A DNA stretch of 64,000 nt from Faecalibacter rhinopitheci (GTDB taxonomy: Bacteria > Bacteroidota > Bacteroidia > Flavobacteriales > Weeksellaceae). The stretch lies in contig NZ_JADGIK010000002.1 of the NCBI RefSeq assembly GCF_015234135.1, forward strand, positions 372,001-436,000, written 5' to 3'. This document shows, piece by piece, positions 1 to 64,000 of the stretch. The position numbers and the translations under genes are program-made. The notes under the pieces are model-generated. The model was not told the DNA's origin. It searched no databases and saw only the letters and a program-made list of their open reading frames with translations. The first letter of the stretch is position 1; every line of letters starts with the position of its first letter.

Positions 1-9
1 AAACTCACT

Positions 10-37
10 AAAGTCTTACTCACATGTAAGACTTTTT
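10..37 (+). terminator. Rho-independent terminator of an upstream gene outside the window
   Basis: A 10-bp stem (AAAGTCTTAC pairing with GTAAGACTTT) with loop TCACAT is followed by a T run. It would end a plus-strand gene lying left of the window. Confidence 0.6.
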
Positions 38-56
38 TATTTCTCATAATACTTCT

Positions 57-64
57 TACCTTTG
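57..64 (+). promoter_or_regulatory. Bacteroidota -7 box (TACCTTTG) for the GNAT gene
   Basis: The octamer fits TAnnTTTG, the -7 element known for the Bacteroidota primary sigma factor. It lies 22 nt before the ATG at 87. I do not see a clear -33 TTG at the expected spacing. Confidence 0.45.
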
Positions 65-86
65 TATCAAATACATTATTTATTAA

Positions 87-563
87 ATGAAGACTATTTG
101 TGAAACAAAATCACTTGTTTTAAGAGAATTTCTTGACATAGATGCTTACGATTTATTTATCTTAAATTCTGAAAAAGAAGTTATAAAAGCTGTAAACGAA
201 AAGCCTTATTTATCAGAAGACGAAGCTCTTTTTTTTATTGAAAAAATGATTGAACATTACCATGAATTTGGTTTTGGACTTTGGGGAGTTTATGAAAGAA
301 AAAGTGGACGTTTTGTTGGATGGGCTGGTATGCGCCAAACAAAATATGGTCCTGTTCTAAATATCCGATTCAAAAAGAAATTTTGGAATAAAGGATATGG
401 AACAGAAGCGTTGAATGCAGTTATAAACTATGCAGTAAACGACTTAAAGATGAAAAAAATTGCTGCTAAAGCAGTTCCTTCACAACCAGTAACTATAAAA
501 TTATTGGACAAAACTACTATGGTTAGATCGGAAGAAAATCCATTAATTTATCGATTACCTTAA
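87..563 (+). CDS. GNAT-family N-acetyltransferase
   Basis: A 158-residue single-domain protein of the Gcn5-related acetyltransferase superfamily, probably using acetyl-CoA to acetylate a small molecule or protein N-terminus; the substrate is unknown. The order is typical: an N-terminal strand (VLREF, 11-15), helices to about residue 60, the central beta hairpin (FVGWAGMR, 76-83), and the acetyl-CoA pyrophosphate loop WNKGYG at 100-105, matching the R/QxxGxG/A motif. The C-terminal motif B, usually with an Asn before the last helix, reads PSQPVTIKLL here, so that Asn is replaced. It is monocistronic, with a -7 box at 57-64, and its stop abuts the convergent DUF4136 gene. Confidence 0.85.
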   Translation: MKTICETKSLVLREFLDIDAYDLFILNSEKEVIKAVNEKPYLSEDEALFFIEKMIEHYHEFGFGLWGVYERKSGRFVGWAGMRQTKYGPVLNIRFKKKFWNKGYGTEALNAVINYAVNDLKMKKIAAKAVPSQPVTIKLLDKTTMVRSEENPLIYRLP

Positions 564-1088
564 TTATTTTTTAGGAGGGTAGTTTTTAAACAATTTAGAA
601 ACTCCTTTCTCTATGCTTTGTTGCTTCACATCTGCTGAAGCATTTAAAGGCATTTGTAGATTTAAAATCCCTTCCCAAATCAAGCTATTATTTTGGTACA
701 TTGTAACAACATATTCTTGATTAAGTTTTTTAGATGTAACAGGAATTCCGACAGATATTCCACCTCCCAAAACTTTCCCAATTCCTGTTCCTAACCCTAC
801 TCCTACAGAAGAATTTGTGTTAGACGAAACATATTCTCTTGGAGAAATGCGTAAATATATATCTGAAGATTCAGCATTACGAACACCTCTGAATTTAAGA
901 TTTTGCTGTATGGCATCAAATAATCTTTTTTGATCCAATTCATTTAAACCTGAAGAAACTGACTCATCAATTTGGTAAGTTCTAATCTGTGAAAAATCAA
1001 CATTACGGTCGTAATCAACATTTACTTTCTGTGTATTACAACTTATGCATGTTATTATCAATAAAGTAATAAAAGCTAACTTTTTCAT
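564..1088 (-). CDS. DUF4136 domain lipoprotein
   Basis: A 174-residue exported lipoprotein. The ATG at 1088 is preferred because it begins a clean signal peptide (MKKLAFITLLIITC) ending at a probable lipidated Cys17 (CISC) or Cys14; the longer reading overlaps the Nudix gene and adds residues that are not signal-like. The mature part resembles DUF4136: an early VDYDRNVDFSQIRTY segment and a Gly-rich stretch (VGVGLGTGIGKVLGGG) in the middle. DUF4136 proteins are envelope lipoproteins of unknown role, common in Bacteroidota. The start lies 8 nt downstream of the Nudix stop at 1096, so the two are likely cotranscribed. Confidence 0.8.
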   Translation of the reverse strand: MKKLAFITLLIITCISCNTQKVNVDYDRNVDFSQIRTYQIDESVSSGLNELDQKRLFDAIQQNLKFRGVRNAESSDIYLRISPREYVSSNTNSSVGVGLGTGIGKVLGGGISVGIPVTSKKLNQEYVVTMYQNNSLIWEGILNLQMPLNASADVKQQSIEKGVSKLFKNYPPKK

Positions 1089-1095
1089 ATGATTA

Positions 1096-1614
1096 TTAAT
1101 TATGGTTTTCCAAATAAAATGAAACTGCATTTCTTAGAGATTCAAATCCAATTTCCTCTAACTTAATTTCTGATAATTTAATCCATTTAACTTCTACAAT
1201 TTCCTCCAATTCTAATTTTAATTCAGCATTTTCTGGAAAATTTGATTCAAAGATTAAATCGCACGTTTTATAAGGAATAGTCTTATATTCATAGTCATTT
1301 GGTTGAGACATTAAATATTTAAATTCAGACACATTAAGTTCTAAATTTAACTCTTCCTTTAGTTCTCTTTGGCAAGTTTGCTCTGCGGTTTCATTCGGAT
1401 CCGTAAAACCGCCGGGCAAATCTAATTTACCTTTCTGTGGTTCTTTGTTTCTTACTGTAAAAAGAATTTCATCTTTTCTTCTTAGTATAACAGCGGTTGC
1501 AGTCGCTACATTCTGATAATAGACCATCTCACAGTCCTTGCAACTTAATTTTCTGAAATTAAATTCAATATTTTGTGAACTACAATTCGGACAATAATGA
1601 AATGATTTACTCAT
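1096..1614 (-). CDS. Nudix hydrolase with N-terminal zinc ribbon
   Basis: A 172-residue pyrophosphohydrolase. Residues 8-28 carry two CxxC pairs (C8/C11 and C25/C28), forming a small zinc ribbon like that of NADH pyrophosphatase-type Nudix proteins. The Nudix box is complete: G69, E75, R83-E84, and E87-E88 fit GX5EX7REUXEE exactly, so it should bind Mg2+ and cleave a nucleoside diphosphate linked to another moiety. The ribbon suggests NADH-type or ADP-sugar substrates, but substrate cannot be read from the sequence. It sits between xerD (11 nt) and the DUF4136 lipoprotein in one minus-strand run. Confidence 0.87.
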   Translation of the reverse strand: MSKSFHYCPNCSSQNIEFNFRKLSCKDCEMVYYQNVATATAVILRRKDEILFTVRNKEPQKGKLDLPGGFTDPNETAEQTCQRELKEELNLELNVSEFKYLMSQPNDYEYKTIPYKTCDLIFESNFPENAELKLELEEIVEVKWIKLSEIKLEEIGFESLRNAVSFYLENHN

Positions 1615-1625
1615 AAATGTAGGTA

Positions 1626-2516
1626 TTAATTTTTATTTCTTGGATGAAAATTTAATATAGCTTCTCTAATAAATTCCTGATCCACGTGTGTGTATATTTC
1701 TGTTGTCGTAATACTTTCATGACCAAGCATTAATTGAATTGCTCTTAGATCTGCTCCATTTTTTAATAAATGCGTAGCAAAAGAATGTCTAAATGTATGA
1801 GGAGATATCGTTTTCTTAACTCCACCTATTATAGATAATTCTTTTACAATTGTAAATATCATGACACGAGTTAAACTTTTTCCTCTTCTATTCAAAAATA
1901 AGAAATCCTCGTACCCTGTTTGTATTTTTTGATGCACTCGGATAGCATCCTTGTACAAGTTAATATATTTTATCGTATACTCACTAATTGGAACCAATCG
2001 TTGCTTATTTCCTTTCCCTATTACACGAAGAAAACCTTCATCAAAAAATAGATCTGAAATTTTAAGATTTATTAATTCCGAAACGCGCAATCCACATCCG
2101 TATAAAGTTTCTAAAATTGCTCGGTTTCTTTGTCCTTCTGGTTTAGACAAATCAATAACCTCTACCATTTGATCAATCTCTATTTCAGATAAAACATCTG
2201 GGAGTTTTAATCCAATCTTAGGCGTTTCTAGCATAGAAGCTGGGTTATCTTCCCTAAATTCTTCTAATTGTAAATAGCCAAAAAAACTTTTTAAACTAGA
2301 GATTAATCTCGCTTGTGATCTTACACTATATTCACATGATGCGTAAGTGTGTATAAAAGATAATATGTTTTCTTGTGTATATTCTAATGGTTGAATTTCT
2401 GAATAGGCAATTAATTTATTGATATCTCTTAGGTAATTTTCTATTGTATTATCTGAAACTCTTTTTTCTAATTTCAGATACATTTTATAATCGTACAATG
2501 CGTCTTTCCAAAGCAT
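1626..2516 (-). CDS. xerD: Site-specific tyrosine recombinase XerD
   Basis: A 296-residue tyrosine recombinase, the usual length for XerC/XerD. An N-terminal SAM-like core-binding domain (about 5-90) is followed by the catalytic domain. The full set of active residues is visible: R144 (CGLR), a Lys near 168-171 (GKGNKQR), H240-xx-R243 (HTFR), H266 (LGH) and nucleophile Y275 (TEIYTH). With FtsK (16120-18735) it would resolve chromosome dimers at dif. The housekeeping neighbours (S41 protease, Nudix) and absence of att-like repeats argue against an integrase of a mobile element. It starts 1 nt after the S41 protease stop at 2518, so it is probably translated from the same message. Confidence 0.93.
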   Translation of the reverse strand: MLWKDALYDYKMYLKLEKRVSDNTIENYLRDINKLIAYSEIQPLEYTQENILSFIHTYASCEYSVRSQARLISSLKSFFGYLQLEEFREDNPASMLETPKIGLKLPDVLSEIEIDQMVEVIDLSKPEGQRNRAILETLYGCGLRVSELINLKISDLFFDEGFLRVIGKGNKQRLVPISEYTIKYINLYKDAIRVHQKIQTGYEDFLFLNRRGKSLTRVMIFTIVKELSIIGGVKKTISPHTFRHSFATHLLKNGADLRAIQLMLGHESITTTEIYTHVDQEFIREAILNFHPRNKN

Positions 2517-2517
2517 G

Positions 2518-4101
2518 CTATGATTTTGTATTTTCTAATTCTAAAATCTTTTTTATCATTTCGTCTTCTTTACTCCATATCTCCAAATAAGCACGATTTC
2601 CGAATAGTTCGTTTGCTAAAATAGCTTTAATATATGTATCAATTGTATTACTTAATGCCGGATTAAACTCTTTTGAAGGAACACCTATCATATTTAAAAA
2701 ATCATTCCTTAAAATTCCTGCTCCAAAGTAATTAATGTATCTTTTTTCATTTTCTAATAAGAACAAAGAATGAAATTGATCTGCTTTTTTAAATATAAAT
2801 TCTTGGTATAATTTTGCATCATTATTATAAACTAACCAATTTGATACTGAAGAAACATCTAATGGTACAAACTCATCAGGAATAATTCCGCCTCCTCCAT
2901 ATACAATTTTTCCGGAAGGAGCTTTAAATCTTAATTCCTCATTTACTTTAATTGAGTCTTTATTATAGAGTTCTCCATTTTTTAGGCGTTGATAAATATC
3001 ATCTCCATATGCTTGTTTTCCTTTATCATATGGCCTTTGTATTGATCTACCAGATGGAGTAAAATAATTAGCTACTGTAAGTCGTACACGTGTATCATCT
3101 CCTAAGTTTATTTCACGTTGTACAAGTCCTTTTCCATAGGATCTACGCCCTACAATTGTTCCTCTCCCATAATCTTGTAATGCTCCTGCGACAATTTCAC
3201 TTGATGAAGCTGAACTTTCGTCTATTAAAACATAAACTTTTCCATGCTCAAAAAGCCCATAGTTTGTAGCGTAAATATATTTTTTAGCTTTAGACTTATC
3301 TTGTGTATACACAATCAGTTCGTCTTTGGTTAAGAATTCGTCCGCAATTTCTTCTGCGACCCTCATTACTCCCCCTGGATTCCCCCTTAAATCGAAAACC
3401 AATGTTTTCATTCCTTGATCTAGTAATTCTTTTAGTGCTGAATGAACTTCAATTGCAGATTTATCACCAAAGCGTGTCAATTTTATATACCCAATTTCTT
3501 CATTAATCATATGTTTACCTGTCACCGTAGGAACTGGAACCATACTTCTTTTTAACTTGATAGATAAAGGTTGTTTATTTCTAATTATTTTTATATCAAC
3601 GCTGGACTGATTTTTTCCTTTTAATAATGCAGTAAATTGTTTTAAATTCTCAGCAAATACAGGTTTATTGGCTATTTCGATAATTCGATCCCCAAATTTT
3701 AATTTTTCATAGTTTGGCGAGCCTGGCAACATTTGGCTAACTACTGCTGTATCATTTATTACTCTATATTGTAATCCAACTCCCGCATATTCTCCACTAA
3801 GCTCTTCATTTGCTTTTTTTATCATATCCTTGTTAAGATATGTGCTATGCGGATCAAGTTTGCCAATCATAAAATTAATTGCCTCATCCACTAAGTTATC
3901 AGAATTTACATCATTTACATATTGATTGTCTATAAGTGAAACTAATCTTCTTATTTTCTGCTCATTACTACTATATTGTAAACCAACAATATCATCATTT
4001 TCATCAAATGCAAAATCGTATTTCTTACCTACAAGAAAACCAACCAAGAATAAAATTAAGGCTAATAAAAATATATTTAATATTTTAAAAAAAATCTTCA
4101 T
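2518..4101 (-). CDS. C-terminal processing peptidase, S41 family (CtpA/Prc type)
   Basis: A 527-residue periplasmic serine protease anchored by one N-terminal membrane segment (residues 8-25). After a helical region comes a PDZ domain (about 100-185, with GVGLQYRV and the FGDRIIEIANKPV ligand loop), then the S41 catalytic domain. The nucleophile lies in SSASSSE (296-302) and the general-base Lys is K324 in SYGKG; a DLRGNPGG motif at 237-244 is family-typical. Such tail-specific proteases trim or degrade envelope proteins recognised by their C-termini. Its start overlaps the dCMP deaminase stop by 1 nt (4101), so translation is coupled. Confidence 0.92.
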   Translation of the reverse strand: MKIFFKILNIFLLALILFLVGFLVGKKYDFAFDENDDIVGLQYSSNEQKIRRLVSLIDNQYVNDVNSDNLVDEAINFMIGKLDPHSTYLNKDMIKKANEELSGEYAGVGLQYRVINDTAVVSQMLPGSPNYEKLKFGDRIIEIANKPVFAENLKQFTALLKGKNQSSVDIKIIRNKQPLSIKLKRSMVPVPTVTGKHMINEEIGYIKLTRFGDKSAIEVHSALKELLDQGMKTLVFDLRGNPGGVMRVAEEIADEFLTKDELIVYTQDKSKAKKYIYATNYGLFEHGKVYVLIDESSASSSEIVAGALQDYGRGTIVGRRSYGKGLVQREINLGDDTRVRLTVANYFTPSGRSIQRPYDKGKQAYGDDIYQRLKNGELYNKDSIKVNEELRFKAPSGKIVYGGGGIIPDEFVPLDVSSVSNWLVYNNDAKLYQEFIFKKADQFHSLFLLENEKRYINYFGAGILRNDFLNMIGVPSKEFNPALSNTIDTYIKAILANELFGNRAYLEIWSKEDEMIKKILELENTKS

Positions 4102-4547
4102 TAAGAATTAAGTTCTTCTTCAGGAAGGTGTATAATTTCAATTCCTGCTTTATTTAAAAAATCTAAGCCCGAATTATCTTTGTATTTCTCCATATAAACG
4201 ATACGTTCTATACCTGCTTGCAGGATTAATTTACTACATTCTTTGCAAGGAGACATTGTAATATATAAAGTTGCACCTTTTGTAGATTGTGTAGAGGCGG
4301 CACATTTTAATATTGCATTTGCCTCCGCATGTAATACATACCATTCCGTATCACCTTTATTATCTTCACAACAATTTTCGAAACCACTTGGTGTTCCATT
4401 ATAGCCATCAGATATTATCATACGATCTTTAACAATAATAGCTCCAACTTGTTTTCTCTTACAATACGAAAGTTTAGCCCATTCTAAGGCCATTCGTAGA
4501 TATGCTTTATCGTATTTATTTTGTTTAGAAAAATTAATTTCCATCAT
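4101..4547 (-). CDS. dCMP deaminase family protein
   Basis: A 148-residue zinc-dependent cytidine/deoxycytidylate deaminase. Zinc ligands and proton shuttle are visible as H73-A-E75 and P100-C101-xx-C104. The length and the TEWYVLHAEANAI context match dCMP deaminases/ComEB proteins, which convert dCMP to dUMP, the substrate of ThyA (42869-43663 in this window). The start could be either of two adjacent ATG codons. It lies 4 nt downstream of the SpecificRecomb gene and overlaps the S41 protease start by 1 nt, so these genes form one translationally tight minus-strand operon. It should be allosterically controlled by dCTP/dTTP in true dCMP deaminases; that cannot be seen here. Confidence 0.88.
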   Translation of the reverse strand: MMEINFSKQNKYDKAYLRMALEWAKLSYCKRKQVGAIIVKDRMIISDGYNGTPSGFENCCEDNKGDTEWYVLHAEANAILKCAASTQSTKGATLYITMSPCKECSKLILQAGIERIVYMEKYKDNSGLDFLNKAGIEIIHLPEEELNS

Positions 4548-4551
4548 AATA

Positions 4552-6516
4552 TTATGCTTCTTCTTTTGATTTAGTCCACAAAGGTGGGATAAAAAATGGT
4601 AATGGATTACGGAAAAATGCCTTGATGATATTTATTATCATAGGAAACATTTTATATGTAGGGATATTATTAGATCTAAATGCTAAGATTAATGATAAAG
4701 TAAAACTTACTATAAAATTACATAATCCTACCAAGAATACAGAAATAAATCCAATTATAATAGCGCCTTTATCATCAAAATGATAATCCATTCCTGCTAT
4801 TCCTATAGCAAAATTACCAGCGACAAAAGTAATGTGACGAATATCGAAAGGCATTCCTAAAATTTCTCCAATTAGGAAAGCAAATCCCATTAAAAATCCA
4901 AAAACAATATTACCTATAACTCCTCCGTTGTTACGCTCTACCCAATTGGCTATTTTTCTTCTTTTTACTTGTCCAAAAAATTTAGAAAGAATTGGATGAT
5001 GGTATACTCTTTCTGGAATATTATAAAAACGCTGATTGTTAATTGTAATACCAGATACTAAACCTGATATAAATAAAAATACTCCTGCAATTGCACCAAA
5101 GTAGAATATTTGTGTATCCATGGTTACAACTTCTTCCCAATAATGATAAGCTTTGGAATATTTTATAACTTCTTGCCCAAGTACTTTATCTATAAAAAGA
5201 AAAATTAACATCGCTACTGAAAAACCTGCAATTACGTTTCCTAAAAATGCTATTAACTGACTTCTGCACAACTGAGCAAATAAAGTCGTAAAGTCTTTTA
5301 CATTCAGGTCAGTTCCTGATTTTGGTACAAGAGCCCTTGCAATACGAGCAGCAGTCATCGAAGGCTGTTTAGTAGCTAAAGTCCAATGTAGCAAATATAT
5401 TGTAGTAAATCCTATGGCATAATTTATACTAAAAGTAAATCCTTTAAAGAAAAGTGAACTATCTGGAATATTACCTAACCATGTTTTTATAAAACATAAA
5501 AAAGCAACTATAAAACCACCTCCACATGCAGTCCAAAACATACGAATATATTCTTTGGCCGTTGTAGTTATATATTTTTCTCCGGTTTTACCATTATGGT
5601 AAGTAACTAAAAAAGTAATTAAATATAAAGTAGAACTTAATTGATTACTCATCCAATTTTTAGGTGAATAAAATTCAGTCCAAGATTTTGTAGCACTTAC
5701 ATAAAACCCTATTAATCCGTTGTGCTTTAAATCATTAAAACTATTCATCACTACTTGCAATCTACTAAGCTGTTGCTGTAAACGGTTGATCTTAGCTGCT
5801 ACATCTAGCGAAATTCCTTTATAATCTTTTTGAGTTAAAATATCATCTAATAATTTTCTACAATTTGCAATACTCTCTTTTATTTCTAAGTTATCAAACG
5901 GAAGATCTGGTTTATCAACAATCTTATTTATTTGTAATGATAATTTTGAAAATGGATTACTTAAATAATTTACTTCTGAACTATAACGCATCATTTCTTT
6001 ACCTGAAAAACCACCTGTAATACGATCTGTTAAAATCACCAATGCTTGTAATAAAGAATGTTTAACGTAAGACGTTTTATGCTTAGAATAGCTTTCGGGC
6101 ATAGTTAGAGTTAACACTCGAAAAAACTTTTCCCAACGATCTCTTGGTATAATGCGAATTACTTCAAATCTTTTATGATCATAAAAGATTTCATTCACAA
6201 GCGAAGTTAATTCATTATTATCCTCAATTTCAGGAAGGATTAAATCTCCAATTCGTTTTCTGAATATTGAAATTAAACCGTCTTCCACATGAATTCCTGA
6301 ATCAACTAAGTATCCAATAAAATTTAAATTAGCAAAAATATTACCTAACTGTAGGATTAAAAATTGACGCTTTTCTTCATCATTTTCTATAATTTCTGTT
6401 AACTCATCAATAAATGTTATTGGATCAGGATATTCCTTTTTTACTTTATTCAATAACTCTACTAAATAATTTTTTTCAAAATCATTTGAAGGTTCAAAAA
6501 GTGAGTTTAATGACAT
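4552..6516 (-). CDS. SpecificRecomb-family membrane protein (labelled 'site-specific recombinase')
   Basis: A 654-residue protein resembling PF10136, which databases call site-specific recombinase after the gonococcal Gcr protein. The first 270 or so residues are soluble and helical; the second half contains about six to eight hydrophobic segments (for example near 325-345, 365-380, 430-450, 475-495, 540-560 and 590-620). I see no tyrosine- or serine-recombinase catalytic signature, so the recombinase name is poorly supported; an inner-membrane protein of unknown role fits better. It heads the operon with dCMP deaminase, S41 protease and xerD, and has its own -7 box at 6540-6547. Confidence 0.75.
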   Translation of the reverse strand: MSLNSLFEPSNDFEKNYLVELLNKVKKEYPDPITFIDELTEIIENDEEKRQFLILQLGNIFANLNFIGYLVDSGIHVEDGLISIFRKRIGDLILPEIEDNNELTSLVNEIFYDHKRFEVIRIIPRDRWEKFFRVLTLTMPESYSKHKTSYVKHSLLQALVILTDRITGGFSGKEMMRYSSEVNYLSNPFSKLSLQINKIVDKPDLPFDNLEIKESIANCRKLLDDILTQKDYKGISLDVAAKINRLQQQLSRLQVVMNSFNDLKHNGLIGFYVSATKSWTEFYSPKNWMSNQLSSTLYLITFLVTYHNGKTGEKYITTTAKEYIRMFWTACGGGFIVAFLCFIKTWLGNIPDSSLFFKGFTFSINYAIGFTTIYLLHWTLATKQPSMTAARIARALVPKSGTDLNVKDFTTLFAQLCRSQLIAFLGNVIAGFSVAMLIFLFIDKVLGQEVIKYSKAYHYWEEVVTMDTQIFYFGAIAGVFLFISGLVSGITINNQRFYNIPERVYHHPILSKFFGQVKRRKIANWVERNNGGVIGNIVFGFLMGFAFLIGEILGMPFDIRHITFVAGNFAIGIAGMDYHFDDKGAIIIGFISVFLVGLCNFIVSFTLSLILAFRSNNIPTYKMFPMIINIIKAFFRNPLPFFIPPLWTKSKEEA

Positions 6517-6539
6517 AAAAATCTATTTATAGATTGAAA

Positions 6540-6547
6540 CAAAAATA
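6540..6547 (-). promoter_or_regulatory. -7 box (TATTTTTG) for the SpecificRecomb-dCMP deaminase-S41-xerD operon
   Basis: On the minus strand the octamer reads TATTTTTG and ends 23 nt before the ATG at 6516, giving a short leader. No obvious -33 element. Confidence 0.45.
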
Positions 6548-6575
6548 CTCATTCTAAATGATTTTAGAATTGGTT

Positions 6576-7244
6576 TTAGAATTTAAAAACTTTCTTTTCA
6601 ATTTGAGGGTTTATTTGAATTGAATTAAATTTAATAATGTATTCTCCACCTTCGTTTGGTTTTCCAATTATTTTTGTCGCAAAACTTAATCCATTAAAAT
6701 TTTTATAATCTGAGTAGTATAATACTTCATCTTTATTTTGTTCAAAAACTAATTGGTATGTTTTTTCATCAAAACAGTAAGATGATTTATTTATATTTTT
6801 TGTAAGTTCTATTTTATAACATTTTTTATTTTTATCATAAGTCTCCTTTCCTACTAATTTTACATTAAATCCTTTTTGTTTATATTTCAATAAATCTGAA
6901 TCAAATGCATCTGGTGTATAATTAGGAATGATTACATTTTTCTTTTGTATCTCACTATATGTCCACCCATTTTTCCCGTCATATCCTTCATTTAATACTT
7001 CTTTACCATCTATAACAAATGAAACTTTTTTATGATAAGGTCTTTGATGTTTTATAACAATAGGGTAAGAATAGTCCAAATTTAGATGTGCTTCCCCCTT
7101 TAGAATTATACTGTTTAAACTATTCCATGCTTTTTCACCTCCAGAAATATTTAAATTATTTAAAATTATTTCTTCTGCTGTTTGTGCATATGAAAAAATG
7201 GAAAAAAATAACGCTATAGTAGATGCTAGTTTAGCTTTTAACAT
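6576..7244 (-). CDS. Secreted LolA-like / outer-membrane lipoprotein-sorting-type protein
   Basis: A 222-residue exported protein with a signal peptide (MLKAKLASTIALFFSIFSYAQ, cleavage after SYA). The mature part is a run of alternating strands with motifs such as SIILKGEA, YDGKNGWTY and CYKIELTK, reminiscent of the LolA/LppX half-barrel fold that binds lipid or lipoprotein acyl chains. Two Cys near 142 and 156 could form a disulfide. It is not the canonical LolA, for which 18753-19385 is a better candidate. The 59-nt gap to the next gene and no close partner leave its function open; the call is by fold pattern only. Confidence 0.6.
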   Translation of the reverse strand: MLKAKLASTIALFFSIFSYAQTAEEIILNNLNISGGEKAWNSLNSIILKGEAHLNLDYSYPIVIKHQRPYHKKVSFVIDGKEVLNEGYDGKNGWTYSEIQKKNVIIPNYTPDAFDSDLLKYKQKGFNVKLVGKETYDKNKKCYKIELTKNINKSSYCFDEKTYQLVFEQNKDEVLYYSDYKNFNGLSFATKIIGKPNEGGEYIIKFNSIQINPQIEKKVFKF

Positions 7245-7291
7245 ATATAAAAATTGTAGTTAATTTGAGTTTGAACGATGAATATACAAAC

Positions 7292-7320
7292 AAAAAAAGG
7301 AGATTTAAAAAAATCTCCTC
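7292..7320 (-). terminator. Terminator of the HNH/HTH gene
   Basis: An 8-bp stem (GGAGATTT with AAATCTCC, loop AAAA) 22 nt past the stop, followed on the minus strand by seven T. Confidence 0.7.
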
Positions 7321-7342
7321 AAAAATGATTACTCTATTTTAT

Positions 7343-7888
7343 TTACTTTACTTCGATATGAGACCAGTTTTCTCCTCTTAAAATTCGATAAACTTGTCCT
7401 TGTGAAATATTAAATTGTTTAGCCAAAGCAGCAATTTTAGTTTTGCGATTTGGATCCATCAATTTCTTTTTTAAACGTACAACTTGATTCTCCGTTAACT
7501 TACTATTCGGAATACTATCTAGACGTGAGCGACCTTTCATCATTCTAAATAAATCTTTGTTGTGTTCTTTCCACTCTTCTAACGTAGCCCACTGCAAATT
7601 TTCAATGCTATTGTTTAATTTTTCATGGTCTATATGAATAACATATTCTTTGTTATCAATGTTAGGTAAAAATGTTTCTGCAACCATTTTATGTACATAT
7701 TTAGCTGTACGTTTTCCATCTGCCTTGGTTACCCATATTGCACGGTAACCGTTATTAATTGCACCCTCTAAAATCTTGTATTTATCTTGTCCTGTGTAAA
7801 GTTTTTTAACTAAACCAGTTTTAGACACTAAGAATGATCTTTTATCAATCAACCCTTCTGACACATACTCTTTCCATGAATCACTCAT
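7343..7888 (-). CDS. HNH_3-type endonuclease-like protein with C-terminal HTH
   Basis: A 181-residue protein from the ATG at 7888; the upstream in-frame TTG is not needed. Residues 15-60 look like a NUMOD4-type strand region (FLVSKTGLVKKL). Then comes an HNH_3 core: H66 in YVHKMVAETF, the catalytic-position H85 in VIHIDH, and N92/N93 and N97 in LNNSIENLQW, all retained. The C-terminus (150-175, KIAALAKQFNISQGQVYRIL) is a helix-turn-helix like that of NUMOD1/resolvase tails. The domain order is that of phage and homing endonucleases, but there is no intron, phage gene or repeat here. It could be an active free-standing nuclease or a domesticated DNA-binding regulator. It is monocistronic, with its own promoter and terminator. 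Confidence 0.75.
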   Translation of the reverse strand: MSDSWKEYVSEGLIDKRSFLVSKTGLVKKLYTGQDKYKILEGAINNGYRAIWVTKADGKRTAKYVHKMVAETFLPNIDNKEYVIHIDHEKLNNSIENLQWATLEEWKEHNKDLFRMMKGRSRLDSIPNSKLTENQVVRLKKKLMDPNRKTKIAALAKQFNISQGQVYRILRGENWSHIEVK

Positions 7889-8005
7889 AATCAATAATTT
7901 AACTTACTATATATAAAAACAACAATATTCGTACCGAAAAGCACAATAATATATCATGCGATAATAAAATTTAATTTTTTTTAGTAAATTTAGTTGATTG
8001 GGATA

Positions 8006-8013
8006 CAAAGGTA
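8006..8013 (-). promoter_or_regulatory. -7 box (TACCTTTG) for the HNH/HTH gene
   Basis: Reads TACCTTTG on the minus strand, about 118 nt upstream of the ATG at 7888, implying a leader of about 110 nt. A 16-bp palindrome lies 20-35 nt further upstream (8033-8048). Confidence 0.45.
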
Positions 8014-8032
8014 AGTAATCATTTTAGATATA

Positions 8033-8048
8033 TTGTTAATATTAACAA
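8033..8048. repeat. Perfect 16-bp palindrome TTGTTAATATTAACAA
   Basis: Perfect dyad between the kdsB stop (8053) and the -7 box of the HNH/HTH gene. Too A/T-rich and without a flanking T run to be a good terminator; its position just upstream of a promoter is that of an operator. AT-rich chance palindromes are possible. Confidence 0.4.
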
Positions 8049-8052
8049 AATC

Positions 8053-8781
8053 CTAACTTAGTAATAATTTTGCTTTTTCTAAATCCTCTGGAGTGTCTAT
8101 TCCTACACCGTTGAAGCTAGTTTCTATCACTTTAATTTTCATCCCATATTCTAAATAACGCAATTGTTCAAGCTTCTCTGCGCGTTCGTTTTGACGCATT
8201 GGTAATTGTGAAAACTTTAACAATGCTTCTTTTCTAAAAGCATAGATTCCGATGTGTCTGTAATATTGCGCAACAAAGTTTGTTTCCCTTGGAAATGGAA
8301 TTGCATTTCTTGAAAAATATAATGCGTAGTCGTTATAATCCGTAATTACTTTTACAATATTTGGATTATCAATTTCATCTGAATCAATTATTTCTTGTTT
8401 TAGAGTAGCAACATCTACATTTTTTCCTTCATCACCTTCAAAAGAAGATAATATATCTGCTAATGCTTTATGATTTACAAATGGTTCATCTCCTTGGACA
8501 TTAAGTATAATATCGCATTCTAGTTTTTCTACAGCTTCTGCAATACGATCACTACCTGTTTCATGTTCTTTCTCACTATATATCGCTTTGCCTCCATGAT
8601 TTACAATTTCTTCATAAATTAAATCTGAATCTGTAACCACAAAAACATCATCAAATAAATGCGTGGCAATTACATTTTCGTAAGTCATACGAATAACAGT
8701 TTTATCACCTAACATTTTCATTAATTTCCCTGGAAAACGTGATGCTGCATAGCGAGCTGGAATTACGGCAATCTTTCTCAT
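8053..8781 (-). CDS. kdsB: 3-deoxy-manno-octulosonate cytidylyltransferase
   Basis: A 242-residue enzyme that activates KDO with CTP to CMP-KDO, the donor used to build the lipopolysaccharide inner core in the cytoplasm. The N-terminal nucleotide-binding signature [15 protein letters not shown] with its Arg and Lys is complete, followed by NVQGDEPFV (Mg2+/nucleotide site) and the KDO-site stretch [15 protein letters not shown]. Length matches E. coli KdsB (248). KdsD, which supplies arabinose-5-phosphate for KDO, is also in this window at 52442-53407. The promoter is likely at 8875-8882, giving a leader of about 85 nt. It is not tightly linked to neighbours. Confidence 0.95.
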
Positions 8782-8874
8782 TTTATCTTTTTTATAATAG
8801 CACTAATTATAAATTCCACCTGTTTGTTTTTATTTACTCATGAGAGGAATTAATATTAATAAGTATATTTACGT

Positions 8875-8882
8875 CAAAGATA
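8875..8882 (-). promoter_or_regulatory. -7 box (TATCTTTG) for kdsB
   Basis: Reads TATCTTTG on the minus strand, 94 nt before the kdsB ATG at 8781. It also sits immediately before the tiny plus-strand ORF at 8889. Confidence 0.4.
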
Positions 8883-8888
8883 CATTAC

Positions 8889-8966
8889 ATGAAATTAGCT
8901 TTCAAAATATTACTATTTTTAATATCAATCGCTTTAATATATATCTTTATAAACGAGTTGAAATAA
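8889..8966 (+). CDS. Possible 25-residue single-span membrane peptide
   Basis: An ATG-to-TAA ORF encoding a 25-residue peptide: Lys at positions 2 and 6, then an unbroken hydrophobic run (residues 7-21) ending in NELK. This is the pattern of a single-pass small membrane protein. It lies 13 nt before the DUF3822 ATG at 8980 on the same strand, so it would lead that operon. Nothing but length, composition and placement supports it, and short hydrophobic ORFs arise easily in AT-rich DNA. Confidence 0.25.
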   Translation: MKLAFKILLFLISIALIYIFINELK

Positions 8967-8979
8967 ATCATTTATTATC

Positions 8980-9756
8980 ATGTCTGAAAAAACCTCTACA
9001 AAAACTTTAGCGATATTTATTACAAATGATACTCTTACTTATTTAACTAAGACTGCTTACGAAGACGAAGTATTTTATTCAGAAGCATTAAGAGTTAATT
9101 TATCACTTAATAATGATGCAGATATTTTAACAAGTGTTGAAAAGGAAATAAAAGCTAATTTGTCTTTATTATTATACTATGATTCTGTAAAAATTTGCTA
9201 TTTATCTACTCCTATTAATATAGTTCCTACAAATTACAATACTTTTAATAATGAGAATCCTCTTTTTTTAGCTCAAAATAAAGATATCAGCTATCATAAA
9301 CTAGCTTTAAAAAATGTTGAAGCATCATTATTTTTTAATTCTTACACACCAATAGCTCAAGTTTTTAAAGAATTACCCAATCTTAAAAATGCACATATTC
9401 TACATATAGGTAAACTTTTAATAGATGAGGTTAAAATAGATTCTGAAAAGAATCAAGTATTTGTACGTTTAATCGAACAAAATTTAGAAATTTGCATTTA
9501 TAAAAAAGGCACTTTTGTCTTTTATAATATATTTAATGTAATAACCAATGAAGATGTGGTATATTATATCTTAAATACATTAGAACAAATTAAATTGGAC
9601 CCAACGCAAACCTACCTTTCATTAGAAGGAGGAATCTCTACTGAAGATTTAACTTATGAATATTTATCTAAATATATTCAATCCGTTAAAATCAATGAGG
9701 AAATAGAAGCATTAGGACCTAAATATTTACTTTATAAAATTTTTGAATGCGAATAA
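8980..9756 (+). CDS. DUF3822 family protein
   Basis: A 258-residue cytoplasmic protein of a family found in Bacteroidota and usually beside rsmD, as here. There is no signal peptide or membrane segment. Motif-level features include an N-terminal TLAIFITNDTLTYL strand pair and repeated short acidic helices. Its C-terminus (ALGPKYLLYKIFECE) overlaps the rsmD start by 10 nt, so translation is coupled. The conserved coupling to an rRNA methyltransferase hints at a ribosome-related or housekeeping role, but I assign no activity. Confidence 0.8.
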   Translation: MSEKTSTKTLAIFITNDTLTYLTKTAYEDEVFYSEALRVNLSLNNDADILTSVEKEIKANLSLLLYYDSVKICYLSTPINIVPTNYNTFNNENPLFLAQNKDISYHKLALKNVEASLFFNSYTPIAQVFKELPNLKNAHILHIGKLLIDEVKIDSEKNQVFVRLIEQNLEICIYKKGTFVFYNIFNVITNEDVVYYILNTLEQIKLDPTQTYLSLEGGISTEDLTYEYLSKYIQSVKINEEIEALGPKYLLYKIFECE

Positions 9757-10289
9757 TTTCAGGATCATTAAAAGGAAAAAGAATCACTGCGCCAACTAAT
9801 TTACCTGTTAGGCCAACGACAGACTTTGCAAAAGAAGCTCTGTTTAATATTTTAAATAACCAATGGTATTTTGATGAAATTACAGTTTTAGATTTATTTT
9901 CTGGAATTGGATCTATTTCTTTAGAGTTTGCATCGCGTGGTGCTAAAAAAGTTACATCTGTAGATAGTTTTACAGGATGCATTAAATTTTTAGATGAAAC
10001 AGCGAAAAAATTAGAATTAGATAATATTATCAATACGCAAAAAGCAGATGCTATTAAATATGTCGCTAAAAAAGCAATAAAAGGATACGACATCGTCTTC
10101 GCAGACCCTCCATATGACTTAAGTGCTGAAGATTATGAAAAATTATTAAATGGCATTTTAGAAAACGAATGGTTAGAAGAAGGAGGAAATTTTGTATTAG
10201 AGCATCCTGATTCAATTAAGTTTGAAAATCACCCAAGATTTGTTCAACATAAAAAATATGGAAACGTGCATTTTTCATTTTTTGAATAA
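9747..10289 (+). CDS. rsmD: 16S rRNA (guanine966-N2)-methyltransferase
   Basis: A 180-residue Rossmann-fold methyltransferase that would methylate G966 (E. coli numbering) in the small-subunit P site. The N-terminus MRIISGSLKGKRI and VRPTTDFAKEALFNIL are RsmD signatures; the SAM motif I is VLDLFSGIGSISLE (about 47-60); the catalytic N6/N2-amino methylase motif DPPY is at 120-123. The ATG lies within the last codons of DUF3822. A perfect 14-bp terminator hairpin follows at 10312. Confidence 0.93.
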   Translation: MRIISGSLKGKRITAPTNLPVRPTTDFAKEALFNILNNQWYFDEITVLDLFSGIGSISLEFASRGAKKVTSVDSFTGCIKFLDETAKKLELDNIINTQKADAIKYVAKKAIKGYDIVFADPPYDLSAEDYEKLLNGILENEWLEEGGNFVLEHPDSIKFENHPRFVQHKKYGNVHFSFFE

Positions 10290-10311
10290 ATTTCCTAAAA
10301 AAATTAACATT

Positions 10312-10344
10312 AAAAGGCTGATAAATGATATTTATCAGCCTTTT
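10312..10344 (+). terminator. Terminator after rsmD
   Basis: Perfect 14-bp stem AAAAGGCTGATAAA / TTTATCAGCCTTTT with a 5-nt loop TGATA, then a T-rich tail. Confidence 0.85.
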
Positions 10345-10370
10345 AATTTTTTATTTAGACTGAATCCATT

Positions 10371-10378
10371 TAAATTTG
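10371..10378 (+). promoter_or_regulatory. -7 box (TAAATTTG) for the TonB-dependent receptor
   Basis: TAAATTTG lies 32 nt before the ATG at 10411. No Fur-like dyad is evident nearby by eye. Confidence 0.45.
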
Positions 10379-10410
10379 CGCTATAATTATTTAGAATAAA
10401 TAAACATAAC

Positions 10411-12555
10411 ATGAGAAAAAATCCTATTCTACTAACAGCTATCAGTTTATTCTGTATTTCATATTCCTATGCACAAGAAATTGATTCAATAAATAATCTT
10501 AAACAAGTTGAAATATTTGGAGACCGTAATAAAAACCAAAGAGGACTAGAAACAATCACTCGTTTCCCAGGTTCTCCTCAAGAACAATTACAATCAATCT
10601 CTGTAATTTCTGAAAAATTAATCGAAGATCAAGGAGCTTTAACAATTACGGAAGCTGCTCGTAATGTACCAGGTGTTACATTATTTGGTTCTTATGGTGG
10701 AAATAGAGAGTCTATGTCTATCCGTGGTTACCGTGGAACTCCAGTTCTTAAAAATGGTATTCGTATGGATTCAGATTTCAGAACTGGATCAGCTGTTTCA
10801 GACATGCAAGGAATTGAATCTTTACAGGTAATTCGTGGTGCAGCTGCAATTACGCAAGGTATGGCTAATGGATTAGGATCTGCAGGTGGATTAATCAATT
10901 TAGTAACCAAAACTCCACGTTATACTAACGCTGCAAACATTGGTTTACGTGTAGGTTCTTGGAACCAAATTCGTACAACTTTTGATGTACAAAGAGCACT
11001 TGGAGAAAGTAAAAACTTCGCATTCCGAGTGAATGGAGCTTACGAACAAGCTGATAGCTACAGAGATGTTATTAACAAAGACAAAGTCTACGTAAATCCA
11101 TCTTTAGCTTGGAAAATTGATGATAAAACTGAATTCATTGCTGAATTTGATTACTTAAAAGGAAATGCTACTCCCGATCGTGGTACTTATAACACAAAAG
11201 GTATTACAGAAAATGGATTAATTGATATGGGATCTCGTTTCTTAGGTTTCGATATTGATAATGAAGAAATGGAAGTTTTCTCTTATTCTGCAAGATTAAC
11301 TCGCCAATTAACTGACAAAATTAATGTTCGTGCAGCTTGGATGTCCAACTTCAATACACGTGATCAATTAGGTTCTACTTTAACAGGAAACGGTGATACA
11401 AGAAGACGTGGTATGGCTCATAGCTTTAAAGATGACCGTAATTCAACTTTCCAAATTGATGTTATGGGAAAAGAATTTGCATTCGGTAAATTTAAATGGT
11501 CATGGCAAGTTGGTTACGATTTAAGTACAACAAGAACTGATAACCGCACAGCTGCTGGTATTACAAATGTAAATAGTGATGTTGCATCTACAGGAGCAAT
11601 CAACAACCACATTGAATTAACTCCAGAGCAATGGGCACAATTAGAATTAAGAGAAGCTACAATGGAAAACATGACTTCTTACGGATTCTTAACGCAACAA
11701 CAATTAACGTATGCAGAAAAATTTAAATTAGTTGCTGCTGCACGTTATTCTTACGCTAATGATTACAAAGATTCAGCAATCGATCCGATGATTGGATTAA
11801 TGTACTCACCAACAGAAAACATTAATATTTACGGTACTTATGCAACTACAACAAGTTTACGTAGTGCTGCACAAAATATGATTGATGGTACAAAAGCTGG
11901 TGCTTCTGTAACAGATCAATTCGAAGCTGGTATTAAAACATCATGGTTCCAAGACCGTTTACGTGCAAACGTGAATTACTTTAATATGAACCAAGATAAC
12001 TTAACTTACCAATACTATGATCCTACAACTAACGCGGCAACAAACTTCTACGATTATGCAGGTAATTTAAGAAGAAGTGGTGTTGAAGTTGAAGTTACAG
12101 GTCGTCCATTAACTAACTTACAAGTATTATTAGGTTACTCTTATGTAGATGCAGGATACAACAGCTCTCCATCTTACGTACAAGGTTCTCGTCCAATGAA
12201 CTCACCTTACACAACTGCTAATGCTTGGGTACAATACAAATTTCAAAACACAAAATCATTTATCGACGGTTTAGCTGCATCTGTTGGGATTTATTACACA
12301 GGATCACGCCCAGTTAATGATCAAGCAACAACAAGAGATTCTCATGGAAATGTGATGAACGGTGCTGCACCATTCTTAATGCCAGATTACACAACTTTAA
12401 ATGCACAATTAGGATATACACTAAAGAAATTTGATTTCCGCGTATTCTTTAATAATATTACAGATGTTGTAGGATATAACTCTTATTATAGAGGTGGTTA
12501 CATCAACCAAATTGATCCTTTTAATATGGCAGCACAAGTAACATACAAATTTTAA
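10411..12555 (+). CDS. TonB-dependent siderophore-type outer-membrane receptor
   Basis: A 714-residue outer-membrane receptor that imports a ligand, probably a ferric siderophore, using TonB/ExbBD energy. A signal peptide (residues 1-21, ending SYA) precedes the plug domain (about 40-175: SISVISEKLIEDQGALTITEAARNVPGV, RGYRG, and IESLQVIRGAAAITQG). The 22-stranded barrel follows, ending in the aromatic signature YKF needed for Bam-dependent insertion. The plug motifs resemble the TIGR01783 siderophore-receptor type. There is no SusD partner, so it is not a polysaccharide SusC. No siderophore biosynthesis genes adjoin, suggesting uptake of a foreign siderophore. The ligand is not deducible. Confidence 0.9.
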   Translation: MRKNPILLTAISLFCISYSYAQEIDSINNLKQVEIFGDRNKNQRGLETITRFPGSPQEQLQSISVISEKLIEDQGALTITEAARNVPGVTLFGSYGGNRESMSIRGYRGTPVLKNGIRMDSDFRTGSAVSDMQGIESLQVIRGAAAITQGMANGLGSAGGLINLVTKTPRYTNAANIGLRVGSWNQIRTTFDVQRALGESKNFAFRVNGAYEQADSYRDVINKDKVYVNPSLAWKIDDKTEFIAEFDYLKGNATPDRGTYNTKGITENGLIDMGSRFLGFDIDNEEMEVFSYSARLTRQLTDKINVRAAWMSNFNTRDQLGSTLTGNGDTRRRGMAHSFKDDRNSTFQIDVMGKEFAFGKFKWSWQVGYDLSTTRTDNRTAAGITNVNSDVASTGAINNHIELTPEQWAQLELREATMENMTSYGFLTQQQLTYAEKFKLVAAARYSYANDYKDSAIDPMIGLMYSPTENINIYGTYATTTSLRSAAQNMIDGTKAGASVTDQFEAGIKTSWFQDRLRANVNYFNMNQDNLTYQYYDPTTNAATNFYDYAGNLRRSGVEVEVTGRPLTNLQVLLGYSYVDAGYNSSPSYVQGSRPMNSPYTTANAWVQYKFQNTKSFIDGLAASVGIYYTGSRPVNDQATTRDSHGNVMNGAAPFLMPDYTTLNAQLGYTLKKFDFRVFFNNITDVVGYNSYYRGGYINQIDPFNMAAQVTYKF

Positions 12556-12604
12556 AAAATTTCAACCCACCCAAAACTATCTATAGTTTAATAAATTCAT
12601 TTTT

Positions 12605-12636
12605 AAAAAGAGGTCACTTTTGTGATCTCTTTTTTT
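12605..12636 (+). terminator. Terminator after the TonB-dependent receptor
   Basis: Stem AAAGAGGTCAC with GTGATCTCTTT (one G-T wobble), loop TTTT, then a run of T into the leader of the next gene. Confidence 0.75.
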
Positions 12637-12682
12637 GTTTTTAAAAAACAGTTCTTATCTTCCACCCAAATTAATATACACT

Positions 12683-13171
12683 ATGAAATCTTTACTTACA
12701 ATTCTATTTATTGCCATTGGGAGTATATTCACTCAGGCACAAAATCAGAATAATGATTACCCCAAAATAATGCCTTCTTTTCAATTTATAAAATTAAAAG
12801 GAGACGGAATTTATGATTCTAAAAATATTAAAAAAAATAAACAAACACTTATAGGACTCGTTTCACCAGAATGTATTCATTGTTTATTAACATTAGAACA
12901 TCTAAATAATAACTTAAAGAGATTAGAAAATGTCAACATCATTTTAGTTACAGAATATGAGAAGGATATTTTTATAGAAAAAATGAAAGAAATTGCACCA
13001 AATTTATTGAATAGCAACTTGGTAGAAGTATTACAAGATCCGAATTATGAATTTGTAGACAAATTTAAACCCGTTTCATTACCAACATTTTATTTATATA
13101 ATAAAAATAATGAATTAGAAATTGTTACAAAAGGTTCAGTAGAAATTAACCAATTATTTCAGTATTTATAA
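12683..13171 (+). CDS. Exported thioredoxin-like protein
   Basis: A 162-residue protein starting at the ATG at 12683, where a good signal peptide begins (MKSLLTILFIAIGSIFTQAQ); the longer in-frame start at 12635 lies in the preceding terminator. The mature domain has a thioredoxin fold with the redox motif C-I-H-C (in SPECIHC) and the cis-Pro loop VSLPTFYLY. Proteins of this TlpA/AhpC-like class act as periplasmic disulfide reductases or oxidases in Bacteroidota. It sits alone between two terminators, so it is monocistronic; partner unknown. Confidence 0.75.
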   Translation: MKSLLTILFIAIGSIFTQAQNQNNDYPKIMPSFQFIKLKGDGIYDSKNIKKNKQTLIGLVSPECIHCLLTLEHLNNNLKRLENVNIILVTEYEKDIFIEKMKEIAPNLLNSNLVEVLQDPNYEFVDKFKPVSLPTFYLYNKNNELEIVTKGSVEINQLFQYL

Positions 13172-13182
13172 AATTCATATAA

Positions 13183-13212
13183 AAAAAGCGACTCATTAAT
13201 GAGTCGCTTTTT
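13183..13212. terminator. Bidirectional terminator between the thioredoxin-like gene and the FKBP gene
   Basis: Perfect 15-bp dyad AAAAAGCGACTCATT / AATGAGTCGCTTTTT, A run on the left and T run on the right, so it can serve both convergent genes. Confidence 0.85.
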
Positions 13213-13233
13213 AAATTTATAATAGTGGAATAA

Positions 13234-14163
13234 TTATTTCCCTTGTTGAGCTTGCGCTTCAAATTGCTTTTGTAATTCAGCCATTTGCTCTTCAGTCAAT
13301 CCACCTTGTGGTTGTTGCTGTTGTGCACCACCATCTTTAAAATCAACTAATTCAACTTCGAATTCTAAAGCTTGGTTAGGTCCAATTTGTCCACCTGGCG
13401 CTCCATTTTCTCCATATCCTAACTCTGCAGGAATATAGAATTTATATGTTCCACCTTTAGACATTAATTGTAAACCTTCTGACCATCCTGGAATAACAGC
13501 GTTTAATGGAAACTCTACAGCTTCACCTTTGTTATTTTTCTCAGTAGAATCAAAAACTTTTCCGTTTGCTAATAATTTACCTGTGTACTTAACCTTTACA
13601 ATTGAATTTGCATTTGGTTTCTCACCTGTACCTTCTTTAACAACTTCGTAAACTAAACCAGATGCAGTAGCTTTTGCTCCTTTATTTGCTTTTTTAGCTT
13701 CAACTAATTTCTTAGACTCTTCGATGTTTTTCTTAGACATATTTTTCATATGGTTTTGCGCATATGTATCTAAGAATCCCATTCCGGCTTCTTGAGTGAT
13801 TAATAGTTTTTTGTGACGTACAACGTCCATAATACCTTGAACGATGATATCTTTATCTAATTGATCTAATTGTTGTTGGTTAATAACAGTTTCAATCTGT
13901 TGTCCCATTTGTTGACCAATTGAGTAAGATTCTCTACCTGTAGATCCGTTTAAATAATCTTTTAAACCTTTTTCTAACTGAGCGTAATCGATACTATCAG
14001 ATTCAACTAGGCGAGCAGACATTTGCTTAACACCTTCTCCTAAACCAGTTCCAAAAGCATAAGATGCTTTTTGATCGTCGTTATCTAATTTTTCTACAGT
14101 TTTTCCTTTGTTACAAGCTACTAAAGATGCAACAACGAAAATTCCTACAAGAACTTTTTTCAT
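13234..14163 (-). CDS. FKBP-type peptidyl-prolyl isomerase lipoprotein (FkpA/Mip-like)
   Basis: A 309-residue envelope lipoprotein that would speed proline isomerisation and help fold secreted proteins. The lipobox LVAC places the lipidated Cys at 17. Residues 25-150 form the helical FKBP_N dimerisation domain (YAFGTGLGEG, YSIGQQMGQQI). The FKBP catalytic domain (about 165-275) shows VKVKYTGKL, FDST, EFPLNAVIPGW and YIPAELGYG, the usual active-site residues. A Gln-rich tail (GGAQQQQPQGG) closes the protein. It is monocistronic, with a -7 box at 14192-14199 and a terminator at 13183. Confidence 0.92.
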   Translation of the reverse strand: MKKVLVGIFVVASLVACNKGKTVEKLDNDDQKASYAFGTGLGEGVKQMSARLVESDSIDYAQLEKGLKDYLNGSTGRESYSIGQQMGQQIETVINQQQLDQLDKDIIVQGIMDVVRHKKLLITQEAGMGFLDTYAQNHMKNMSKKNIEESKKLVEAKKANKGAKATASGLVYEVVKEGTGEKPNANSIVKVKYTGKLLANGKVFDSTEKNNKGEAVEFPLNAVIPGWSEGLQLMSKGGTYKFYIPAELGYGENGAPGGQIGPNQALEFEVELVDFKDGGAQQQQPQGGLTEEQMAELQKQFEAQAQQGK

Positions 14164-14191
14164 TATTTGAGTATTTTACTATGCAAGTTTA

Positions 14192-14199
14192 CAAAATTA
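14192..14199 (-). promoter_or_regulatory. -7 box (TAATTTTG) for the FKBP gene
   Basis: Reads TAATTTTG on the minus strand and ends 28 nt before the ATG at 14163. Confidence 0.45.
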
Positions 14200-14252
14200 T
14201 TTTATAATAATACTTTTTTTGAAGTATTTGCATTAACATTTTAAAAGTTGAA

Positions 14253-14918
14253 CTATTCATACAAATCCAACCCAAATTCTTCTTTCAATTTAAGGAGAAC
14301 AGGATTTTTAAGGACTAAAGCTTCAAATTTTTGTTTAGAAGTTAAAATATGGCTTTTAGCTTCTTGTGCAGAGTATTTAACTTCAATTGTAAAATAGAAG
14401 TTTTTTATTGAATTCCTCAACCCATTTATTATGCGATTTTTATAGGTTTCAAATTCTGATTCAGAAGAAGCTGAGATGAATTCTAGAGTAATTACATTAT
14501 TTTCTTCCACATAAATAGTTGTAGTAGACAATGCATTGTAAGCCGGAATATTTTGTTCCAATTTAAGTCGTTCTAAAAACTTATTCCAAAAATTCTGAAC
14601 ATCATTTAATTCATATTTTTCTCTTGGTAAATCATTTCTTAAAACTTCCTCCTCAACAAGATCTTTCTTTATATCTTTTATAGCTGATTTTAAACTAAAT
14701 GCAGAACCGCTAGAAGATCCCATAGGTTTGTTCGTTCTACGTTTAGGCTCTGGCGAAGGAATTACTTGTGCAGGTCGAACGGGTGTTTCCACTGCTTCCT
14801 GAGAAATTACACTTGGTATATTTTGTGGAATAGGTTGCCTTACTCCCGCAGCAGTTTGTTGCTGTTTAGCATCTTCTGTTAGATAGAATGAAGGTGGAAC
14901 TATCCTATACTTTTTTTT
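14253..14918 (-). CDS. dnaX: DnaX tau-specific C-terminal region, in the -1 frame relative to the dnaX start
   Basis: This open frame has no credible start of its own: the GTG at 14792 is internal to a frame open back to 14918, and the codon at 14921-14919 is a TAA stop. It is therefore the continuation of dnaX after a shift inside the A10 run (14920-14911). It supplies about 219 residues: a linker rich in Pro/Gln/Arg (PVRPAQVIPSPEPKRR) and a C-terminal alpha/beta domain (NFWNKFLERLKLEQNIPAYNA... GLRNSIKNFYFTIEVKYS) like Bacteroidota tau. With the N-terminal part the product is 578 residues, the usual tau length. Tau links the clamp loader to the polymerase core and DnaB. Confidence 0.8.
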   Translation of the reverse strand, partial: KKKYRIVPPSFYLTEDAKQQQTAAGVRQPIPQNIPSVISQEAVETPVRPAQVIPSPEPKRRTNKPMGSSSGSAFSLKSAIKDIKKDLVEEEVLRNDLPREKYELNDVQNFWNKFLERLKLEQNIPAYNALSTTTIYVEENNVITLEFISASSESEFETYKNRIINGLRNSIKNFYFTIEVKYSAQEAKSHILTSKQKFEALVLKNPVLLKLKEEFGLDLYE

Positions 14919-15988
14919 TTAAGCCCTTGTTCTTCTGCTGTTAAAGACGAAAGTTGCATTAATGCAATTTCTACCGTTAATCTTGGATTTTTACTAGTTT
15001 TATAATTGATATCTGCTTGGTTACAAATTTCAATTGCTCCGAATAAAAATACGCTAGAACATTTTTGTGCATGTGCTACATATTTTGCCTTTGTACGCTC
15101 TCCTACTTCTAATAATTGGACAGTATTGGCCGTTTTAGCCATTAATAAATCACGGAAGTGTGAACCTAATCCAGTAATAAATAAATGAGCATCAAAACCT
15201 TTATTCAAAATTGTATTGAATTGAAGCATTGCTTCTGGAATATCATTTGTTAAAAATGCATCCGTCATCTTAAAATAATATTCGTAGTCTAGAATATTTA
15301 AATTTTCTGCAACTGCATCTAAAGTTAGATTCTTATTGGTAAAAGTTACCATTCGATCTAAAATTGATAAAGAATCTCTTAATGCTCCGTCAGCTTTTTG
15401 TGCAATAAGATGTAAAGCATCATCTTCAAATTTCACATTCTCTTTAGTAGCTACATTTACTAAATGACCTTTAATATCATCTACAGATATACGTTTAAAA
15501 TCATAAATCTGACAACGAGATAATATTGTAGGTATAATTTTATGCTTTTCTGTCGTAGCTAATATAAAAATGGCATGAGCAGGAGGTTCTTCCAACGTTT
15601 TAAGAAAAGCATTGAAAGCTGCTGTGGATAACATATGAACCTCATCAATAATATAAACTCTATATTTTCCGATTTGTGGAACAATACGAACTTGGTCAAT
15701 TAAATTTCTGATATCATCAACCGAGTTATTAGAAGCTGCATCTAATTCAAAAATATTAAATGCAAAATCATTGTCCGCATCAACACCATTTTCTTCATTT
15801 ATTTTACGAGCTAAAATACGAGCGCAAGTTGTTTTACCCACTCCTCGTGGACCACAAAATAAAAGTGCTTGGGGTAATTGATGAGTCGTAATCGCTTGTT
15901 CTAAAGTACTTGTAATTGCTGATTGTCCTACAACATCTACAAATTCTAATGGGCGATATTTACGAGCTGATACTACAAAGTTTTCCAT
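14900..15988 (-). CDS. dnaX: DNA polymerase III subunit gamma/tau, N-terminal (gamma-like) part
   Basis: Reads 362 residues in the zero frame to a TAG just past an A10 run. It contains the AAA+ motor of the clamp loader: Walker A GPRGVGKT (residues about 46-53), Walker B YIIDEVHML, sensor 1 ATTEKHK, and the SRC arginine-finger motif in ILSRCQIYDF, followed by the lid and the oligomerisation domain III (about 240-360). The zero-frame stop falls right after domain III, so this product equals a gamma form, while a -1 shift in the A run yields 578-residue tau. The zinc-binding cysteines of E. coli DnaX are not present in the Walker A-proximal region. The -7 box at 15997-16004 implies an almost leaderless message. 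Confidence 0.93.
   Translation of the reverse strand: MENFVVSARKYRPLEFVDVVGQSAITSTLEQAITTHQLPQALLFCGPRGVGKTTCARILARKINEENGVDADNDFAFNIFELDAASNNSVDDIRNLIDQVRIVPQIGKYRVYIIDEVHMLSTAAFNAFLKTLEEPPAHAIFILATTEKHKIIPTILSRCQIYDFKRISVDDIKGHLVNVATKENVKFEDDALHLIAQKADGALRDSLSILDRMVTFTNKNLTLDAVAENLNILDYEYYFKMTDAFLTNDIPEAMLQFNTILNKGFDAHLFITGLGSHFRDLLMAKTANTVQLLEVGERTKAKYVAHAQKCSSVFLFGAIEICNQADINYKTSKNPRLTVEIALMQLSSLTAEEQGLKKKSIG
14911..14920 (-). other. A10 slippery run joining the two dnaX frames
   Basis: The coding strand reads CTT AAA AAA AAA AGT ATA GGA TAG in the zero frame. A -1 ribosomal shift, or transcripts with one added A, give AAG TAT AGG ATA GTT and open the tau frame. A purine-rich AAGGGC lies just upstream on the coding strand. 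An assembly error (true A11) would look the same. Confidence 0.7.
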
Positions 15989-15996
15989 ACGTAGGG

Positions 15997-16004
15997 CAAA
16001 TATA
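15997..16004 (-). promoter_or_regulatory. -7 box (TATATTTG) for dnaX
   Basis: Ends only 8 nt before the dnaX ATG at 15988, so the transcript should begin at or next to the start codon. Confidence 0.45.
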
Positions 16005-16088
16005 ATAGTTTTAATTCTCGCATAAAAATTATAATTTTAGAAAGTAAAATTTAAAGATTATTACAATATGTACTACCTTAAAGTTTTA

Positions 16089-16096
16089 TATTTTTG
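16089..16096 (+). promoter_or_regulatory. -7 box (TATTTTTG) for ftsK
   Basis: Transcription would start near 16103, which leaves no leader for the ATG at 16105 and favours the second ATG at 16120. Confidence 0.45.
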
Positions 16097-16119
16097 CAAT
16101 CTCAATGATTAAACTAAGA

Positions 16120-18735
16120 ATGGCTATAAAAAATACACAACAAGAACCTAAAACAAATAAAACCAAATTATACTTAACGGGAATAAATATAATTATAATA
16201 GGAATTGGATTCTTACTTTTTATTTCATTTTTCTCCTATTATTTTAATGGATTCCAAGATCAAAGTCAAATTACTTCTTTAATGGATAAAGATGTAGTTG
16301 CAGAAAATTCTTTCGGAAAATTAGGAGCGTTAGCTGGTGATGTATTCATACATAATGGAATAGGAATTGCAGCATTTATATTACCTATATTTTTAGTCTT
16401 ATTTGGAGCAAAAAAAATAACTGGAAGTAAAGCGATTAAACCTTTTGGATTTCTTTCTAAATGCATTTTCTTCTTAATATGGTTACCTATTTTTATTGGT
16501 TTTTCTTATCCAGATCATCCAGAATTTTCTGGAATAATGGGATTTGAGATCAATGACTTTATGAATAGTTTCGTAGGAAAAATTGGTGTAGGATTTATTT
16601 TGCTTATTTCATTAGTTATCTATTTAATGTTTCGTTATGATTTAACGTACGATCGTTTTGTAGCTTGGCAAGAAAAAAGACGCGAAAAATTACGTCTTGA
16701 GAAAGAAGAAGAAGAACGAATAAGATTAGAAGAAGAACGTCTATTACTTGAAAAACGCGAGCAAGAACGTTTAACAGAATTTAATAAACAACAAGAATTA
16801 AAAATTCAGCAAAGAGTAAAAGAAGAAGAAGAGATACTTGAAAATTTTAATTCAGAAGCGATTAAATTAAATCAGGAAAAGCAACTTAATGAAAAAATAA
16901 ATACAGAAACTATAGAAGTTGCAGAAATACAACCACAAAGTGCTGAAAATGCTTTTGGTATAAATTCAATTGACAAAGATGACGATGATCATTCTATTTC
17001 ATTAAATATTATAGATGTTGTTGAAGAGGATGTTATAGAAGATGCAAACGACTTTAAAGTTCAATTACCTGTAGAAGAAGAATTATATGTTGAACCAGTT
17101 ACGGAAGAAAATTTAGATCTGATAGAAGATATTAAAATCGAAGAAACTGGACTAGAATTAAAAATAGAAACCGTTCAAGTAGAAGAAACAGTAGAACAAG
17201 CTGCTGCAAGAATTGTATCTGAACAAGGTGAATATGATCCGAGAAAAGATTTACCAAATTATCAATTTCCTAAAATAAATTTATTAAAGAAATATGATGC
17301 CTCTAACACGACGATGATAGATCAGAAAGAGTTAGAAGCTAATAAAAATCGTATTCTTGAGACATTAAATAATTATGGTATTGGAATAGAATCCATTAAA
17401 GCGACAATTGGCCCAACTGTTACATTATATGAAATTGTACCACAAGCTGGAGTGCGTATTTCTAAAATCAAAAACTTAGAAGATGATATTGCATTAAGTT
17501 TAGCAGCATTAGGTATTCGTATTATTGCACCAATTCCAGGAAAAGGAACCATCGGTATTGAAGTTCCTAATAGTAATCCTGCGATGGTATCGATGCACTC
17601 TGTTATTGCTTCTCAAAAATTTCAGTCTACGGATATGGAATTGCCGATTGCTTTTGGAAAAACTATTACAAACGAAACATTTATTGCTGATCTAGCTAAA
17701 ATGCCTCACCTACTTATGGCGGGTGCAACTGGACAAGGTAAATCTGTTGGGTTAAATGCGATTATTACATCTTTAATTTACAAGAAACATCCTTCTGAAT
17801 TAAAATTTGTTATGGTCGATCCTAAAAAGGTTGAACTTACTTTATATTCAAAAATAGAAAGACATTTTCTTGCTAAACTTCCGGATTCTGAAGATGCAAT
17901 TATTACTGATAATGCAAAAGTTATCAATACATTAAATTCATTATGTATTGAGATGGATGATCGTTATGAATTATTAAAGAATGCATTTGTAAGAAACATT
18001 AAAGAATATAATACAAAATTTAAAGCTAGAAAGTTAAATCCGGACAATGGACATCGATTTCTACCTTACATTGTATTAATTGTAGATGAATTTGCAGATT
18101 TAATAATGACTGCGGGAAAAGAAGTAGAATTACCAATTGCTCGTTTAGCGCAATTAGCTCGTGCGGTGGGAATTCATTTAATTATTGCTACTCAGCGTCC
18201 TTCGGTTAATGTAATTACAGGTACCATAAAAGCCAATTTCCCTGGACGTGTTGCTTTCCGTGTAACTTCTAAAATTGATTCTAGAACAATTTTGGATTCG
18301 GCTGGTGCAGATCAACTAATCGGTAAAGGTGATATGTTATTTACTACAGGAAATGAACTCATCCGTTTACAATGTGCTTTCGTAGATACACCAGAAGTAG
18401 ATGATATTACCGAATTTATTGGTGAACAAAGAGGTTATCCAGATGCTATGCATTTACCTGAATATGTGGGAGAAAATGAAGGATCTAGTGTAAGCGTGGA
18501 TTTATCAGACCGCGACGTTTTATTTAATGATGCCGCTCGTCTTATTGTTATTGCACAACAAGGTTCAGCTTCTCTTTTACAACGAAAACTAAAATTAGGA
18601 TATAATAGAGCGGGACGATTAATCGACCAATTAGAGGCTGCAGGAATTGTAGGCCCGTTTGAAGGAAGTAAGGCACGACAAGTATTAGTTTCAGATGAGG
18701 TTAATTTGGAACAGTTGTTGAATAATTTAAATTAA
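16120..18735 (+). CDS. ftsK: DNA translocase FtsK/SpoIIIE
   Basis: An 871-residue septal DNA pump. The N-terminus has four membrane segments (about 20-40, 75-95, 107-125, 150-170). A charged Glu/Lys-rich linker of about 200 residues follows, then the RecA-like motor with Walker A GATGQGKS (535-542), Walker B VLIVDEFADL and the ATQRPS motif. The C-terminal gamma winged helix (QGSASLLQRKLKLGYNRAGRLID) would read the KOPS/XerD-dif region. It clears DNA from the closing septum and activates XerD (1626-2516). I chose the ATG at 16120 over 16105 because of the promoter position. The downstream lolA-like gene starts 17 nt after the stop. Confidence 0.95.
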   Translation: MAIKNTQQEPKTNKTKLYLTGINIIIIGIGFLLFISFFSYYFNGFQDQSQITSLMDKDVVAENSFGKLGALAGDVFIHNGIGIAAFILPIFLVLFGAKKITGSKAIKPFGFLSKCIFFLIWLPIFIGFSYPDHPEFSGIMGFEINDFMNSFVGKIGVGFILLISLVIYLMFRYDLTYDRFVAWQEKRREKLRLEKEEEERIRLEEERLLLEKREQERLTEFNKQQELKIQQRVKEEEEILENFNSEAIKLNQEKQLNEKINTETIEVAEIQPQSAENAFGINSIDKDDDDHSISLNIIDVVEEDVIEDANDFKVQLPVEEELYVEPVTEENLDLIEDIKIEETGLELKIETVQVEETVEQAAARIVSEQGEYDPRKDLPNYQFPKINLLKKYDASNTTMIDQKELEANKNRILETLNNYGIGIESIKATIGPTVTLYEIVPQAGVRISKIKNLEDDIALSLAALGIRIIAPIPGKGTIGIEVPNSNPAMVSMHSVIASQKFQSTDMELPIAFGKTITNETFIADLAKMPHLLMAGATGQGKSVGLNAIITSLIYKKHPSELKFVMVDPKKVELTLYSKIERHFLAKLPDSEDAIITDNAKVINTLNSLCIEMDDRYELLKNAFVRNIKEYNTKFKARKLNPDNGHRFLPYIVLIVDEFADLIMTAGKEVELPIARLAQLARAVGIHLIIATQRPSVNVITGTIKANFPGRVAFRVTSKIDSRTILDSAGADQLIGKGDMLFTTGNELIRLQCAFVDTPEVDDITEFIGEQRGYPDAMHLPEYVGENEGSSVSVDLSDRDVLFNDAARLIVIAQQGSASLLQRKLKLGYNRAGRLIDQLEAAGIVGPFEGSKARQVLVSDEVNLEQLLNNLN

Positions 18736-18752
18736 CAAAATTGTCAAATTGT

Positions 18753-19385
18753 ATGAAAAAATATATTTTTAGTTTTATGTTACTATTCGTAGGAATTGGA
18801 ATAGTAAACGCGCAAACCGCAAAACAATGGTTAGATAAAGTACAACAGAAATACCAAAACGCCCAAACATATTATATTAAATTTGATTTTGAGCATTTAG
18901 CTAATGGAAAAACACAATCTCAATCAGGAGAAGTTTTTGCTGCAAAACAAAAATTTAATTTAAATGTAAATGATGTAAATCAAATATTTGATGGGAAAAA
19001 ATTAATAACTGTAGCAAAAGATGATAAAGAAGTGGTTATTTCTAACGCTACAAATACAGAAGATTTTTTGACACCTACAAAAGTTTTAAATTCTTACAAA
19101 ACCGGTTACCAATATGCGTTAGATAAAAAGCAAACTATCAACGGGCAATCTATACAATTAATAAAACTAACACCTACAACACAGAATTCTTCTATGAAAT
19201 ATTCTGTTCTAGGAGTAAACACAAAAAATAATCAAATTTATTCGTACCAAGAATTTTCTAAAGATGGCTCAAAAACATCGATTATAGTAAAAGAATACTT
19301 AGAAAATTTAATTATTCACAAAGATTACTTTAACTTTGACCAAAAGAAATATAAGTCTAAAGGCTATATTATTACTCAATTATAA
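18753..19385 (+). CDS. Outer-membrane lipoprotein carrier LolA-like protein
   Basis: A 210-residue periplasmic protein; the ATG at 18753 begins the signal peptide (MKKYIFSFMLLFVGIGIVNAQ), while an upstream TTG is discounted. The mature part starts with TAKQWLDKVQQKYQNAQTYY and continues with half-barrel strands (FEHLANGKTQSQSGEVFAAK, FNLNVNDVNQIFDGKKL), typical of the LolA fold that shuttles lipoproteins from LolCDE to the outer membrane. Bacteroidota commonly have a LolA gene between ftsK and an LptF/LptG permease, as here. It overlaps no gene but lies 3 nt before the permease, so the three form an operon. Confidence 0.87.
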   Translation: MKKYIFSFMLLFVGIGIVNAQTAKQWLDKVQQKYQNAQTYYIKFDFEHLANGKTQSQSGEVFAAKQKFNLNVNDVNQIFDGKKLITVAKDDKEVVISNATNTEDFLTPTKVLNSYKTGYQYALDKKQTINGQSIQLIKLTPTTQNSSMKYSVLGVNTKNNQIYSYQEFSKDGSKTSIIVKEYLENLIIHKDYFNFDQKKYKSKGYIITQL

Positions 19386-19388
19386 TCA

Positions 19389-20855
19389 ATGTTAAAAAAG
19401 CTTGACCGTTATATACTTAAAACCTTTTTAGGTCCATTTTTTTTCATCTTTAGTATATTATTTTTCATTTTCATCGTGCAATTTGCATGGCAAGAAATGG
19501 AAAAATTTATTGGTAAAGGTCTTGAGTGGTATACTATTGCAGAGTTGCTATTATACCTAGGTATTAACGTTATACAATTAGTTTTACCCTTAACCGTATT
19601 GTTAGGGTCTATTATGACGTTTGGTGGATTTGGTGAACGCTATGAATTAGCTGCCATGAAAGCATCTGGTATATCTCTAATACGCATTATTGCACCAGTA
19701 TTCACTTTAGTATTTTGTTTATCTGTCGGTTTGTATTTTTTTGGAGATCGTGTAATGCCTTTATCTCAAAGAAAGGCAAAAAATTTACTTTTCACGATTA
19801 TACAGACGAAACCTACAATGCAAATAAAAGAAGGTGTCTTTATTGAAACTATTCCTAATTTTCAACTTAAAATCAATCAAGTAAGTGGAGAAAATAGTGA
19901 ATTTCTTAAAGATATATTCGTACATCAAAATGCTGGTTTTGGAGAAAATACTATGACTATTCTTGCTAAAGATGGTATATTGAAAGCAGACAAAGATGAT
20001 AATAGATACCTAAAACTTGAGTTATTTAATGGAATAGCTTATACCGATAATATTCAAGGTAAAAATGTTCTTCAACGTCAAAAACAAGAAAATCAAACTA
20101 CTAAGTTTGATACATTGAATTATTATTTTGATATATCTGAATTATTAGAAAAAAACAACGATCAAAATCAAGCCGGAGATCATTACAAATTTTTAAATGG
20201 TAGTGATTTAAGCCTGATGATTGATACGATTACAACAAGTTATCGAGAGACTTATAAGAATGAACAGCAAAAGGCATTCGATAATAATTTTTTCTTCGCA
20301 AAAGAATTTTCTAAAATAGACTCTACAAACCTTAGTCCTATCGTAGAATTTGAAGAATTTAATCAACAAGATCAAGACCGTATTATTAATCAAGCCATAC
20401 AAATGGTAGATAGAGATAAGGAAAATGCTGGATATTTAGTTGAATTTTTTAAGAATAATGACAAATATTTTTCTAAAGTTAATCTACATTATTACAGAAA
20501 CTTATCATATGCGGTAACATGTTTAGTTTTCTTTTTAATTGGAGCTCCTTTGGGATCTATCGTTAAAAAAGGTGGAATTGGAATGCCAGTAATTATCTCG
20601 ATTGTAATTTTCGTGATTTACTTTGTAATCAATTTCTCTGCAGAAAACACTGCAAAAAATGGAAAAATATCTCCATTTATAGCTGCATGGATTGCAAATA
20701 TGATTGCAATTCCTATTGCCATTATCTTATGTATTAAAGCCAACAAGGATTCTTCAATTTTTGATGTATCTAAATATTTAGATCCTATTAAGAATTTCTT
20801 TGGCAAATTCAAGAAAAAGAAACAAACCACGGAAGAGCATTCCCGATACCAATAA
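19389..20855 (+). CDS. LptF/LptG-family (YjgP/YjgQ) permease
   Basis: A 488-residue inner-membrane subunit of the lipopolysaccharide export ABC transporter LptBFG. Three membrane segments precede a periplasmic beta-jellyroll-like domain (about 130-370, with NFQLKINQVSGEN and LKLELFNGIAYTDN), and three more follow (about 375-455). The first segments carry the family pattern LDRYILKTFLGPF and GSIMTFGGFGERYELAAMKASG. Whether it is LptF or LptG cannot be decided. It is translated with the lolA-like gene (3-nt gap), and the ribB(A) ATG follows 10 nt after its stop, linking envelope biogenesis with a riboflavin gene in one message. Confidence 0.9.
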   Translation: MLKKLDRYILKTFLGPFFFIFSILFFIFIVQFAWQEMEKFIGKGLEWYTIAELLLYLGINVIQLVLPLTVLLGSIMTFGGFGERYELAAMKASGISLIRIIAPVFTLVFCLSVGLYFFGDRVMPLSQRKAKNLLFTIIQTKPTMQIKEGVFIETIPNFQLKINQVSGENSEFLKDIFVHQNAGFGENTMTILAKDGILKADKDDNRYLKLELFNGIAYTDNIQGKNVLQRQKQENQTTKFDTLNYYFDISELLEKNNDQNQAGDHYKFLNGSDLSLMIDTITTSYRETYKNEQQKAFDNNFFFAKEFSKIDSTNLSPIVEFEEFNQQDQDRIINQAIQMVDRDKENAGYLVEFFKNNDKYFSKVNLHYYRNLSYAVTCLVFFLIGAPLGSIVKKGGIGMPVIISIVIFVIYFVINFSAENTAKNGKISPFIAAWIANMIAIPIAIILCIKANKDSSIFDVSKYLDPIKNFFGKFKKKKQTTEEHSRYQ

Positions 20856-20865
20856 AGTAAAAAAA

Positions 20866-21993
20866 ATGAGCACAAGATCATCTCAATTGAATACAATTGA
20901 AGAAGCATTAGAAGATTTAAAACAAGGAAAAGTAATCATCGTTGTTGATGATGAAGACCGAGAAAATGAAGGTGACTTTTTATGTACTGCACAATCAGCG
21001 ACGCCAGAAGTAATAAACTTCATGGTAACGCATGGTAGAGGTTTAGTATGTGCACCACTTACACAAGAACGTTGTAAGAAATTGGGGCTAGATTTAATGG
21101 TAGGACATAATACAGCTATCTATGAAACTAACTTTACGGTATCTGTAGACTTACAAGGACATGGATGTACAACAGGAATTTCTGCTTCAGATAGATCAAA
21201 AACAATTCAAGCCTTAATTGATGAAAATATTGATCCTGATGAATTAGGTAGACCTGGACATATTTTCCCTTTAATCTCTAAAGATGGTGGGGTTTTAGTT
21301 CGTATGGGGCATACAGAAGCTGCTGTAGATTTAGCGCGTATGGCAGGACATTACCCTGCAGGTTGTATTGTTGAAATTTTGAAAGAAGATGGTGAGATGG
21401 CACGCTTACCTCAACTTTTAGAGATTGCTAAGAAATTTGATTTAAAAATAGTTTCTATAGAAGATTTGATTGCTTACAGATTACAAAATGAATCATTAAT
21501 TAAGCGTATTGAAGAATTTGAAACAAAAACAAGTTTTGGTGATTTTAAATTAATTGCTTATCAACAAACAACTGATGACCAAATTCACTTTGCTTTAACT
21601 AAAGGTGAATGGACTAAAGACGATGTAGTACCCGTTAGAGTAAAATCATCAAATAATTATTATGATTTATTTTCAGCTTTACAGAATGGAGAAACTCCAT
21701 TATTAGAAAAAACTGCGAAAATTATTGATGAAGCTGGAAAGGGTGTTATTATATTTATTAATAATATTCAAAATGCTGATTTAGTTCAATCTAAATTACA
21801 GACTTTTAAAGCTTATTCTGAAGGTAAAATTCAGTCAGGTATATTACCTGAAGATGAAAGAAACCATGGAATTGGTTCTCAAATCATCAAAGATTTAGGT
21901 ATCCAAAAAATGGATGTTATTACAAGACAAATTGTTGATGAGCCACATACTACACAGTATGGTTTAGACATTGTTTCGTACACTAAATTATAA
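20866..21993 (+). CDS. ribB: 3,4-dihydroxy-2-butanone-4-phosphate synthase with degenerate GTP cyclohydrolase II domain
   Basis: A 375-residue two-domain riboflavin-pathway protein. The ATG at 20866 begins MSTRSSQLNTIEEAL, the usual N-terminus; the longer reading overlaps the permease. Residues 1-210 form RibB, converting ribulose-5-phosphate to the C4 precursor, with DDEDRENEGD, THGRGLVCAPL, GISASDRSKT and GHTEAAVDLARM all intact. The RibA-like C-terminal half (about 215-375) lacks the zinc cysteines (the HSECLTGD and RCDCG motifs) and the RQEGRGIGL nucleotide loop, which here reads as RNHGIGSQI. It is therefore unlikely to open GTP, and a true RibA must be encoded elsewhere. The gene ends at a shared terminator (22011-22045). 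Confidence 0.9.
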   Translation: MSTRSSQLNTIEEALEDLKQGKVIIVVDDEDRENEGDFLCTAQSATPEVINFMVTHGRGLVCAPLTQERCKKLGLDLMVGHNTAIYETNFTVSVDLQGHGCTTGISASDRSKTIQALIDENIDPDELGRPGHIFPLISKDGGVLVRMGHTEAAVDLARMAGHYPAGCIVEILKEDGEMARLPQLLEIAKKFDLKIVSIEDLIAYRLQNESLIKRIEEFETKTSFGDFKLIAYQQTTDDQIHFALTKGEWTKDDVVPVRVKSSNNYYDLFSALQNGETPLLEKTAKIIDEAGKGVIIFINNIQNADLVQSKLQTFKAYSEGKIQSGILPEDERNHGIGSQIIKDLGIQKMDVITRQIVDEPHTTQYGLDIVSYTKL

Positions 21994-22010
21994 AATATAC
22001 AGTCTAATAA

Positions 22011-22045
22011 AAAAAATCCAGCTTATATTATAAGCTGGATTTTTT
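22011..22045. terminator. Bidirectional terminator between ribB and the Lrp gene
   Basis: Stem ATCCAGCTTAT / ATAAGCTGGAT extended by A-T pairs, 3-nt loop, A run left and T run right. Confidence 0.85.
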
Positions 22046-22051
22046 TTTATA

Positions 22052-22528
22052 TTATAATTCCGGAATTACAATTGTAGGAACCTCTTTTATCGTTTGTAAT
22101 ACAATTGTAGTACGAGTAGATGTTATCCCATTAATTTTACTTAATGAAGTACGCATAAGCTCTACTAGCCCTTCAGAATCTGCAGTTCTAACTTTTATTA
22201 AATAGCCATCATCGCCAGCGATATCATGTACCTCTAAAACTTCTGGGATTTCCGCTAACAGATTACCAACTGTTTCATCTCCAATAATATCAGTTGTTTT
22301 AATAAATATAAATGATAACAATTTTTGCCCAATCGAAACTGGATTTATCTTTGCATGATAGGATAAAATAACTTGCTTCTGCTCTAGCTTTTTTACTCTT
22401 TCTAGAATTCCAGATGGCGCCATCCCTAATTCTCTCGCAATATCTGCATTATTAATACGCGCATTTGCTTGCATTAAACGCATTATTTTTAAATCTATAT
22501 TATCTAAATTTATTTCAATCTTATTCAT
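22052..22528 (-). CDS. Lrp/AsnC-family transcriptional regulator
   Basis: A 158-residue feast/famine regulator. The ATG at 22528 (MNKIEINLDNIDLKIMRLMQ) gives the canonical N-terminus; the upstream ATG falls inside the -7 box. The winged HTH (about 5-60) contains DIARELGMAPSGILERVKKLEQ; the C-terminal RAM domain (65-150) with GDDGYLIKVRTADSEGLVELM binds an amino acid and drives oligomerisation. Targets are unknown; the MFS-porin module lies upstream but 200 nt away with separate transcription. The -7 box at 22537-22544 implies an almost leaderless mRNA and could be autoregulated. Confidence 0.9.
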   Translation of the reverse strand: MNKIEINLDNIDLKIMRLMQANARINNADIARELGMAPSGILERVKKLEQKQVILSYHAKINPVSIGQKLLSFIFIKTTDIIGDETVGNLLAEIPEVLEVHDIAGDDGYLIKVRTADSEGLVELMRTSLSKINGITSTRTTIVLQTIKEVPTIVIPEL

Positions 22529-22536
22529 AACTTTTA

Positions 22537-22544
22537 CAAAAGTA
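22537..22544 (-). promoter_or_regulatory. -7 box (TACTTTTG) for the Lrp gene
   Basis: Ends 8 nt before the ATG at 22528; any longer N-terminus would be untranscribed. Confidence 0.45.
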
Positions 22545-22602
22545 CACATTTTGTGTTAAAGCATTTATATATAAATAACTCGGTGAATTTATAGCTTTAT
22601 TA

Positions 22603-22638
22603 AAAATGAAAAGTTTAAATTTCTATACTTTTCATTTT
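22603..22638. repeat. 12-bp inverted repeat upstream of the Lrp gene
   Basis: Perfect arms AAAATGAAAAGT / ACTTTTCATTTT around a 12-nt spacer. It lies between the MFS terminator and the Lrp promoter and could be a second terminator or an operator. Confidence 0.4.
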
Positions 22639-22641
22639 GTT

Positions 22642-22671
22642 CAAAAAAAAACTGGATTTAAATAAACCCAG
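22642..22671 (-). terminator. Terminator of the porin-MFS operon
   Basis: Stem CTGGGTTT / AAATCCAG (one mismatch) on the minus strand, followed by nine T, 57 nt after the MFS stop. Confidence 0.75.
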
Positions 22672-22727
22672 CTTCACTTTCAATAATAAAAACAATTAAA
22701 TAATATTCAATTTAAAATAATAAGTCC

Positions 22728-24101
22728 TTAATCTTTATTTAGCATTGAGTGTTCTTTTGTATCTTTCATAAAGAAATAAACAATTAAAGAAAATGCTATA
22801 CATCCTGTGATGTAATAGTAGAAATAATGCTCTACATTATTTTGTTTAAATAATAATGCTAAATATTCCGCAGATCCACCAAATATACATACAGTTAGCG
22901 CATATGGTAATCCAACACCTAAAGCTCTAATCTCAGCAGGAAACAATTCTGCCTTTACAACCGCATTGATTGATGTATACCCAGAAACAATAATTAATGC
23001 TATCATTAGGTACAAAAATGCTCCCCACATAGTTGTAACATTTGCTAATCCTGTAAGTAGGGGAATAGTAAAAATAGTTCCTAAAACACCAAATCCTAAT
23101 AACAAAGGTCTACGACCAATTCTGTCTGATAACAACCCAAATAATGGTTGTAATGCAGCAAAAATCATTAGAGAGAGAAATGATATAAATGTTGATTCTT
23201 CTTTCGTAAGATTTACTGTATTTACCAAGAACTTTTGCATGTAGGTAGTATAGGTATTAAATGCTAATGTACCTCCCATTGTTAATCCGACTACTGTTAA
23301 AATAGCTTTTGGATGTTGTAAAAGTAATTTTATCGATCCATTTGATTCTTTTTTATCTGATTTACTATCATTATTATTCTCAAAAGCTTCAGTTTCATGT
23401 AAGTTCTTTCTTAGATATAAAGCAATTACAGATAATATTGCTCCAATAACAAATGGTATTCTCCATCCCCATGCAGATAATTCAGCATCTGTAAGTACAA
23501 AATTTTGCAGAATTAATAAAATTCCCAAAGCGATTAATTGTCCTCCAATTAATGTAACATATTGAAATGATGAATAGAATCCTCTACGATCTGGTGTTGC
23601 CATTTCTGATAAATAGGTTGCCGAAACTCCATACTCTCCACCTACACTCAACCCTTGTAATAGTCGTGCAATCAGTAATAATGCCGGAGCTAAGACTCCA
23701 ATCGTTTGATATGTTGGGGTCAATGCAATTAATAAAGATCCAAATGACATTAATAATACAGATAAAGTCATTGCTTTTTTACGTCCAACTTTGTCTGCAA
23801 TTGTCCCAAATAGCCATCCTCCTACTGGCCTCATTAAGAAACCTACTGCAAAAATACCAGCTGTATTTAACAATTGTGCAGTTGTATCACCTGTTGGGAA
23901 AAAAGCTGAGGAAAAATAAATTGCAAATGCTGCATATGCATACCAATCGTACCACTCTACAAGATTACCAATAGAACCTCCAATAATGGCTTGCACACGA
24001 TCTTTAACCGTTAATTCCGAGTCTAATTTTATATTTTTTTGTCTAGCAGTTATTTTTTTATCCTGCTGTTCAGCTTTAATTGTAGTTATTGTATCTGACA
24101 T
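22728..24101 (-). CDS. MFS transporter, metabolite:H+ symporter type (KgtP/ProP-like)
   Basis: A 457-residue inner-membrane carrier with 12 predicted segments. The hallmarks of the MHS branch are visible: GGSIGNLVEWYDWYAY in TM1, the loop 2-3 motif GTIADKVGRKKAM, RLLQGLSVGGEYGVSATYLSE in TM4-5, and the second half repeat GLLSDRIGRRPLLL. Characterised relatives carry alpha-ketoglutarate, dicarboxylates, citrate, proline or betaine with protons; which is used here is unknown. It lies 24 nt downstream of porin 1 and shares its operator region, so the pair probably takes one substrate across both membranes under control of the adjacent two-component system. Confidence 0.9.
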   Translation of the reverse strand: MSDTITTIKAEQQDKKITARQKNIKLDSELTVKDRVQAIIGGSIGNLVEWYDWYAYAAFAIYFSSAFFPTGDTTAQLLNTAGIFAVGFLMRPVGGWLFGTIADKVGRKKAMTLSVLLMSFGSLLIALTPTYQTIGVLAPALLLIARLLQGLSVGGEYGVSATYLSEMATPDRRGFYSSFQYVTLIGGQLIALGILLILQNFVLTDAELSAWGWRIPFVIGAILSVIALYLRKNLHETEAFENNNDSKSDKKESNGSIKLLLQHPKAILTVVGLTMGGTLAFNTYTTYMQKFLVNTVNLTKEESTFISFLSLMIFAALQPLFGLLSDRIGRRPLLLGFGVLGTIFTIPLLTGLANVTTMWGAFLYLMIALIIVSGYTSINAVVKAELFPAEIRALGVGLPYALTVCIFGGSAEYLALLFKQNNVEHYFYYYITGCIAFSLIVYFFMKDTKEHSMLNKD

Positions 24102-24125
24102 AATATTATAGATTTATGATATTAA

Positions 24126-25547
24126 TTATAAGGCGATTTGTAAAGTCAAAATATGCTCTCCTTTTCTCGTAAAAACTTCTTTAGTTTCAGCATCAAATAA
24201 TGGACGAGAAGAATATTGATAAGCAACTTTTGCGTTTTGAGAGAGGACAAAAAGATTAGCACCAAATTCATAAAAATGTGCAATTTCATTTAATCCTTCT
24301 AGATCTTTTAATGTATATGCAGCAAATGGCTGAAGTTTAACTTTTTGACTGAAATTAGGTAAAACAAATCCAGCTTGTGTATACCACATATTTCCTGTTC
24401 CTAAAAGATATTTTGCATTTCCGAAACCTTCTACTGCAATTGGACCGTTATAAGAACTATCCTTGGTTCCTTGATTCATAATTCCATTAGTACGAAGATA
24501 ATTTGGCCCAAAATTATAATTATAAAATACTGAGTATATAGAAAGAGCCATCTCTTTAGATTTTGGTCCTATCGGCATATCCAAAAATGCATCTACTCCG
24601 ATCAATGTATTATCATAAGATTTGTACAATCCGTCTTCGGTTTGTGCTAACGTAGCATCTGATGTAGTATAAATACCTGCTCCTATATTAAAGACTTTTT
24701 TAGATCCAATATATGTTCCCGGCAAAAAGGATAACAAAGTATTTTCCTTTTCTAAAAACTGATACATACCATACCCTGAAAAAGATAATTTACCTGTTTG
24801 GTTATTATCTACAATTTCTCCGATTAAAGGCTGTTTATTAGTTGCAAATGGCTTATTAATAGCTACTCGGTAATTAAATTTATTATAATCTCCATGAAAA
24901 AAAACACCAAACTGACGAGAAAACTGATCTGAAACTTCAATATTCGGAAAATTAAAAACAGGTAAATCAGCAGTCAACATTTTTGTTGTACTGGCATTAG
25001 TTAATCTAGAAATTCCTGACCAACTATGCAATCCTGCTCCAACGTATAAATGGTTTTTATTCTCTTTTTTAGTGGTAGAATTTACACGAGGAATAATTGC
25101 TAATTCATTATACGCATCCATAAAAAACATTTGCGGCTTTTTACCTTGCCCATTTGCACCTGTACCAGATCCTCCACCACTAATAAAAGATTGATTATTA
25201 ATGCCAAATTGAATATAAATAGAATAAGCATTAGACAATTGCGCCTGCATCGTAACACGCATACGACGTAAACCTGCATCGTAGGTATTTTCTTGTAGCA
25301 TTCCATTAACAGCTGTTCCTGGATTATTTTCTAGATATCTCAACCAAAACTGAGTTGATAGTCCAAACTTGATATTTTTTTCACCTGATGAATCAAGATT
25401 TACTTTTAATTCTCCTAATGAATTTTTAAACTTAATATCTTGTTGATTTTCTTTAATTATAGGTTTATTAAATTCAACATTCAAAGAATCTTGAGCATAA
25501 ATATTTAGAGTAAAATTCAGGGCAATTAGAGCAAATATTATTCTCAT
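24126..25547 (-). CDS. Outer-membrane porin-like beta-barrel protein 1
   Basis: A 473-residue exported barrel protein with signal peptide MRIIFALIALNFTLNIYAQ. It has many amphipathic strands, Gly/Asn-rich turns and a final strand HILTLQIAL. It is clearly paralogous to 27737-29170 (shared blocks TYDAGLRRMRVTMQAQL, NNQSFISGGG, FMDAYNELAIIP, LLGTGNMWYTQ, DLEGLNEI), with well over half of positions alike by eye. The architecture recalls phosphate-selective porin O/P-type or other substrate-specific porins. The neighbouring MFS carrier and OmpR/histidine kinase pair suggest an inducible porin for an organic acid or similar. The ATG is preceded by the repeat-rich operator region 25560-25681. Confidence 0.8.
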   Translation of the reverse strand: MRIIFALIALNFTLNIYAQDSLNVEFNKPIIKENQQDIKFKNSLGELKVNLDSSGEKNIKFGLSTQFWLRYLENNPGTAVNGMLQENTYDAGLRRMRVTMQAQLSNAYSIYIQFGINNQSFISGGGSGTGANGQGKKPQMFFMDAYNELAIIPRVNSTTKKENKNHLYVGAGLHSWSGISRLTNASTTKMLTADLPVFNFPNIEVSDQFSRQFGVFFHGDYNKFNYRVAINKPFATNKQPLIGEIVDNNQTGKLSFSGYGMYQFLEKENTLLSFLPGTYIGSKKVFNIGAGIYTTSDATLAQTEDGLYKSYDNTLIGVDAFLDMPIGPKSKEMALSIYSVFYNYNFGPNYLRTNGIMNQGTKDSSYNGPIAVEGFGNAKYLLGTGNMWYTQAGFVLPNFSQKVKLQPFAAYTLKDLEGLNEIAHFYEFGANLFVLSQNAKVAYQYSSRPLFDAETKEVFTRKGEHILTLQIAL

Positions 25548-25578
25548 TATTCAACTTAATTTTCATTATTATTTTTCA

Positions 25579-25593
25579 GTGTATTTTTTACAC
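25579..25593. promoter_or_regulatory. Palindrome GTGTA-N5-TACAC, copy 1
   Basis: GTGTATTTTTTACAC, 32 nt upstream of the porin 1 ATG. Copy 2 starts 24 bp further on; both are followed by the same extra C. Candidate operator. Confidence 0.55.
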
Positions 25594-25602
25594 CTTAATG
25601 TT

Positions 25603-25617
25603 GTGTATTTTTTACAC
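25603..25617. promoter_or_regulatory. Palindrome GTGTA-N5-TACAC, copy 2
   Basis: Identical 15-mer to copy 1. The 24-bp period would place the two sites nearly on the same face of the helix, about 56 nt upstream of the porin 1 ATG. Confidence 0.55.
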
Positions 25618-25637
25618 CACTAAATAACAAGTTAATT

Positions 25638-25681
25638 CTGAAGAAATTTTGAAGTATTTATGAAGTTTCTTTGAAGTTTTA
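25638..25681. promoter_or_regulatory. Four tandem 11-bp direct repeats (TGAAG core)
   Basis: TGAAG occurs at 25639, 25650, 25661 and 25672, exactly 11 bp apart; the 11-mers share nTGAAGnnnTn. Read in the direction of porin 1 the core is CTTCA. Tandem 10-11-bp repeats are how OmpR/PhoB-family regulators bind DNA, and such a regulator is encoded at 26980-27657. Confidence 0.65.
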
Positions 25682-25703
25682 TAAATAGCTATATATCAAA
25701 TAT

Positions 25704-26978
25704 TTAAACATGCAATTTATTGAAATTTATTAAAAATGAATGGCTTTTTTGATGAAAATTATACGATATATCTAGATTGTATACTGTGAGAATTTTTTTG
25801 ACAAGGGCTAATCCAATACCAATTGAATTAGGATTGTATTTTCCTTTATTGAATCGTTGAAAAATAGTATCATTCGAAAACTCTTGCTCATTTCCCGAAT
25901 TACTTATGTTTAAAAAACAACTATTAAGAGTTATTGATATATATCCATTTTTAACATTATGTCTGCATGCATTACTTACTAAATTGGATAAAACAACATG
26001 TGCTAATAAAGGATTTAAATTAATAAAAATATCAGGCATAATATCTAAATTAAGTTCTAATCCATTCATAGAAATTATATCTTCATAATTTGATATAATC
26101 TCATTTAATAAATCCGAAATATTAATACTTTCATTACTCACTTGATGATGATCTAAACTCATCAACAACACTAAGGATTGGTTAATGGACGACACTTTAT
26201 CTAATTCATCATACATACTACTCAACGCTATCATTTGTTGTTCTGAGAGGTCACTATTCAGCATCAACTCTAATTTCCCCTTAATATTAGCTATAGGAGT
26301 TTGTAATTCATGAGAAAGATTTTCAGTAAATTCTCTTAAAGCTTGATAGTGCTGAATGGATTGCTCTGAAGTTTTATAAAAAAGTTCATTCAGCTGAGAG
26401 AATTCTTTTATGGGAGTTTCTATCAACTCTAAACTTTTCTTCTCTCGTACGTCAAAAGAGTTCATTTTATCCAATAAATGAAAAAAAGGAGTATATAATT
26501 TTCTAGTTATTAATTCTCCAAAAAAGATAATCGTAATAATAATAAATACTAATATCCATGCAATTGTCATTGCTATTCCTACAAAATAATCATCATCTAT
26601 AATAGTTAAGCTAATCTGACTTTGTATTGAATAATGTTGATCTCCTATAAATGGATAAGTCGTCACCGTAACATGATTTACCATGGTTTGTAACATCTCA
26701 TTCCACTCATAGTTACCTTCTCTTATTACTTCATCAACTAAATCCATATCCTTTTCAGTAAGACGAATTACTTTTACATGGGGATGTTGTTGCTGAATTT
26801 CCTCGATTGAAGTACAAGCTAACTTTTGTTCTATTACATGATTCAAATTTTCAAGCTTTCCAATAGCAGATTGCATTGTAGCACGCTCTATTGCAAAATA
26901 AAATATAAAAAATCCAAAACAAAGAGATGTAAAAACAATCAGCGTAAAATATTGAGTTATTTTTCCACTTAAAGTCAT
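25704..26978 (-). CDS. Sensor histidine kinase
   Basis: A 424-residue membrane kinase. The ATG at 26978 is 1 nt after the regulator stop (26980) and directly precedes the first membrane segment (about 8-31); the longer reading would run into the regulator gene. A periplasmic sensor of about 100 residues follows, then TM2 (135-154), a linker, and the dimerisation domain with the phospho-acceptor H223 in FTENLSHELQTP. The ATPase domain shows the N box (SNLVSNACRHN) and G box (GIGLALVKKI). It would phosphorylate the cognate OmpR-type regulator upstream. The sensed ligand is likely the substrate or absence of substrate of the flanking porins and carrier; this is inference from position. Confidence 0.92.
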   Translation of the reverse strand: MTLSGKITQYFTLIVFTSLCFGFFIFYFAIERATMQSAIGKLENLNHVIEQKLACTSIEEIQQQHPHVKVIRLTEKDMDLVDEVIREGNYEWNEMLQTMVNHVTVTTYPFIGDQHYSIQSQISLTIIDDDYFVGIAMTIAWILVFIIITIIFFGELITRKLYTPFFHLLDKMNSFDVREKKSLELIETPIKEFSQLNELFYKTSEQSIQHYQALREFTENLSHELQTPIANIKGKLELMLNSDLSEQQMIALSSMYDELDKVSSINQSLVLLMSLDHHQVSNESINISDLLNEIISNYEDIISMNGLELNLDIMPDIFINLNPLLAHVVLSNLVSNACRHNVKNGYISITLNSCFLNISNSGNEQEFSNDTIFQRFNKGKYNPNSIGIGLALVKKILTVYNLDISYNFHQKSHSFLINFNKLHV

Positions 26979-26979
26979 G

Positions 26980-27657
26980 TTACTCTGCCCATTTATATCC
27001 CAATCCATACACCGTTTGTACATAATCTGTACCTCCAACCTCTGCAATTTTACGGCGCAGATTTTTTAAATGCTGGTAAATAAAATCAACATTATCCAAA
27101 TTATAGGTATAATCTCCCCAAAGATGGGTAGCAATGGCCTGCCGTGACAAAACACGATTTTTATTATTTATAAAAAAAACTAAAAGATTAAGCTCTTTCT
27201 TTGTTAAAGTGATTGGAGTATTTTTCACTTTACATTCCATTGATTCTAAATCAACTTCAATTTCATTAAAACTTAGGATTTGATGAGCTTTCTCATTAGA
27301 ATTCCTACGAGTTACAGCTTTTATTCTAGAATGAAGCTCTGGCAATGAAAATGGCTTTGTTATATAATCATCGGCGCCACTGTCTAATCCTAAAATTTTA
27401 TAATCTAAAGAATTTTGAGCTGAAATGATTAAAACTTTTAAATCAGGATATAGATTTTTAATAAAATACAATAAAGTTAGCCCCGTACTATCTGGCAATG
27501 TAATATCTAAAAGTACACAATCATAATAAGCTGATTGTAATTGCTCTTTTGCTTTCGCAATTGTATTAACCCAATCACATGTATGATTTTCTTGAGACAA
27601 AAAGTTAACAAGATTATCTGCTAATTCTTGATGATCTTCTATAAGTAGTAGTTTCAT
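26980..27657 (-). CDS. OmpR/PhoB-family response regulator
   Basis: A 225-residue regulator starting at the ATG at 27657 (MKLLLIEDHQELADN); the longer reading would start within the preceding terminator. The receiver domain has acidic E7/D8, phospho-acceptor D51 (VLLDITLP), the Ser/Thr near 79 and K101 (TKPF). The C-terminal winged helix (about 130-223) carries KELNLLVFFINNKNRVLSRQAI and QHLKNLRRKIAEVGG...VYGLGYKW. This family binds tandem direct repeats of about 11 bp, matching the array at 25638-25681 upstream of porin 1. The kinase gene follows with a 1-nt gap. Confidence 0.93.
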   Translation of the reverse strand: MKLLLIEDHQELADNLVNFLSQENHTCDWVNTIAKAKEQLQSAYYDCVLLDITLPDSTGLTLLYFIKNLYPDLKVLIISAQNSLDYKILGLDSGADDYITKPFSLPELHSRIKAVTRRNSNEKAHQILSFNEIEVDLESMECKVKNTPITLTKKELNLLVFFINNKNRVLSRQAIATHLWGDYTYNLDNVDFIYQHLKNLRRKIAEVGGTDYVQTVYGLGYKWAE

Positions 27658-27701
27658 TTTGAGTGTTAAATCTTCATAAAGATAATATTTTATAAAAAAA
27701 T

Positions 27702-27731
27702 AAAACCACCTCATGTAATTGAGGTGGTTTT
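27702..27731 (-). terminator. Terminator after porin 2
   Basis: Perfect 12-bp stem AAAACCACCTCA / TGAGGTGGTTTT, loop of 6 nt, 6 nt after the stop. It separates porin 2 from the two-component genes, perhaps leaky. Confidence 0.8.
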
Positions 27732-27736
27732 ATATC

Positions 27737-29170
27737 TTAAAAAGATAATTGAAATACTAAAATATGTTCTCCTTTCCGATCGAATATCTTCTTATCTACT
27801 TGATCATATAAAGGTCTTGAAGAATATTGATAACTAATCTTAGCAGATTGAGAAAATACAAATAAGTTAGCACCAATATCAAAATAGCTACCTATCTCAT
27901 TTAACCCTTCTAAGTCTTTCATGGTATATGATGCAAAAGGCTGCAATTTTATAGTTTCACTAAATTTAGGCAATACAAAACCAAGCTGTGTATACCATAA
28001 ATTTCCTGTACCTAATAAATTCCTAGCATTACCCGGTCCTTCTAATGCTTTATTCCCTGTATAATTATAATCTGTATCACCAGGATTCATGATAGAAATA
28101 TTCCTTAAATAATTTTTACCGAAGTTATATCTATAAAAGGCTGTGTAAAATGTAAGTGCCATTTCTTGCGATGGTCTTCCGATGGGCAAATCCGTAAAAA
28201 AATCTGCACTTAAAACCGATTCATTATTTCTTTTGTATATTCCCTCTACTGGCTGTGATAGTGTAGCATCATTAGATGAGTAAAATCCAAGCCCAAAATT
28301 CATTACTTTTTTTGTACCTAAATAAAAACCTGGTAAAAAAGCTGTAGAACCTGTTTCTTTATTTAGAAAATTGTACATCACATATCCTGAATAACTTAAT
28401 TTCCCTGGCTGATTATTATCTACAGTTTCTCCTATATTAGGCTGATTATTTACAGCAAAAGGTTTATTTACAGCAAAACGATAGTTAAACTTATTATATT
28501 CTCCACGTACAAAAACTCCAATCTGACGTGCAAACTGATCTGAAACTTCAATATTAGGATAATTGAATATTGGTAAATCACCCAATAACATCTTAGAAGT
28601 AGATGCATTACTTAATCTTGAAATTCCATTAAACCCATGCAAACCTGCCCCTAGATAAAGATTAAATTTATTTTCTTGATGTGTTTTAAAATCTTTTTGA
28701 GGAATAATTGCTAATTCGTTATAAGCATCCATAAAAAATATTGCGGGCTTTTTACCAGCACCATTTCCTGCAGCTCCTCCACTTATAAATGATTGATTAT
28801 TTACACCAACCTGCAAATAGATTTGATATGCTGGTGATAACTGTGCCTGCAACGTTACACGTAGAGTACGCAACCCAGCATCATAAGTATTTTCTTGAGG
28901 TAAATTATTAACTAAAGTTCCGGGATTATTTTCTGTATTTCTTAACCAAATTTGCGTATTCAATCCAAACTTCATAAATCGATCTCCTTCCTCATTCAGT
29001 TTTAACGTTAAATCACCTAAAGAATGTTTAAAGGTTGGTCTATTTTCTGTTTCAAGAACGACATTTTTTACTTGTACGGGAATGCTGTCGTTTTGTTGTA
29101 CAATAGAATCCTGCGCATATATTGTAGCAGTTAAGGAAATAAATCCAATCACTAAAAATCTTTTCACCAT
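27737..29170 (-). CDS. Outer-membrane porin-like beta-barrel protein 2
   Basis: A 477-residue paralogue of porin 1. The ATG at 29170 begins the signal peptide MVKRFLVIGFISLTATIYAQ; the TTG upstream coincides with the -7 box and is rejected. The mature protein shows TYDAGLRTLRVTLQAQL, NNQSFISGGA, FFMDAYNELAIIP, YPNIEVSDQFARQ and GPGNARNLLGTGNLWYTQ, and ends with HILVFQLSF, a typical aromatic barrel terminus. It is transcribed separately from the regulator genes (terminator at 27702) and lacks the operator repeats seen before porin 1, so its expression may be constitutive while porin 1 is inducible. Confidence 0.8.
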   Translation of the reverse strand: MVKRFLVIGFISLTATIYAQDSIVQQNDSIPVQVKNVVLETENRPTFKHSLGDLTLKLNEEGDRFMKFGLNTQIWLRNTENNPGTLVNNLPQENTYDAGLRTLRVTLQAQLSPAYQIYLQVGVNNQSFISGGAAGNGAGKKPAIFFMDAYNELAIIPQKDFKTHQENKFNLYLGAGLHGFNGISRLSNASTSKMLLGDLPIFNYPNIEVSDQFARQIGVFVRGEYNKFNYRFAVNKPFAVNNQPNIGETVDNNQPGKLSYSGYVMYNFLNKETGSTAFLPGFYLGTKKVMNFGLGFYSSNDATLSQPVEGIYKRNNESVLSADFFTDLPIGRPSQEMALTFYTAFYRYNFGKNYLRNISIMNPGDTDYNYTGNKALEGPGNARNLLGTGNLWYTQLGFVLPKFSETIKLQPFASYTMKDLEGLNEIGSYFDIGANLFVFSQSAKISYQYSSRPLYDQVDKKIFDRKGEHILVFQLSF

Positions 29171-29185
29171 AAATTTCAAATCGGC

Positions 29186-29193
29186 CAAAGATA
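29186..29193 (-). promoter_or_regulatory. -7 box (TATCTTTG) for porin 2
   Basis: Ends 15 nt before the ATG at 29170. Upstream (29194-29380) is AT-rich with no TGAAG array or GTGTA palindrome. Confidence 0.45.
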
Positions 29194-29387
29194 TTAAATA
29201 AATATGTTTAAAATTTATTCATTATAACCATAGGAAAAGAACTATATGTTAAGCATTTATTAAATGTATATAAAAAATTAAATTTAAAATAAAAATTAAT
29301 AACTATTAATATTGATAATTTGTATAGACACTTATTCTATTCGATTATCCTAAATTAAAATTGTTGATAACTTTTAATCATAAAAAA

Positions 29388-29416
29388 AAGGCTACCCAAA
29401 TTGGATAGCCTTCTTT
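29388..29416 (-). terminator. Terminator of rpsA
   Basis: Stem AAGGCTATCC / GGGTAGCCTT with one mismatch on the minus strand, then eight T, 25 nt past the rpsA stop. Confidence 0.75.
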
Positions 29417-29440
29417 ATATTAAAAATTTCAGTTAGAGAA

Positions 29441-31267
29441 TTAGTTTCCTCCTTCTTCCATTTTCTTTTTTAATTCTGCTAATGAATCGATATCTCCTAA
29501 AGTAGAAGTTTCGATTGTGTTATTAGAAGAGTTATTGTTGTTGTTATTGTTGTTAGAAGATTTCTCAGCTTTAACTTCTTCCTCACGGAAAGTTGCAGTA
29601 TGAGAAACAACTACGCGACGGAATTCTTTGTTAAATTCGATTACTTTGAAAGAAATTTCTTCCCCTTTCTTAACACGAGAACCATCTTCTTTATCTAAAG
29701 TACGAGCTGGAGCGAAAGCCTCAACTTCTTGATCTTCAAATTGAACAGTAGCTCCTTTGTCAAATACGTCAACAGCAACACCTGTATGAGTAGTACCTAC
29801 AGCGTATTTAGTTTCGTATTTATCCCAAGGATTTTCAGTTAATTGTTTGTGACCTAAAGATAAACGACGAGCTTCAACATCTAATTCTAAAACTACAACG
29901 TCTAATACATCATCAACCGCACAGAATTCTGATGGGTGTTTGATTTTCTTAGTCCAAGATAAGTCAGAAATGTAGATTAATCCGTCAACACCTTCTTCTA
30001 ATTCTACGAATACACCGAAGTTAGTGAAGTTACGAACTTTACCTTTGTGAGATGAACCTACTGGGTATTTAACTGTAATATCAGTCCAAGGATCTGGAGT
30101 TAATTGTTTAATACCTAAAGACATTTTTCTTTCTTCTCTGTCTAAAGTTAAAACTACTGCTTCAACCTCATCACCAACTTTTACGAAATCTTGAGCAGAA
30201 CGTAAGTGAGTTGACCATGACATTTCAGAAACGTGGATTAAACCTTCTACACCTGGAGCAACCTCAACGAATGCACCGTAGTCAGCTAAAACAACTACTT
30301 TTCCTTTAACTTTATCTCCAACTTTGATCTCAGCATTTAAAGCATCCCATGGGTGAGCTTCTAATTGTTTAATACCTAATTGGATACGAGATTTATCTTC
30401 GTCGAAATCTAAGATTACAACGTTGATTTTTTGTCCATCTTCTAAGATTTCAGATGGGTGGTTGATACGAGACCAAGATAAGTCAGTAATGTGGATTAAA
30501 CCGTCAACACCTCCTAAGTCTACGAATACACCGTAAGATGTGATGTTTTTAACTTCACCTTCTAATACTTGTCCTTTCTCTAATTGAGCAACGATTTCTT
30601 TCTTTTGAACTTCGATATCAGCCTCGATTAACGCTTTGTGAGAAACTACTACGTTTTTGAATTCTGGGTTGATTTTAACAACTTTGAACTCCATAGTTTT
30701 TCCTACGAATTGTTCGTAATCACGGATTGGTTTAACATCGATTTGAGAACCTGGTAAGAAAGCTTCAATTCCGAATACGTCAACGATCATACCTCCTTTC
30801 GTACGAGCTTTGATGTAACCATTAACGATATCTTGAGAATCGTGTGCTTTATTAACAGCATCCCATGCATTTAAAGTACGAGCTTTTTTATGAGATAAGA
30901 TTAATTGACCGTTTTTGTCTTCACGTTGGTCAACCATTACTTCTACGATATCACCTACTTTTAAGTCAGAGTTGTAACGGAATTCATTTAATGAAATTAC
31001 CCCTTCTGATTTAAAGTTGATGTCAACGATAGCTTCTTTATCTGTAATACGAACAACTTGTCCTTTGAAAACTTCATTTTCATTTAAGTCTTCTAAAGTT
31101 GTATCGTACATTTGCTCTAATTCAGCTTTTTCTTTACGATCAGCTTCATCTAATCCTGATTCGAAAGAATCCCAGTCAAATGATTCTGGTGCAACGTTAG
31201 CGTTAGCTAATGCGTCGATTTGAGCAGTTTCAATTACTTGCTCCTCTACTTGATTTTCTGTAGACAT
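29441..31267 (-). CDS. rpsA: 30S ribosomal protein S1
   Basis: A 608-residue S1 with six OB-fold S1 repeats between about residues 55 and 560; the best ones carry VxGxVxxxxxYGxFVxLxxGVxGLIHxSxxSW (for example GEVKNITSYGVFVDLGGVDGL and GKVVVLADYGAFVEVAPGVEGL). It binds mRNA on the small subunit and matters for initiation in a lineage that rarely uses Shine-Dalgarno pairing. An acidic N-terminal extension precedes repeat 1, and a low-complexity Asn/Ser tract (eight Asn in a row) lies near the C-terminus before a charged tail. The -7 box at 31384-31391 implies a leader of about 110 nt that may fold. Confidence 0.96.
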   Translation of the reverse strand: MSTENQVEEQVIETAQIDALANANVAPESFDWDSFESGLDEADRKEKAELEQMYDTTLEDLNENEVFKGQVVRITDKEAIVDINFKSEGVISLNEFRYNSDLKVGDIVEVMVDQREDKNGQLILSHKKARTLNAWDAVNKAHDSQDIVNGYIKARTKGGMIVDVFGIEAFLPGSQIDVKPIRDYEQFVGKTMEFKVVKINPEFKNVVVSHKALIEADIEVQKKEIVAQLEKGQVLEGEVKNITSYGVFVDLGGVDGLIHITDLSWSRINHPSEILEDGQKINVVILDFDEDKSRIQLGIKQLEAHPWDALNAEIKVGDKVKGKVVVLADYGAFVEVAPGVEGLIHVSEMSWSTHLRSAQDFVKVGDEVEAVVLTLDREERKMSLGIKQLTPDPWTDITVKYPVGSSHKGKVRNFTNFGVFVELEEGVDGLIYISDLSWTKKIKHPSEFCAVDDVLDVVVLELDVEARRLSLGHKQLTENPWDKYETKYAVGTTHTGVAVDVFDKGATVQFEDQEVEAFAPARTLDKEDGSRVKKGEEISFKVIEFNKEFRRVVVSHTATFREEEVKAEKSSNNNNNNNNSSNNTIETSTLGDIDSLAELKKKMEEGGN

Positions 31268-31283
31268 AATAATTTAATTTGTA

Positions 31284-31333
31284 TCTCAATTCATTCTTGT
31301 TGAAGTCTATAAAATGTAAACAAATGATTGAGA
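31284..31333 (-). promoter_or_regulatory. Possible stem in the rpsA leader
   Basis: TCTCAAT (31284-31290) and ATTGAGA (31327-31333) can pair across 36 nt in the presumed 5' UTR of rpsA. A candidate for translational autocontrol by S1; weak on sequence alone. Confidence 0.3.
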
Positions 31334-31383
31334 GTTGTTTAACTTAAAGATTTTCGCCGACTTCTTTCACATTTTAGCGAGTG

Positions 31384-31391
31384 CAAATATA
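31384..31391 (-). promoter_or_regulatory. -7 box (TATATTTG) for rpsA
   Basis: Minus-strand TATATTTG, 117 nt from the ATG at 31267. Confidence 0.45.
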
Positions 31392-31520
31392 AATATTAAT
31401 TTTCAAATATTTACATATCTTCTTTGGAATAATTATGTTGATACTTTATATAATAATTTTCTAAATAAAAAATTGGTAAAGATTTTGTCATAACTTTAGA
31501 AAGTCTCAACTAAAAAGCCA

Positions 31521-33170
31521 ATGGACAGCCTAAAAAAAATTAAACGATTTTCTAAAATTGTTAGTGTCTTATCTAAATACGGATTTGAAGAAGTAGTTTC
31601 TCGAAGTAATTTTGAAGCATTAACACCTGATTTTCTCACAACTGGATATGCTCAAGAAATATTCAACCAAAATTTTAATCAACGTTTACGTTTTGCTTTA
31701 GAAGAATTAGGCCCTACATATATAAAATTTGGTCAATTATTAAGTAATCGTAAAGATCTTGTCCCTGAAGAATTAATTTTAGAATTAAAAAAACTACAAG
31801 ACGATGTCCCTCCGGAGCCAATCGATATTGAAAAAAGATTAGCAGATGAATTTGGAATTGTAGTGAGAGATCATTTTTTAGAAATAGAAAGTGTTCCTTT
31901 TGCTGCTGCAAGTATATCGCAAGTATATAAAGCTACTTTATTATCTGGAGATAAAGTCATTTTAAAAGTTAAACGTTCGAATATCCAACAAATTATTGAA
32001 TCAGATTTAGCACTTATTCGAGATTTAGTTTTCTTCTTAGAAAGAAAATATGAACGACTACAAAAACTATTTATCTCTGAAATTGAAAAAAGTTTTGAAA
32101 ATTCATTACTGAAGGAACTTTCATTAATTAATGAATACCAAAACATTGAACGTTTCCGTAAAAATTTTGCTAAAAGTAAAGATGTATACGTTCCTAAAAC
32201 TTACCAAGATTATTGCAACAACAATATCTTGTGTATGGAATTTATCGAAGGATTTAAGATTACTGATATTGAAGAACTCCGTCGAGTAAAAATTGAACCT
32301 AAGAAAATCATTGAGAAAGGTTTCGATATTTATTTAAAGCAATTACTAGATGATGGCTTTTTTCATGCTGATCCACATCCCGGAAACATCTTTGTAAAAG
32401 ATAATGGACAAATTGTTTTCATCGACTTCGGCTCAATGGGTGTTTTAACTATAAGTGAACGTGAAATTCTTGAGGAAGTTGTAATTAATTTCGGCTTAAA
32501 AAATTCGAAAAAAATCGTTCGATCTTTAAAGAAAATGGCAATCAAACATTTTATTGAAGATGAAAAACAATTAGAGCGAGACATTGCAGAAATTTTTGAT
32601 TATCTAGAATATAATACCGTAGATACAATAGAAGTTCAGGTTATCATTAAAAAGTTTAATAATATTTTAAATAAAAATCATGTCCTTTTACCTGAGTATG
32701 TTTACGTATTATTAAGAGGAGTAGCTTTGATTGAAGGGATAGGCCAACAATTAGATGCAGATCTTAATGTACAGAAATCGATGCGACCTTATGCTATTAA
32801 GCTAGCACAAGAGAAATTATACCCACAAAATATTGCAAAGAAAGCATTTGAAAATTTTAAAGATGTAAAAGATTTATTTGATGACTTCCCTGAAGATACT
32901 TTAAAACTAATTGAGAAAGTGAATAATGATCAATTAGCTTTAAATTTTAAAATTTCTGAGATAAGATTAATTTTAGCAATTATAAAAACAAGTATCAATA
33001 AATTAGTTTTAGCAATATTAACATTAACGTTTGGTATTGGAGCAAGTATGCTAGCCAATACTAAAGTAAGACCTATGATTTTAGATATGCCTTTGTTAGC
33101 ATGGATTGGCTACGGTATGTCTATCTTTACAGGATTAGCTATTTTATATTACGTCTTTAAAAAGAAATAA
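31521..33170 (+). CDS. UbiB/ABC1/AarF-type atypical kinase
   Basis: A 549-residue membrane-associated protein kinase-like ATPase. It carries the family signature KFGQLLSNRKDLVPEEL (KxGQ motif, about 68-84), an Ala-rich nucleotide loop (FAAASISQVYKA) in place of the usual Gly loop, VILKVKR with the conserved Lys, the catalytic HADPHPGN and the metal-binding DFGSMG. Two C-terminal membrane segments (about 490-545) follow. UbiB proteins support isoprenoid-quinone synthesis; Bacteroidota make menaquinone, so the role here is less direct and probably lipid or quinone handling. It is monocistronic, ending at the hairpin 33186-33218. Confidence 0.9.
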   Translation: MDSLKKIKRFSKIVSVLSKYGFEEVVSRSNFEALTPDFLTTGYAQEIFNQNFNQRLRFALEELGPTYIKFGQLLSNRKDLVPEELILELKKLQDDVPPEPIDIEKRLADEFGIVVRDHFLEIESVPFAAASISQVYKATLLSGDKVILKVKRSNIQQIIESDLALIRDLVFFLERKYERLQKLFISEIEKSFENSLLKELSLINEYQNIERFRKNFAKSKDVYVPKTYQDYCNNNILCMEFIEGFKITDIEELRRVKIEPKKIIEKGFDIYLKQLLDDGFFHADPHPGNIFVKDNGQIVFIDFGSMGVLTISEREILEEVVINFGLKNSKKIVRSLKKMAIKHFIEDEKQLERDIAEIFDYLEYNTVDTIEVQVIIKKFNNILNKNHVLLPEYVYVLLRGVALIEGIGQQLDADLNVQKSMRPYAIKLAQEKLYPQNIAKKAFENFKDVKDLFDDFPEDTLKLIEKVNNDQLALNFKISEIRLILAIIKTSINKLVLAILTLTFGIGASMLANTKVRPMILDMPLLAWIGYGMSIFTGLAILYYVFKKK

Positions 33171-33185
33171 AAGTATTATAATTAG

Positions 33186-33218
33186 AAAATGCGTTCAAAT
33201 AAAATTTGAGCGCATTTT
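33186..33218 (+). terminator. Terminator after the UbiB-like gene
   Basis: Stem AATGCGTTCAAAT / ATTTGAGCGCATT (one G-T pair), loop AAA, then eight T. Confidence 0.8.
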
Positions 33219-33253
33219 TTTTAATAAATCATAGTCTAATTTATAATATAAAA

Positions 33254-33280
33254 AAAGGCCTTCTCTAAGAGAAGGCCTTT
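33254..33280 (-). terminator. Terminator after ompA
   Basis: Perfect 12-bp stem AAAAGGCCTTCTC / GAGAAGGCCTTTT with a 3-nt loop, 26 nt past the stop of the minus-strand OmpA gene; T run on both strands. Confidence 0.8.
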
Positions 33281-33305
33281 TATATATTAACTATCTAATA
33301 GATAA

Positions 33306-34823
33306 TTACTTTTTCTTTTTTGTTGTTGGTTTAACAACTTTAGTTTCAACTACAGTAGCTGATTTTGGTAAAACCTCAACACGTCTGTTCTTTTGGTAAC
33401 ATTCTTCAGTTTCCTCAGTACATAATAATTGAGACTCTCCTAATCCACGAGCAGTTAAACGTTTTGCATCAACACCAGCTCTTTCATTTAAAACTTTTAC
33501 TAATGCTTTAGCACGTTTTAAAGATAAAGTTTTGTTGTAAGCAGCAGTACCTCTTTGATCAGCGTGACCGTCAATGTAGAAGTGTTTGTCTTTTAAATCA
33601 TCAGAATTTAAAATTTGTGCAGCTACACGTACGTCATCGTAAGAAGACTCAACAATTTTATCAGAGTTGTATTCGAATAAAATGTTAGATAAACGTTTAG
33701 CAACATGAACTTCAGTCCAAGGACATCCGTTGTTTTCTGCTGGTCCTTTAACGTCTGGACACTCATCTAATTTATCAACAACACCATCTCCATCTCTATC
33801 TGGACATCCGTTTGTAGCTGGATCGTTTGTAGCGATACCTGCTTCAGTAGGACAAGCGTCATCTTTATCTAAGATACCATCGTTATCTGTATCTGGCCAA
33901 GGACATCCGTTGTTTTCAACTGGTCCTGCAACCTCTGGACATTCGTCGATGTTATCAGTTAATCCATCACCATCTGTATCTGGCCAAGGACAACCGTTGT
34001 TTTCAGCTGGTCCGAATTCGTTTGGACAGTTATCTAAATGATCTGGAATTCCGTCTCCATCAGCATCTGGACATCCGTTTGTAGCTGGATCGTTTGTAGC
34101 GATACCTGCAACTTCTGGACATGCATCCTCATCATCAGGAATACCGTCTCCGTCTTTATCATTGTTTCCGAAACGGAAAGTTAAACCAACTGTATGTTGG
34201 AAAAAGTCGAAATAATCAGTTTTAGTAGCTGGAATCCAGTTGTAATCTGAAGCTACGTTTAAACCGAAGTTTTTAGTAAACCAGAAATTGATACCAACAC
34301 CTCCTTGTAATGCAAAGTGATTTTTCTCACCTTTAACATCTTCACGTAAGATATCAGTTGTAGGGTTATCAGACTCTCCAATTGTAGAAACGTATGGAGT
34401 AGCAAAACCTGAATAATCATAGTGGTGGTAACCAGCTCCAATTCTTAAGTAAGGATCAAACCAAGATGACTCGTTTAAGAAATATCCGTTAGCAAATTTA
34501 TAACGTAAACCTAAACCAGCGTTGATGAATAATTCATCTTTAATGTTCATTCTTTTGTTGTCAATTTCTCCTACAGAAGCAGTTAAATCAACATCGAAAG
34601 ATCTGTTCAAGTTACGGATAACAGATAATTTAGATAAAGGAGGAACGATATCCCAGTTATCAGTATCAAAGTAGTGGTTGAAAGCTCCACGAACTGCACG
34701 GTGGTCAGTTGCATGTGCACCTACTGTAATTGCCCAAGGATTTTTAGAATTCTGAGCGTCTACGAATGAGCTACCAGCTAATAGTAACGTCACTGCAGAT
34801 AATAATAGATTAAACTTTTTCAT
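33306..34823 (-). CDS. OmpA-family protein with thrombospondin type 3 repeats
   Basis: A 505-residue outer-membrane protein; the ATG at 34823 starts the signal peptide (MKKFNLLLSAVTLLLAGSSFVDAQ). Residues 25-215 form an eight-stranded OmpA-like barrel (KNPWAITVGAHATDH..., FGLNVASDYNWIPA..., HTVGLTFRFGN). Then come five or so Ca2+-binding TSP3 repeats (DKDGDGIPDDEDACPEVAG, DTDGDGLTDNIDECPEVAG, DRDGDGVVDKLDECPDVKG) at about 218-370. The C-terminal OmpA domain (375-490) includes HADQRGTAAYNKTLSLKRAKAL and the peptidoglycan-binding Asp/Arg pair. It ties the outer membrane to peptidoglycan and is usually among the most abundant envelope proteins. DNA repeats inside encode the TSP3 units. Confidence 0.94.
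   Translation of the reverse strand: MKKFNLLLSAVTLLLAGSSFVDAQNSKNPWAITVGAHATDHRAVRGAFNHYFDTDNWDIVPPLSKLSVIRNLNRSFDVDLTASVGEIDNKRMNIKDELFINAGLGLRYKFANGYFLNESSWFDPYLRIGAGYHHYDYSGFATPYVSTIGESDNPTTDILREDVKGEKNHFALQGGVGINFWFTKNFGLNVASDYNWIPATKTDYFDFFQHTVGLTFRFGNNDKDGDGIPDDEDACPEVAGIATNDPATNGCPDADGDGIPDHLDNCPNEFGPAENNGCPWPDTDGDGLTDNIDECPEVAGPVENNGCPWPDTDNDGILDKDDACPTEAGIATNDPATNGCPDRDGDGVVDKLDECPDVKGPAENNGCPWTEVHVAKRLSNILFEYNSDKIVESSYDDVRVAAQILNSDDLKDKHFYIDGHADQRGTAAYNKTLSLKRAKALVKVLNERAGVDAKRLTARGLGESQLLCTEETEECYQKNRRVEVLPKSATVVETKVVKPTTKKKK
33798..33842 (-). repeat. 45-bp exact repeat inside ompA, copy 1
   Basis: Identical to 34065-34109; the copies are 267 bp (89 codons) apart and in frame, so recombination would delete or add whole TSP3 units. 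Confidence 0.85.
34065..34109 (-). repeat. 45-bp exact repeat inside ompA, copy 2
   Basis: Encodes the segment VAGIATNDPATNGCPD, the same as copy 1. Confidence 0.85.
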
Positions 34824-34872
34824 TATCAAATATTTAGCGTTTTAAATATATTTATTTTATGTAATTATTAAG

Positions 34873-34880
34873 CAAATTTA
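34873..34880 (-). promoter_or_regulatory. -7 box (TAAATTTG) for ompA
   Basis: Overlaps the last codons of smpB and ends 50 nt before the ompA ATG at 34823. Confidence 0.35.
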
Positions 34881-35330
34881 AGAATTCTTTACCATTCTAT
34901 CCAAATCTCTCTTTAAATCTTTTCCTTTTATTGTCTCCCGTTTGTCGTAAAGTTTCTTACCTTTTGCAAGATAAACTCTTAATTTAGCAAATCCTTTATT
35001 GTTTATATAGAGGGTTGTGGGCACAATTGTAAGTCCAGACTCCTTCGTTTTACGTTCAAGTTTTTTTATTTCTTTTTTTTGTAAAAGAAGTTTTCGATCT
35101 CTTCTTGTTTTATGATTATAATGAGTACCCCAATCGTATTCGTCTATAAACATGTTGATAATATATATCTCACCATCTTTAATTTGACAAAAACTTTCTG
35201 TGATTGAAGCTTTTCCCATTCTTATAGATTTTATCTCAGTTCCAAACAATTGGATTCCGGCGTCAAATGAATCCATTAATTCGAATTCAAAACGGGCACG
35301 TTTATTCTTAATTGTAACTTCCTTTTGCAC
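34878..35330 (-). CDS. smpB: SsrA-binding protein SmpB
   Basis: A 150-residue tmRNA partner required for trans-translation rescue of stalled ribosomes. The OB-fold core shows the signatures [33 protein letters not shown] and [22 protein letters not shown], followed by [33 protein letters not shown] and the basic C-terminal tail [15 protein letters not shown] that folds into the decoding site. The length is standard. The tmRNA gene is not in this window. It is divergent from the ABC-F gene across 67 nt. Confidence 0.96.
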
Positions 35331-35355
35331 TTTATATTATTCCAATTATAATTTG

Positions 35356-37020
<1,665 letters not shown>

Positions 37021-37041
37021 TTATTTCTTTAAAAATATTTT

Positions 37042-37067
37042 AAACCACCATTATTAAATGGTGGTTT
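37042..37067 (+). terminator. Terminator after the ABC-F gene
   Basis: Stem AAACCACCATT / AATGGTGGTTT with a short loop, then eight T. Confidence 0.8.
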
Positions 37068-37090
37068 TTTTTATATACATATTTAAATAA

Positions 37091-37119
37091 AAAAGTCCAG
37101 TTCAAAGAACTGGACTTTT
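37091..37119 (-). terminator. Terminator after gyrB
   Basis: Perfect 13-bp stem AAAAGTCCAGTTC / GAACTGGACTTTT with loop AAA; T-rich on both sides, 18 nt past the gyrB stop. Confidence 0.82.
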
Positions 37120-37136
37120 GATATTATATCAATATA

Positions 37137-39131
<1,995 letters not shown>

Positions 39132-39179
39132 TTATAATGCATGGTTAAAAACTTAGGTTTTATGAAGTTTTTAACTAAA

Positions 39180-39205
39180 AAAAGCTCTGAAAAATCAGAG
39201 CTTTT
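39180..39205 (-). terminator. Terminator of the fRMsr-rsmG operon
   Basis: Stem AAAGCTCTGA / TCAGAGCTTT with loop AAAA (minus-strand TTTT), 20 nt past rsmG, T run on the minus strand. Confidence 0.8.
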
Positions 39206-39225
39206 AAATTGTATTGAATTCTTTA

Positions 39226-39852
39226 TTAAATATCTTTTTTATGCAAGTAAACTACTTTTTTAGTTTCGAAGAAATCTTCCTCGAAAAACTCAGCAATATT
39301 ATGTAATTCTGCATTTGGAAAATCTTTTAATTCTTCAGTTAAATCACCTCCTTTTAGGTATAATAATCCATTAGGTAGTGGATTTAAAGAATCTCTTTTA
39401 AATTTACCTCTAATCCATTCTGCAAATTGTGGCATTGCCGTTACTGCACGTGATACAACAAAATCATATTTATCGTGTAATTGTTCAGCTCGCTTTTGCT
39501 CTGCCTTTACATTTGTTAGCCCTAATCCATTAGCTACTCCTTGTACAACCTTGATTTTTTTACCAATAGAATCAACTAAATGAAAATTGACATTTGGAAA
39601 TAAAATTGCCAGAGGAACTCCAGGTAAACCGCCACCTGTACCAACATCTAAGACATCCGATCCATCTTCAAATTTCATTACTTTGGCTATAGCTAAAGAA
39701 TGTAAAATATGATTAGTATAAATCTCATCGATGTCTTTACGTGAAACTACATTTATTTGTTCATTCCACTCTTTATATAAATCGCCAACTTTATTAAATT
39801 GTTCGATTTGTTTTTCAGTTAAATCAGGAAAATATTTTAATATTAAATCCAT
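39226..39852 (-). CDS. rsmG: 16S rRNA (guanine527-N7)-methyltransferase
   Basis: A 208-residue SAM-dependent methyltransferase that adds N7-methyl to G527 in the 530 loop. Visible are the N-terminal helix (KQIEQFNKVGDLYKEWNEQINVVSRKDIDEIYTNHILHSL), SAM motif I DVGTGGGLPGVPLAI, and the VVSRAV motif preceding the catalytic region. Length matches E. coli RsmG (207). Loss of this enzyme is known to give low-level streptomycin resistance. It is translated just after the GAF-domain gene (5-nt gap). Confidence 0.95.
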   Translation of the reverse strand: MDLILKYFPDLTEKQIEQFNKVGDLYKEWNEQINVVSRKDIDEIYTNHILHSLAIAKVMKFEDGSDVLDVGTGGGLPGVPLAILFPNVNFHLVDSIGKKIKVVQGVANGLGLTNVKAEQKRAEQLHDKYDFVVSRAVTAMPQFAEWIRGKFKRDSLNPLPNGLLYLKGGDLTEELKDFPNAELHNIAEFFEEDFFETKKVVYLHKKDI

Positions 39853-39857
39853 AAAAA

Positions 39858-40304
39858 TTATATGATTTCAGAAACTTTGTTGCAAATATACTCCAACAAT
39901 TTTGTGTCTGCATCAGTAAATGGATCAATTGTGTGCGAATCAATATCTATTTGTCCTATATTTTCCCCATTTTTGAAGATTGGCATTACGATTTCTGCCT
40001 TTGTATCAATAGAACATGCTAAATAATTATCTTGTGCATACACATCTGGTACTACAAAAGTTTCATTAGATTCTGCGACTTGACCGCAAATTCCTTTTCC
40101 GTAAGGAATAATTGTATGATCGGTCTCAGCACCTACATAAGGTCCTAATTTTAATTCATTTTTATCTCCATTTTTAAAATAGAATCCAACCCAATTATAA
40201 TATTCAATTTCATCAGATAAAAGCTGACAAACTTTTGATAATTTTTCTTCAACGGAAATTGAACTTCCAAAAATCACATCTATTCTTTTATTTAAATTTT
40301 CCAT
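39858..40304 (-). CDS. Free methionine-(R)-sulfoxide reductase (GAF-domain, fRMsr/YebR-like)
   Basis: A 148-residue single GAF domain. The signatures NWVGFYFKNGDKNELKLGPYVG, YGKGICGQVAESNETFVVPDV and DTKAEIVMPIF match fRMsr, which reduces free Met-R-sulfoxide in the cytosol using thioredoxin. C73 and C97 correspond in spacing (24 residues) to Cys94 and Cys118 of E. coli YebR, the second being in the LACS motif. The residue at the third position, ten before C73, is His63, so the usual third cysteine is absent. It heads a two-gene operon with rsmG and has a -7 box at 40324-40331. Confidence 0.85.
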   Translation of the reverse strand: MENLNKRIDVIFGSSISVEEKLSKVCQLLSDEIEYYNWVGFYFKNGDKNELKLGPYVGAETDHTIIPYGKGICGQVAESNETFVVPDVYAQDNYLACSIDTKAEIVMPIFKNGENIGQIDIDSHTIDPFTDADTKLLEYICNKVSEII

Positions 40305-40323
40305 TTTTTAGTTATTTTATATA

Positions 40324-40331
40324 CAAACTTA
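40324..40331 (-). promoter_or_regulatory. -7 box (TAAGTTTG) for the fRMsr-rsmG operon
   Basis: Minus-strand TAAGTTTG ending 19 nt before the ATG at 40304. Confidence 0.45.
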
Positions 40332-40458
40332 AGGATAAGTTAGACAGAAAATACTTAACATTTTCACAAACTAATATTCATCTATTAAAGTAATTATTAT
40401 ATGTAAATTATACTATTTTAGTCCAAATTTTATTATTTAAATTCACCCTAAATATATT

Positions 40459-40473
40459 TACACATAAGGTGTA
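40459..40473. promoter_or_regulatory. Palindrome TACAC-N5-GTGTA upstream of xrtF
   Basis: Perfect 5-bp arms, about 30 nt upstream of the xrtF -7 box. The same half-site (GTGTA) as in the porin 1 operator but in the opposite arrangement. Confidence 0.35.
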
Positions 40474-40503
40474 TTTTTAAAATAGAAGTCCTAATAAATC
40501 ATT

Positions 40504-40511
40504 TATATTTG
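40504..40511 (+). promoter_or_regulatory. -7 box (TATATTTG) for xrtF
   Basis: 19 nt before the ATG at 40531. Confidence 0.5.
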
Positions 40512-40530
40512 TTTTCTATCTATACGTGAA

Positions 40531-41070
40531 ATGAGACAATACAAACCTTTAATATTCTTTTTATTAAGATTCATAGGATCTTATGTACTCTTTATATTAA
40601 TATATAATTGGTATTTAAATCATTTTTTACCACATGGCTTACCAGATCCTTTTACAAAATTTTGTGCCGAATTAGCTTCTAAAGGATTTAATATAATAGG
40701 ATTTGAATCTTCTACCATTCATATTCCAGGAGAAAACTATATGCGACTTATTGTAAACGGTAAAGTAGGATCAATAGTAAATGAAGGATGCAATGCCATC
40801 TCTATCTTAATAATTTTTGTAGCTTTTATATTGGCATTTTATACCACATTTAAACAAACCCTTTTATACATTATATGTAGCTTAGTAGGATTATTTTTGA
40901 TGAATATTTTTAGAATTATTTTATTAACCTATATTTTTAGATTTCACGATTCTATCGCAAAAGTATCACACGACTATTTATTCCCTGCGATAATCTATGG
41001 TTCAATAATTATATTATGGATAGTTTGGATTAAATTTTTTGTATCAAAAAGAAAAATAAATGCAGCATAA
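40531..41070 (+). CDS. xrtF: Exosortase family protein XrtF
   Basis: A 179-residue polytopic membrane protein of the exosortase superfamily, transpeptidase-like enzymes thought to cleave and transfer proteins with C-terminal sorting signals. The catalytic triad is visible: C87 in NEGCNAISIL, R128 in MNIFRIILLTY, and H147 in VSHDYLFP. It is shorter than PEP-CTERM exosortases, as is usual for the flavobacterial XrtF type. It overlaps the exosortase-F-associated gene by 11 nt, the pairing that defines this system. Substrates of XrtF are not established; none is evident in this window. The promoter lies at 40504-40511. Confidence 0.9.
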   Translation: MRQYKPLIFFLLRFIGSYVLFILIYNWYLNHFLPHGLPDPFTKFCAELASKGFNIIGFESSTIHIPGENYMRLIVNGKVGSIVNEGCNAISILIIFVAFILAFYTTFKQTLLYIICSLVGLFLMNIFRIILLTYIFRFHDSIAKVSHDYLFPAIIYGSIIILWIVWIKFFVSKRKINAA

Positions 41071-41506
41071 TGTTTTAAAATATAGTCTTCTTACTTTTTT
41101 ATTATTTGCGTTAATTGCAGTAAGAATGTATGAAGCAGAAATTTTCTATGATCCACTTTTAGATTATTTTAAAAATTCTAATCATACGAATTTACCTTCT
41201 ATGAATCTTACAGATTTATATATTAATGTATTTTTAAGATTTATGATTAATTTATTACTAAGTGTTCTAATTGTAAAAGTTTTGTTTAATGAAAAAGCGT
41301 ATGTAAAATTCACAATCATAGTAGGAATTTTAGGCTTTGTAATACTTTTACCATTATATGCTTATATGCTTAACCATAATTTAAATTTTGGAGAAATGAT
41401 CTTTTTTTATGTAAGAAGATTTCTGATTCAACCCATGTTTTTAATTATATTAATTCCATGTTTTTATTACCAAGAAATTAGAAATAAAAAAGCGACTCAA
41501 GTTTGA
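41060..41506 (+). CDS. Exosortase F system-associated membrane protein
   Basis: A 148-residue membrane protein with about four segments (approximately 7-25, 52-73, 82-105, 113-140) and a basic tail. It has the size, topology and position (overlapping the 3' end of xrtF by 11 nt) of the family found only next to flavobacterial XrtF. The segment FYDPLLDYFKNSNH after TM1 is likely periplasmic. A role as partner or chaperone of XrtF is inference from strict gene pairing. Its stop codon lies inside the right arm of the terminator hairpin. Confidence 0.85.
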   Translation: MQHNVLKYSLLTFLLFALIAVRMYEAEIFYDPLLDYFKNSNHTNLPSMNLTDLYINVFLRFMINLLLSVLIVKVLFNEKAYVKFTIIVGILGFVILLPLYAYMLNHNLNFGEMIFFYVRRFLIQPMFLIILIPCFYYQEIRNKKATQV

Positions 41507-41516
41507 GTCGCTTTTT
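41487..41516. terminator. Bidirectional terminator between the xrtF operon and the 41521 gene
   Basis: Stem AAAAAGCGACTCAA / TTGAGTCGCTTTTT with a 2-nt centre; the stop codon of the plus-strand gene is part of the stem. Confidence 0.82.
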
Positions 41517-41520
41517 ATAT

Positions 41521-41751
41521 TTATATTTTGTCTTGATTTTCTGCTGCAATTTTCTGTTCTTTTTTAAGTTTACGATATTTAAATAACCAACCTAAAAAGC
41601 CTCCCAAAATTAATCCTATTCCTATTCCTCCTATCGTACCAATTGCAAAACTATATTCTTTCACCATTTCAGCAAAAACAGTATGCGTGGTATTATACAT
41701 CATATAAGACATTGCGAGTAATAATACTCCGATTATTGAAGCGTAAGACAT
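41521..41751 (-). CDS. Small two-span membrane protein, unknown function
   Basis: A 76-residue protein with two hydrophobic segments (about 4-22 and 36-58), the second rich in Gly (IGTIGGIGIGLILGGFLGWL), then a basic cytoplasmic tail (KYRKLKKEQK). It follows rlmB by 6 nt on the same strand, which supports its being a real gene. The pattern is that of small inner-membrane proteins; no family is recognised. Confidence 0.6.
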   Translation of the reverse strand: MSYASIIGVLLLAMSYMMYNTTHTVFAEMVKEYSFAIGTIGGIGIGLILGGFLGWLFKYRKLKKEQKIAAENQDKI

Positions 41752-41757
41752 AAATTT

Positions 41758-42510
41758 TTATTCAAAAAGATTAGCATTTACACGTTGACGAACTGCTTCG
41801 TATAAAATTGCTCCACATGCAACTGATACATTTAATGAAGCTGTTTGTCCAGTCATTGGTAATTTAATCATTTTATCAGAAATTTTCAAGATAGAATCTG
41901 ATACACCATCTTCTTCGCTTCCCATTACAATTGCAGTAGGAACAGAAAAATCTGCATCGTATAAGTAATCATTTGTTTTTTCTGATGCACTAAATACAGA
42001 AATACCTGATGCTTGTAAAAATCTTACCGCATTTACCAAGTTACCCTCTTTACAAACTGGAATATTATATAAAGCTCCAGTTGAAGTTTTGATCGCATCT
42101 CCATTTACAGAAGCAGAACCTTTTGCAGGAATAATAATAGCATCTACCCCCACACATTCTGCAGTACGAGCAATTGCACCAAAGTTTCTCACATCACTAA
42201 CACGATCTAATATTAAGATAAACGGAGTTTTACCTTGCTCATAAATTTGAGGTAAAATATTTTCGATTGAATCAAATTCAATCGGAGAAATAAAAGCATA
42301 TACTCCTTGGTGATTTTTTCCTGTAAAACGATTTAATTTTTCCACAGGAACATAACTAACCGGGATTTCATGTAAAGTGATTAATTTTCTTAATTCAGCA
42401 AAAATTTCACCTTGTAATCCTTTTTGTACAAATATTTTATCGATTGTTTTTCCAGCTTCAATCGCTTCAATAACAGGTCTAAGACCAAAAATACCTCCTT
42501 CGTTTTTCAT
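41758..42510 (-). CDS. rlmB: 23S rRNA (guanosine-2'-O-)-methyltransferase RlmB / TrmH family
   Basis: A 250-residue SPOUT methyltransferase. The N-terminal substrate-binding domain (about 1-90: FGLRPVIEAIEAGKTIDKIFVQKG, and NRFTGKNHQGVYAFISP) precedes the knotted catalytic domain with motif 1 (LDRVSDVRNFGAIARTAECVGVDAII), motif 2 (VMGSEEDGVSD) and motif 3 (LPMTGQTASLNVSVACGAILYE). It would 2'-O-methylate G2251 of 23S rRNA. The -7 box ends only 6 nt before the ATG, so the mRNA is nearly leaderless. The neighbouring small membrane protein follows in the same direction. Confidence 0.92.
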   Translation of the reverse strand: MKNEGGIFGLRPVIEAIEAGKTIDKIFVQKGLQGEIFAELRKLITLHEIPVSYVPVEKLNRFTGKNHQGVYAFISPIEFDSIENILPQIYEQGKTPFILILDRVSDVRNFGAIARTAECVGVDAIIIPAKGSASVNGDAIKTSTGALYNIPVCKEGNLVNAVRFLQASGISVFSASEKTNDYLYDADFSVPTAIVMGSEEDGVSDSILKISDKMIKLPMTGQTASLNVSVACGAILYEAVRQRVNANLFE

Positions 42511-42515
42511 AAATG

Positions 42516-42523
42516 CAAAGATA
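42516..42523 (-). promoter_or_regulatory. -7 box (TATCTTTG) for rlmB
   Basis: Six nt from the rlmB ATG (42510), predicting a leaderless transcript. Confidence 0.45.
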
Positions 42524-42526
42524 CAA

Positions 42527-42790
42527 TTATTTACGAATCCTTTTCTTTACATTTTGTATATAATGTGGCAATCCAGTTGCTAAAACAAATGATAAGATTA
42601 AAATGGCTAAAACACTCCAAATATTTAGCCTAAAATGAATTAATCTGCTCACTAGTGCAAACACCAAAACAAGCATAATAAAGGTCTGAAAATAAAAATG
42701 TTGTATTAATTGCATTCCTTTTTTTGTGCGTTTAACATAAAAAAACAAGAATAGAAATAACACAAACGATAAAATGCTTACTAATTTCAT
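42527..42790 (-). CDS. Small membrane protein, unknown function
   Basis: An 87-residue protein with three hydrophobic segments (about 2-18, 31-50 and 57-77), short charged loops and a basic C-terminus (QNVKKRIRK). It lies between divergent thyA and rlmB and has no recognised family. Its 3' end is separated from rlmB by 16 nt, which contains the rlmB -7 box. It is supported by composition and by the lack of any better frame. Confidence 0.6.
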
Positions 42791-42828
42791 TTGACTAAAT
42801 TGATTTCATTTATAATATATTTTTACTA

Positions 42829-42836
42829 TATTTTTG
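42829..42836 (+). promoter_or_regulatory. -7 box (TATTTTTG) for thyA
   Basis: 33 nt before the ATG at 42869, supporting that start over the in-frame ATG at 42791. Confidence 0.45.
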
Positions 42837-42868
42837 TCTCTGTAAAATTACCTTTTAAATTTAAACTT

Positions 42869-43663
42869 ATGCAACAATATCATGACCTTTGTCGTAAAGT
42901 AATGAGCGAAGGTTCGTTCAAAGAAGACCGGACTGGAACAGGAACAAAAAGTATTTTTGGGTATCAAATGCGCTTTAACTTAAGTGAAGGTTTTCCATTA
43001 GTTACTACTAAAAAATTGCATTTAAAATCAATTGTACACGAATTATTGTGGTTTTTAAAAGGTGATACAAATATAAAATACCTTACAGATAATGGAGTAA
43101 GAATTTGGAACGAGTGGGCAGATGAAAAGGGAGATTTAGGACCAGTTTACGGTAAACAATGGCGTTCTTGGGGAAAACCAGATGGAGAAGTTATTGATCA
43201 AATAAAAGTTGCTATTGATCAAATAAAAAATAATCCAGATTCTAGGAGAATCATTGTATCTGCATGGAATGTTGGTGAATTAGATCAAATGGCTTTAGCT
43301 CCTTGTCATGCATTTTTTCAATTTTATGTAAATGATGGGAAATTATCCTTACAACTATATCAACGTAGCGCCGATATATTTTTAGGTGTTCCATTTAATA
43401 TTGCATCCTATGCTTTATTACAAATGATGGTGGCACAAGTTTGTGGATTAAAAGTAGGAGATTTTGTACACACATTTGGTGATGCACATATTTATAAAAA
43501 CCATTTTGAGCAGGTAGAATTACAATTATCTCGCGAACTATTCCCATTGCCTACCATGAAGATTAATCCTAAAGTAAATGATATTTTTGATTTCACTTTT
43601 GATGATTTCGAATTGGTCAATTATCAAGCTCATCCACATATTAAAGGAATCGTAGCCGTATAA
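42869..43663 (+). CDS. thyA: Thymidylate synthase
   Basis: A 264-residue enzyme, the same length as E. coli ThyA, converting dUMP and methylene-tetrahydrofolate to dTMP and dihydrofolate. The ATG at 42869 begins [15 protein letters not shown]. The nucleophile is C146 in [11 protein letters not shown]; the folate/dUMP signatures [40 protein letters not shown] and [20 protein letters not shown] are all present. FolA (46444-46944) regenerates the folate, and the dCMP deaminase at 4101 may supply dUMP. A terminator follows at 43672. Confidence 0.97.
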
Positions 43664-43671
43664 ATAGTATT

Positions 43672-43698
43672 AAGCAGTGAATATTCACTGCTTTTTTT
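43672..43698 (+). terminator. Terminator after thyA
   Basis: Stem AAGCAGTGAA / TTCACTGCTT with a 2-nt centre and eight T. Confidence 0.8.
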
Positions 43699-43787
43699 TA
43701 TTTAAATTTTAACGTACGACTTTCAAAAATAATTGAGAAATTTAAACTTCATAAATTTTACACTTTATAAAATTTAATTCGTAAAAT

Positions 43788-43795
43788 TATTTTTG
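43788..43795 (+). promoter_or_regulatory. -7 box (TATTTTTG) for the M1 aminopeptidase
   Basis: 46 nt before the ATG at 43841. Confidence 0.45.
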
Positions 43796-43840
43796 TAACA
43801 TATCCACAATTAGAACGTCTAATTGATTAAAATCAAGTCG

Positions 43841-46372
43841 ATGAAAAAAACACTATTTTATATAGCTACTGCATTTGCATTGTCTGTAACAATTAATGCA
43901 CAAGTAACTACTCTCCCACCAAGCTACAATGAAAATCAATCCGATCCTACAAAAATTTACCGCGCTGAAGCTGAGCGAATCAATAATTTAGTTCATACAA
44001 AACTTGATTTAAAATTTGATTATGCAAAACAACAAGCAAATGGTGAAGCTTGGCTTACCCTAAAACCTCATTTCTATACTACTCAAAAATTAACATTAGA
44101 TGCAAAAGCTATGTTAATACATGAAGTAGCCTTAGTAAATGGAGCGAATAAACAAAAGCTGAATTATACTTATAATGACGAGCAAATATTCATTGATCTT
44201 GATAAAGCTTATAAAAAAGATCAAGAATATACCATTTATATCAAATACACAGCTCGTCCAAACGAAGTAAAACAAAAAGGAAGCTCTGCAATAAGTGATG
44301 CAAAAGGATTGTACTTCATTAACCCTGATGGCACTGAACCTAATAAACCTACGCAAATTTGGACACAAGGTGAAACCGAATCTTCGTCTTGTTGGTTTCC
44401 AACGATTGATAAAACAAATCAAAAAACATCACAGGAAATCTATTTAACATATCCTGAAAAATACGTTTCTCTTTCCAATGGTTTATTAAAATCATCGAAG
44501 AAAAATGGAAATGGAACTAAAACTGATTATTGGAAATTCGATTATAAACATGCCCCATATTTATTTTTTGTAGGAATTGGAGATTATGCCATAATTAAAG
44601 ACAAATGGAAAAATATCGATGTAGATTACTACGTAGAACCAGAATATAAGGATTACGCAAAAGAAATTTTTGGCGCAACTCCTGATATGATTACATTTTT
44701 TTCAAACATTTTAGATTATCAATTCCCTTGGGATAAATACCATCAAATGACTGCTCGCGATTATGTATCTGGAGCTATGGAAAATACTGGAGCAGTTTTA
44801 TTTTATGAAGCTGTTCAACAAAAACCTGGTGAATTAATTGATGAAAATACTGCTGAACCTATTATTGCTCATGAGTTATTTCATCATTGGTTTGGGGATT
44901 TAGTAACTGCAGAGAGCTGGACAAACCTTACAGTTAATGAATCATTTGCAAACTACTCAGAATATTTATGGTTTGAACATCGCTATGGTAAAGAAAAGGC
45001 AGATGAACATCGTACAACCGATATACAAGGTTATAAAATGGGCGATAATTTTACAAAATCATTAGTTCGTCCACACTATAACTCGCGTGAAGATATGTTT
45101 GATGCTGTTTCTTATAATAAAGGAGGAGCAATTCTTCACATGTTAAGAAACTATTTGGGTGATGAAGCTTTTTTTAAAGGATTGAATTATTATTTAAAAA
45201 CAAATGAATTTAAAAAAGCAGAAGCAGTTCAATTACGCCTAGCTTTAGAAGAAGTTTCGGGTCGTGATCTAAACTGGTTCTTTGACCAATGGTATAACGG
45301 AAGTGGACATCCAAAACTTAATATTGTTTACGAATATAATCCTTCTACAAAGAAAGTAAAAGTAAGTGTAAAACAAGATACAAAAGGCTTGTTTGAATTT
45401 CCTTTTGCAATAGATGTTGTTGAAAATGGAAAAGCAACACGACATAATGTTTGGGTTGGAAAACAAGTAGAAAATTCATTTGAATTTGATGCATCACAAA
45501 AACCAGAAGTTGTTATCCCAAATGCTGATCAAGTTTTATTAGCCGATATTACAGATAATAAATCCATCGAAGAATTTATTGCTCAATATAAAGTAGGTAA
45601 AGGAACTTATGATACGAGAAGATTAGCTGTAGAAGCTTTTACGAATGCTCAAGCGACCAATCCTAAGGCTTTAGAAGCACTAATTAATGCTCTAAATGAT
45701 CCTTACGAAGGAATTAGATCTATAGCTATTAAAGGATTAGACACTAAATCACCTAAAGTGATGGAGAAAGCAAAAGCTAAATTACTTGAAATTGCTGCAA
45801 AAGATCCAAAAACCAAAGTGCAAGGAGATGCGTTAAATTCATTAAATGAAGCCAAAATAGTTGACCAAGCAATTTTTACGCAAGCAGCACAAAGCAAATC
45901 TTTCCGTGTACAAAGTTTAGCAATAGCTGGATTGGTTAAAAATAATCCTTCTGCTATCGAACAATATAAAAATATAAGTGATGATGTCATAAAATCAAGT
46001 GACGATTTAGTCGCTCAATTTTTGCCAACATGGATTAAGAATAATCAAGTAGATAAGGCGAAGTTAGTTGGTGAGAATGCTGCTTTTTATGAATTAATTA
46101 AATTTCAAGATCCTTCAGCTGGTAAAACTTTTGAAGATGCATTTATATGGATGATGTCTAATGATACTCCAGAAGCAACAACACAGATTGCAAATACATT
46201 TGCCCGTTATTTTGGATATTTTAAGGAACAGAATCCTATGGTTGCAAATTTACTTAGACAAACTGCTAACAAAGGTTTAAACTTAAAAACTGAGGCATAT
46301 AAAAAACAATCTTCGGCTTCTTTACAAAAACAAATTGATGAATTGAAAAAAGCCATCGAAAAAATGAAATAA
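43841..46372 (+). CDS. M1-family zinc aminopeptidase, exported
   Basis: An 843-residue metalloprotease with a signal peptide (MKKTLFYIATAFALSVTINAQ) beginning at the ATG at 43841. The beta-sandwich N-domain (25-260) precedes the thermolysin-like catalytic domain with the exopeptidase motif GAMEN (311-315), zinc ligands H344-E345-xx-H348 and E367, and the HHWFGDLVTAESWTNLTVNE stretch. The C-terminal 300 residues are alpha-alpha repeats of HEAT/armadillo type (EALINALNDPYEGIRSIAIKGL...). It removes N-terminal amino acids from peptides in the periplasm or outside, providing amino acids in proteolytic Flavobacteria. It is monocistronic, with a terminator at 46396. Confidence 0.94.
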   Translation: MKKTLFYIATAFALSVTINAQVTTLPPSYNENQSDPTKIYRAEAERINNLVHTKLDLKFDYAKQQANGEAWLTLKPHFYTTQKLTLDAKAMLIHEVALVNGANKQKLNYTYNDEQIFIDLDKAYKKDQEYTIYIKYTARPNEVKQKGSSAISDAKGLYFINPDGTEPNKPTQIWTQGETESSSCWFPTIDKTNQKTSQEIYLTYPEKYVSLSNGLLKSSKKNGNGTKTDYWKFDYKHAPYLFFVGIGDYAIIKDKWKNIDVDYYVEPEYKDYAKEIFGATPDMITFFSNILDYQFPWDKYHQMTARDYVSGAMENTGAVLFYEAVQQKPGELIDENTAEPIIAHELFHHWFGDLVTAESWTNLTVNESFANYSEYLWFEHRYGKEKADEHRTTDIQGYKMGDNFTKSLVRPHYNSREDMFDAVSYNKGGAILHMLRNYLGDEAFFKGLNYYLKTNEFKKAEAVQLRLALEEVSGRDLNWFFDQWYNGSGHPKLNIVYEYNPSTKKVKVSVKQDTKGLFEFPFAIDVVENGKATRHNVWVGKQVENSFEFDASQKPEVVIPNADQVLLADITDNKSIEEFIAQYKVGKGTYDTRRLAVEAFTNAQATNPKALEALINALNDPYEGIRSIAIKGLDTKSPKVMEKAKAKLLEIAAKDPKTKVQGDALNSLNEAKIVDQAIFTQAAQSKSFRVQSLAIAGLVKNNPSAIEQYKNISDDVIKSSDDLVAQFLPTWIKNNQVDKAKLVGENAAFYELIKFQDPSAGKTFEDAFIWMMSNDTPEATTQIANTFARYFGYFKEQNPMVANLLRQTANKGLNLKTEAYKKQSSASLQKQIDELKKAIEKMK

Positions 46373-46395
46373 TCAATTATTTTTATATCTTTATG

Positions 46396-46426
46396 AAGCT
46401 ATTCTCGTCAGGGAATAGCTTTTTTA
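46396..46426 (+). terminator. Terminator after the M1 aminopeptidase
   Basis: Stem AAGCTATTC / GAATAGCTT, 8-nt loop, T run; 18 nt before folA. Confidence 0.75.
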
Positions 46427-46443
46427 GCCTTATTAAATAACTT

Positions 46444-46944
46444 ATGATAAAAATTATTGTAGCGAAAGCAAGTAATAACGTTATTGGAAATAACAACGAA
46501 TTGATTTGGCATCTACCGAATGATCTTAAAAATTTTAAAAAACTCACATCTGATCATCCCATAATTATGGGGCGTAAAACCTATCAATCATTAGGAAGAC
46601 CTTTACCAAATCGTACCAATATTGTTATAACGCGCGATTCAAATTTTAAAGATGACAAAGTTGTAATTACTTATTCTTTAGAAGAGTCAATTAATAAAGC
46701 AAAAGAGATAAATAATGATTTGTTTATAATTGGAGGAGGAGATATTTATAAGCAAGCGATGGAAATTGCAGACGAATTATACATTACAGAAGTTCATCAC
46801 GAATTTGAAGGAGATACATTTTTTCCAGAAATCGATGAAGATAATTTTGAAGAAATTTCTAGAGAACATTTTAATAAAGATGAAAAACATCTCTATGCCT
46901 ATTCTTTTGTAATATATAAGAGAATTAAGGAATCAATAAATTAA
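46444..46944 (+). CDS. folA: Dihydrofolate reductase
   Basis: A 166-residue enzyme reducing dihydrofolate with NADPH, needed after ThyA. The signatures are IIVAKASNNVIGNNNELIWHLPNDLKNFK (with the active-site Asp in PNDL), IIMGRKTYQSLGRPLPNRTNIVITR for NADPH, and FIIGGGDIYKQAM. The C-terminal strands end in FVIYKRI. Its 3' end overlaps the convergent DUF2752 gene by 20 nt. Separated from thyA by the M1 aminopeptidase but on the same strand. Confidence 0.96.
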   Translation: MIKIIVAKASNNVIGNNNELIWHLPNDLKNFKKLTSDHPIIMGRKTYQSLGRPLPNRTNIVITRDSNFKDDKVVITYSLEESINKAKEINNDLFIIGGGDIYKQAMEIADELYITEVHHEFEGDTFFPEIDEDNFEEISREHFNKDEKHLYAYSFVIYKRIKESIN

Positions 46945-47344
46945 AAGGATAAATAGGAATATTCCTTAAAATCCCAAATAAAAGTACTAAGATTAACAAT
47001 CCAATCCATACAAACTTCTTTGTTGGAATTCGGATTGTTTTTTTTGCATCAAAGATGAGGTTGTAAATTTTTATGATGACTCCATAAATTATAAAAGGTA
47101 GAGCCAAAATAAATAATGCATTATACCGTAAAGCTTCTATCACTTCCAAATGTAGTAAATGATGCAATGCCCGCTGAGTTCCACATCCAGGACAATTAAA
47201 ACCGAAGATTAAATTGGAAGGACAGCGTAAAAATAATGATTGACTTGTACTAGGATTATTAGTGTAAAAATATAATAATATTCCACTAGATAATAAAATA
47301 ACTACAAAACCTTTAGCTGCTTTTACTTTATTTATAGGAAACAT
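46925..47344 (-). CDS. DUF2752 membrane protein
   Basis: A 139-residue membrane protein with segments at about 12-28, 76-95 and 115-135. The family hallmark CPGCGTQRALHHLL is at 51-64, with a further Cys at 41 (RCPSN). DUF2752 proteins are small membrane proteins of unknown function found in many bacteria. Its start overlaps the CD225-like gene by 17 nt, and its 3' end overlaps folA by 20 nt on the opposite strand. The tight pairing with a dispanin-like gene implies a joint membrane role. Confidence 0.85.
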   Translation of the reverse strand: MFPINKVKAAKGFVVILLSSGILLYFYTNNPSTSQSLFLRCPSNLIFGFNCPGCGTQRALHHLLHLEVIEALRYNALFILALPFIIYGVIIKIYNLIFDAKKTIRIPTKKFVWIGLLILVLLFGILRNIPIYPFNLLIP

Positions 47345-47597
47345 TACTAAAAAGTATAATAGAGAATATTATGATTACTCCTATAACAAATGATAAAATT
47401 ATAGCTGAAATTGCTAATTGTACTGTTCGTTTAGAAGCTTTTTTTGATGGTTCTATTAAATTTTGTTCCCAATATTTATTCACTTTTATTGAATTATATA
47501 AAGCCAATATAGATAAAGGCCAAAAAAATAAAAAGGATATAATTACTAAATACAAATAATTATTAGGCCTTTTGGATGGAGATTGTAAATCATTCAT
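47328..47597 (-). CDS. CD225/dispanin-like two-span membrane protein
   Basis: An 89-residue protein with the CD225 topology: Asn/Pro-rich cytoplasmic N-terminus (MNDLQSPSKRPNNYLYLVI), a first segment that may be intramembrane (about 14-34, FLFFWPLSILALY with the family Pro), a conserved loop (SIKVNKYWEQNLIEPSKKASKR), and a C-terminal spanning helix (60-84). The family includes animal interferon-induced transmembrane proteins; bacterial members are of unknown function and often lie beside DUF2752, as here. Resemblance is by pattern and not by a scored search. Confidence 0.7.
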   Translation of the reverse strand: MNDLQSPSKRPNNYLYLVIISFLFFWPLSILALYNSIKVNKYWEQNLIEPSKKASKRTVQLAISAIILSFVIGVIIIFSIILFSNVSYK

Positions 47598-47626
47598 AGA
47601 AAAATATATAATAGATTTATAAATAT

Positions 47627-47661
47627 AAAAAAAGGAAGGTTATAATAACCTTCCTTTTTTT
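47627..47661 (-). terminator. Terminator after the nucleoside permease
   Basis: Stem AAAAAAAGGAAGGTTA / TAACCTTCCTTTTTTT with a 3-nt loop, 7 nt past the stop; symmetrical, but the only nearby gene ending here is on the minus strand. Confidence 0.8.
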
Positions 47662-47667
47662 TATATA

Positions 47668-49044
47668 TTAATGTGAAATATTTCCTACTGAATTTGGATC
47701 ATGTTTATGCTTAAATAAAATTGCAAAGAAAACAGCAATAATTAAGGCATAAGCCGCAAATGTCAACCAAATATGCTCCCAATCTTTAAACATTAAAGCT
47801 TTATCAAATATACCATTTGTAACTATGATTCCGTTTGCTGAAATAAATTCAGTCATCAAATTATTATCAGGTGTAGTATCTAAAAAGTTAGCTAACTCAG
47901 TTGTGTTATTAAAAGATTTAGTGAAAAACTTATCAATCATCCACCCCGATGTTAAACTTCCAAATACAGCACCAAAACCATTTGTCATCATCATAAATAA
48001 ACCTTGTGCTGATGAGCGCATCTTAGAATCTGTATTTGTCTCAACAAACAATGAACCTGAAATATTAAAGAAATCGAATGCCATACCATAAACGATACAA
48101 GATAGTATAATCATCCATAAACCGTCTTGTGGGTTAGAGAATCCTAATAAACCGAAACGTAAAACCCATGCTAACATAGAAATTAACATCACCTTTTTAA
48201 TTCCATATTTCTTTAAAAAGAATGGAATTGCAAGGATAAATAAAGTTTCAGAAACCTGAGAAATTGACATGATAATTGTTGAATATTTTACAACAAAAGA
48301 ATCTGAGTATTTAGGAAAATGCTTAAACTCGTCTAAGAATACATCTCCATAAGCATTAGTTAATTGTAATGCTCCTCCTAAAAACATTGCAAAGATGAAG
48401 AACAATGCCATTTTATAATTAGCAAATAATTTGAATGCATCTAATCCTAATAATTGCATTAAGCTTGCATTCTCATTAATTGTTTTCTGTGGTTTACATG
48501 GTGGGATTGTTACAAAAGCATATATTCCCAAAACAATTGCAGCAACACCTGCAATGTAAAATTGTAACTCTGTAGCTTTATTCCCTGTTAAATTGGTAAT
48601 CCACATTGCAACAATAAATCCTACCGTTCCCCAAACACGAATTGGTGGGAAATCTTTGACTACATCATAATTATTAGACTTTAAGACTGTGTATGATATT
48701 GAATTATTCAATGCGATAGTAGGCATATAACAACTCATTGCTACTAACATTACCCAGAAGAATGTATTAGGATCATTTATTTGAGGTAAACAAAATAATA
48801 CAGCTGCATAAGCAATATGTAAAATTCCGTATAATTTTTCTGCATTTACCCATCTATCTGCGATAATACCTGTAATGGTTGGCATTACTAATGAAGCAAA
48901 TCCCATTGTGGAGAAAATTAATCCAAATTTTGTTCCATCCCATTGTTTAGTTCCGAACCAATAATTGGCAATTGTAATTAACCAAGCTCCCCAAACAAAT
49001 AATTGTAGGAAGTTCATTAATGTTAGTCTAACTTTTAAAGACAT
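47668..49044 (-). CDS. Nucleoside:H+ symporter family MFS transporter (NupG-like)
   Basis: A 458-residue 12-span carrier of the Nuc_H_symport group. The N-terminus MSLKVRLTLMNFLQLFVWGAWLITIANYWFGTKQWDG closely follows NupG/XapB; further signatures are GIIADRWVNAEKLYGILHIA, PPIRVWGTVGFIVAMWITN, and GSLFVETNTDSKMRSSAQGLFMMMTNGFGAVFGSLTSGW. It would import nucleosides with protons. It follows the bifunctional nuclease gene by 23 nt on the same strand and ends at 47627. A homologous carrier is widespread in Bacteroidota. Substrate specificity (purine or pyrimidine nucleosides) is not readable. Confidence 0.88.
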   Translation of the reverse strand: MSLKVRLTLMNFLQLFVWGAWLITIANYWFGTKQWDGTKFGLIFSTMGFASLVMPTITGIIADRWVNAEKLYGILHIAYAAVLFCLPQINDPNTFFWVMLVAMSCYMPTIALNNSISYTVLKSNNYDVVKDFPPIRVWGTVGFIVAMWITNLTGNKATELQFYIAGVAAIVLGIYAFVTIPPCKPQKTINENASLMQLLGLDAFKLFANYKMALFFIFAMFLGGALQLTNAYGDVFLDEFKHFPKYSDSFVVKYSTIIMSISQVSETLFILAIPFFLKKYGIKKVMLISMLAWVLRFGLLGFSNPQDGLWMIILSCIVYGMAFDFFNISGSLFVETNTDSKMRSSAQGLFMMMTNGFGAVFGSLTSGWMIDKFFTKSFNNTTELANFLDTTPDNNLMTEFISANGIIVTNGIFDKALMFKDWEHIWLTFAAYALIIAVFFAILFKHKHDPNSVGNISH

Positions 49045-49067
49045 AATTCTATTAAAAAAGTGATTGT

Positions 49068-49691
49068 TTAGTTTTTAAAATTTTCTATTTCGTCTCTTAG
49101 ACGTGCGGCTAATTCGTAATCTTCATTCATTACTGCCTTTTTCATTTCCTCTTCTAATTCATCTTTCGACCAACCAGAGAAATCTGAACCTAATTCACTT
49201 TCTGCGATGAAGTCAATCTCCTCATTAATCTGATCCATAGTATGTTGGATATCTTCATCATCTTCCTCGACAATATCTAAATGGATACCAGCCTTTTCTA
49301 CCACATGTTCATATGCATATATTGGTGCATTAAAACGTACAGCTAAAGCGATAGCATCCGAAGTTCTAGAATCAATTTCGTGGCGCTCACCATCTTCATT
49401 TATAAAAACGATATTAGAATAAAAGACCCCATCTTCTAACTTGTATATATATACTGATTCTACTGTAATATTATATACTTTTCCTAAACTAATAAATAAA
49501 TCATGAGTTAATGGTCGAGGTGGATTAATATCTTTTTCTAAAGCTAATGCAATTGATTGTGCTTCGAAACTTCCAATAATAATTGGTAGTTTACGAGTAC
49601 CTAACTTTTCCTCCAAAATCAAAGCATATGCACCAGTCTGAGTTTGACTGTATGATATACCTTTTATTATTAAGCTAATTAAATTGTTCAT
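49068..49691 (-). CDS. Bifunctional nuclease family protein (DUF151) with UVR motif
   Basis: A 207-residue protein. Residues 1-135 form the DUF151/bifunctional nuclease domain (LPIIIGSFEAQSIALALEK, RPLTHDLFISLGKVYN, RTSDAIALAVRFNAPIY), and the C-terminus carries a UvrB/UvrC-type coiled coil (NEDYELAARLRDEIENFK). Plant relatives show non-specific nuclease activity; bacterial roles are unproven. The start follows a near-consensus -7 TAACTTTA at about 49696. It is cotranscribed with the nucleoside permease, so salvage of nucleosides produced by a nuclease is possible but speculative. Confidence 0.88.
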   Translation of the reverse strand: MNNLISLIIKGISYSQTQTGAYALILEEKLGTRKLPIIIGSFEAQSIALALEKDINPPRPLTHDLFISLGKVYNITVESVYIYKLEDGVFYSNIVFINEDGERHEIDSRTSDAIALAVRFNAPIYAYEHVVEKAGIHLDIVEEDDEDIQHTMDQINEEIDFIAESELGSDFSGWSKDELEEEMKKAVMNEDYELAARLRDEIENFKN

Positions 49692-49744
49692 TTGGGTGTA
49701 AAGTTATCAAAAAATGATTAAATAATAATGATTATTTAACAGAT

Positions 49745-49776
49745 AAAAAAATCCGAATCACATTAGTAATCCGGAT
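49745..49776 (-). terminator. Terminator after etfA
   Basis: Short stem AATCCGGATT-type (ATCCG / CGGAT) around a 16-nt loop, then seven T on the minus strand; 28 nt past the etfA stop. Confidence 0.5.
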
Positions 49777-49803
49777 TTATATTTTAAAGATTTATTAATT
49801 GAA

Positions 49804-50763
49804 TTAAGCTAATCCTTTTAATTTCTTAACTTCCTCGATTAATCTAGGAACAACTTCAAACGCATCTCCTACAATACCGTAATCAGCTGCTTTAAAGAAA
49901 GGTGCTTCAGCATCACTATTAATCACAACAATAGTTTTAGATCCATTAACCCCTGCTAAATGTTGGATAGCTCCAGAAATACCAATCGCTATATATAAAT
50001 TTGGCGCGATAGCTTTCCCTGTTTGCCCTACGTGTTCTGCATGTGGTCTCCATCCAATATCTGCTACTGGTTTTGAAGAAGCTGTTGCAGCACCTAATAA
50101 TCCTGCTAATTCTTCAATCATACCCCAATTTTCTGGACCTTTTAATCCACGGCCTGCAGAAACTACAATTTCAGCTTCTTTTAAATCGATTGCCCCTGTT
50201 TTTGCAAACTCAACTCCTAATACTTTTACTTTAGCATCAGCATCAGTTACAGTAACTTTTACAGATTCTTCAGATCCTGTTACTGCATTTTCCTTAACTC
50301 CAAATGCATTTTGCAAAACTGTTACAACAACTTTTCCAGCTGCTGCTACTGTTTCAATACCTTTTCCTGAGAATGCTTTACGTGCAACTGTAAATGGTGC
50401 TACAGCAGTTGGAGCTTTCTCCACATTAGTAACTAATGCCGCATTTAATTTTAATGATAATAATGGAGCAAAAGACGCTGCATCATTCGTAGATGGTAAA
50501 ACAACTACATCTCCTGCTACTAATTCTGCTACTGCTTTAGCATAAGCATTAGCATCAAAGTTTTTTAAAGCTGAATTCTCAACTTTTAAAACTTTTGTAG
50601 CTCCATATTTGTATAATTCTTCAGATGAATCTGTTGCGTTGAAAGCAATTGCTGTAACTGTATCACCAGCCACATCTGCAACAGCTTTTGCATATGCTAC
50701 AGCTTCTAATCCTGCTTTTTTATATTTTCCGTCGTGAGACTCTGCGTAAACAAAAATTGCCAT
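49804..50763 (-). CDS. etfA: Electron transfer flavoprotein alpha subunit
   Basis: A 319-residue FAD-binding subunit. Domain I (1-190) has the YAESHDGKYKKAGLEAVAYAK beginning; the C-terminal FAD domain carries VSAGRGLKGPENWGMIEELA, GWRPHAEHVGQTGKAIAPNLYIAIGISGAIQHLAG and INSDAEAPFFKAADYGIVGD, the complete EtfA signature. With EtfB it takes electrons from acyl-CoA and other dehydrogenases to the quinone pool. EtfB is 28 nt upstream. No acyl-CoA dehydrogenase or ETF-quinone reductase is nearby, so partners are elsewhere. Confidence 0.95.
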   Translation of the reverse strand: MAIFVYAESHDGKYKKAGLEAVAYAKAVADVAGDTVTAIAFNATDSSEELYKYGATKVLKVENSALKNFDANAYAKAVAELVAGDVVVLPSTNDAASFAPLLSLKLNAALVTNVEKAPTAVAPFTVARKAFSGKGIETVAAAGKVVVTVLQNAFGVKENAVTGSEESVKVTVTDADAKVKVLGVEFAKTGAIDLKEAEIVVSAGRGLKGPENWGMIEELAGLLGAATASSKPVADIGWRPHAEHVGQTGKAIAPNLYIAIGISGAIQHLAGVNGSKTIVVINSDAEAPFFKAADYGIVGDAFEVVPRLIEEVKKLKGLA

Positions 50764-50791
50764 TTTTTAAATAGTTTTAAAGATTGATTAA

Positions 50792-51538
50792 TTAGATAGC
50801 TTTCGCTTCTTCGTGTAATAAACGTACTAATTCAGCAACATTATCTTTGTCTACTAATGTTACATTTCCACGTGAAGCTGGTTTTTCATAACCTACAACT
50901 TCTGTTTTAGTTTCTGTAGCTTCTGCTGCTACTACGCTAATTTGTTTTGTTCTTGCTTGCATAATTCCACGCATATTTGGAATTCTTAAAGCAGCTTCAT
51001 CCACTAAACCTTTTTGTCCTGCAATAACTGCTGGTAAAACTACTTCTACATTTTCTTTACCTCCGTCTATTTCGCGAATAGCTTTAGCTGAAGATCCATC
51101 AATTTCTAATCCGATACATCCGTTAACAAAACCATAGTCTAATAAACCTGCAACTAATCCTGGTACAGATCCACCATTATAATCAATCGATTCTTTACCT
51201 GTTAAAACTAGATCGAATCCTCCTTCTTTTGCTGCTTTTGCTATTTGTGTCGCAACGAAAAAGTCATCACGAGCATCTGCATCGATACGTATACCGTCAT
51301 TTGCTCCAATTGCTAAGGCTTTTCTCATTACTGGATCTACAGTAGCATCTCCTACTGTTAATATAGTTACAGTAGCGCCTTGTTTTTCTTGTAACTCTAC
51401 CGCTTTGTTTAAACTAAATTCATCATGTGGATTTATAACGAATTGTACACCATTTTTATCAAATGATTTTCCGTCTCCTGTGAAGTTGATTTTTGCTGTA
51501 GTATCTGGTACACTACTAATACAAACTAATATCTTCAT
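50792..51538 (-). CDS. etfB: Electron transfer flavoprotein beta subunit
   Basis: A 248-residue AMP-binding subunit of the ETF heterodimer. It begins MKILVCISSVPDTTAKINFT; the family signatures VINPHDEFSLNKAVELQEK, MRKALAIGANDGIRID, LVLTGKESIDYNGGSVPGLVA and the recognition-loop region LPAVIAGQKGLVDEAALRIPNMRGIMQARTK are intact. It precedes etfA in the same operon. A promoter is not clear upstream (51539-51606), which contains an A/T-rich stretch only. Confidence 0.95.
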   Translation of the reverse strand: MKILVCISSVPDTTAKINFTGDGKSFDKNGVQFVINPHDEFSLNKAVELQEKQGATVTILTVGDATVDPVMRKALAIGANDGIRIDADARDDFFVATQIAKAAKEGGFDLVLTGKESIDYNGGSVPGLVAGLLDYGFVNGCIGLEIDGSSAKAIREIDGGKENVEVVLPAVIAGQKGLVDEAALRIPNMRGIMQARTKQISVVAAEATETKTEVVGYEKPASRGNVTLVDKDNVAELVRLLHEEAKAI

Positions 51539-51606
51539 AATTTTGGGTTTATTATATCTTTATAGTAAAATTAAAAAATTTATTTTATTATGCAAGCATA
51601 ACATGA

Positions 51607-52440
51607 TTATTTCTTAACAAGATCTGTTCCTTTAGATCTTAACTGCTTTGTATATATATTATTAGACACTAATATACTAAACTCATACAATATCCATAAT
51701 GGTATAGTTACCAACACCATACTATATACATCATTAGGCGTAATTGCGGCTGCTATAACTAACACTACAATAAAAGCATGCTTACGATAATCCTTTAAAA
51801 ATTTTGGTGTAAGGATACCAATACTTGTTAAAAAGTAAACAAAAACAGGCATTAAAAACATTACTCCCATAGAAAGCAATAGTTGGACAAATAGATCTAT
51901 ATAACTTGGTAAAGTCCATGTATTTCCAACTCCAAATGGATCATAAGTAAATAAAAACTGAGTACAAAGTGGTAATAATAAAAAATAACTAAAAAGTACT
52001 CCAGTTATAAAAAAGAATGTTACAGCTGATATTGTAGCTCCCGCATACTTACGTTCATTTTCTTTTAGTGCAGGACTTACGAATTTCCAAATTTCATAAA
52101 TAATATAAGGGATGGACACAATAACTCCACAAACCATCACAGCAAAAAACTGAGATGTAATTTGTCCTGAAGGATTTAAATTTGTTAAGTCTTTAGAAAT
52201 ATCAAATGAACCGGTATAAATTTTTCCATAACCAGTTAGTTCCCCAAAGGCATTAAACCAATCAAATGTTGGAAAGGTCGATTTTAAGGGCGCCATAATA
52301 ACATATTCTACTAATTCTTCCCAAAAAATAGCCACTCCTATCGCAGCTATTACAATAGCAATCACAGATCGCACAAGATGACCTCTTAATTCTCCTATGT
52401 GTGCCAAGAAAGGCATATCTTTTTTAAATGTTCCAGACAT
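51607..52440 (-). CDS. tatC: Twin-arginine translocase subunit TatC
   Basis: A 277-residue six-span inner-membrane protein (from the ATG at 52440; an ATG at 52458 inside the end of kdsD would add six residues). The N-terminal MPFLAHIGELRGHLVRS motif with its Glu recognises twin-arginine signals; the first periplasmic loop is long, and FFITGVLFSYFLLLP and AFIVVLVIAAAITPNDVYSM are typical. It exports folded proteins together with TatA/B, which are not in the window. It is placed directly after kdsD (1-nt gap), an arrangement common in Flavobacteria. Confidence 0.95.
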   Translation of the reverse strand: MSGTFKKDMPFLAHIGELRGHLVRSVIAIVIAAIGVAIFWEELVEYVIMAPLKSTFPTFDWFNAFGELTGYGKIYTGSFDISKDLTNLNPSGQITSQFFAVMVCGVIVSIPYIIYEIWKFVSPALKENERKYAGATISAVTFFFITGVLFSYFLLLPLCTQFLFTYDPFGVGNTWTLPSYIDLFVQLLLSMGVMFLMPVFVYFLTSIGILTPKFLKDYRKHAFIVVLVIAAAITPNDVYSMVLVTIPLWILYEFSILVSNNIYTKQLRSKGTDLVKK

Positions 52441-52441
52441 A

Positions 52442-53407
52442 TTATTCGATTCCTTCATTTAAAATTGAGTGAATATCTAATATTCCAAAATAGTGATTAT
52501 TTTCATCAACAACAACTAATTGCCCTATACTATTTTGTCTTAGAATACTCAAAGCTTCTCTTGCTTTTTCCTTTGTATGAATCGTTTTAGGATTTAAAGT
52601 TGCGATGTCAATAGCTGTTAGATTTGAAAAATCCTTATATTTCATCAACATACGTCGTAAATCTCCATCTGTTATTACACCTATTATTTTCTTATCCTCT
52701 AAAACAACCGTTATTCCATGCTTACCTGATGTTAAAGAATTAATAACATCAGCAATAGTAGAATCTGGATTTACAGATGGATGCCTTGTAGGATCCACAA
52801 TATTTTCAACCGTCCACAATAATCTTTTTCCTAATGCTCCACCTGGATGAGATTTTGCAAAATCATCAGATTTAAACTGTCGTAATTTCATTAATGCAAC
52901 CGCAATTGCATCTCCCATTACAAGTTGTGCAGTAGTAGAAGATGTAGGTGCTAAATTGATAGGACAAGCCTCTTTCGATATGTTAACATCTAAAACTATA
53001 TCCGAATTTTTAGCCAATTCTGATTTTAAATTAGCTGTTAAACCAATTAAAAATGAAGAATATTGTCTTAATATTGGAGCTAAATATGTTATTTCTGGAG
53101 TATTTCCACTTTTAGAAATACAAATTACTACATCTTCTTTTTGTAGTAACCCGAGATCTCCATGTATAGCTTCTGCTGCATGCAAAAATTGAGATGGCGT
53201 ACCTGTAGAATTTAATGTCGCAACTATTTTATTTGCGATATGTGCGCTTTTACCAACTCCTACAACAACTAATTTCCCTTTCGTATGGTATATTGCGTTC
53301 ACTGCATCTGTAAAAGAATTATCTAAACGGGATGCGATCGTTTCTAGCTCATGAATCTCATCTTGAAAAACATTCTGAGCAATTTGTATTAATTCTGACT
53401 TTTCCAA
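52442..53407 (-). CDS. kdsD: Arabinose-5-phosphate isomerase (KpsF/GutQ family)
   Basis: A 321-residue enzyme interconverting ribulose-5-phosphate and arabinose-5-phosphate, the first step to KDO. The SIS domain (about 25-190) has VVVGVGKSAHIANKIVATLNSTGTP, HGDLGLL and CISKSGNTPE with the conserved GKS and Ser/Thr residues; two CBS domains follow (about 205-321, GITVVLEDKKIIGVITDGDLRR and IGQLVVVDENNHYFGILDIHSIL). KdsB at 8053 completes activation of KDO. It is divergent from recQ across a 149-nt AT-rich spacer and followed by tatC. Confidence 0.95.
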   Translation of the reverse strand: MEKSELIQIAQNVFQDEIHELETIASRLDNSFTDAVNAIYHTKGKLVVVGVGKSAHIANKIVATLNSTGTPSQFLHAAEAIHGDLGLLQKEDVVICISKSGNTPEITYLAPILRQYSSFLIGLTANLKSELAKNSDIVLDVNISKEACPINLAPTSSTTAQLVMGDAIAVALMKLRQFKSDDFAKSHPGGALGKRLLWTVENIVDPTRHPSVNPDSTIADVINSLTSGKHGITVVLEDKKIIGVITDGDLRRMLMKYKDFSNLTAIDIATLNPKTIHTKEKAREALSILRQNSIGQLVVVDENNHYFGILDIHSILNEGIE

Positions 53408-53556
53408 AACAAATAGTATTGTCTAATTTTATTTTTTTCGTACCTTTAACTCCCTTTTTTAACTCTTAATCAATTGAATAAAAATTGAAAGGTTAATTCA
53501 GGTTTCAAATATAGGAACTATTTAATTTATAATTTTAATTTTAGTCTATTGCTTAG

Positions 53557-55758
53557 ATGGAAGCCAATTCGAAGAACTTAACATCTTACCTTAAAAAGTA
53601 TTTTGGTTTTGACCAATTTAAAGGTCAACAGGAAGAAATTATCACATCACTTTTTAATGGTGAAGATGTTTTTGTCCTTATGCCTACCGGAGGAGGTAAG
53701 TCATTATGTTATCAATTACCGGCACTAATGTCAGATGGAGTGGCAATTATTGTATCACCTTTAATTGCACTAATGAAAAATCAAGTAGACGCAATACGTG
53801 GAATTTCTGAAAATGATGGAATTGCACACGTATTAAACTCTTCTTTAAACAAGTCAGAAACAAAAACAGTGATGACTGACATCAAAAATGGTGTCACAAA
53901 AATGCTTTATGTTGCACCCGAATCCTTAACCAAAGAAGAATATATCGACTTCTTTAAATCTGTTAAAATTTCGTTCTTTGCAATTGATGAAGCGCACTGT
54001 ATTTCTGAATGGGGGCATGATTTCCGCCCTGAATATCGAAATCTTAAATCTATAATTAACAAAATTGGAGACGCACCAATTATTGCTCTTACAGCAACTG
54101 CAACACCTAAAGTACAAGAAGACATTCAGAAAACTTTAGGAATGCAAACTGCTAAAGTTTTTAAAGATTCATTCAATCGTACAAACTTATTTTATGAAGT
54201 TCGTCCAAAAGTGAATCAAGACAAAGAAATTGTCAGATTTATAAAACAAAATGAAGGGAAATCTGGAGTTATTTATTGTTTAAGCCGTAAAAAAGTAGAA
54301 GAATTTTCACAACTTTTACAAGTTAACGGCATTAATGCTATTCCTTACCACGCTGGGTTAGATGCAAAAACAAGAAGCAGACACCAAGACATGTTCTTAA
54401 TGGAAGATGCAAGTGTAGTTGTTGCTACTATTGCATTCGGTATGGGAATAGATAAACCAGATGTACGTTTTGTTATTCACTATGACACACCAAAATCATT
54501 AGAAAGTTACTACCAAGAAACTGGTCGCGCGGGTCGTGATGGTGGAGAGGGACATTGTATTGCTTTCTACGATTATAAGGATATAGAGAAGCTAGAAAAA
54601 TTCTTAGCAAGTAAACCTGTTGCTGAACGTGAAGTTGGGATGCAATTACTTTCTGAAGTTGTAGCATATGCCGAAACTTCAATGTCTCGTCGTAAATTTT
54701 TATTACACTATTTTGGTGAGGAATTTGACGAGCATAACGGTCCAGGAGCCAATATGGATGATAATATGAGAAATCCTAAAAAGATGGTTGATGCTACAGA
54801 AGATGCTTCTAAAGTTCTTGAAATTATTTCAAAAACTAATCAAAAGTTAAAAATAAATGATGTAGTAAATGTGATGGTAGGAAAAGAAACATCCATTACT
54901 AAATCATATAAACTTGAAAAAGAATCATTTTTTGGCACTGGAAAAGGGAAAGAAGATTATTATTGGAAATCTATTCTGCGACAATTAATTGTTCATAATT
55001 TTTTGATTAAAGAAATTGAAACATATGGAATTTTAAAACTAACAAAAGAAGGAAAAGATTTTATTGCTAACCCTACTTTTTTTGAAATTGCAGAAGATGT
55101 TGATTACAAAAAATTATTAACTGATGGCTCATTAGACAAAGAAGATGTATCTACTGCTACACTTGCATATGATGATGTTCTTTTAAAACAGCTAAAAGAT
55201 TTACGCAAAAAGATTGCAAAAAAACATAACATACCTCCATTTGCTGTTTTTCAAGACACAAGTTTAGAGGATATGACGATGCAATATCCAACTACAATTA
55301 AAGAACTAACAAATGTCTTTGGAGTTGGTGAAGGAAAAGCTCAAAAATTTGGAAAAGATTTTGTAAATTTCATTGCACAATATGTTACAGACAATGATAT
55401 CATTCGTCCTGAAGATATGGTCGTTAAACAAGTTGCTGATAAATCTAGCCACAAAGTTTACATCATACAGTCTACAGATCGAAAGTTGAATCTTGAAGAT
55501 GTAGCGAGTGCAAAAAATTTATCCATGTCAGATCTATTATCAGAAATGGAAGCAATCGTTTATCAAGGAACTAAATTAAATATTGATTATTATATTGATG
55601 ATATTTTAGATGAAGATCAACAAGAAGAAATTCATGACTTCTTAATGGATTCCGAATCAGATTCTATGTCAGTATTATTAAAAGAATTTGGTGACGATTA
55701 CGAAGAAGATGATTTACGCTTAATGCGAATCAAATTCATAAGTGAAGTTGCCAACTAA
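53557..55758 (+). CDS. recQ: ATP-dependent DNA helicase RecQ
   Basis: A 733-residue 3'-5' helicase. The motor has Walker A MPTGGGKSLCYQLPA (about 48-62), DEAH (AIDEAHCISEWGHDFRPEY), ALTATATP, GVIYCLSRKK and QETGRAGRDG. The zinc-binding region after the motor (AETSMSRRKFLLHYFGEEFDEHNGPGANMDDN) has none of the usual four cysteines. A winged helix, an HRDC domain (about 535-605, AVFQDTSLEDMTMQYPTTIKELTNVFGVG) and a C-terminal helix-turn-helix extension follow. It acts in recombination and fork repair. Divergent from kdsD; the terminator is at 55770. Confidence 0.95.
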   Translation: MEANSKNLTSYLKKYFGFDQFKGQQEEIITSLFNGEDVFVLMPTGGGKSLCYQLPALMSDGVAIIVSPLIALMKNQVDAIRGISENDGIAHVLNSSLNKSETKTVMTDIKNGVTKMLYVAPESLTKEEYIDFFKSVKISFFAIDEAHCISEWGHDFRPEYRNLKSIINKIGDAPIIALTATATPKVQEDIQKTLGMQTAKVFKDSFNRTNLFYEVRPKVNQDKEIVRFIKQNEGKSGVIYCLSRKKVEEFSQLLQVNGINAIPYHAGLDAKTRSRHQDMFLMEDASVVVATIAFGMGIDKPDVRFVIHYDTPKSLESYYQETGRAGRDGGEGHCIAFYDYKDIEKLEKFLASKPVAEREVGMQLLSEVVAYAETSMSRRKFLLHYFGEEFDEHNGPGANMDDNMRNPKKMVDATEDASKVLEIISKTNQKLKINDVVNVMVGKETSITKSYKLEKESFFGTGKGKEDYYWKSILRQLIVHNFLIKEIETYGILKLTKEGKDFIANPTFFEIAEDVDYKKLLTDGSLDKEDVSTATLAYDDVLLKQLKDLRKKIAKKHNIPPFAVFQDTSLEDMTMQYPTTIKELTNVFGVGEGKAQKFGKDFVNFIAQYVTDNDIIRPEDMVVKQVADKSSHKVYIIQSTDRKLNLEDVASAKNLSMSDLLSEMEAIVYQGTKLNIDYYIDDILDEDQQEEIHDFLMDSESDSMSVLLKEFGDDYEEDDLRLMRIKFISEVAN

Positions 55759-55769
55759 AAAATTAAACT

Positions 55770-55807
55770 AAGCTCAAAGTTTTCGTAACTTTGAGCTTTA
55801 TTTTTTT
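55770..55807 (+). terminator. Terminator after recQ
   Basis: Stem AAGCTCAAAGTT / AACTTTGAGCTT, loop TTCGT, then TATTTTTTTT. The right arm also contains the -7 box of gpmI. Confidence 0.8.
55786..55793 (+). promoter_or_regulatory. -7 box (TAACTTTG) for the gpmI operon
   Basis: Lies within the right arm of the recQ terminator, 26 nt before the gpmI ATG. Alternatively it is a by-product of the stem sequence. Confidence 0.35.
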
Positions 55808-55819
55808 TCAAAACAAACC

Positions 55820-57358
55820 ATGAACAACAAAGCTATATTAATGATCTTAGATGGTTGGGGTATAGGAACTAATCCTTCTGTCTCAGCCATCGAACAAGCC
55901 AATACACCTTTTATCAACAGTTGCTATCAACGTTTCTCTCACTCTACATTAGATACATTTGGATCAGCAGTAGGTTTACCTGATGGACAAATGGGAAATT
56001 CGGAAGTTGGACATATGAATCTAGGAGCTGGAAGAGTTATTTTTCAAAATTTAGTCCGTATTAATATGGCTGTTGAAAATGGAACTTTTATAGAAGAGCC
56101 AATTTTAAAAGATGCATTTGATTACGCCATAAGAAACAACAAAAACATACATTTCTTAGGTTTGGTTTCTAATGGAGGTGTACATTCTCACATCAATCAT
56201 CTAAAAGGATTATTAGACGCTGCAAACTCTGCGGGATTGAAAGATAATGTTTTTGTGCATGCGTTTACTGATGGACGCGATTGCGATCCTAAATCTGGTG
56301 TAGAATTTATTTCTGAAATAATTCAGCATATGGAAAATTCTACAGGAAAATTAGCTTCTATTACTGGACGTTATTATGCGATGGATCGCGATAAACGTTG
56401 GGAACGTGTAAAATTAGCATACGATGCAATGGTATATGCTAAAGGTAAAAAAACAGCATTCCCTATTCAAGCTATTGAAGATTCTTATCAGGAAAATATA
56501 ACAGATGAATTCATAGAACCTATCATAATTTGTGATGAAAAATATGAACCAATTACCACAATTAAAGAAGGAGATGTTGTTTTATGCTTTAACTTTAGAA
56601 CAGATAGAGGTCGTGAAATTACAGAAGTTTTAACCCAACAAGCTTTTCCTGAATTTGAGATGAAACCTTTAAATGTGAAGTATATTACAATGACTCAATA
56701 CGATGAAACTTATCAAAATATTGATGTTTTATTTAATGACAGTAATATAAAAAATACACTTGGAGAAGTTTTAGAAAAAGCAGGTAAAAAACAAATTCGT
56801 ATTGCAGAAACTGAAAAATATCCACATGTTACATTTTTCTTTTCGGGAGGTCGAGAAACTGAATTTATTGGTGAAAAAAGAATAATGTGTGCTTCACCAA
56901 GAGATGTAGCTACATATGATTTGAAACCTGAAATGGCTGCATATGACATTACAGCTGCTATATTACCAGAAATTGAAAATGAAAGTGCTGATTTTATTTG
57001 TTTAAACTTTGCTAACACAGATATGGTTGGCCACACAGGTATAATGGAAGCAGCAATAAAAGCCGCTGAAGTTGTTGATGCTTGTACAGAAAAAATAGTA
57101 ACCTTAGCTTTACAAAAAAATTATAAAGTTGTCATCCTGGCCGATCACGGTAATTCAGATTTTATGAAAAATGAAGACGGATCACCAAATACACAACATA
57201 CAACCAATCAAGTTCCTTTTATTTTAGCTGAAAAAAATCAGGAATGGAATGTATCTCATGGAAAATTAGGTGATATAGCACCTACAATTTTAACATTAAT
57301 GGGTATAAATATTCCAGAAGATATGACAGGAAATATTATTATTGAAAAGAAAAATTAA
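55820..57358 (+). CDS. gpmI: 2,3-bisphosphoglycerate-independent phosphoglycerate mutase
   Basis: A 512-residue metal-dependent enzyme of glycolysis and gluconeogenesis interconverting 3- and 2-phosphoglycerate. D11 and the catalytic S61 (QMGNSEVGHMNLGAGR) bind manganese, with FTDGRDCDPKSG, TGRYYAMDRDKRWERV and LADHGNSDFM and HTTNQVPFI providing the remaining metal and phosphate ligands. The length equals the family norm. It heads a plus-strand operon with the HAD-like gene, map and a methyltransferase, the gaps being 23, -4 and 16 nt. Confidence 0.96.
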   Translation: MNNKAILMILDGWGIGTNPSVSAIEQANTPFINSCYQRFSHSTLDTFGSAVGLPDGQMGNSEVGHMNLGAGRVIFQNLVRINMAVENGTFIEEPILKDAFDYAIRNNKNIHFLGLVSNGGVHSHINHLKGLLDAANSAGLKDNVFVHAFTDGRDCDPKSGVEFISEIIQHMENSTGKLASITGRYYAMDRDKRWERVKLAYDAMVYAKGKKTAFPIQAIEDSYQENITDEFIEPIIICDEKYEPITTIKEGDVVLCFNFRTDRGREITEVLTQQAFPEFEMKPLNVKYITMTQYDETYQNIDVLFNDSNIKNTLGEVLEKAGKKQIRIAETEKYPHVTFFFSGGRETEFIGEKRIMCASPRDVATYDLKPEMAAYDITAAILPEIENESADFICLNFANTDMVGHTGIMEAAIKAAEVVDACTEKIVTLALQKNYKVVILADHGNSDFMKNEDGSPNTQHTTNQVPFILAEKNQEWNVSHGKLGDIAPTILTLMGINIPEDMTGNIIIEKKN

Positions 57359-57381
57359 ATATAACTTAAACTAGCCAACCG

Positions 57382-57801
57382 ATGATTAATAAAATTATTG
57401 CTGTTGATTTTGATGGAACCATTGTAGAGGATAAATATCCAGGAATTGGAAAACCAAAATTATTTGCTTTCGAAACTTTAAAACAACTACAAAACGAAGG
57501 ATATAGACTTACACTTTGGACTTATAGAAGTGGAAAAATGTTAGATGAAGCTGTAGAATTCTGTCAAAAAAATGGCATTGAATTTTATGGGATCAATAAT
57601 AGTTTTGTTGGAGAAGAATTTAATGAAGAAAAACAAAGCAGAAAAATAAATGCTGATATTTTTATTGATGATCGTAACCTTGGAGGTTTTCCTGGGTGGG
57701 GCGAAGTTTATCAAATTATAACTAAAAAAATCGAATTTTCTCTTCATGAAAATGGTAAAGAGACTGTTCGAAAAAAGAAAAGAGGATTTTTTGGATTATG
57801 A
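57382..57801 (+). CDS. HAD-superfamily-like small hydrolase
   Basis: A 139-residue protein with the HAD nucleophile motif DFDGT (9-13) after IIAV, motif II in LTLWTYRSG, and an acidic motif IFIDDRNLGG near 96-105. It lacks a cap domain; the phosphatase motif IV is IDDRN. It resembles the BT0820-type small HAD proteins of Bacteroidota of unknown substrate. The stop overlaps the map start by 4 nt (ATGA), so they are translationally coupled between gpmI and map. Confidence 0.8.
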   Translation: MINKIIAVDFDGTIVEDKYPGIGKPKLFAFETLKQLQNEGYRLTLWTYRSGKMLDEAVEFCQKNGIEFYGINNSFVGEEFNEEKQSRKINADIFIDDRNLGGFPGWGEVYQIITKKIEFSLHENGKETVRKKKRGFFGL

Positions 57802-58607
57802 TACATTTAAAAAGTAAAGAAGAGTTAGAATTAATGTACCTAAGTGCACAATTAGTGTCAAAAACATTAGGTATGTTGGCAAAAGAAGTGAAACCAGGTG
57901 TAACCACAAATCACTTAGATAAATTAGGTGGAGAATTTATCCGTGATCATGGTGGATATCCTGCATTTTTAGGAATGTATGATTTTCCTAAAAATTTATG
58001 TATTTCTCCAAATGAACAAGTAGTTCATGGAATTCCAAATGATATCCCTCTAAATGAAGGAGATATAGTTTCTGTAGATTGCGGTGTTTATATGAATGAT
58101 TTTTATGGAGACCATGCTTATACTTTTGCAGTAGGTGAAGTAGATGCAGAAACAGAAAAATTATTGCGTATAACAAAAGAGTCTTTATATAAAGGTATAG
58201 AGCAAATGCAAAAAGGGAATCGCGTTGGAGATATAGGATACGCTATTCAATTACATTGCGAAAATGAAGGATACGGAATTGTTCGAGAATTAGTAGGACA
58301 TGGTTTAGGTCGTAAAATGCATGAAGAACCACAAGTTCCTAACTACGGACGAAGAGGATCTGGAAAAAAAATTGAAGAAGGAATGGTATTAGCTATTGAG
58401 CCAATGACTAATATGGGAACTGAAAAAGTTAAATTCCATAAAGATGGTTGGACAGTAACTACACGAGATAATAAGTATTCTGCCCACTTCGAACACGATG
58501 TATGTGTGGTAGATGGTAAGCCAAAGTTATTATCTACATATCAATATATTTATGATGCATTAGGAATTGTTTCTGATGAAGAAACTCCATTTTTATTTAA
58601 ACCATAA
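57798..58607 (+). CDS. map: Methionine aminopeptidase, type I
   Basis: A 269-residue enzyme removing the initiator Met from new proteins. All five metal ligands and the His are at type I positions: H78, D94, D105, H168, E201, E232. The signatures SVDCGVYMNDFYGDHAYTF, ELVGHGLGRKMHEEP and AIEPMTNMG are intact. It lacks an N-terminal SH3 or zinc extension. The start overlaps the HAD gene by 4 nt. Essential in nearly all bacteria. Confidence 0.97.
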   Translation: MIHLKSKEELELMYLSAQLVSKTLGMLAKEVKPGVTTNHLDKLGGEFIRDHGGYPAFLGMYDFPKNLCISPNEQVVHGIPNDIPLNEGDIVSVDCGVYMNDFYGDHAYTFAVGEVDAETEKLLRITKESLYKGIEQMQKGNRVGDIGYAIQLHCENEGYGIVRELVGHGLGRKMHEEPQVPNYGRRGSGKKIEEGMVLAIEPMTNMGTEKVKFHKDGWTVTTRDNKYSAHFEHDVCVVDGKPKLLSTYQYIYDALGIVSDEETPFLFKP

Positions 58608-58623
58608 GCTATAACCTCATTTA

Positions 58624-59394
58624 GTGAAAGCGGCATTCAAAAAAATCATGAACATTGTACCACGTCCTTTATTAATTCAAGGAAGTTACATCGTTCGACC
58701 TTTTATTGTTTGGTACATGCGAGGAACTCGTTTTGTAGATCCAATCGATAATCAAGGATACAAAAATTTATTACCATACGGTTACGAAAACCAAAGAGAT
58801 AATGTTCTTTCTCCTGGAACATATTCGCTAGAAAGACACCGTTTAATGTGGTTATATTTAAAAAATGAAACGGATTTTTTTACAAAATCAGCTAAAGTTT
58901 TACATATAGCTCCAGAACAATCTTTTATTAAACGATTCAGAAATCTAAAACATTTAAATTATACAACAAGTGATTTAGAATCGCCGTTAGCAGATGTAAA
59001 AGCTGATATTTGCGATTTACCTTTCGAAGATAATTCATATGATGTGATTTTCTGTAATCATGTTTTAGAGCATATACCAGATGATGCAAAAGCTATGTCT
59101 GAATTGTTTCGAGTAATGAAGCCAGGAGGTTGGGGAATTTTACAAGTTCCGATTTCTTACCAAAGAGATGTTACTTATGAAGATCCAACAATTACTTCCA
59201 AAGAAGATCGTCGCCGCGAATTTGGTCAGTACGATCATGTTCGTGTTTATGGAATGGATTATTATAAACGTTTAGAAAATGCCGGATTTATTGTAGAACA
59301 AGTAGACTACACGAAACAAATTCCAGCAGAAGATGTTGAAAAATATTGTTTAGAAAAAGGAGAAATTCTACCAGTAGTAAGAAAACCTTTGTAA
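58624..59394 (+). CDS. SAM-dependent methyltransferase, class I
   Basis: A 256-residue methyltransferase with GTG at 58624 as the longest start; ATG at 58648 (MNIVPRPLLIQGSY) is an alternative. Motif I is degenerate (KVLHIAPEQSF in place of a GxGxG loop); the acidic D follows in DLESPLADVKADICDLPFEDNSYDVIFCNHVLEHIPD, with the Methyltransf_11-like post-motif. Proteins with this AIAPE-like motif occur in glycosylation or lipid loci; the substrate is unknown. Its 16-nt gap to map places it at the end of the gpmI operon, and a terminator follows at 59398. Confidence 0.8.
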   Translation: MKAAFKKIMNIVPRPLLIQGSYIVRPFIVWYMRGTRFVDPIDNQGYKNLLPYGYENQRDNVLSPGTYSLERHRLMWLYLKNETDFFTKSAKVLHIAPEQSFIKRFRNLKHLNYTTSDLESPLADVKADICDLPFEDNSYDVIFCNHVLEHIPDDAKAMSELFRVMKPGGWGILQVPISYQRDVTYEDPTITSKEDRRREFGQYDHVRVYGMDYYKRLENAGFIVEQVDYTKQIPAEDVEKYCLEKGEILPVVRKPL

Positions 59395-59397
59395 ATA

Positions 59398-59430
59398 TAA
59401 AATCCCGCCATATCAGCGGGATTTTTTTTT
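59398..59430. terminator. Bidirectional terminator after the gpmI operon and the 59429 lipoprotein gene
   Basis: Stem AATCCCGC / GCGGGATT, 7-nt loop CATATCA, long T run on the plus strand. Confidence 0.82.
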
Positions 59431-60022
59431 AGTAAGTTAATATAATATTTTTCTTCTCTACACTTCCTTTTTTCTCGACAACTAAACTATCATTTTCTAA
59501 TAATTTACCATTCACCTCATAATTATGCGGTTTATAATTAAATGGTAATCCATTTTTTGAAATTAAGCTGTCATTTTTTATCAAATCTTCTTCACTAAAA
59601 TAATTGTAATAATTAGTTTTCGATTTTATCCTATACACAAAATCTGCATTACTTTGTAATTTTCTCCCATTACGATATAAACTACCCAAATGATTTAAAC
59701 AAAATTTACTATCCCTATATTCTATAGCAAAATCTATATCACTCTTGGTTTGAGAAGGACTTAATTTAAAATTTAATAATTGCTTAGAAATATCTATATA
59801 ATCTGATTTACTTATTTTTAAAACTTCTACATTTTCAAAACTAAAAGAAAGGTCGGCACAGTTTATCATATAAAGGTCTGATGTGTTATAAGATATCTTT
59901 AAATAATCATTGACAATATATTTTTTTAAATCTTCCTCATTACTGATTGTTGGAATAGAATTCTCTTCGCATGAACAAATTGAAATTATCATTAAAAAAA
60001 ACAAAATAAAAGTCTTTTGCAT
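59429..60022 (-). CDS. Hypothetical lipoprotein
   Basis: A 197-residue protein whose start (MQKTFILFFLMIISICSC) gives a lipoprotein signal peptide; lipidation would be at Cys16 or Cys18 (SICSC). The mature part is rich in Asn, Tyr, Lys and Ser, with short alternating strands such as YNTSDLYMINCADLSFSFENVEVL and DFAIEYRDSKFCLNHLG. Two further cysteines may form a disulfide. No family is recognised. A 222-nt AT-rich gap with nothing recognisable separates it from polA. Confidence 0.65.
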   Translation of the reverse strand: MQKTFILFFLMIISICSCEENSIPTISNEEDLKKYIVNDYLKISYNTSDLYMINCADLSFSFENVEVLKISKSDYIDISKQLLNFKLSPSQTKSDIDFAIEYRDSKFCLNHLGSLYRNGRKLQSNADFVYRIKSKTNYYNYFSEEDLIKNDSLISKNGLPFNYKPHNYEVNGKLLENDSLVVEKKGSVEKKNIILTY

Positions 60023-60192
60023 ATAGTGTTATTTAGGTCTTGAAATATAGAAATATTTAAATCAAAAAAATATGTAAAAGTTTAATTTCTAACAAAAAAT
60101 ATAAAGCCAACAAATTGTATTTAAAACATATATATTACATAAAAATTTATACACTTTTAATTTTATAAATTAGATACAGATACTTTTAAAAT

Positions 60193-60226
60193 AAAAAAAT
60201 CCACACTTCACAGTATGGATTTTTTT
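60193..60226 (-). terminator. Terminator after polA
   Basis: Stem ATCCATACTG / CAGTGTGGAT-type with one mismatch, then T7 on the minus strand, 19 nt past the polA stop. Confidence 0.65.
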
Positions 60227-60244
60227 GATAAATATTTTGTAAAA

Positions 60245-63079
60245 TTAATGCGCTTCGTACCAGTTAGCTCCTACTCCAACTTCTGCGATTAAAGGTACAT
60301 CGAAAGAAGCAGCTGCTTCCATTGTATCTTTTATCATTTTTGAAACAGCTTCAACTTCATCTTTTGGTGCATCAAAAATTAACTCATCATGCACTTGCAA
60401 AAGCATTTTAGTTTTATAATTCTTTTTCAATTCTTTTTGAATTTGAATCATCGCTATTTTCACAATATCTGCAGCAGTACCTTGTATTGGTGCATTTACT
60501 GCATTGCGTTCGGCATGCGAACGTACAACTCCATTCCTAGAATTAATATCTTTTAAATAACGGCGACGTCCCATTAAAGTTTCAACAAAACCATTTTCGC
60601 GTGCAATTTCTACTTGTTGATCAATATACGTTTTTAGTGTTGGATATGTTATATAATAAGCATCAATCAAAGCTTTTGCTTCTTTACGAGAAACATCTGC
60701 TTGTTCTGCCAACCCAAAAGCTGAAACACCATAAATAATACCAAAATTTACAGTCTTAGCTTGGCTACGTTGTTCACGTGTAACCTCATCCAATGCAACA
60801 CCAAAAACTTTTGCAGCAGTTGCCGCGTGGATATCTTCTCCTTTTCTAAAAGCTTCGACCATCGCAGGATCTTGTGACATTTGAGCAATTAATCGTAATT
60901 CAATTTGCGAATAATCGGCCGAAATAATCACGTGGTTTTCATCTCTCGCTATAAATGCTTTTCTAATTTGTTGTCCTTCTTCTGAACGAATAGGAATATT
61001 TTGCAAATTTGGATTTACGGAAGATAATCTCCCTGTTGCCGCAACAGTTTGCGCATAAGTTGTATGCAAACGATTGGTTTTGAGATTCACCAATTCTGGT
61101 AACGCATCTATATAAGTCGATTTTAGTTTTTGTAACTGACGATATTGTAAAATATCTGCAATAATTGGATGTTCTCCTTTTAATTTTGAAATAACTTCTT
61201 CCCCTGTTGCGTATTGACCTGTTTTAGTTTTTTTCGCTTTAGGATCTAATTTTAATTTATCAAAAAGAATATCGCCTAATTGTCTAGGCGAATTTATATT
61301 AAATTCTTCACCAGCATCTGCATGAATTTTTACTTCTAATTCTGCTAATTTTGCTTCATGTTTTACAGATAATTCTTTCAAGAAAGGTACATCTAAATTT
61401 ATACCTTCTAATTCCATATCAGCCAAAACTTGCATCAATGGCATTTCAATAGTAGTAAATAATTGATGCGTATTAGCTTTTACCAATTCAGGTTCAAAAA
61501 GATTTTTTAATTGATAGGTAATATCAGCATCTTCCACCGCATATTCTGTTTGAGCCTCTAATTCTACCGTTCTAAAATTCTTTTGATTTTTTCCTTTTTT
61601 CCCAATTAAATCTTCAATTTTAACTGGTTGATAACTTAAATACGTTTCTGATAAAACATCCATATTATGGCGCATATCAGGATTTATTAAGTAATGCGCA
61701 ATCATTGTATCGAAGTTATTTCCTTTCACTTCAACACCATATTTAGCCAGTACTTTTATATCATATTTTAGATTTTGACCAATCTTTGAAATTGATTCAT
61801 CTTCTAAAATTTCTTTAAATTCATTAATTAATGCATTAGAACTTTCAAAATCTTCTGGAAATGGGATATAATATCCTTTCCCTTTTTCATATGAAAATGA
61901 AATTCCTACTAATTCAGCTTCCATCGTATCTAAAGAAGTTGTTTCTGTATCAAAACAAAACTCTTTCAGGTTTTTCAATTTTCTAATTAAAAGATTTCTT
62001 GCTTTTGGCGAATCAACTAATTGATAAAAATGTTCTGTTGTACCAATATTTGTATAAACTGAATTTTGAGGAACAATTTCATCACCCGATGTAAAATCAA
62101 ATAAAGATTGTTGACCTGCAGGATCTGATGCTACATTTTCTTGTGATGCTAAAGAAATTTCTGTTTGTGCTTCTTTGATTATTCCAGAAGAATCTAATCC
62201 ATAAATTTTATAAACAGTTTCTAACATACGACGGAATTCTAATTCCGTAAATAATTCTGTAACTTTTTCTAAATCTGGTTGACAAACTAATAAATCTTCC
62301 TCATCAAAATCTACTGGAGCATCGGTAATAATTGTCGCTAATTTCTTAGACAATAAGCCTAACTCTTTGTTTGCTTCAATTTTCTCTTTTGCTTTACCTT
62401 TTAATTGATCTGTGTTAGCTAAAAGATTTTCTAACGATCCAAATTCTTTGATATATTTACTCGCTGTTTTAGCTCCAACACCAGGCAAACCAGGGATATT
62501 ATCCACTGCATCACCCATCATTCCTAAATAGTCAATGACTTGAATCGGGTAATCTACTCCAAATTTTTCTTTAACTTCTTCTATACCCCAAATTTCAACT
62601 CCTTTTCCATTTGCTGGTGGACGATACATCTTGATTTGATCTGTTACCAATTGGGCAAAATCTTTATCAGGTGTTACCATGTAAGTTGTATACCCATGTT
62701 GTTCAGCTTTAATTGCTAAAGTTCCAATTACATCATCTGCTTCATAGCCTTGAGCAAATAATACAGGAATTTTTAAAGCACGTAATAACTCTTGTATATA
62801 AGGTACACCTTCTCTAATTGCTTCTGGAGTTTCTTCGCGATTACCTTTATATTCTGCATAATCAACCGTACGAACAGTTGCTTCTCCTACATCAAATACA
62901 ACTGCTAAATGTGTTGGTTTTTCACGATTTAAAACATCGAAAAGCGAATTCATAAACCCCATTACTGCTGAAGTATTGAAACCTTTCGAGTTAATACGTG
63001 GATTTTTTATAAATGCATAATATCCTCTAAAAATTAAGGCATAGGCATCTAAAAGAAATAATCTTTTATCTTGATTCAT
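60245..63079 (-). CDS. polA: DNA polymerase I
   Basis: A 944-residue three-domain polymerase. The 5'-3' exonuclease (1-300: LFLLDAYALIFRGYYAF, GYEADDVIGTLA, TPDKDFAQLV, GVDYPIQVIDYLGMMGDAVDNIPGLPGVGAKTA) is followed by a proofreading domain whose acidic residues are kept (FDTETTSLD, IGQNLKYDIKVL, YAVEDADITYQL), so 3'-5' activity is expected. The polymerase shows DPNLQNIP-like NPNLQNIPIRSEEG, motif A SADYSQIELRLIA, the O-helix RSQAKTVNFGIIYG and motif C LQVHDELIFD. It does Okazaki maturation and repair. A spacer with heptad repeats (63094-63172) separates it from the ferredoxin gene. Confidence 0.97.
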   Translation of the reverse strand: MNQDKRLFLLDAYALIFRGYYAFIKNPRINSKGFNTSAVMGFMNSLFDVLNREKPTHLAVVFDVGEATVRTVDYAEYKGNREETPEAIREGVPYIQELLRALKIPVLFAQGYEADDVIGTLAIKAEQHGYTTYMVTPDKDFAQLVTDQIKMYRPPANGKGVEIWGIEEVKEKFGVDYPIQVIDYLGMMGDAVDNIPGLPGVGAKTASKYIKEFGSLENLLANTDQLKGKAKEKIEANKELGLLSKKLATIITDAPVDFDEEDLLVCQPDLEKVTELFTELEFRRMLETVYKIYGLDSSGIIKEAQTEISLASQENVASDPAGQQSLFDFTSGDEIVPQNSVYTNIGTTEHFYQLVDSPKARNLLIRKLKNLKEFCFDTETTSLDTMEAELVGISFSYEKGKGYYIPFPEDFESSNALINEFKEILEDESISKIGQNLKYDIKVLAKYGVEVKGNNFDTMIAHYLINPDMRHNMDVLSETYLSYQPVKIEDLIGKKGKNQKNFRTVELEAQTEYAVEDADITYQLKNLFEPELVKANTHQLFTTIEMPLMQVLADMELEGINLDVPFLKELSVKHEAKLAELEVKIHADAGEEFNINSPRQLGDILFDKLKLDPKAKKTKTGQYATGEEVISKLKGEHPIIADILQYRQLQKLKSTYIDALPELVNLKTNRLHTTYAQTVAATGRLSSVNPNLQNIPIRSEEGQQIRKAFIARDENHVIISADYSQIELRLIAQMSQDPAMVEAFRKGEDIHAATAAKVFGVALDEVTREQRSQAKTVNFGIIYGVSAFGLAEQADVSRKEAKALIDAYYITYPTLKTYIDQQVEIARENGFVETLMGRRRYLKDINSRNGVVRSHAERNAVNAPIQGTAADIVKIAMIQIQKELKKNYKTKMLLQVHDELIFDAPKDEVEAVSKMIKDTMEAAASFDVPLIAEVGVGANWYEAH

Positions 63080-63093
63080 TGTTGATCAGTTTT

Positions 63094-63172
63094 AAGTATT
63101 ACGTTTTACGTTGTACGTTAAACGCGAAATTTAGTCAACGTAGAACATATTACATACTACGTAAAACTTGGA
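63094..63172. repeat. Inverted arrays of TACGTnn heptads between the ferredoxin gene and polA
   Basis: The left arm has ACGT at 63101, 63108 and 63115 (7-bp period, TTACGTT TTACGTT GTACGTT); the right arm, read on the minus strand, has TACGTAG TATGTAA TATGTTC TACGTTG. The arms are imperfect inverted copies around a CGCGAAATTTAG centre. Confidence 0.55.
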
Positions 63173-63175
63173 CAA

Positions 63176-63508
63176 TTAATATTCAGGCGCTAATTCCACT
63201 ACTAATCCGTCCATATCTTCCGTGATATGTAATTGACATCCTAAACGCGAATTATCTTGCACATTAAACGCTTCTGCTAGCATAGCATCTTCGTCTGGAT
63301 TCATTTCTGGTAAATTAATCTCAGGTGTTTGCACATAACATTGGCAAGATGCACACATCGCCATACCTCCACAAACTCCTATTGTACCTTCTGGAGCTAA
63401 TTCGTATGCACGTGTCAACTCCATGATGTTCATGTTCATATCAGTTGGCGCATCTACTTCATGCTTTACACCTTCTCTATCTATAATTGTAATTTTAATA
63501 TCTGCCAT
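63176..63508 (-). CDS. 2Fe-2S ferredoxin, adrenodoxin type
   Basis: A 110-residue ferredoxin starting at the ATG at 63508; a GTG 18 nt upstream is rejected because it sits in the promoter. The cluster cysteines lie in C-G-G-M-A-M-C-A-S-C (CX5CX2C) with the fourth in RLGCQLHI, the spacing of ISC/adrenodoxin ferredoxins. Strands KITIIDREGVKHEVDAP and GLVVELAPEY frame the beta-grasp fold. It may serve electron transfer in Fe-S assembly or oxygenase reactions. No isc/suf genes adjoin; polA is 96 nt downstream. Confidence 0.92.
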   Translation of the reverse strand: MADIKITIIDREGVKHEVDAPTDMNMNIMELTRAYELAPEGTIGVCGGMAMCASCQCYVQTPEINLPEMNPDEDAMLAEAFNVQDNSRLGCQLHITEDMDGLVVELAPEY

Positions 63509-63525
63509 TTTTATTCTATTATTCA

Positions 63526-63533
63526 CAAAAATA
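63526..63533 (-). promoter_or_regulatory. -7 box (TATTTTTG) for the ferredoxin gene
   Basis: Ends 17 nt before the ATG at 63508 on the minus strand; overlapping the alternative GTG start, it supports the shorter protein. Confidence 0.45.
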
Positions 63534-63651
63534 CTAATACTTAGAACACTAAAAAAAGATATCGTATAGTCTTTAAATTTTAAGATTAATTTAAACTAAT
63601 TCTTGTTACAAAATGATGAATTTTGATACTAATTATTAAAATTGAATTGTT

Positions 63652-64000
63652 ATGAATGCACACGAAATTGATTACGAAATTTTTGGCGAAGAAATGCAAT
63701 TTGTCGAAATTGAATTAGATCCTCAAGAAACAGTTGTTGCGGAAGCAGGTAGCTTTATGATGATGGAAGACGGCATCAAAATGGAAACTATCTTTGGTGA
63801 CGGATCACGACAAACAAGTGGAATTTTTGGTAAATTAATGAATGCTGGAAAACGTATGTTAACTGGTGAAGGTTTATTTATGACGACATATACTAACTAT
63901 GGACAAGGAAAGAAAAAAGTGTCGTTTGCTTCTCCTTATCCTGGTAAAATCATTCCGATTGATTTATCCGCAGTTAACGGAAAATTTATTTGTCAAAAAG
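63652..64000 (+). CDS. AIM24/TIGR00266-family protein, partial (continues past the window end)
   Basis: The first 116 residues of an ORF open to the right edge, too far right to close. It begins MNAHEIDYEIFGEEMQFVEIELDP and continues with VVAEAGSFMMMEDGIKMET and GLFMTTYTNYGQGKKKVSFASPYPGKIIPIDL, the beta-strand pattern of the AIM24/DUF124 (TIGR00266) family, with the GSFMMM and GEGLFMT blocks. These proteins form a beta-sandwich and are of unknown function in bacteria. The rest of the gene is outside the window. Confidence 0.8.
   Translation, partial: MNAHEIDYEIFGEEMQFVEIELDPQETVVAEAGSFMMMEDGIKMETIFGDGSRQTSGIFGKLMNAGKRMLTGEGLFMTTYTNYGQGKKKVSFASPYPGKIIPIDLSAVNGKFICQK

Follow-up and report, generated by a model that had tools for sequence, protein, structure and literature searches.

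A conserved slippery A run in dnaX of Bacteroidota and the probable encoding of two clamp-loader subunits by RNA polymerase slippage

Transcript slippage at an A9 run in dnaX of Thermus thermophilus was reportedly described by Larsen in 2000. The dnaX gene of Escherichia coli relies on a -1 ribosomal shift at A_AAA_AAG, with a stem-loop and an upstream Shine-Dalgarno-like site. According to the available portions of two papers (PMC1088944, PMC5009743), the Thermus dnaX transcript slips at A9 and long A runs are prone to slippage, and the second of these, a review, gives tRNA-Lys(UUU) as the only lysine tRNA of E. coli. A dnaX type consisting of two ORFs is already known in print: the accessible part of Antonov 2013 (PMC3711429) reports 17 such genes in 12 genera, nine of them with A10, for which transcriptional realignment was proposed.

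Here we describe the dnaX gene of Faecalibacter rhinopitheci, found in a stretch of 64,000 nucleotides that was analysed as a whole (the window). The original prediction, that the gene is read in two frames joined at an A10 run, proved exact in its coordinates when the sequence was re-read (Table 1). Past the run the zero frame reads AAA AAA AAA, AGT ATA GGA and then TAG, and Pfam places the end of PF12169 (domain III) at residue 353 of its product, with the stop just beyond, as had been claimed. The tau frame is shut immediately upstream by a TAA that can be seen in the sequence, and the change of frame must therefore fall inside the A run, again in agreement with the prediction. It is entered by one added A or by a -1 shift, and the shifted product calculated from the coordinates has the predicted 578 residues. 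Judged from their translations, the neighbours of dnaX are a lipoprotein FKBP-type isomerase-like gene downstream (window positions 13234-14163, minus strand) and a divergent FtsK-like DNA translocase gene upstream (16105-18735, plus strand).

Table 1. Features of the dnaX locus, with positions counted from the first letter of the window.
Feature	Positions	Strand	Basis
dnaX zero frame, gamma form, 362 codons (362 aa; AAA+ ATPase, lid, domain III), from ATG at 15988	14900..15988	-	ORF, Pfam and NF011531
A10 run where slippage is proposed, lying past domain III and before the tau-specific region	14911..14920	-	
TAG, zero-frame stop ending gamma	14900..14902	-	sequence
TAG stop of the third frame (entered when one A is lost or two are gained)	14905..14907	-	sequence
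TAA closing the tau frame immediately upstream of the shift	14919..14921	-	sequence
tau-specific frame, about 220 codons past the run, linker and C-terminal part, open until its stop codon at 14255-14253	14253..14918	-	NF011531 417-614, purifying selection

The translation of the tau frame had no match in Pfam. It did match positions 417-614 of NF011531, the full-length gamma/tau family model (E 9e-19, 68 bits), to which the zero frame aligned with 608 bits; taken singly, each frame stays below the model's cut-off of 685. When the tau-region alignment was run as a profile against the PDB, the matches were weak throughout: 3wkr at E 0.0009, the DnaA domain 4tps at E 0.12 and one further entry at E 0.8.

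The locus resembles E. coli dnaX in that two forms would come from one gene, in the A-rich slippery site, and in that tRNA-Lys(UUU) is the sole lysine tRNA found in the genome. (The tRNA check covered 87 genome matches, counts that are redundant since the loci overlap; the last two read were Phe and Leu.) In contrast to E. coli, where the shifted form is the short one, it is the long one here, the A run is longer, a general downstream structure is absent, and the shift that is needed varies between orthologues. With T. thermophilus dnaX, as far as the available sources describe it, the gene has in common a run of at least nine A and stops close by in both other frames, whereas the genomic frame encodes tau in Thermus and gamma here. 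The type described in the accessible part of Antonov 2013 also has a zero frame that ends after the N-terminal part, and reaches tau through a -1 change (counted on the DNA) at poly-A; two adjacent dnaX ORFs, poly-A at the transition and a transition conserved in relatives were all found in the present case. For this dnaX the longer product is indeed the shifted one, as had been stated, but this is not new. In the accessible text that study treats broken genes, whereas here, within the phylum, one run is common to broken and unbroken genes, and a literature search that covered few subscription papers found no statement, in the portions of the sources available, of a run shared by both kinds across the phylum. 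What is added here is the scope, the independence of phase, a run that switches between A10 and A11 from one close species to the next, and another gene built in this way within the genus.

The break is conserved in the genus, where the site was read in all 14 genomes (our own included) and the same break is present in 13. These 13 have an open dnaX frame of 369-382 codons; the frame of the remaining genome, G010, has A11 and is open over 584 codons. In three other relatives (L002, L003 and L004) a substitution beside the run gives A11, and yet the break is retained. A search of the family matched dnaX in 317 of 320 genomes at the set threshold, and among the matches listed the open frame exceeded 550 only in G010 and G310, while a separate search of 30 family genomes added one more open frame (G314). 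DNA was read at 66 family loci, including the 14 of the genus. Every one of them keeps a run of at least nine A; the break, always in one sense, is present in 63, and the other three are A11 and unbroken. In all 63 broken loci the zero frame meets its stop 4 to 11 nt past the run, and these stops are variously built (CTG ATT, TTA ATA, ATA GTT and others).

This comparison of run length and frame in relatives, which the original prediction had called for, bears directly on the serious alternative that it named, a sequencing error with a true A11. Homopolymers are error-prone in sequencing, and the A11 and open frame of G010 would suit either an error of sequencing or assembly or an indel that has lately inactivated the gene in this strain. 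However, the break recurs across independent genomes of the genus and family, persisting even in the A11 loci L002, L003 and L004, and error is excluded as a serious alternative; the chance that it or a recent indel accounts for the break is negligible. The A11 assemblies, for their part, could themselves be wrong.

Read in the shifted frame, the tau region shows purifying selection. Its dN/dS was 0.03 to 0.35 in nine of ten genus pairs, with dS saturated in the tenth and several dS values near or at saturation. The gamma part gave 0.02-0.05 (six pairs), the tau part being less strictly constrained. Loss of tau is ruled out by this selection and by the C-terminal match to NF011531. Together with the conserved break, the selection supports the predicted change of frame within the A run, whether by a -1 ribosomal shift or by an added A.

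Close species can differ in the run: G310 has A11 and is in frame, whereas G308 and G309 have A10 and are broken, the species being 97-98% identical up to the run. Such differences might also be produced by replication slippage, that is, by genomic A10/A11 phase variation leading to clonal states with gamma only or tau only. We regard this as very improbable, as the broken state is stable within the family and phase variation does not call for the early closure of both other frames described below; moreover, every cell would be expected to require tau. Differing runs at 97-99% identity before the run were seen among L186 (G310), L187 (G308) and L188 (G309), and also between L011 (G010) and L012 (G011); in these close-species pairs A11 places tau in frame and A10 places gamma in frame.

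To extend the comparison to the phylum, 233 dnaX loci (232 distinct) were collected, made up of 14 from the genus, 80 named Bacteroidota, 30 from the family, and sets of 20, 29 and 60 others. Where domain III comes to its end, the longest A run has at least nine A in 198 of the 232 distinct loci and at most seven in 34, with A8 in none. Over all 233 loci, 30 have no run of six or more, and the lengths are otherwise distributed as A6 in 1, A7 in 3, A8 in 0, A9 in 29, A10 in 137, A11 in 30, A12 in 2 and A13 in 1. An even draw from the phylum comprised 158 genomes, of which 156 matched and 90 were read. All 39 from the window's class or nearer were read and 38 have the run; 51 of the 117 matched genomes farther away were read, chosen for variety of genera, and 28 of these have it. 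The named set, which was picked by similarity and is hence biased, has the run in 70 of 80, and among the ten named loci lacking it are those with Bacteroidaceae or Bacteroides in their titles (L066, L068, L081, L110).

A shift is needed in 105 loci, and all 105 have the run. Conversely, the zero frame is longer than 450 codons in 33 of the 34 loci without a run (L065, one of these, runs off its contig). In the remaining run-less locus, L083, the frame stops 16 nt before the contig end; this 3' end resembles what we take to be a Nextera transposase adapter, which would explain the odd end of the frame.

A chance A run in an AT-rich gene was considered and ruled out by controls within the genes and by GC-rich genomes. 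In the first 960 nt of the 232 dnaX genes, 222,720 bases in all, a run of A reaches nine once and never exceeds it; the 99,519 bases of tau region have A9 three times and nothing beyond. Elsewhere in the same genes KKK is spelled AAA AAA AAA in 1 of 30 cases, and 8 of 19 GC-rich loci (GC at least 0.57) keep the run. A Fisher test in these controls gave p 2e-10, a value that treats relatives as independent and is not leaned on.

The frame in which the run is set varies. Among the 198 runs, tau is in frame in 93 loci, one more A is needed in 101 and two more in 4, and the run starts in phase 0, 1 and 2 in 77, 66 and 55 loci, respectively. On a FastTree tree of the dnaX N-terminal part, shift class must have changed at least 25 times, phase 32 times, run length 44 times and run presence 16 times. 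In the four loci of the last shift class (L043, L050, L084 and L120) tau is reached by two more A or by one A fewer, and some of these may be assembly errors.

Both frames other than tau close early. Whichever of the two continues farther past the run meets a stop after a median of 5 codons, as compared with 17 at random downstream points. The third frame, which is never entered by a single -1 ribosomal shift, closes within 8 codons in 86% of 194 loci versus 50% of control points, and in 84% of 140 loci when one locus per genus was taken (named loci counted singly); as with the Fisher test, the Mann-Whitney tests on this closure treat related loci as independent. Long A runs with stops nearby in both non-tau frames, found here with A10 in the window and with at least nine A in 198 of the 232 loci, are the sequence features of the Thermus type.

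We now turn to how two proteins could arise. We think it likely, on the strength of these sequence comparisons, that dnaX encodes two clamp-loader subunits by way of a conserved slippery A run on which RNA polymerase slips. The polymerase would stutter on the run and give rise to a mixed population of mRNAs. Those with 10 A (or 10 plus or minus multiples of 3) would be read to the nearby TAG and yield gamma, those with 11 A and equivalents would join the tau frame and yield tau, and other lengths would reach the third-frame stop and yield a gamma-like product. By such stuttering the cell very probably makes both the short and the long DnaX. Because all lengths would be made, the genomic run length would matter little, and lineages could thus drift from a genome with gamma in frame to one with tau in frame and back, with the run and its flanking stops being kept. 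That RNA polymerase and not the ribosome shifts, that both proteins are made, and in what ratio, is what we infer.

An alternative is programmed -1 ribosomal frameshifting at A_AAA_AAA with the E. coli roles reversed, the zero frame encoding gamma and the shifted frame tau. A heptamer of the form A_AAA_AAN lies in the zero frame in 198 of 198 runs. That of the window is A_AAA_AAA, named as slippery in the accessible part of PMC3711429, and not the E. coli-type A_AAA_AAG, which is the last heptamer in 40 of the 198 loci. Reversed-role dnaX genes are mentioned in the 2016 review, as far as its available text goes (PMC5009743). The single lysine tRNA found would suit such a shift too, and the class that needs one more A, which is equivalent to a -1 shift, is nearly fixed in the family. 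A Shine-Dalgarno-like word occurs at most 20 nt upstream in 17 of the 198 loci, compared with 2.4% in the control. The window, where AAGGG lies near the A run, has none of the four words that were looked for within 20 nt upstream. The 60 nt downstream of the run in the window have a fairly stable fold (-10.6 kcal/mol; z of -2.3 relative to mononucleotide shuffles and of -1.3 relative to the window's own gene), and of the three nearest relatives L004 folds comparably (-9.5) while L002 and L003 do not.

On the other hand, over the 198 loci there was no general signal of downstream structure (mean z 0.07 versus other windows of the same genes), and RNA structure as a stimulator was rejected on this ground. 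Three features of the E. coli type, A_AAA_AAG in the window, a conserved stem-loop and a Shine-Dalgarno-like word upstream, were looked for and not found. Further, the heptamer requires no run of nine or more A, the needed shift varies among the phylum's orthologues, a single -1 shift would not bring the four loci lacking two A into the tau frame, and the third frame closes early too. Programmed frameshifting is in our judgement unlikely. The accessible part of Antonov 2013 offers a guide in the direction of the shift, which when inconstant among orthologues points to transcriptional realignment and when constant to the ribosome (PMC3711429). Here the direction is inconstant in the phylum and nearly constant in the family (one more A in 63 of 66).

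Ribosomes could also slide on poly(A) in several directions, a translational mechanism that is as free of phase as transcript slippage. Sliding on iterated AAA was shown for E. coli in the available part of PMC4363877. In the cell-free E. coli system of that work, however, A11 gave a robust product and A9 and A10 little, whereas the 198 runs of the phylum include 166 of just these two shorter lengths. We hold sliding to be less probable still than programmed frameshifting. As the needed shift is inconstant across the phylum and A9 and A10 gave little product in that system, transcript slippage comes first, and judging by sequence a Thermus-like slippage of RNA polymerase fits better than a ribosomal shift of the E. 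coli type. A ribosomal share beside slippage is kept open, in view of the heptamer in all 198 runs and of tRNA-Lys(UUU) as the only lysine tRNA found.

Gene finders may call dnaX genes of this kind truncated or pseudogenes, and tau may be missing from annotations. If RNA polymerase slippage is true, polymerases across much of the phylum would routinely issue two forms of a replication protein. The near-identical species pairs with A10 and A11 offer a natural experiment for telling RNA polymerase slippage from ribosomal frameshifting.

The genome was also scanned for other long frames joined across an A run, with all 28 runs of at least ten A (23 exact A10 and 5 longer) and 100 of the 167 exact A9 sites examined. 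One clear case was found besides dnaX. It lies outside the window, at G000:C42:9863-9874, where a frame of the GH3 family (beta-N-acetylhexosaminidase-like) ends right after an A10, while the frame entered by one more A goes on to encode a serine hydrolase domain (PF00144). The best NCBIfam match of the serine hydrolase part, PBP4B, scored below its own cut-off, and every other listed curated NCBIfam cut-off was likewise missed.

The junction was read in the 14 genus genomes (our own, L276 and L330; relatives, L331-L343), with A9 in 11 and A10 in 3. It is broken in the same sense in 13 of them and in frame in G009. The serine hydrolase part has 379 codons in 14 of 14, and its dN/dS was 0.05 to 0.12 (eight pairs). 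A search of 40 genomes for the GH3 gene matched 36, of which 30 loci were read, 16 of these outside the genus. Outside the genus the frame is unbroken in 8 of 16 (880-901 codons from the start of the match, a fusion by length only) and a short GH3 frame is present in the other 8, and a junction run of nine A was found in none of the 16 loci read. The GH3-serine hydrolase gene is likely to be a second slippage gene, with a run apparently acquired in this genus; a literature search for slippage at such a gene found nothing relevant. If slippage holds, this gene would show the device being acquired anew.

Both genes can be brought under one reading, to which we give even chances, namely that the 9-11 A run of the phylum is a phase-neutral splitter. 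Selection would then keep the run and the two stops and not the genomic frame, because RNA polymerase would make all lengths, and the device would have been newly placed, within this genus, at the GH3-serine hydrolase junction, yielding the fusion and its first half.

The frame changes at two other sites of the genome, L256 and L409, look like gene boundaries, and several of its A9 and A10 runs sit in frame inside long ORFs. Among the ORFs that remain in frame across an A10 are L260 (G000:C1:223054) and L264 (G000:C5:28784), which from their translations are peptidyl-prolyl isomerase-like and HTH-protein-like, respectively, and in which slippage would yield truncated products.
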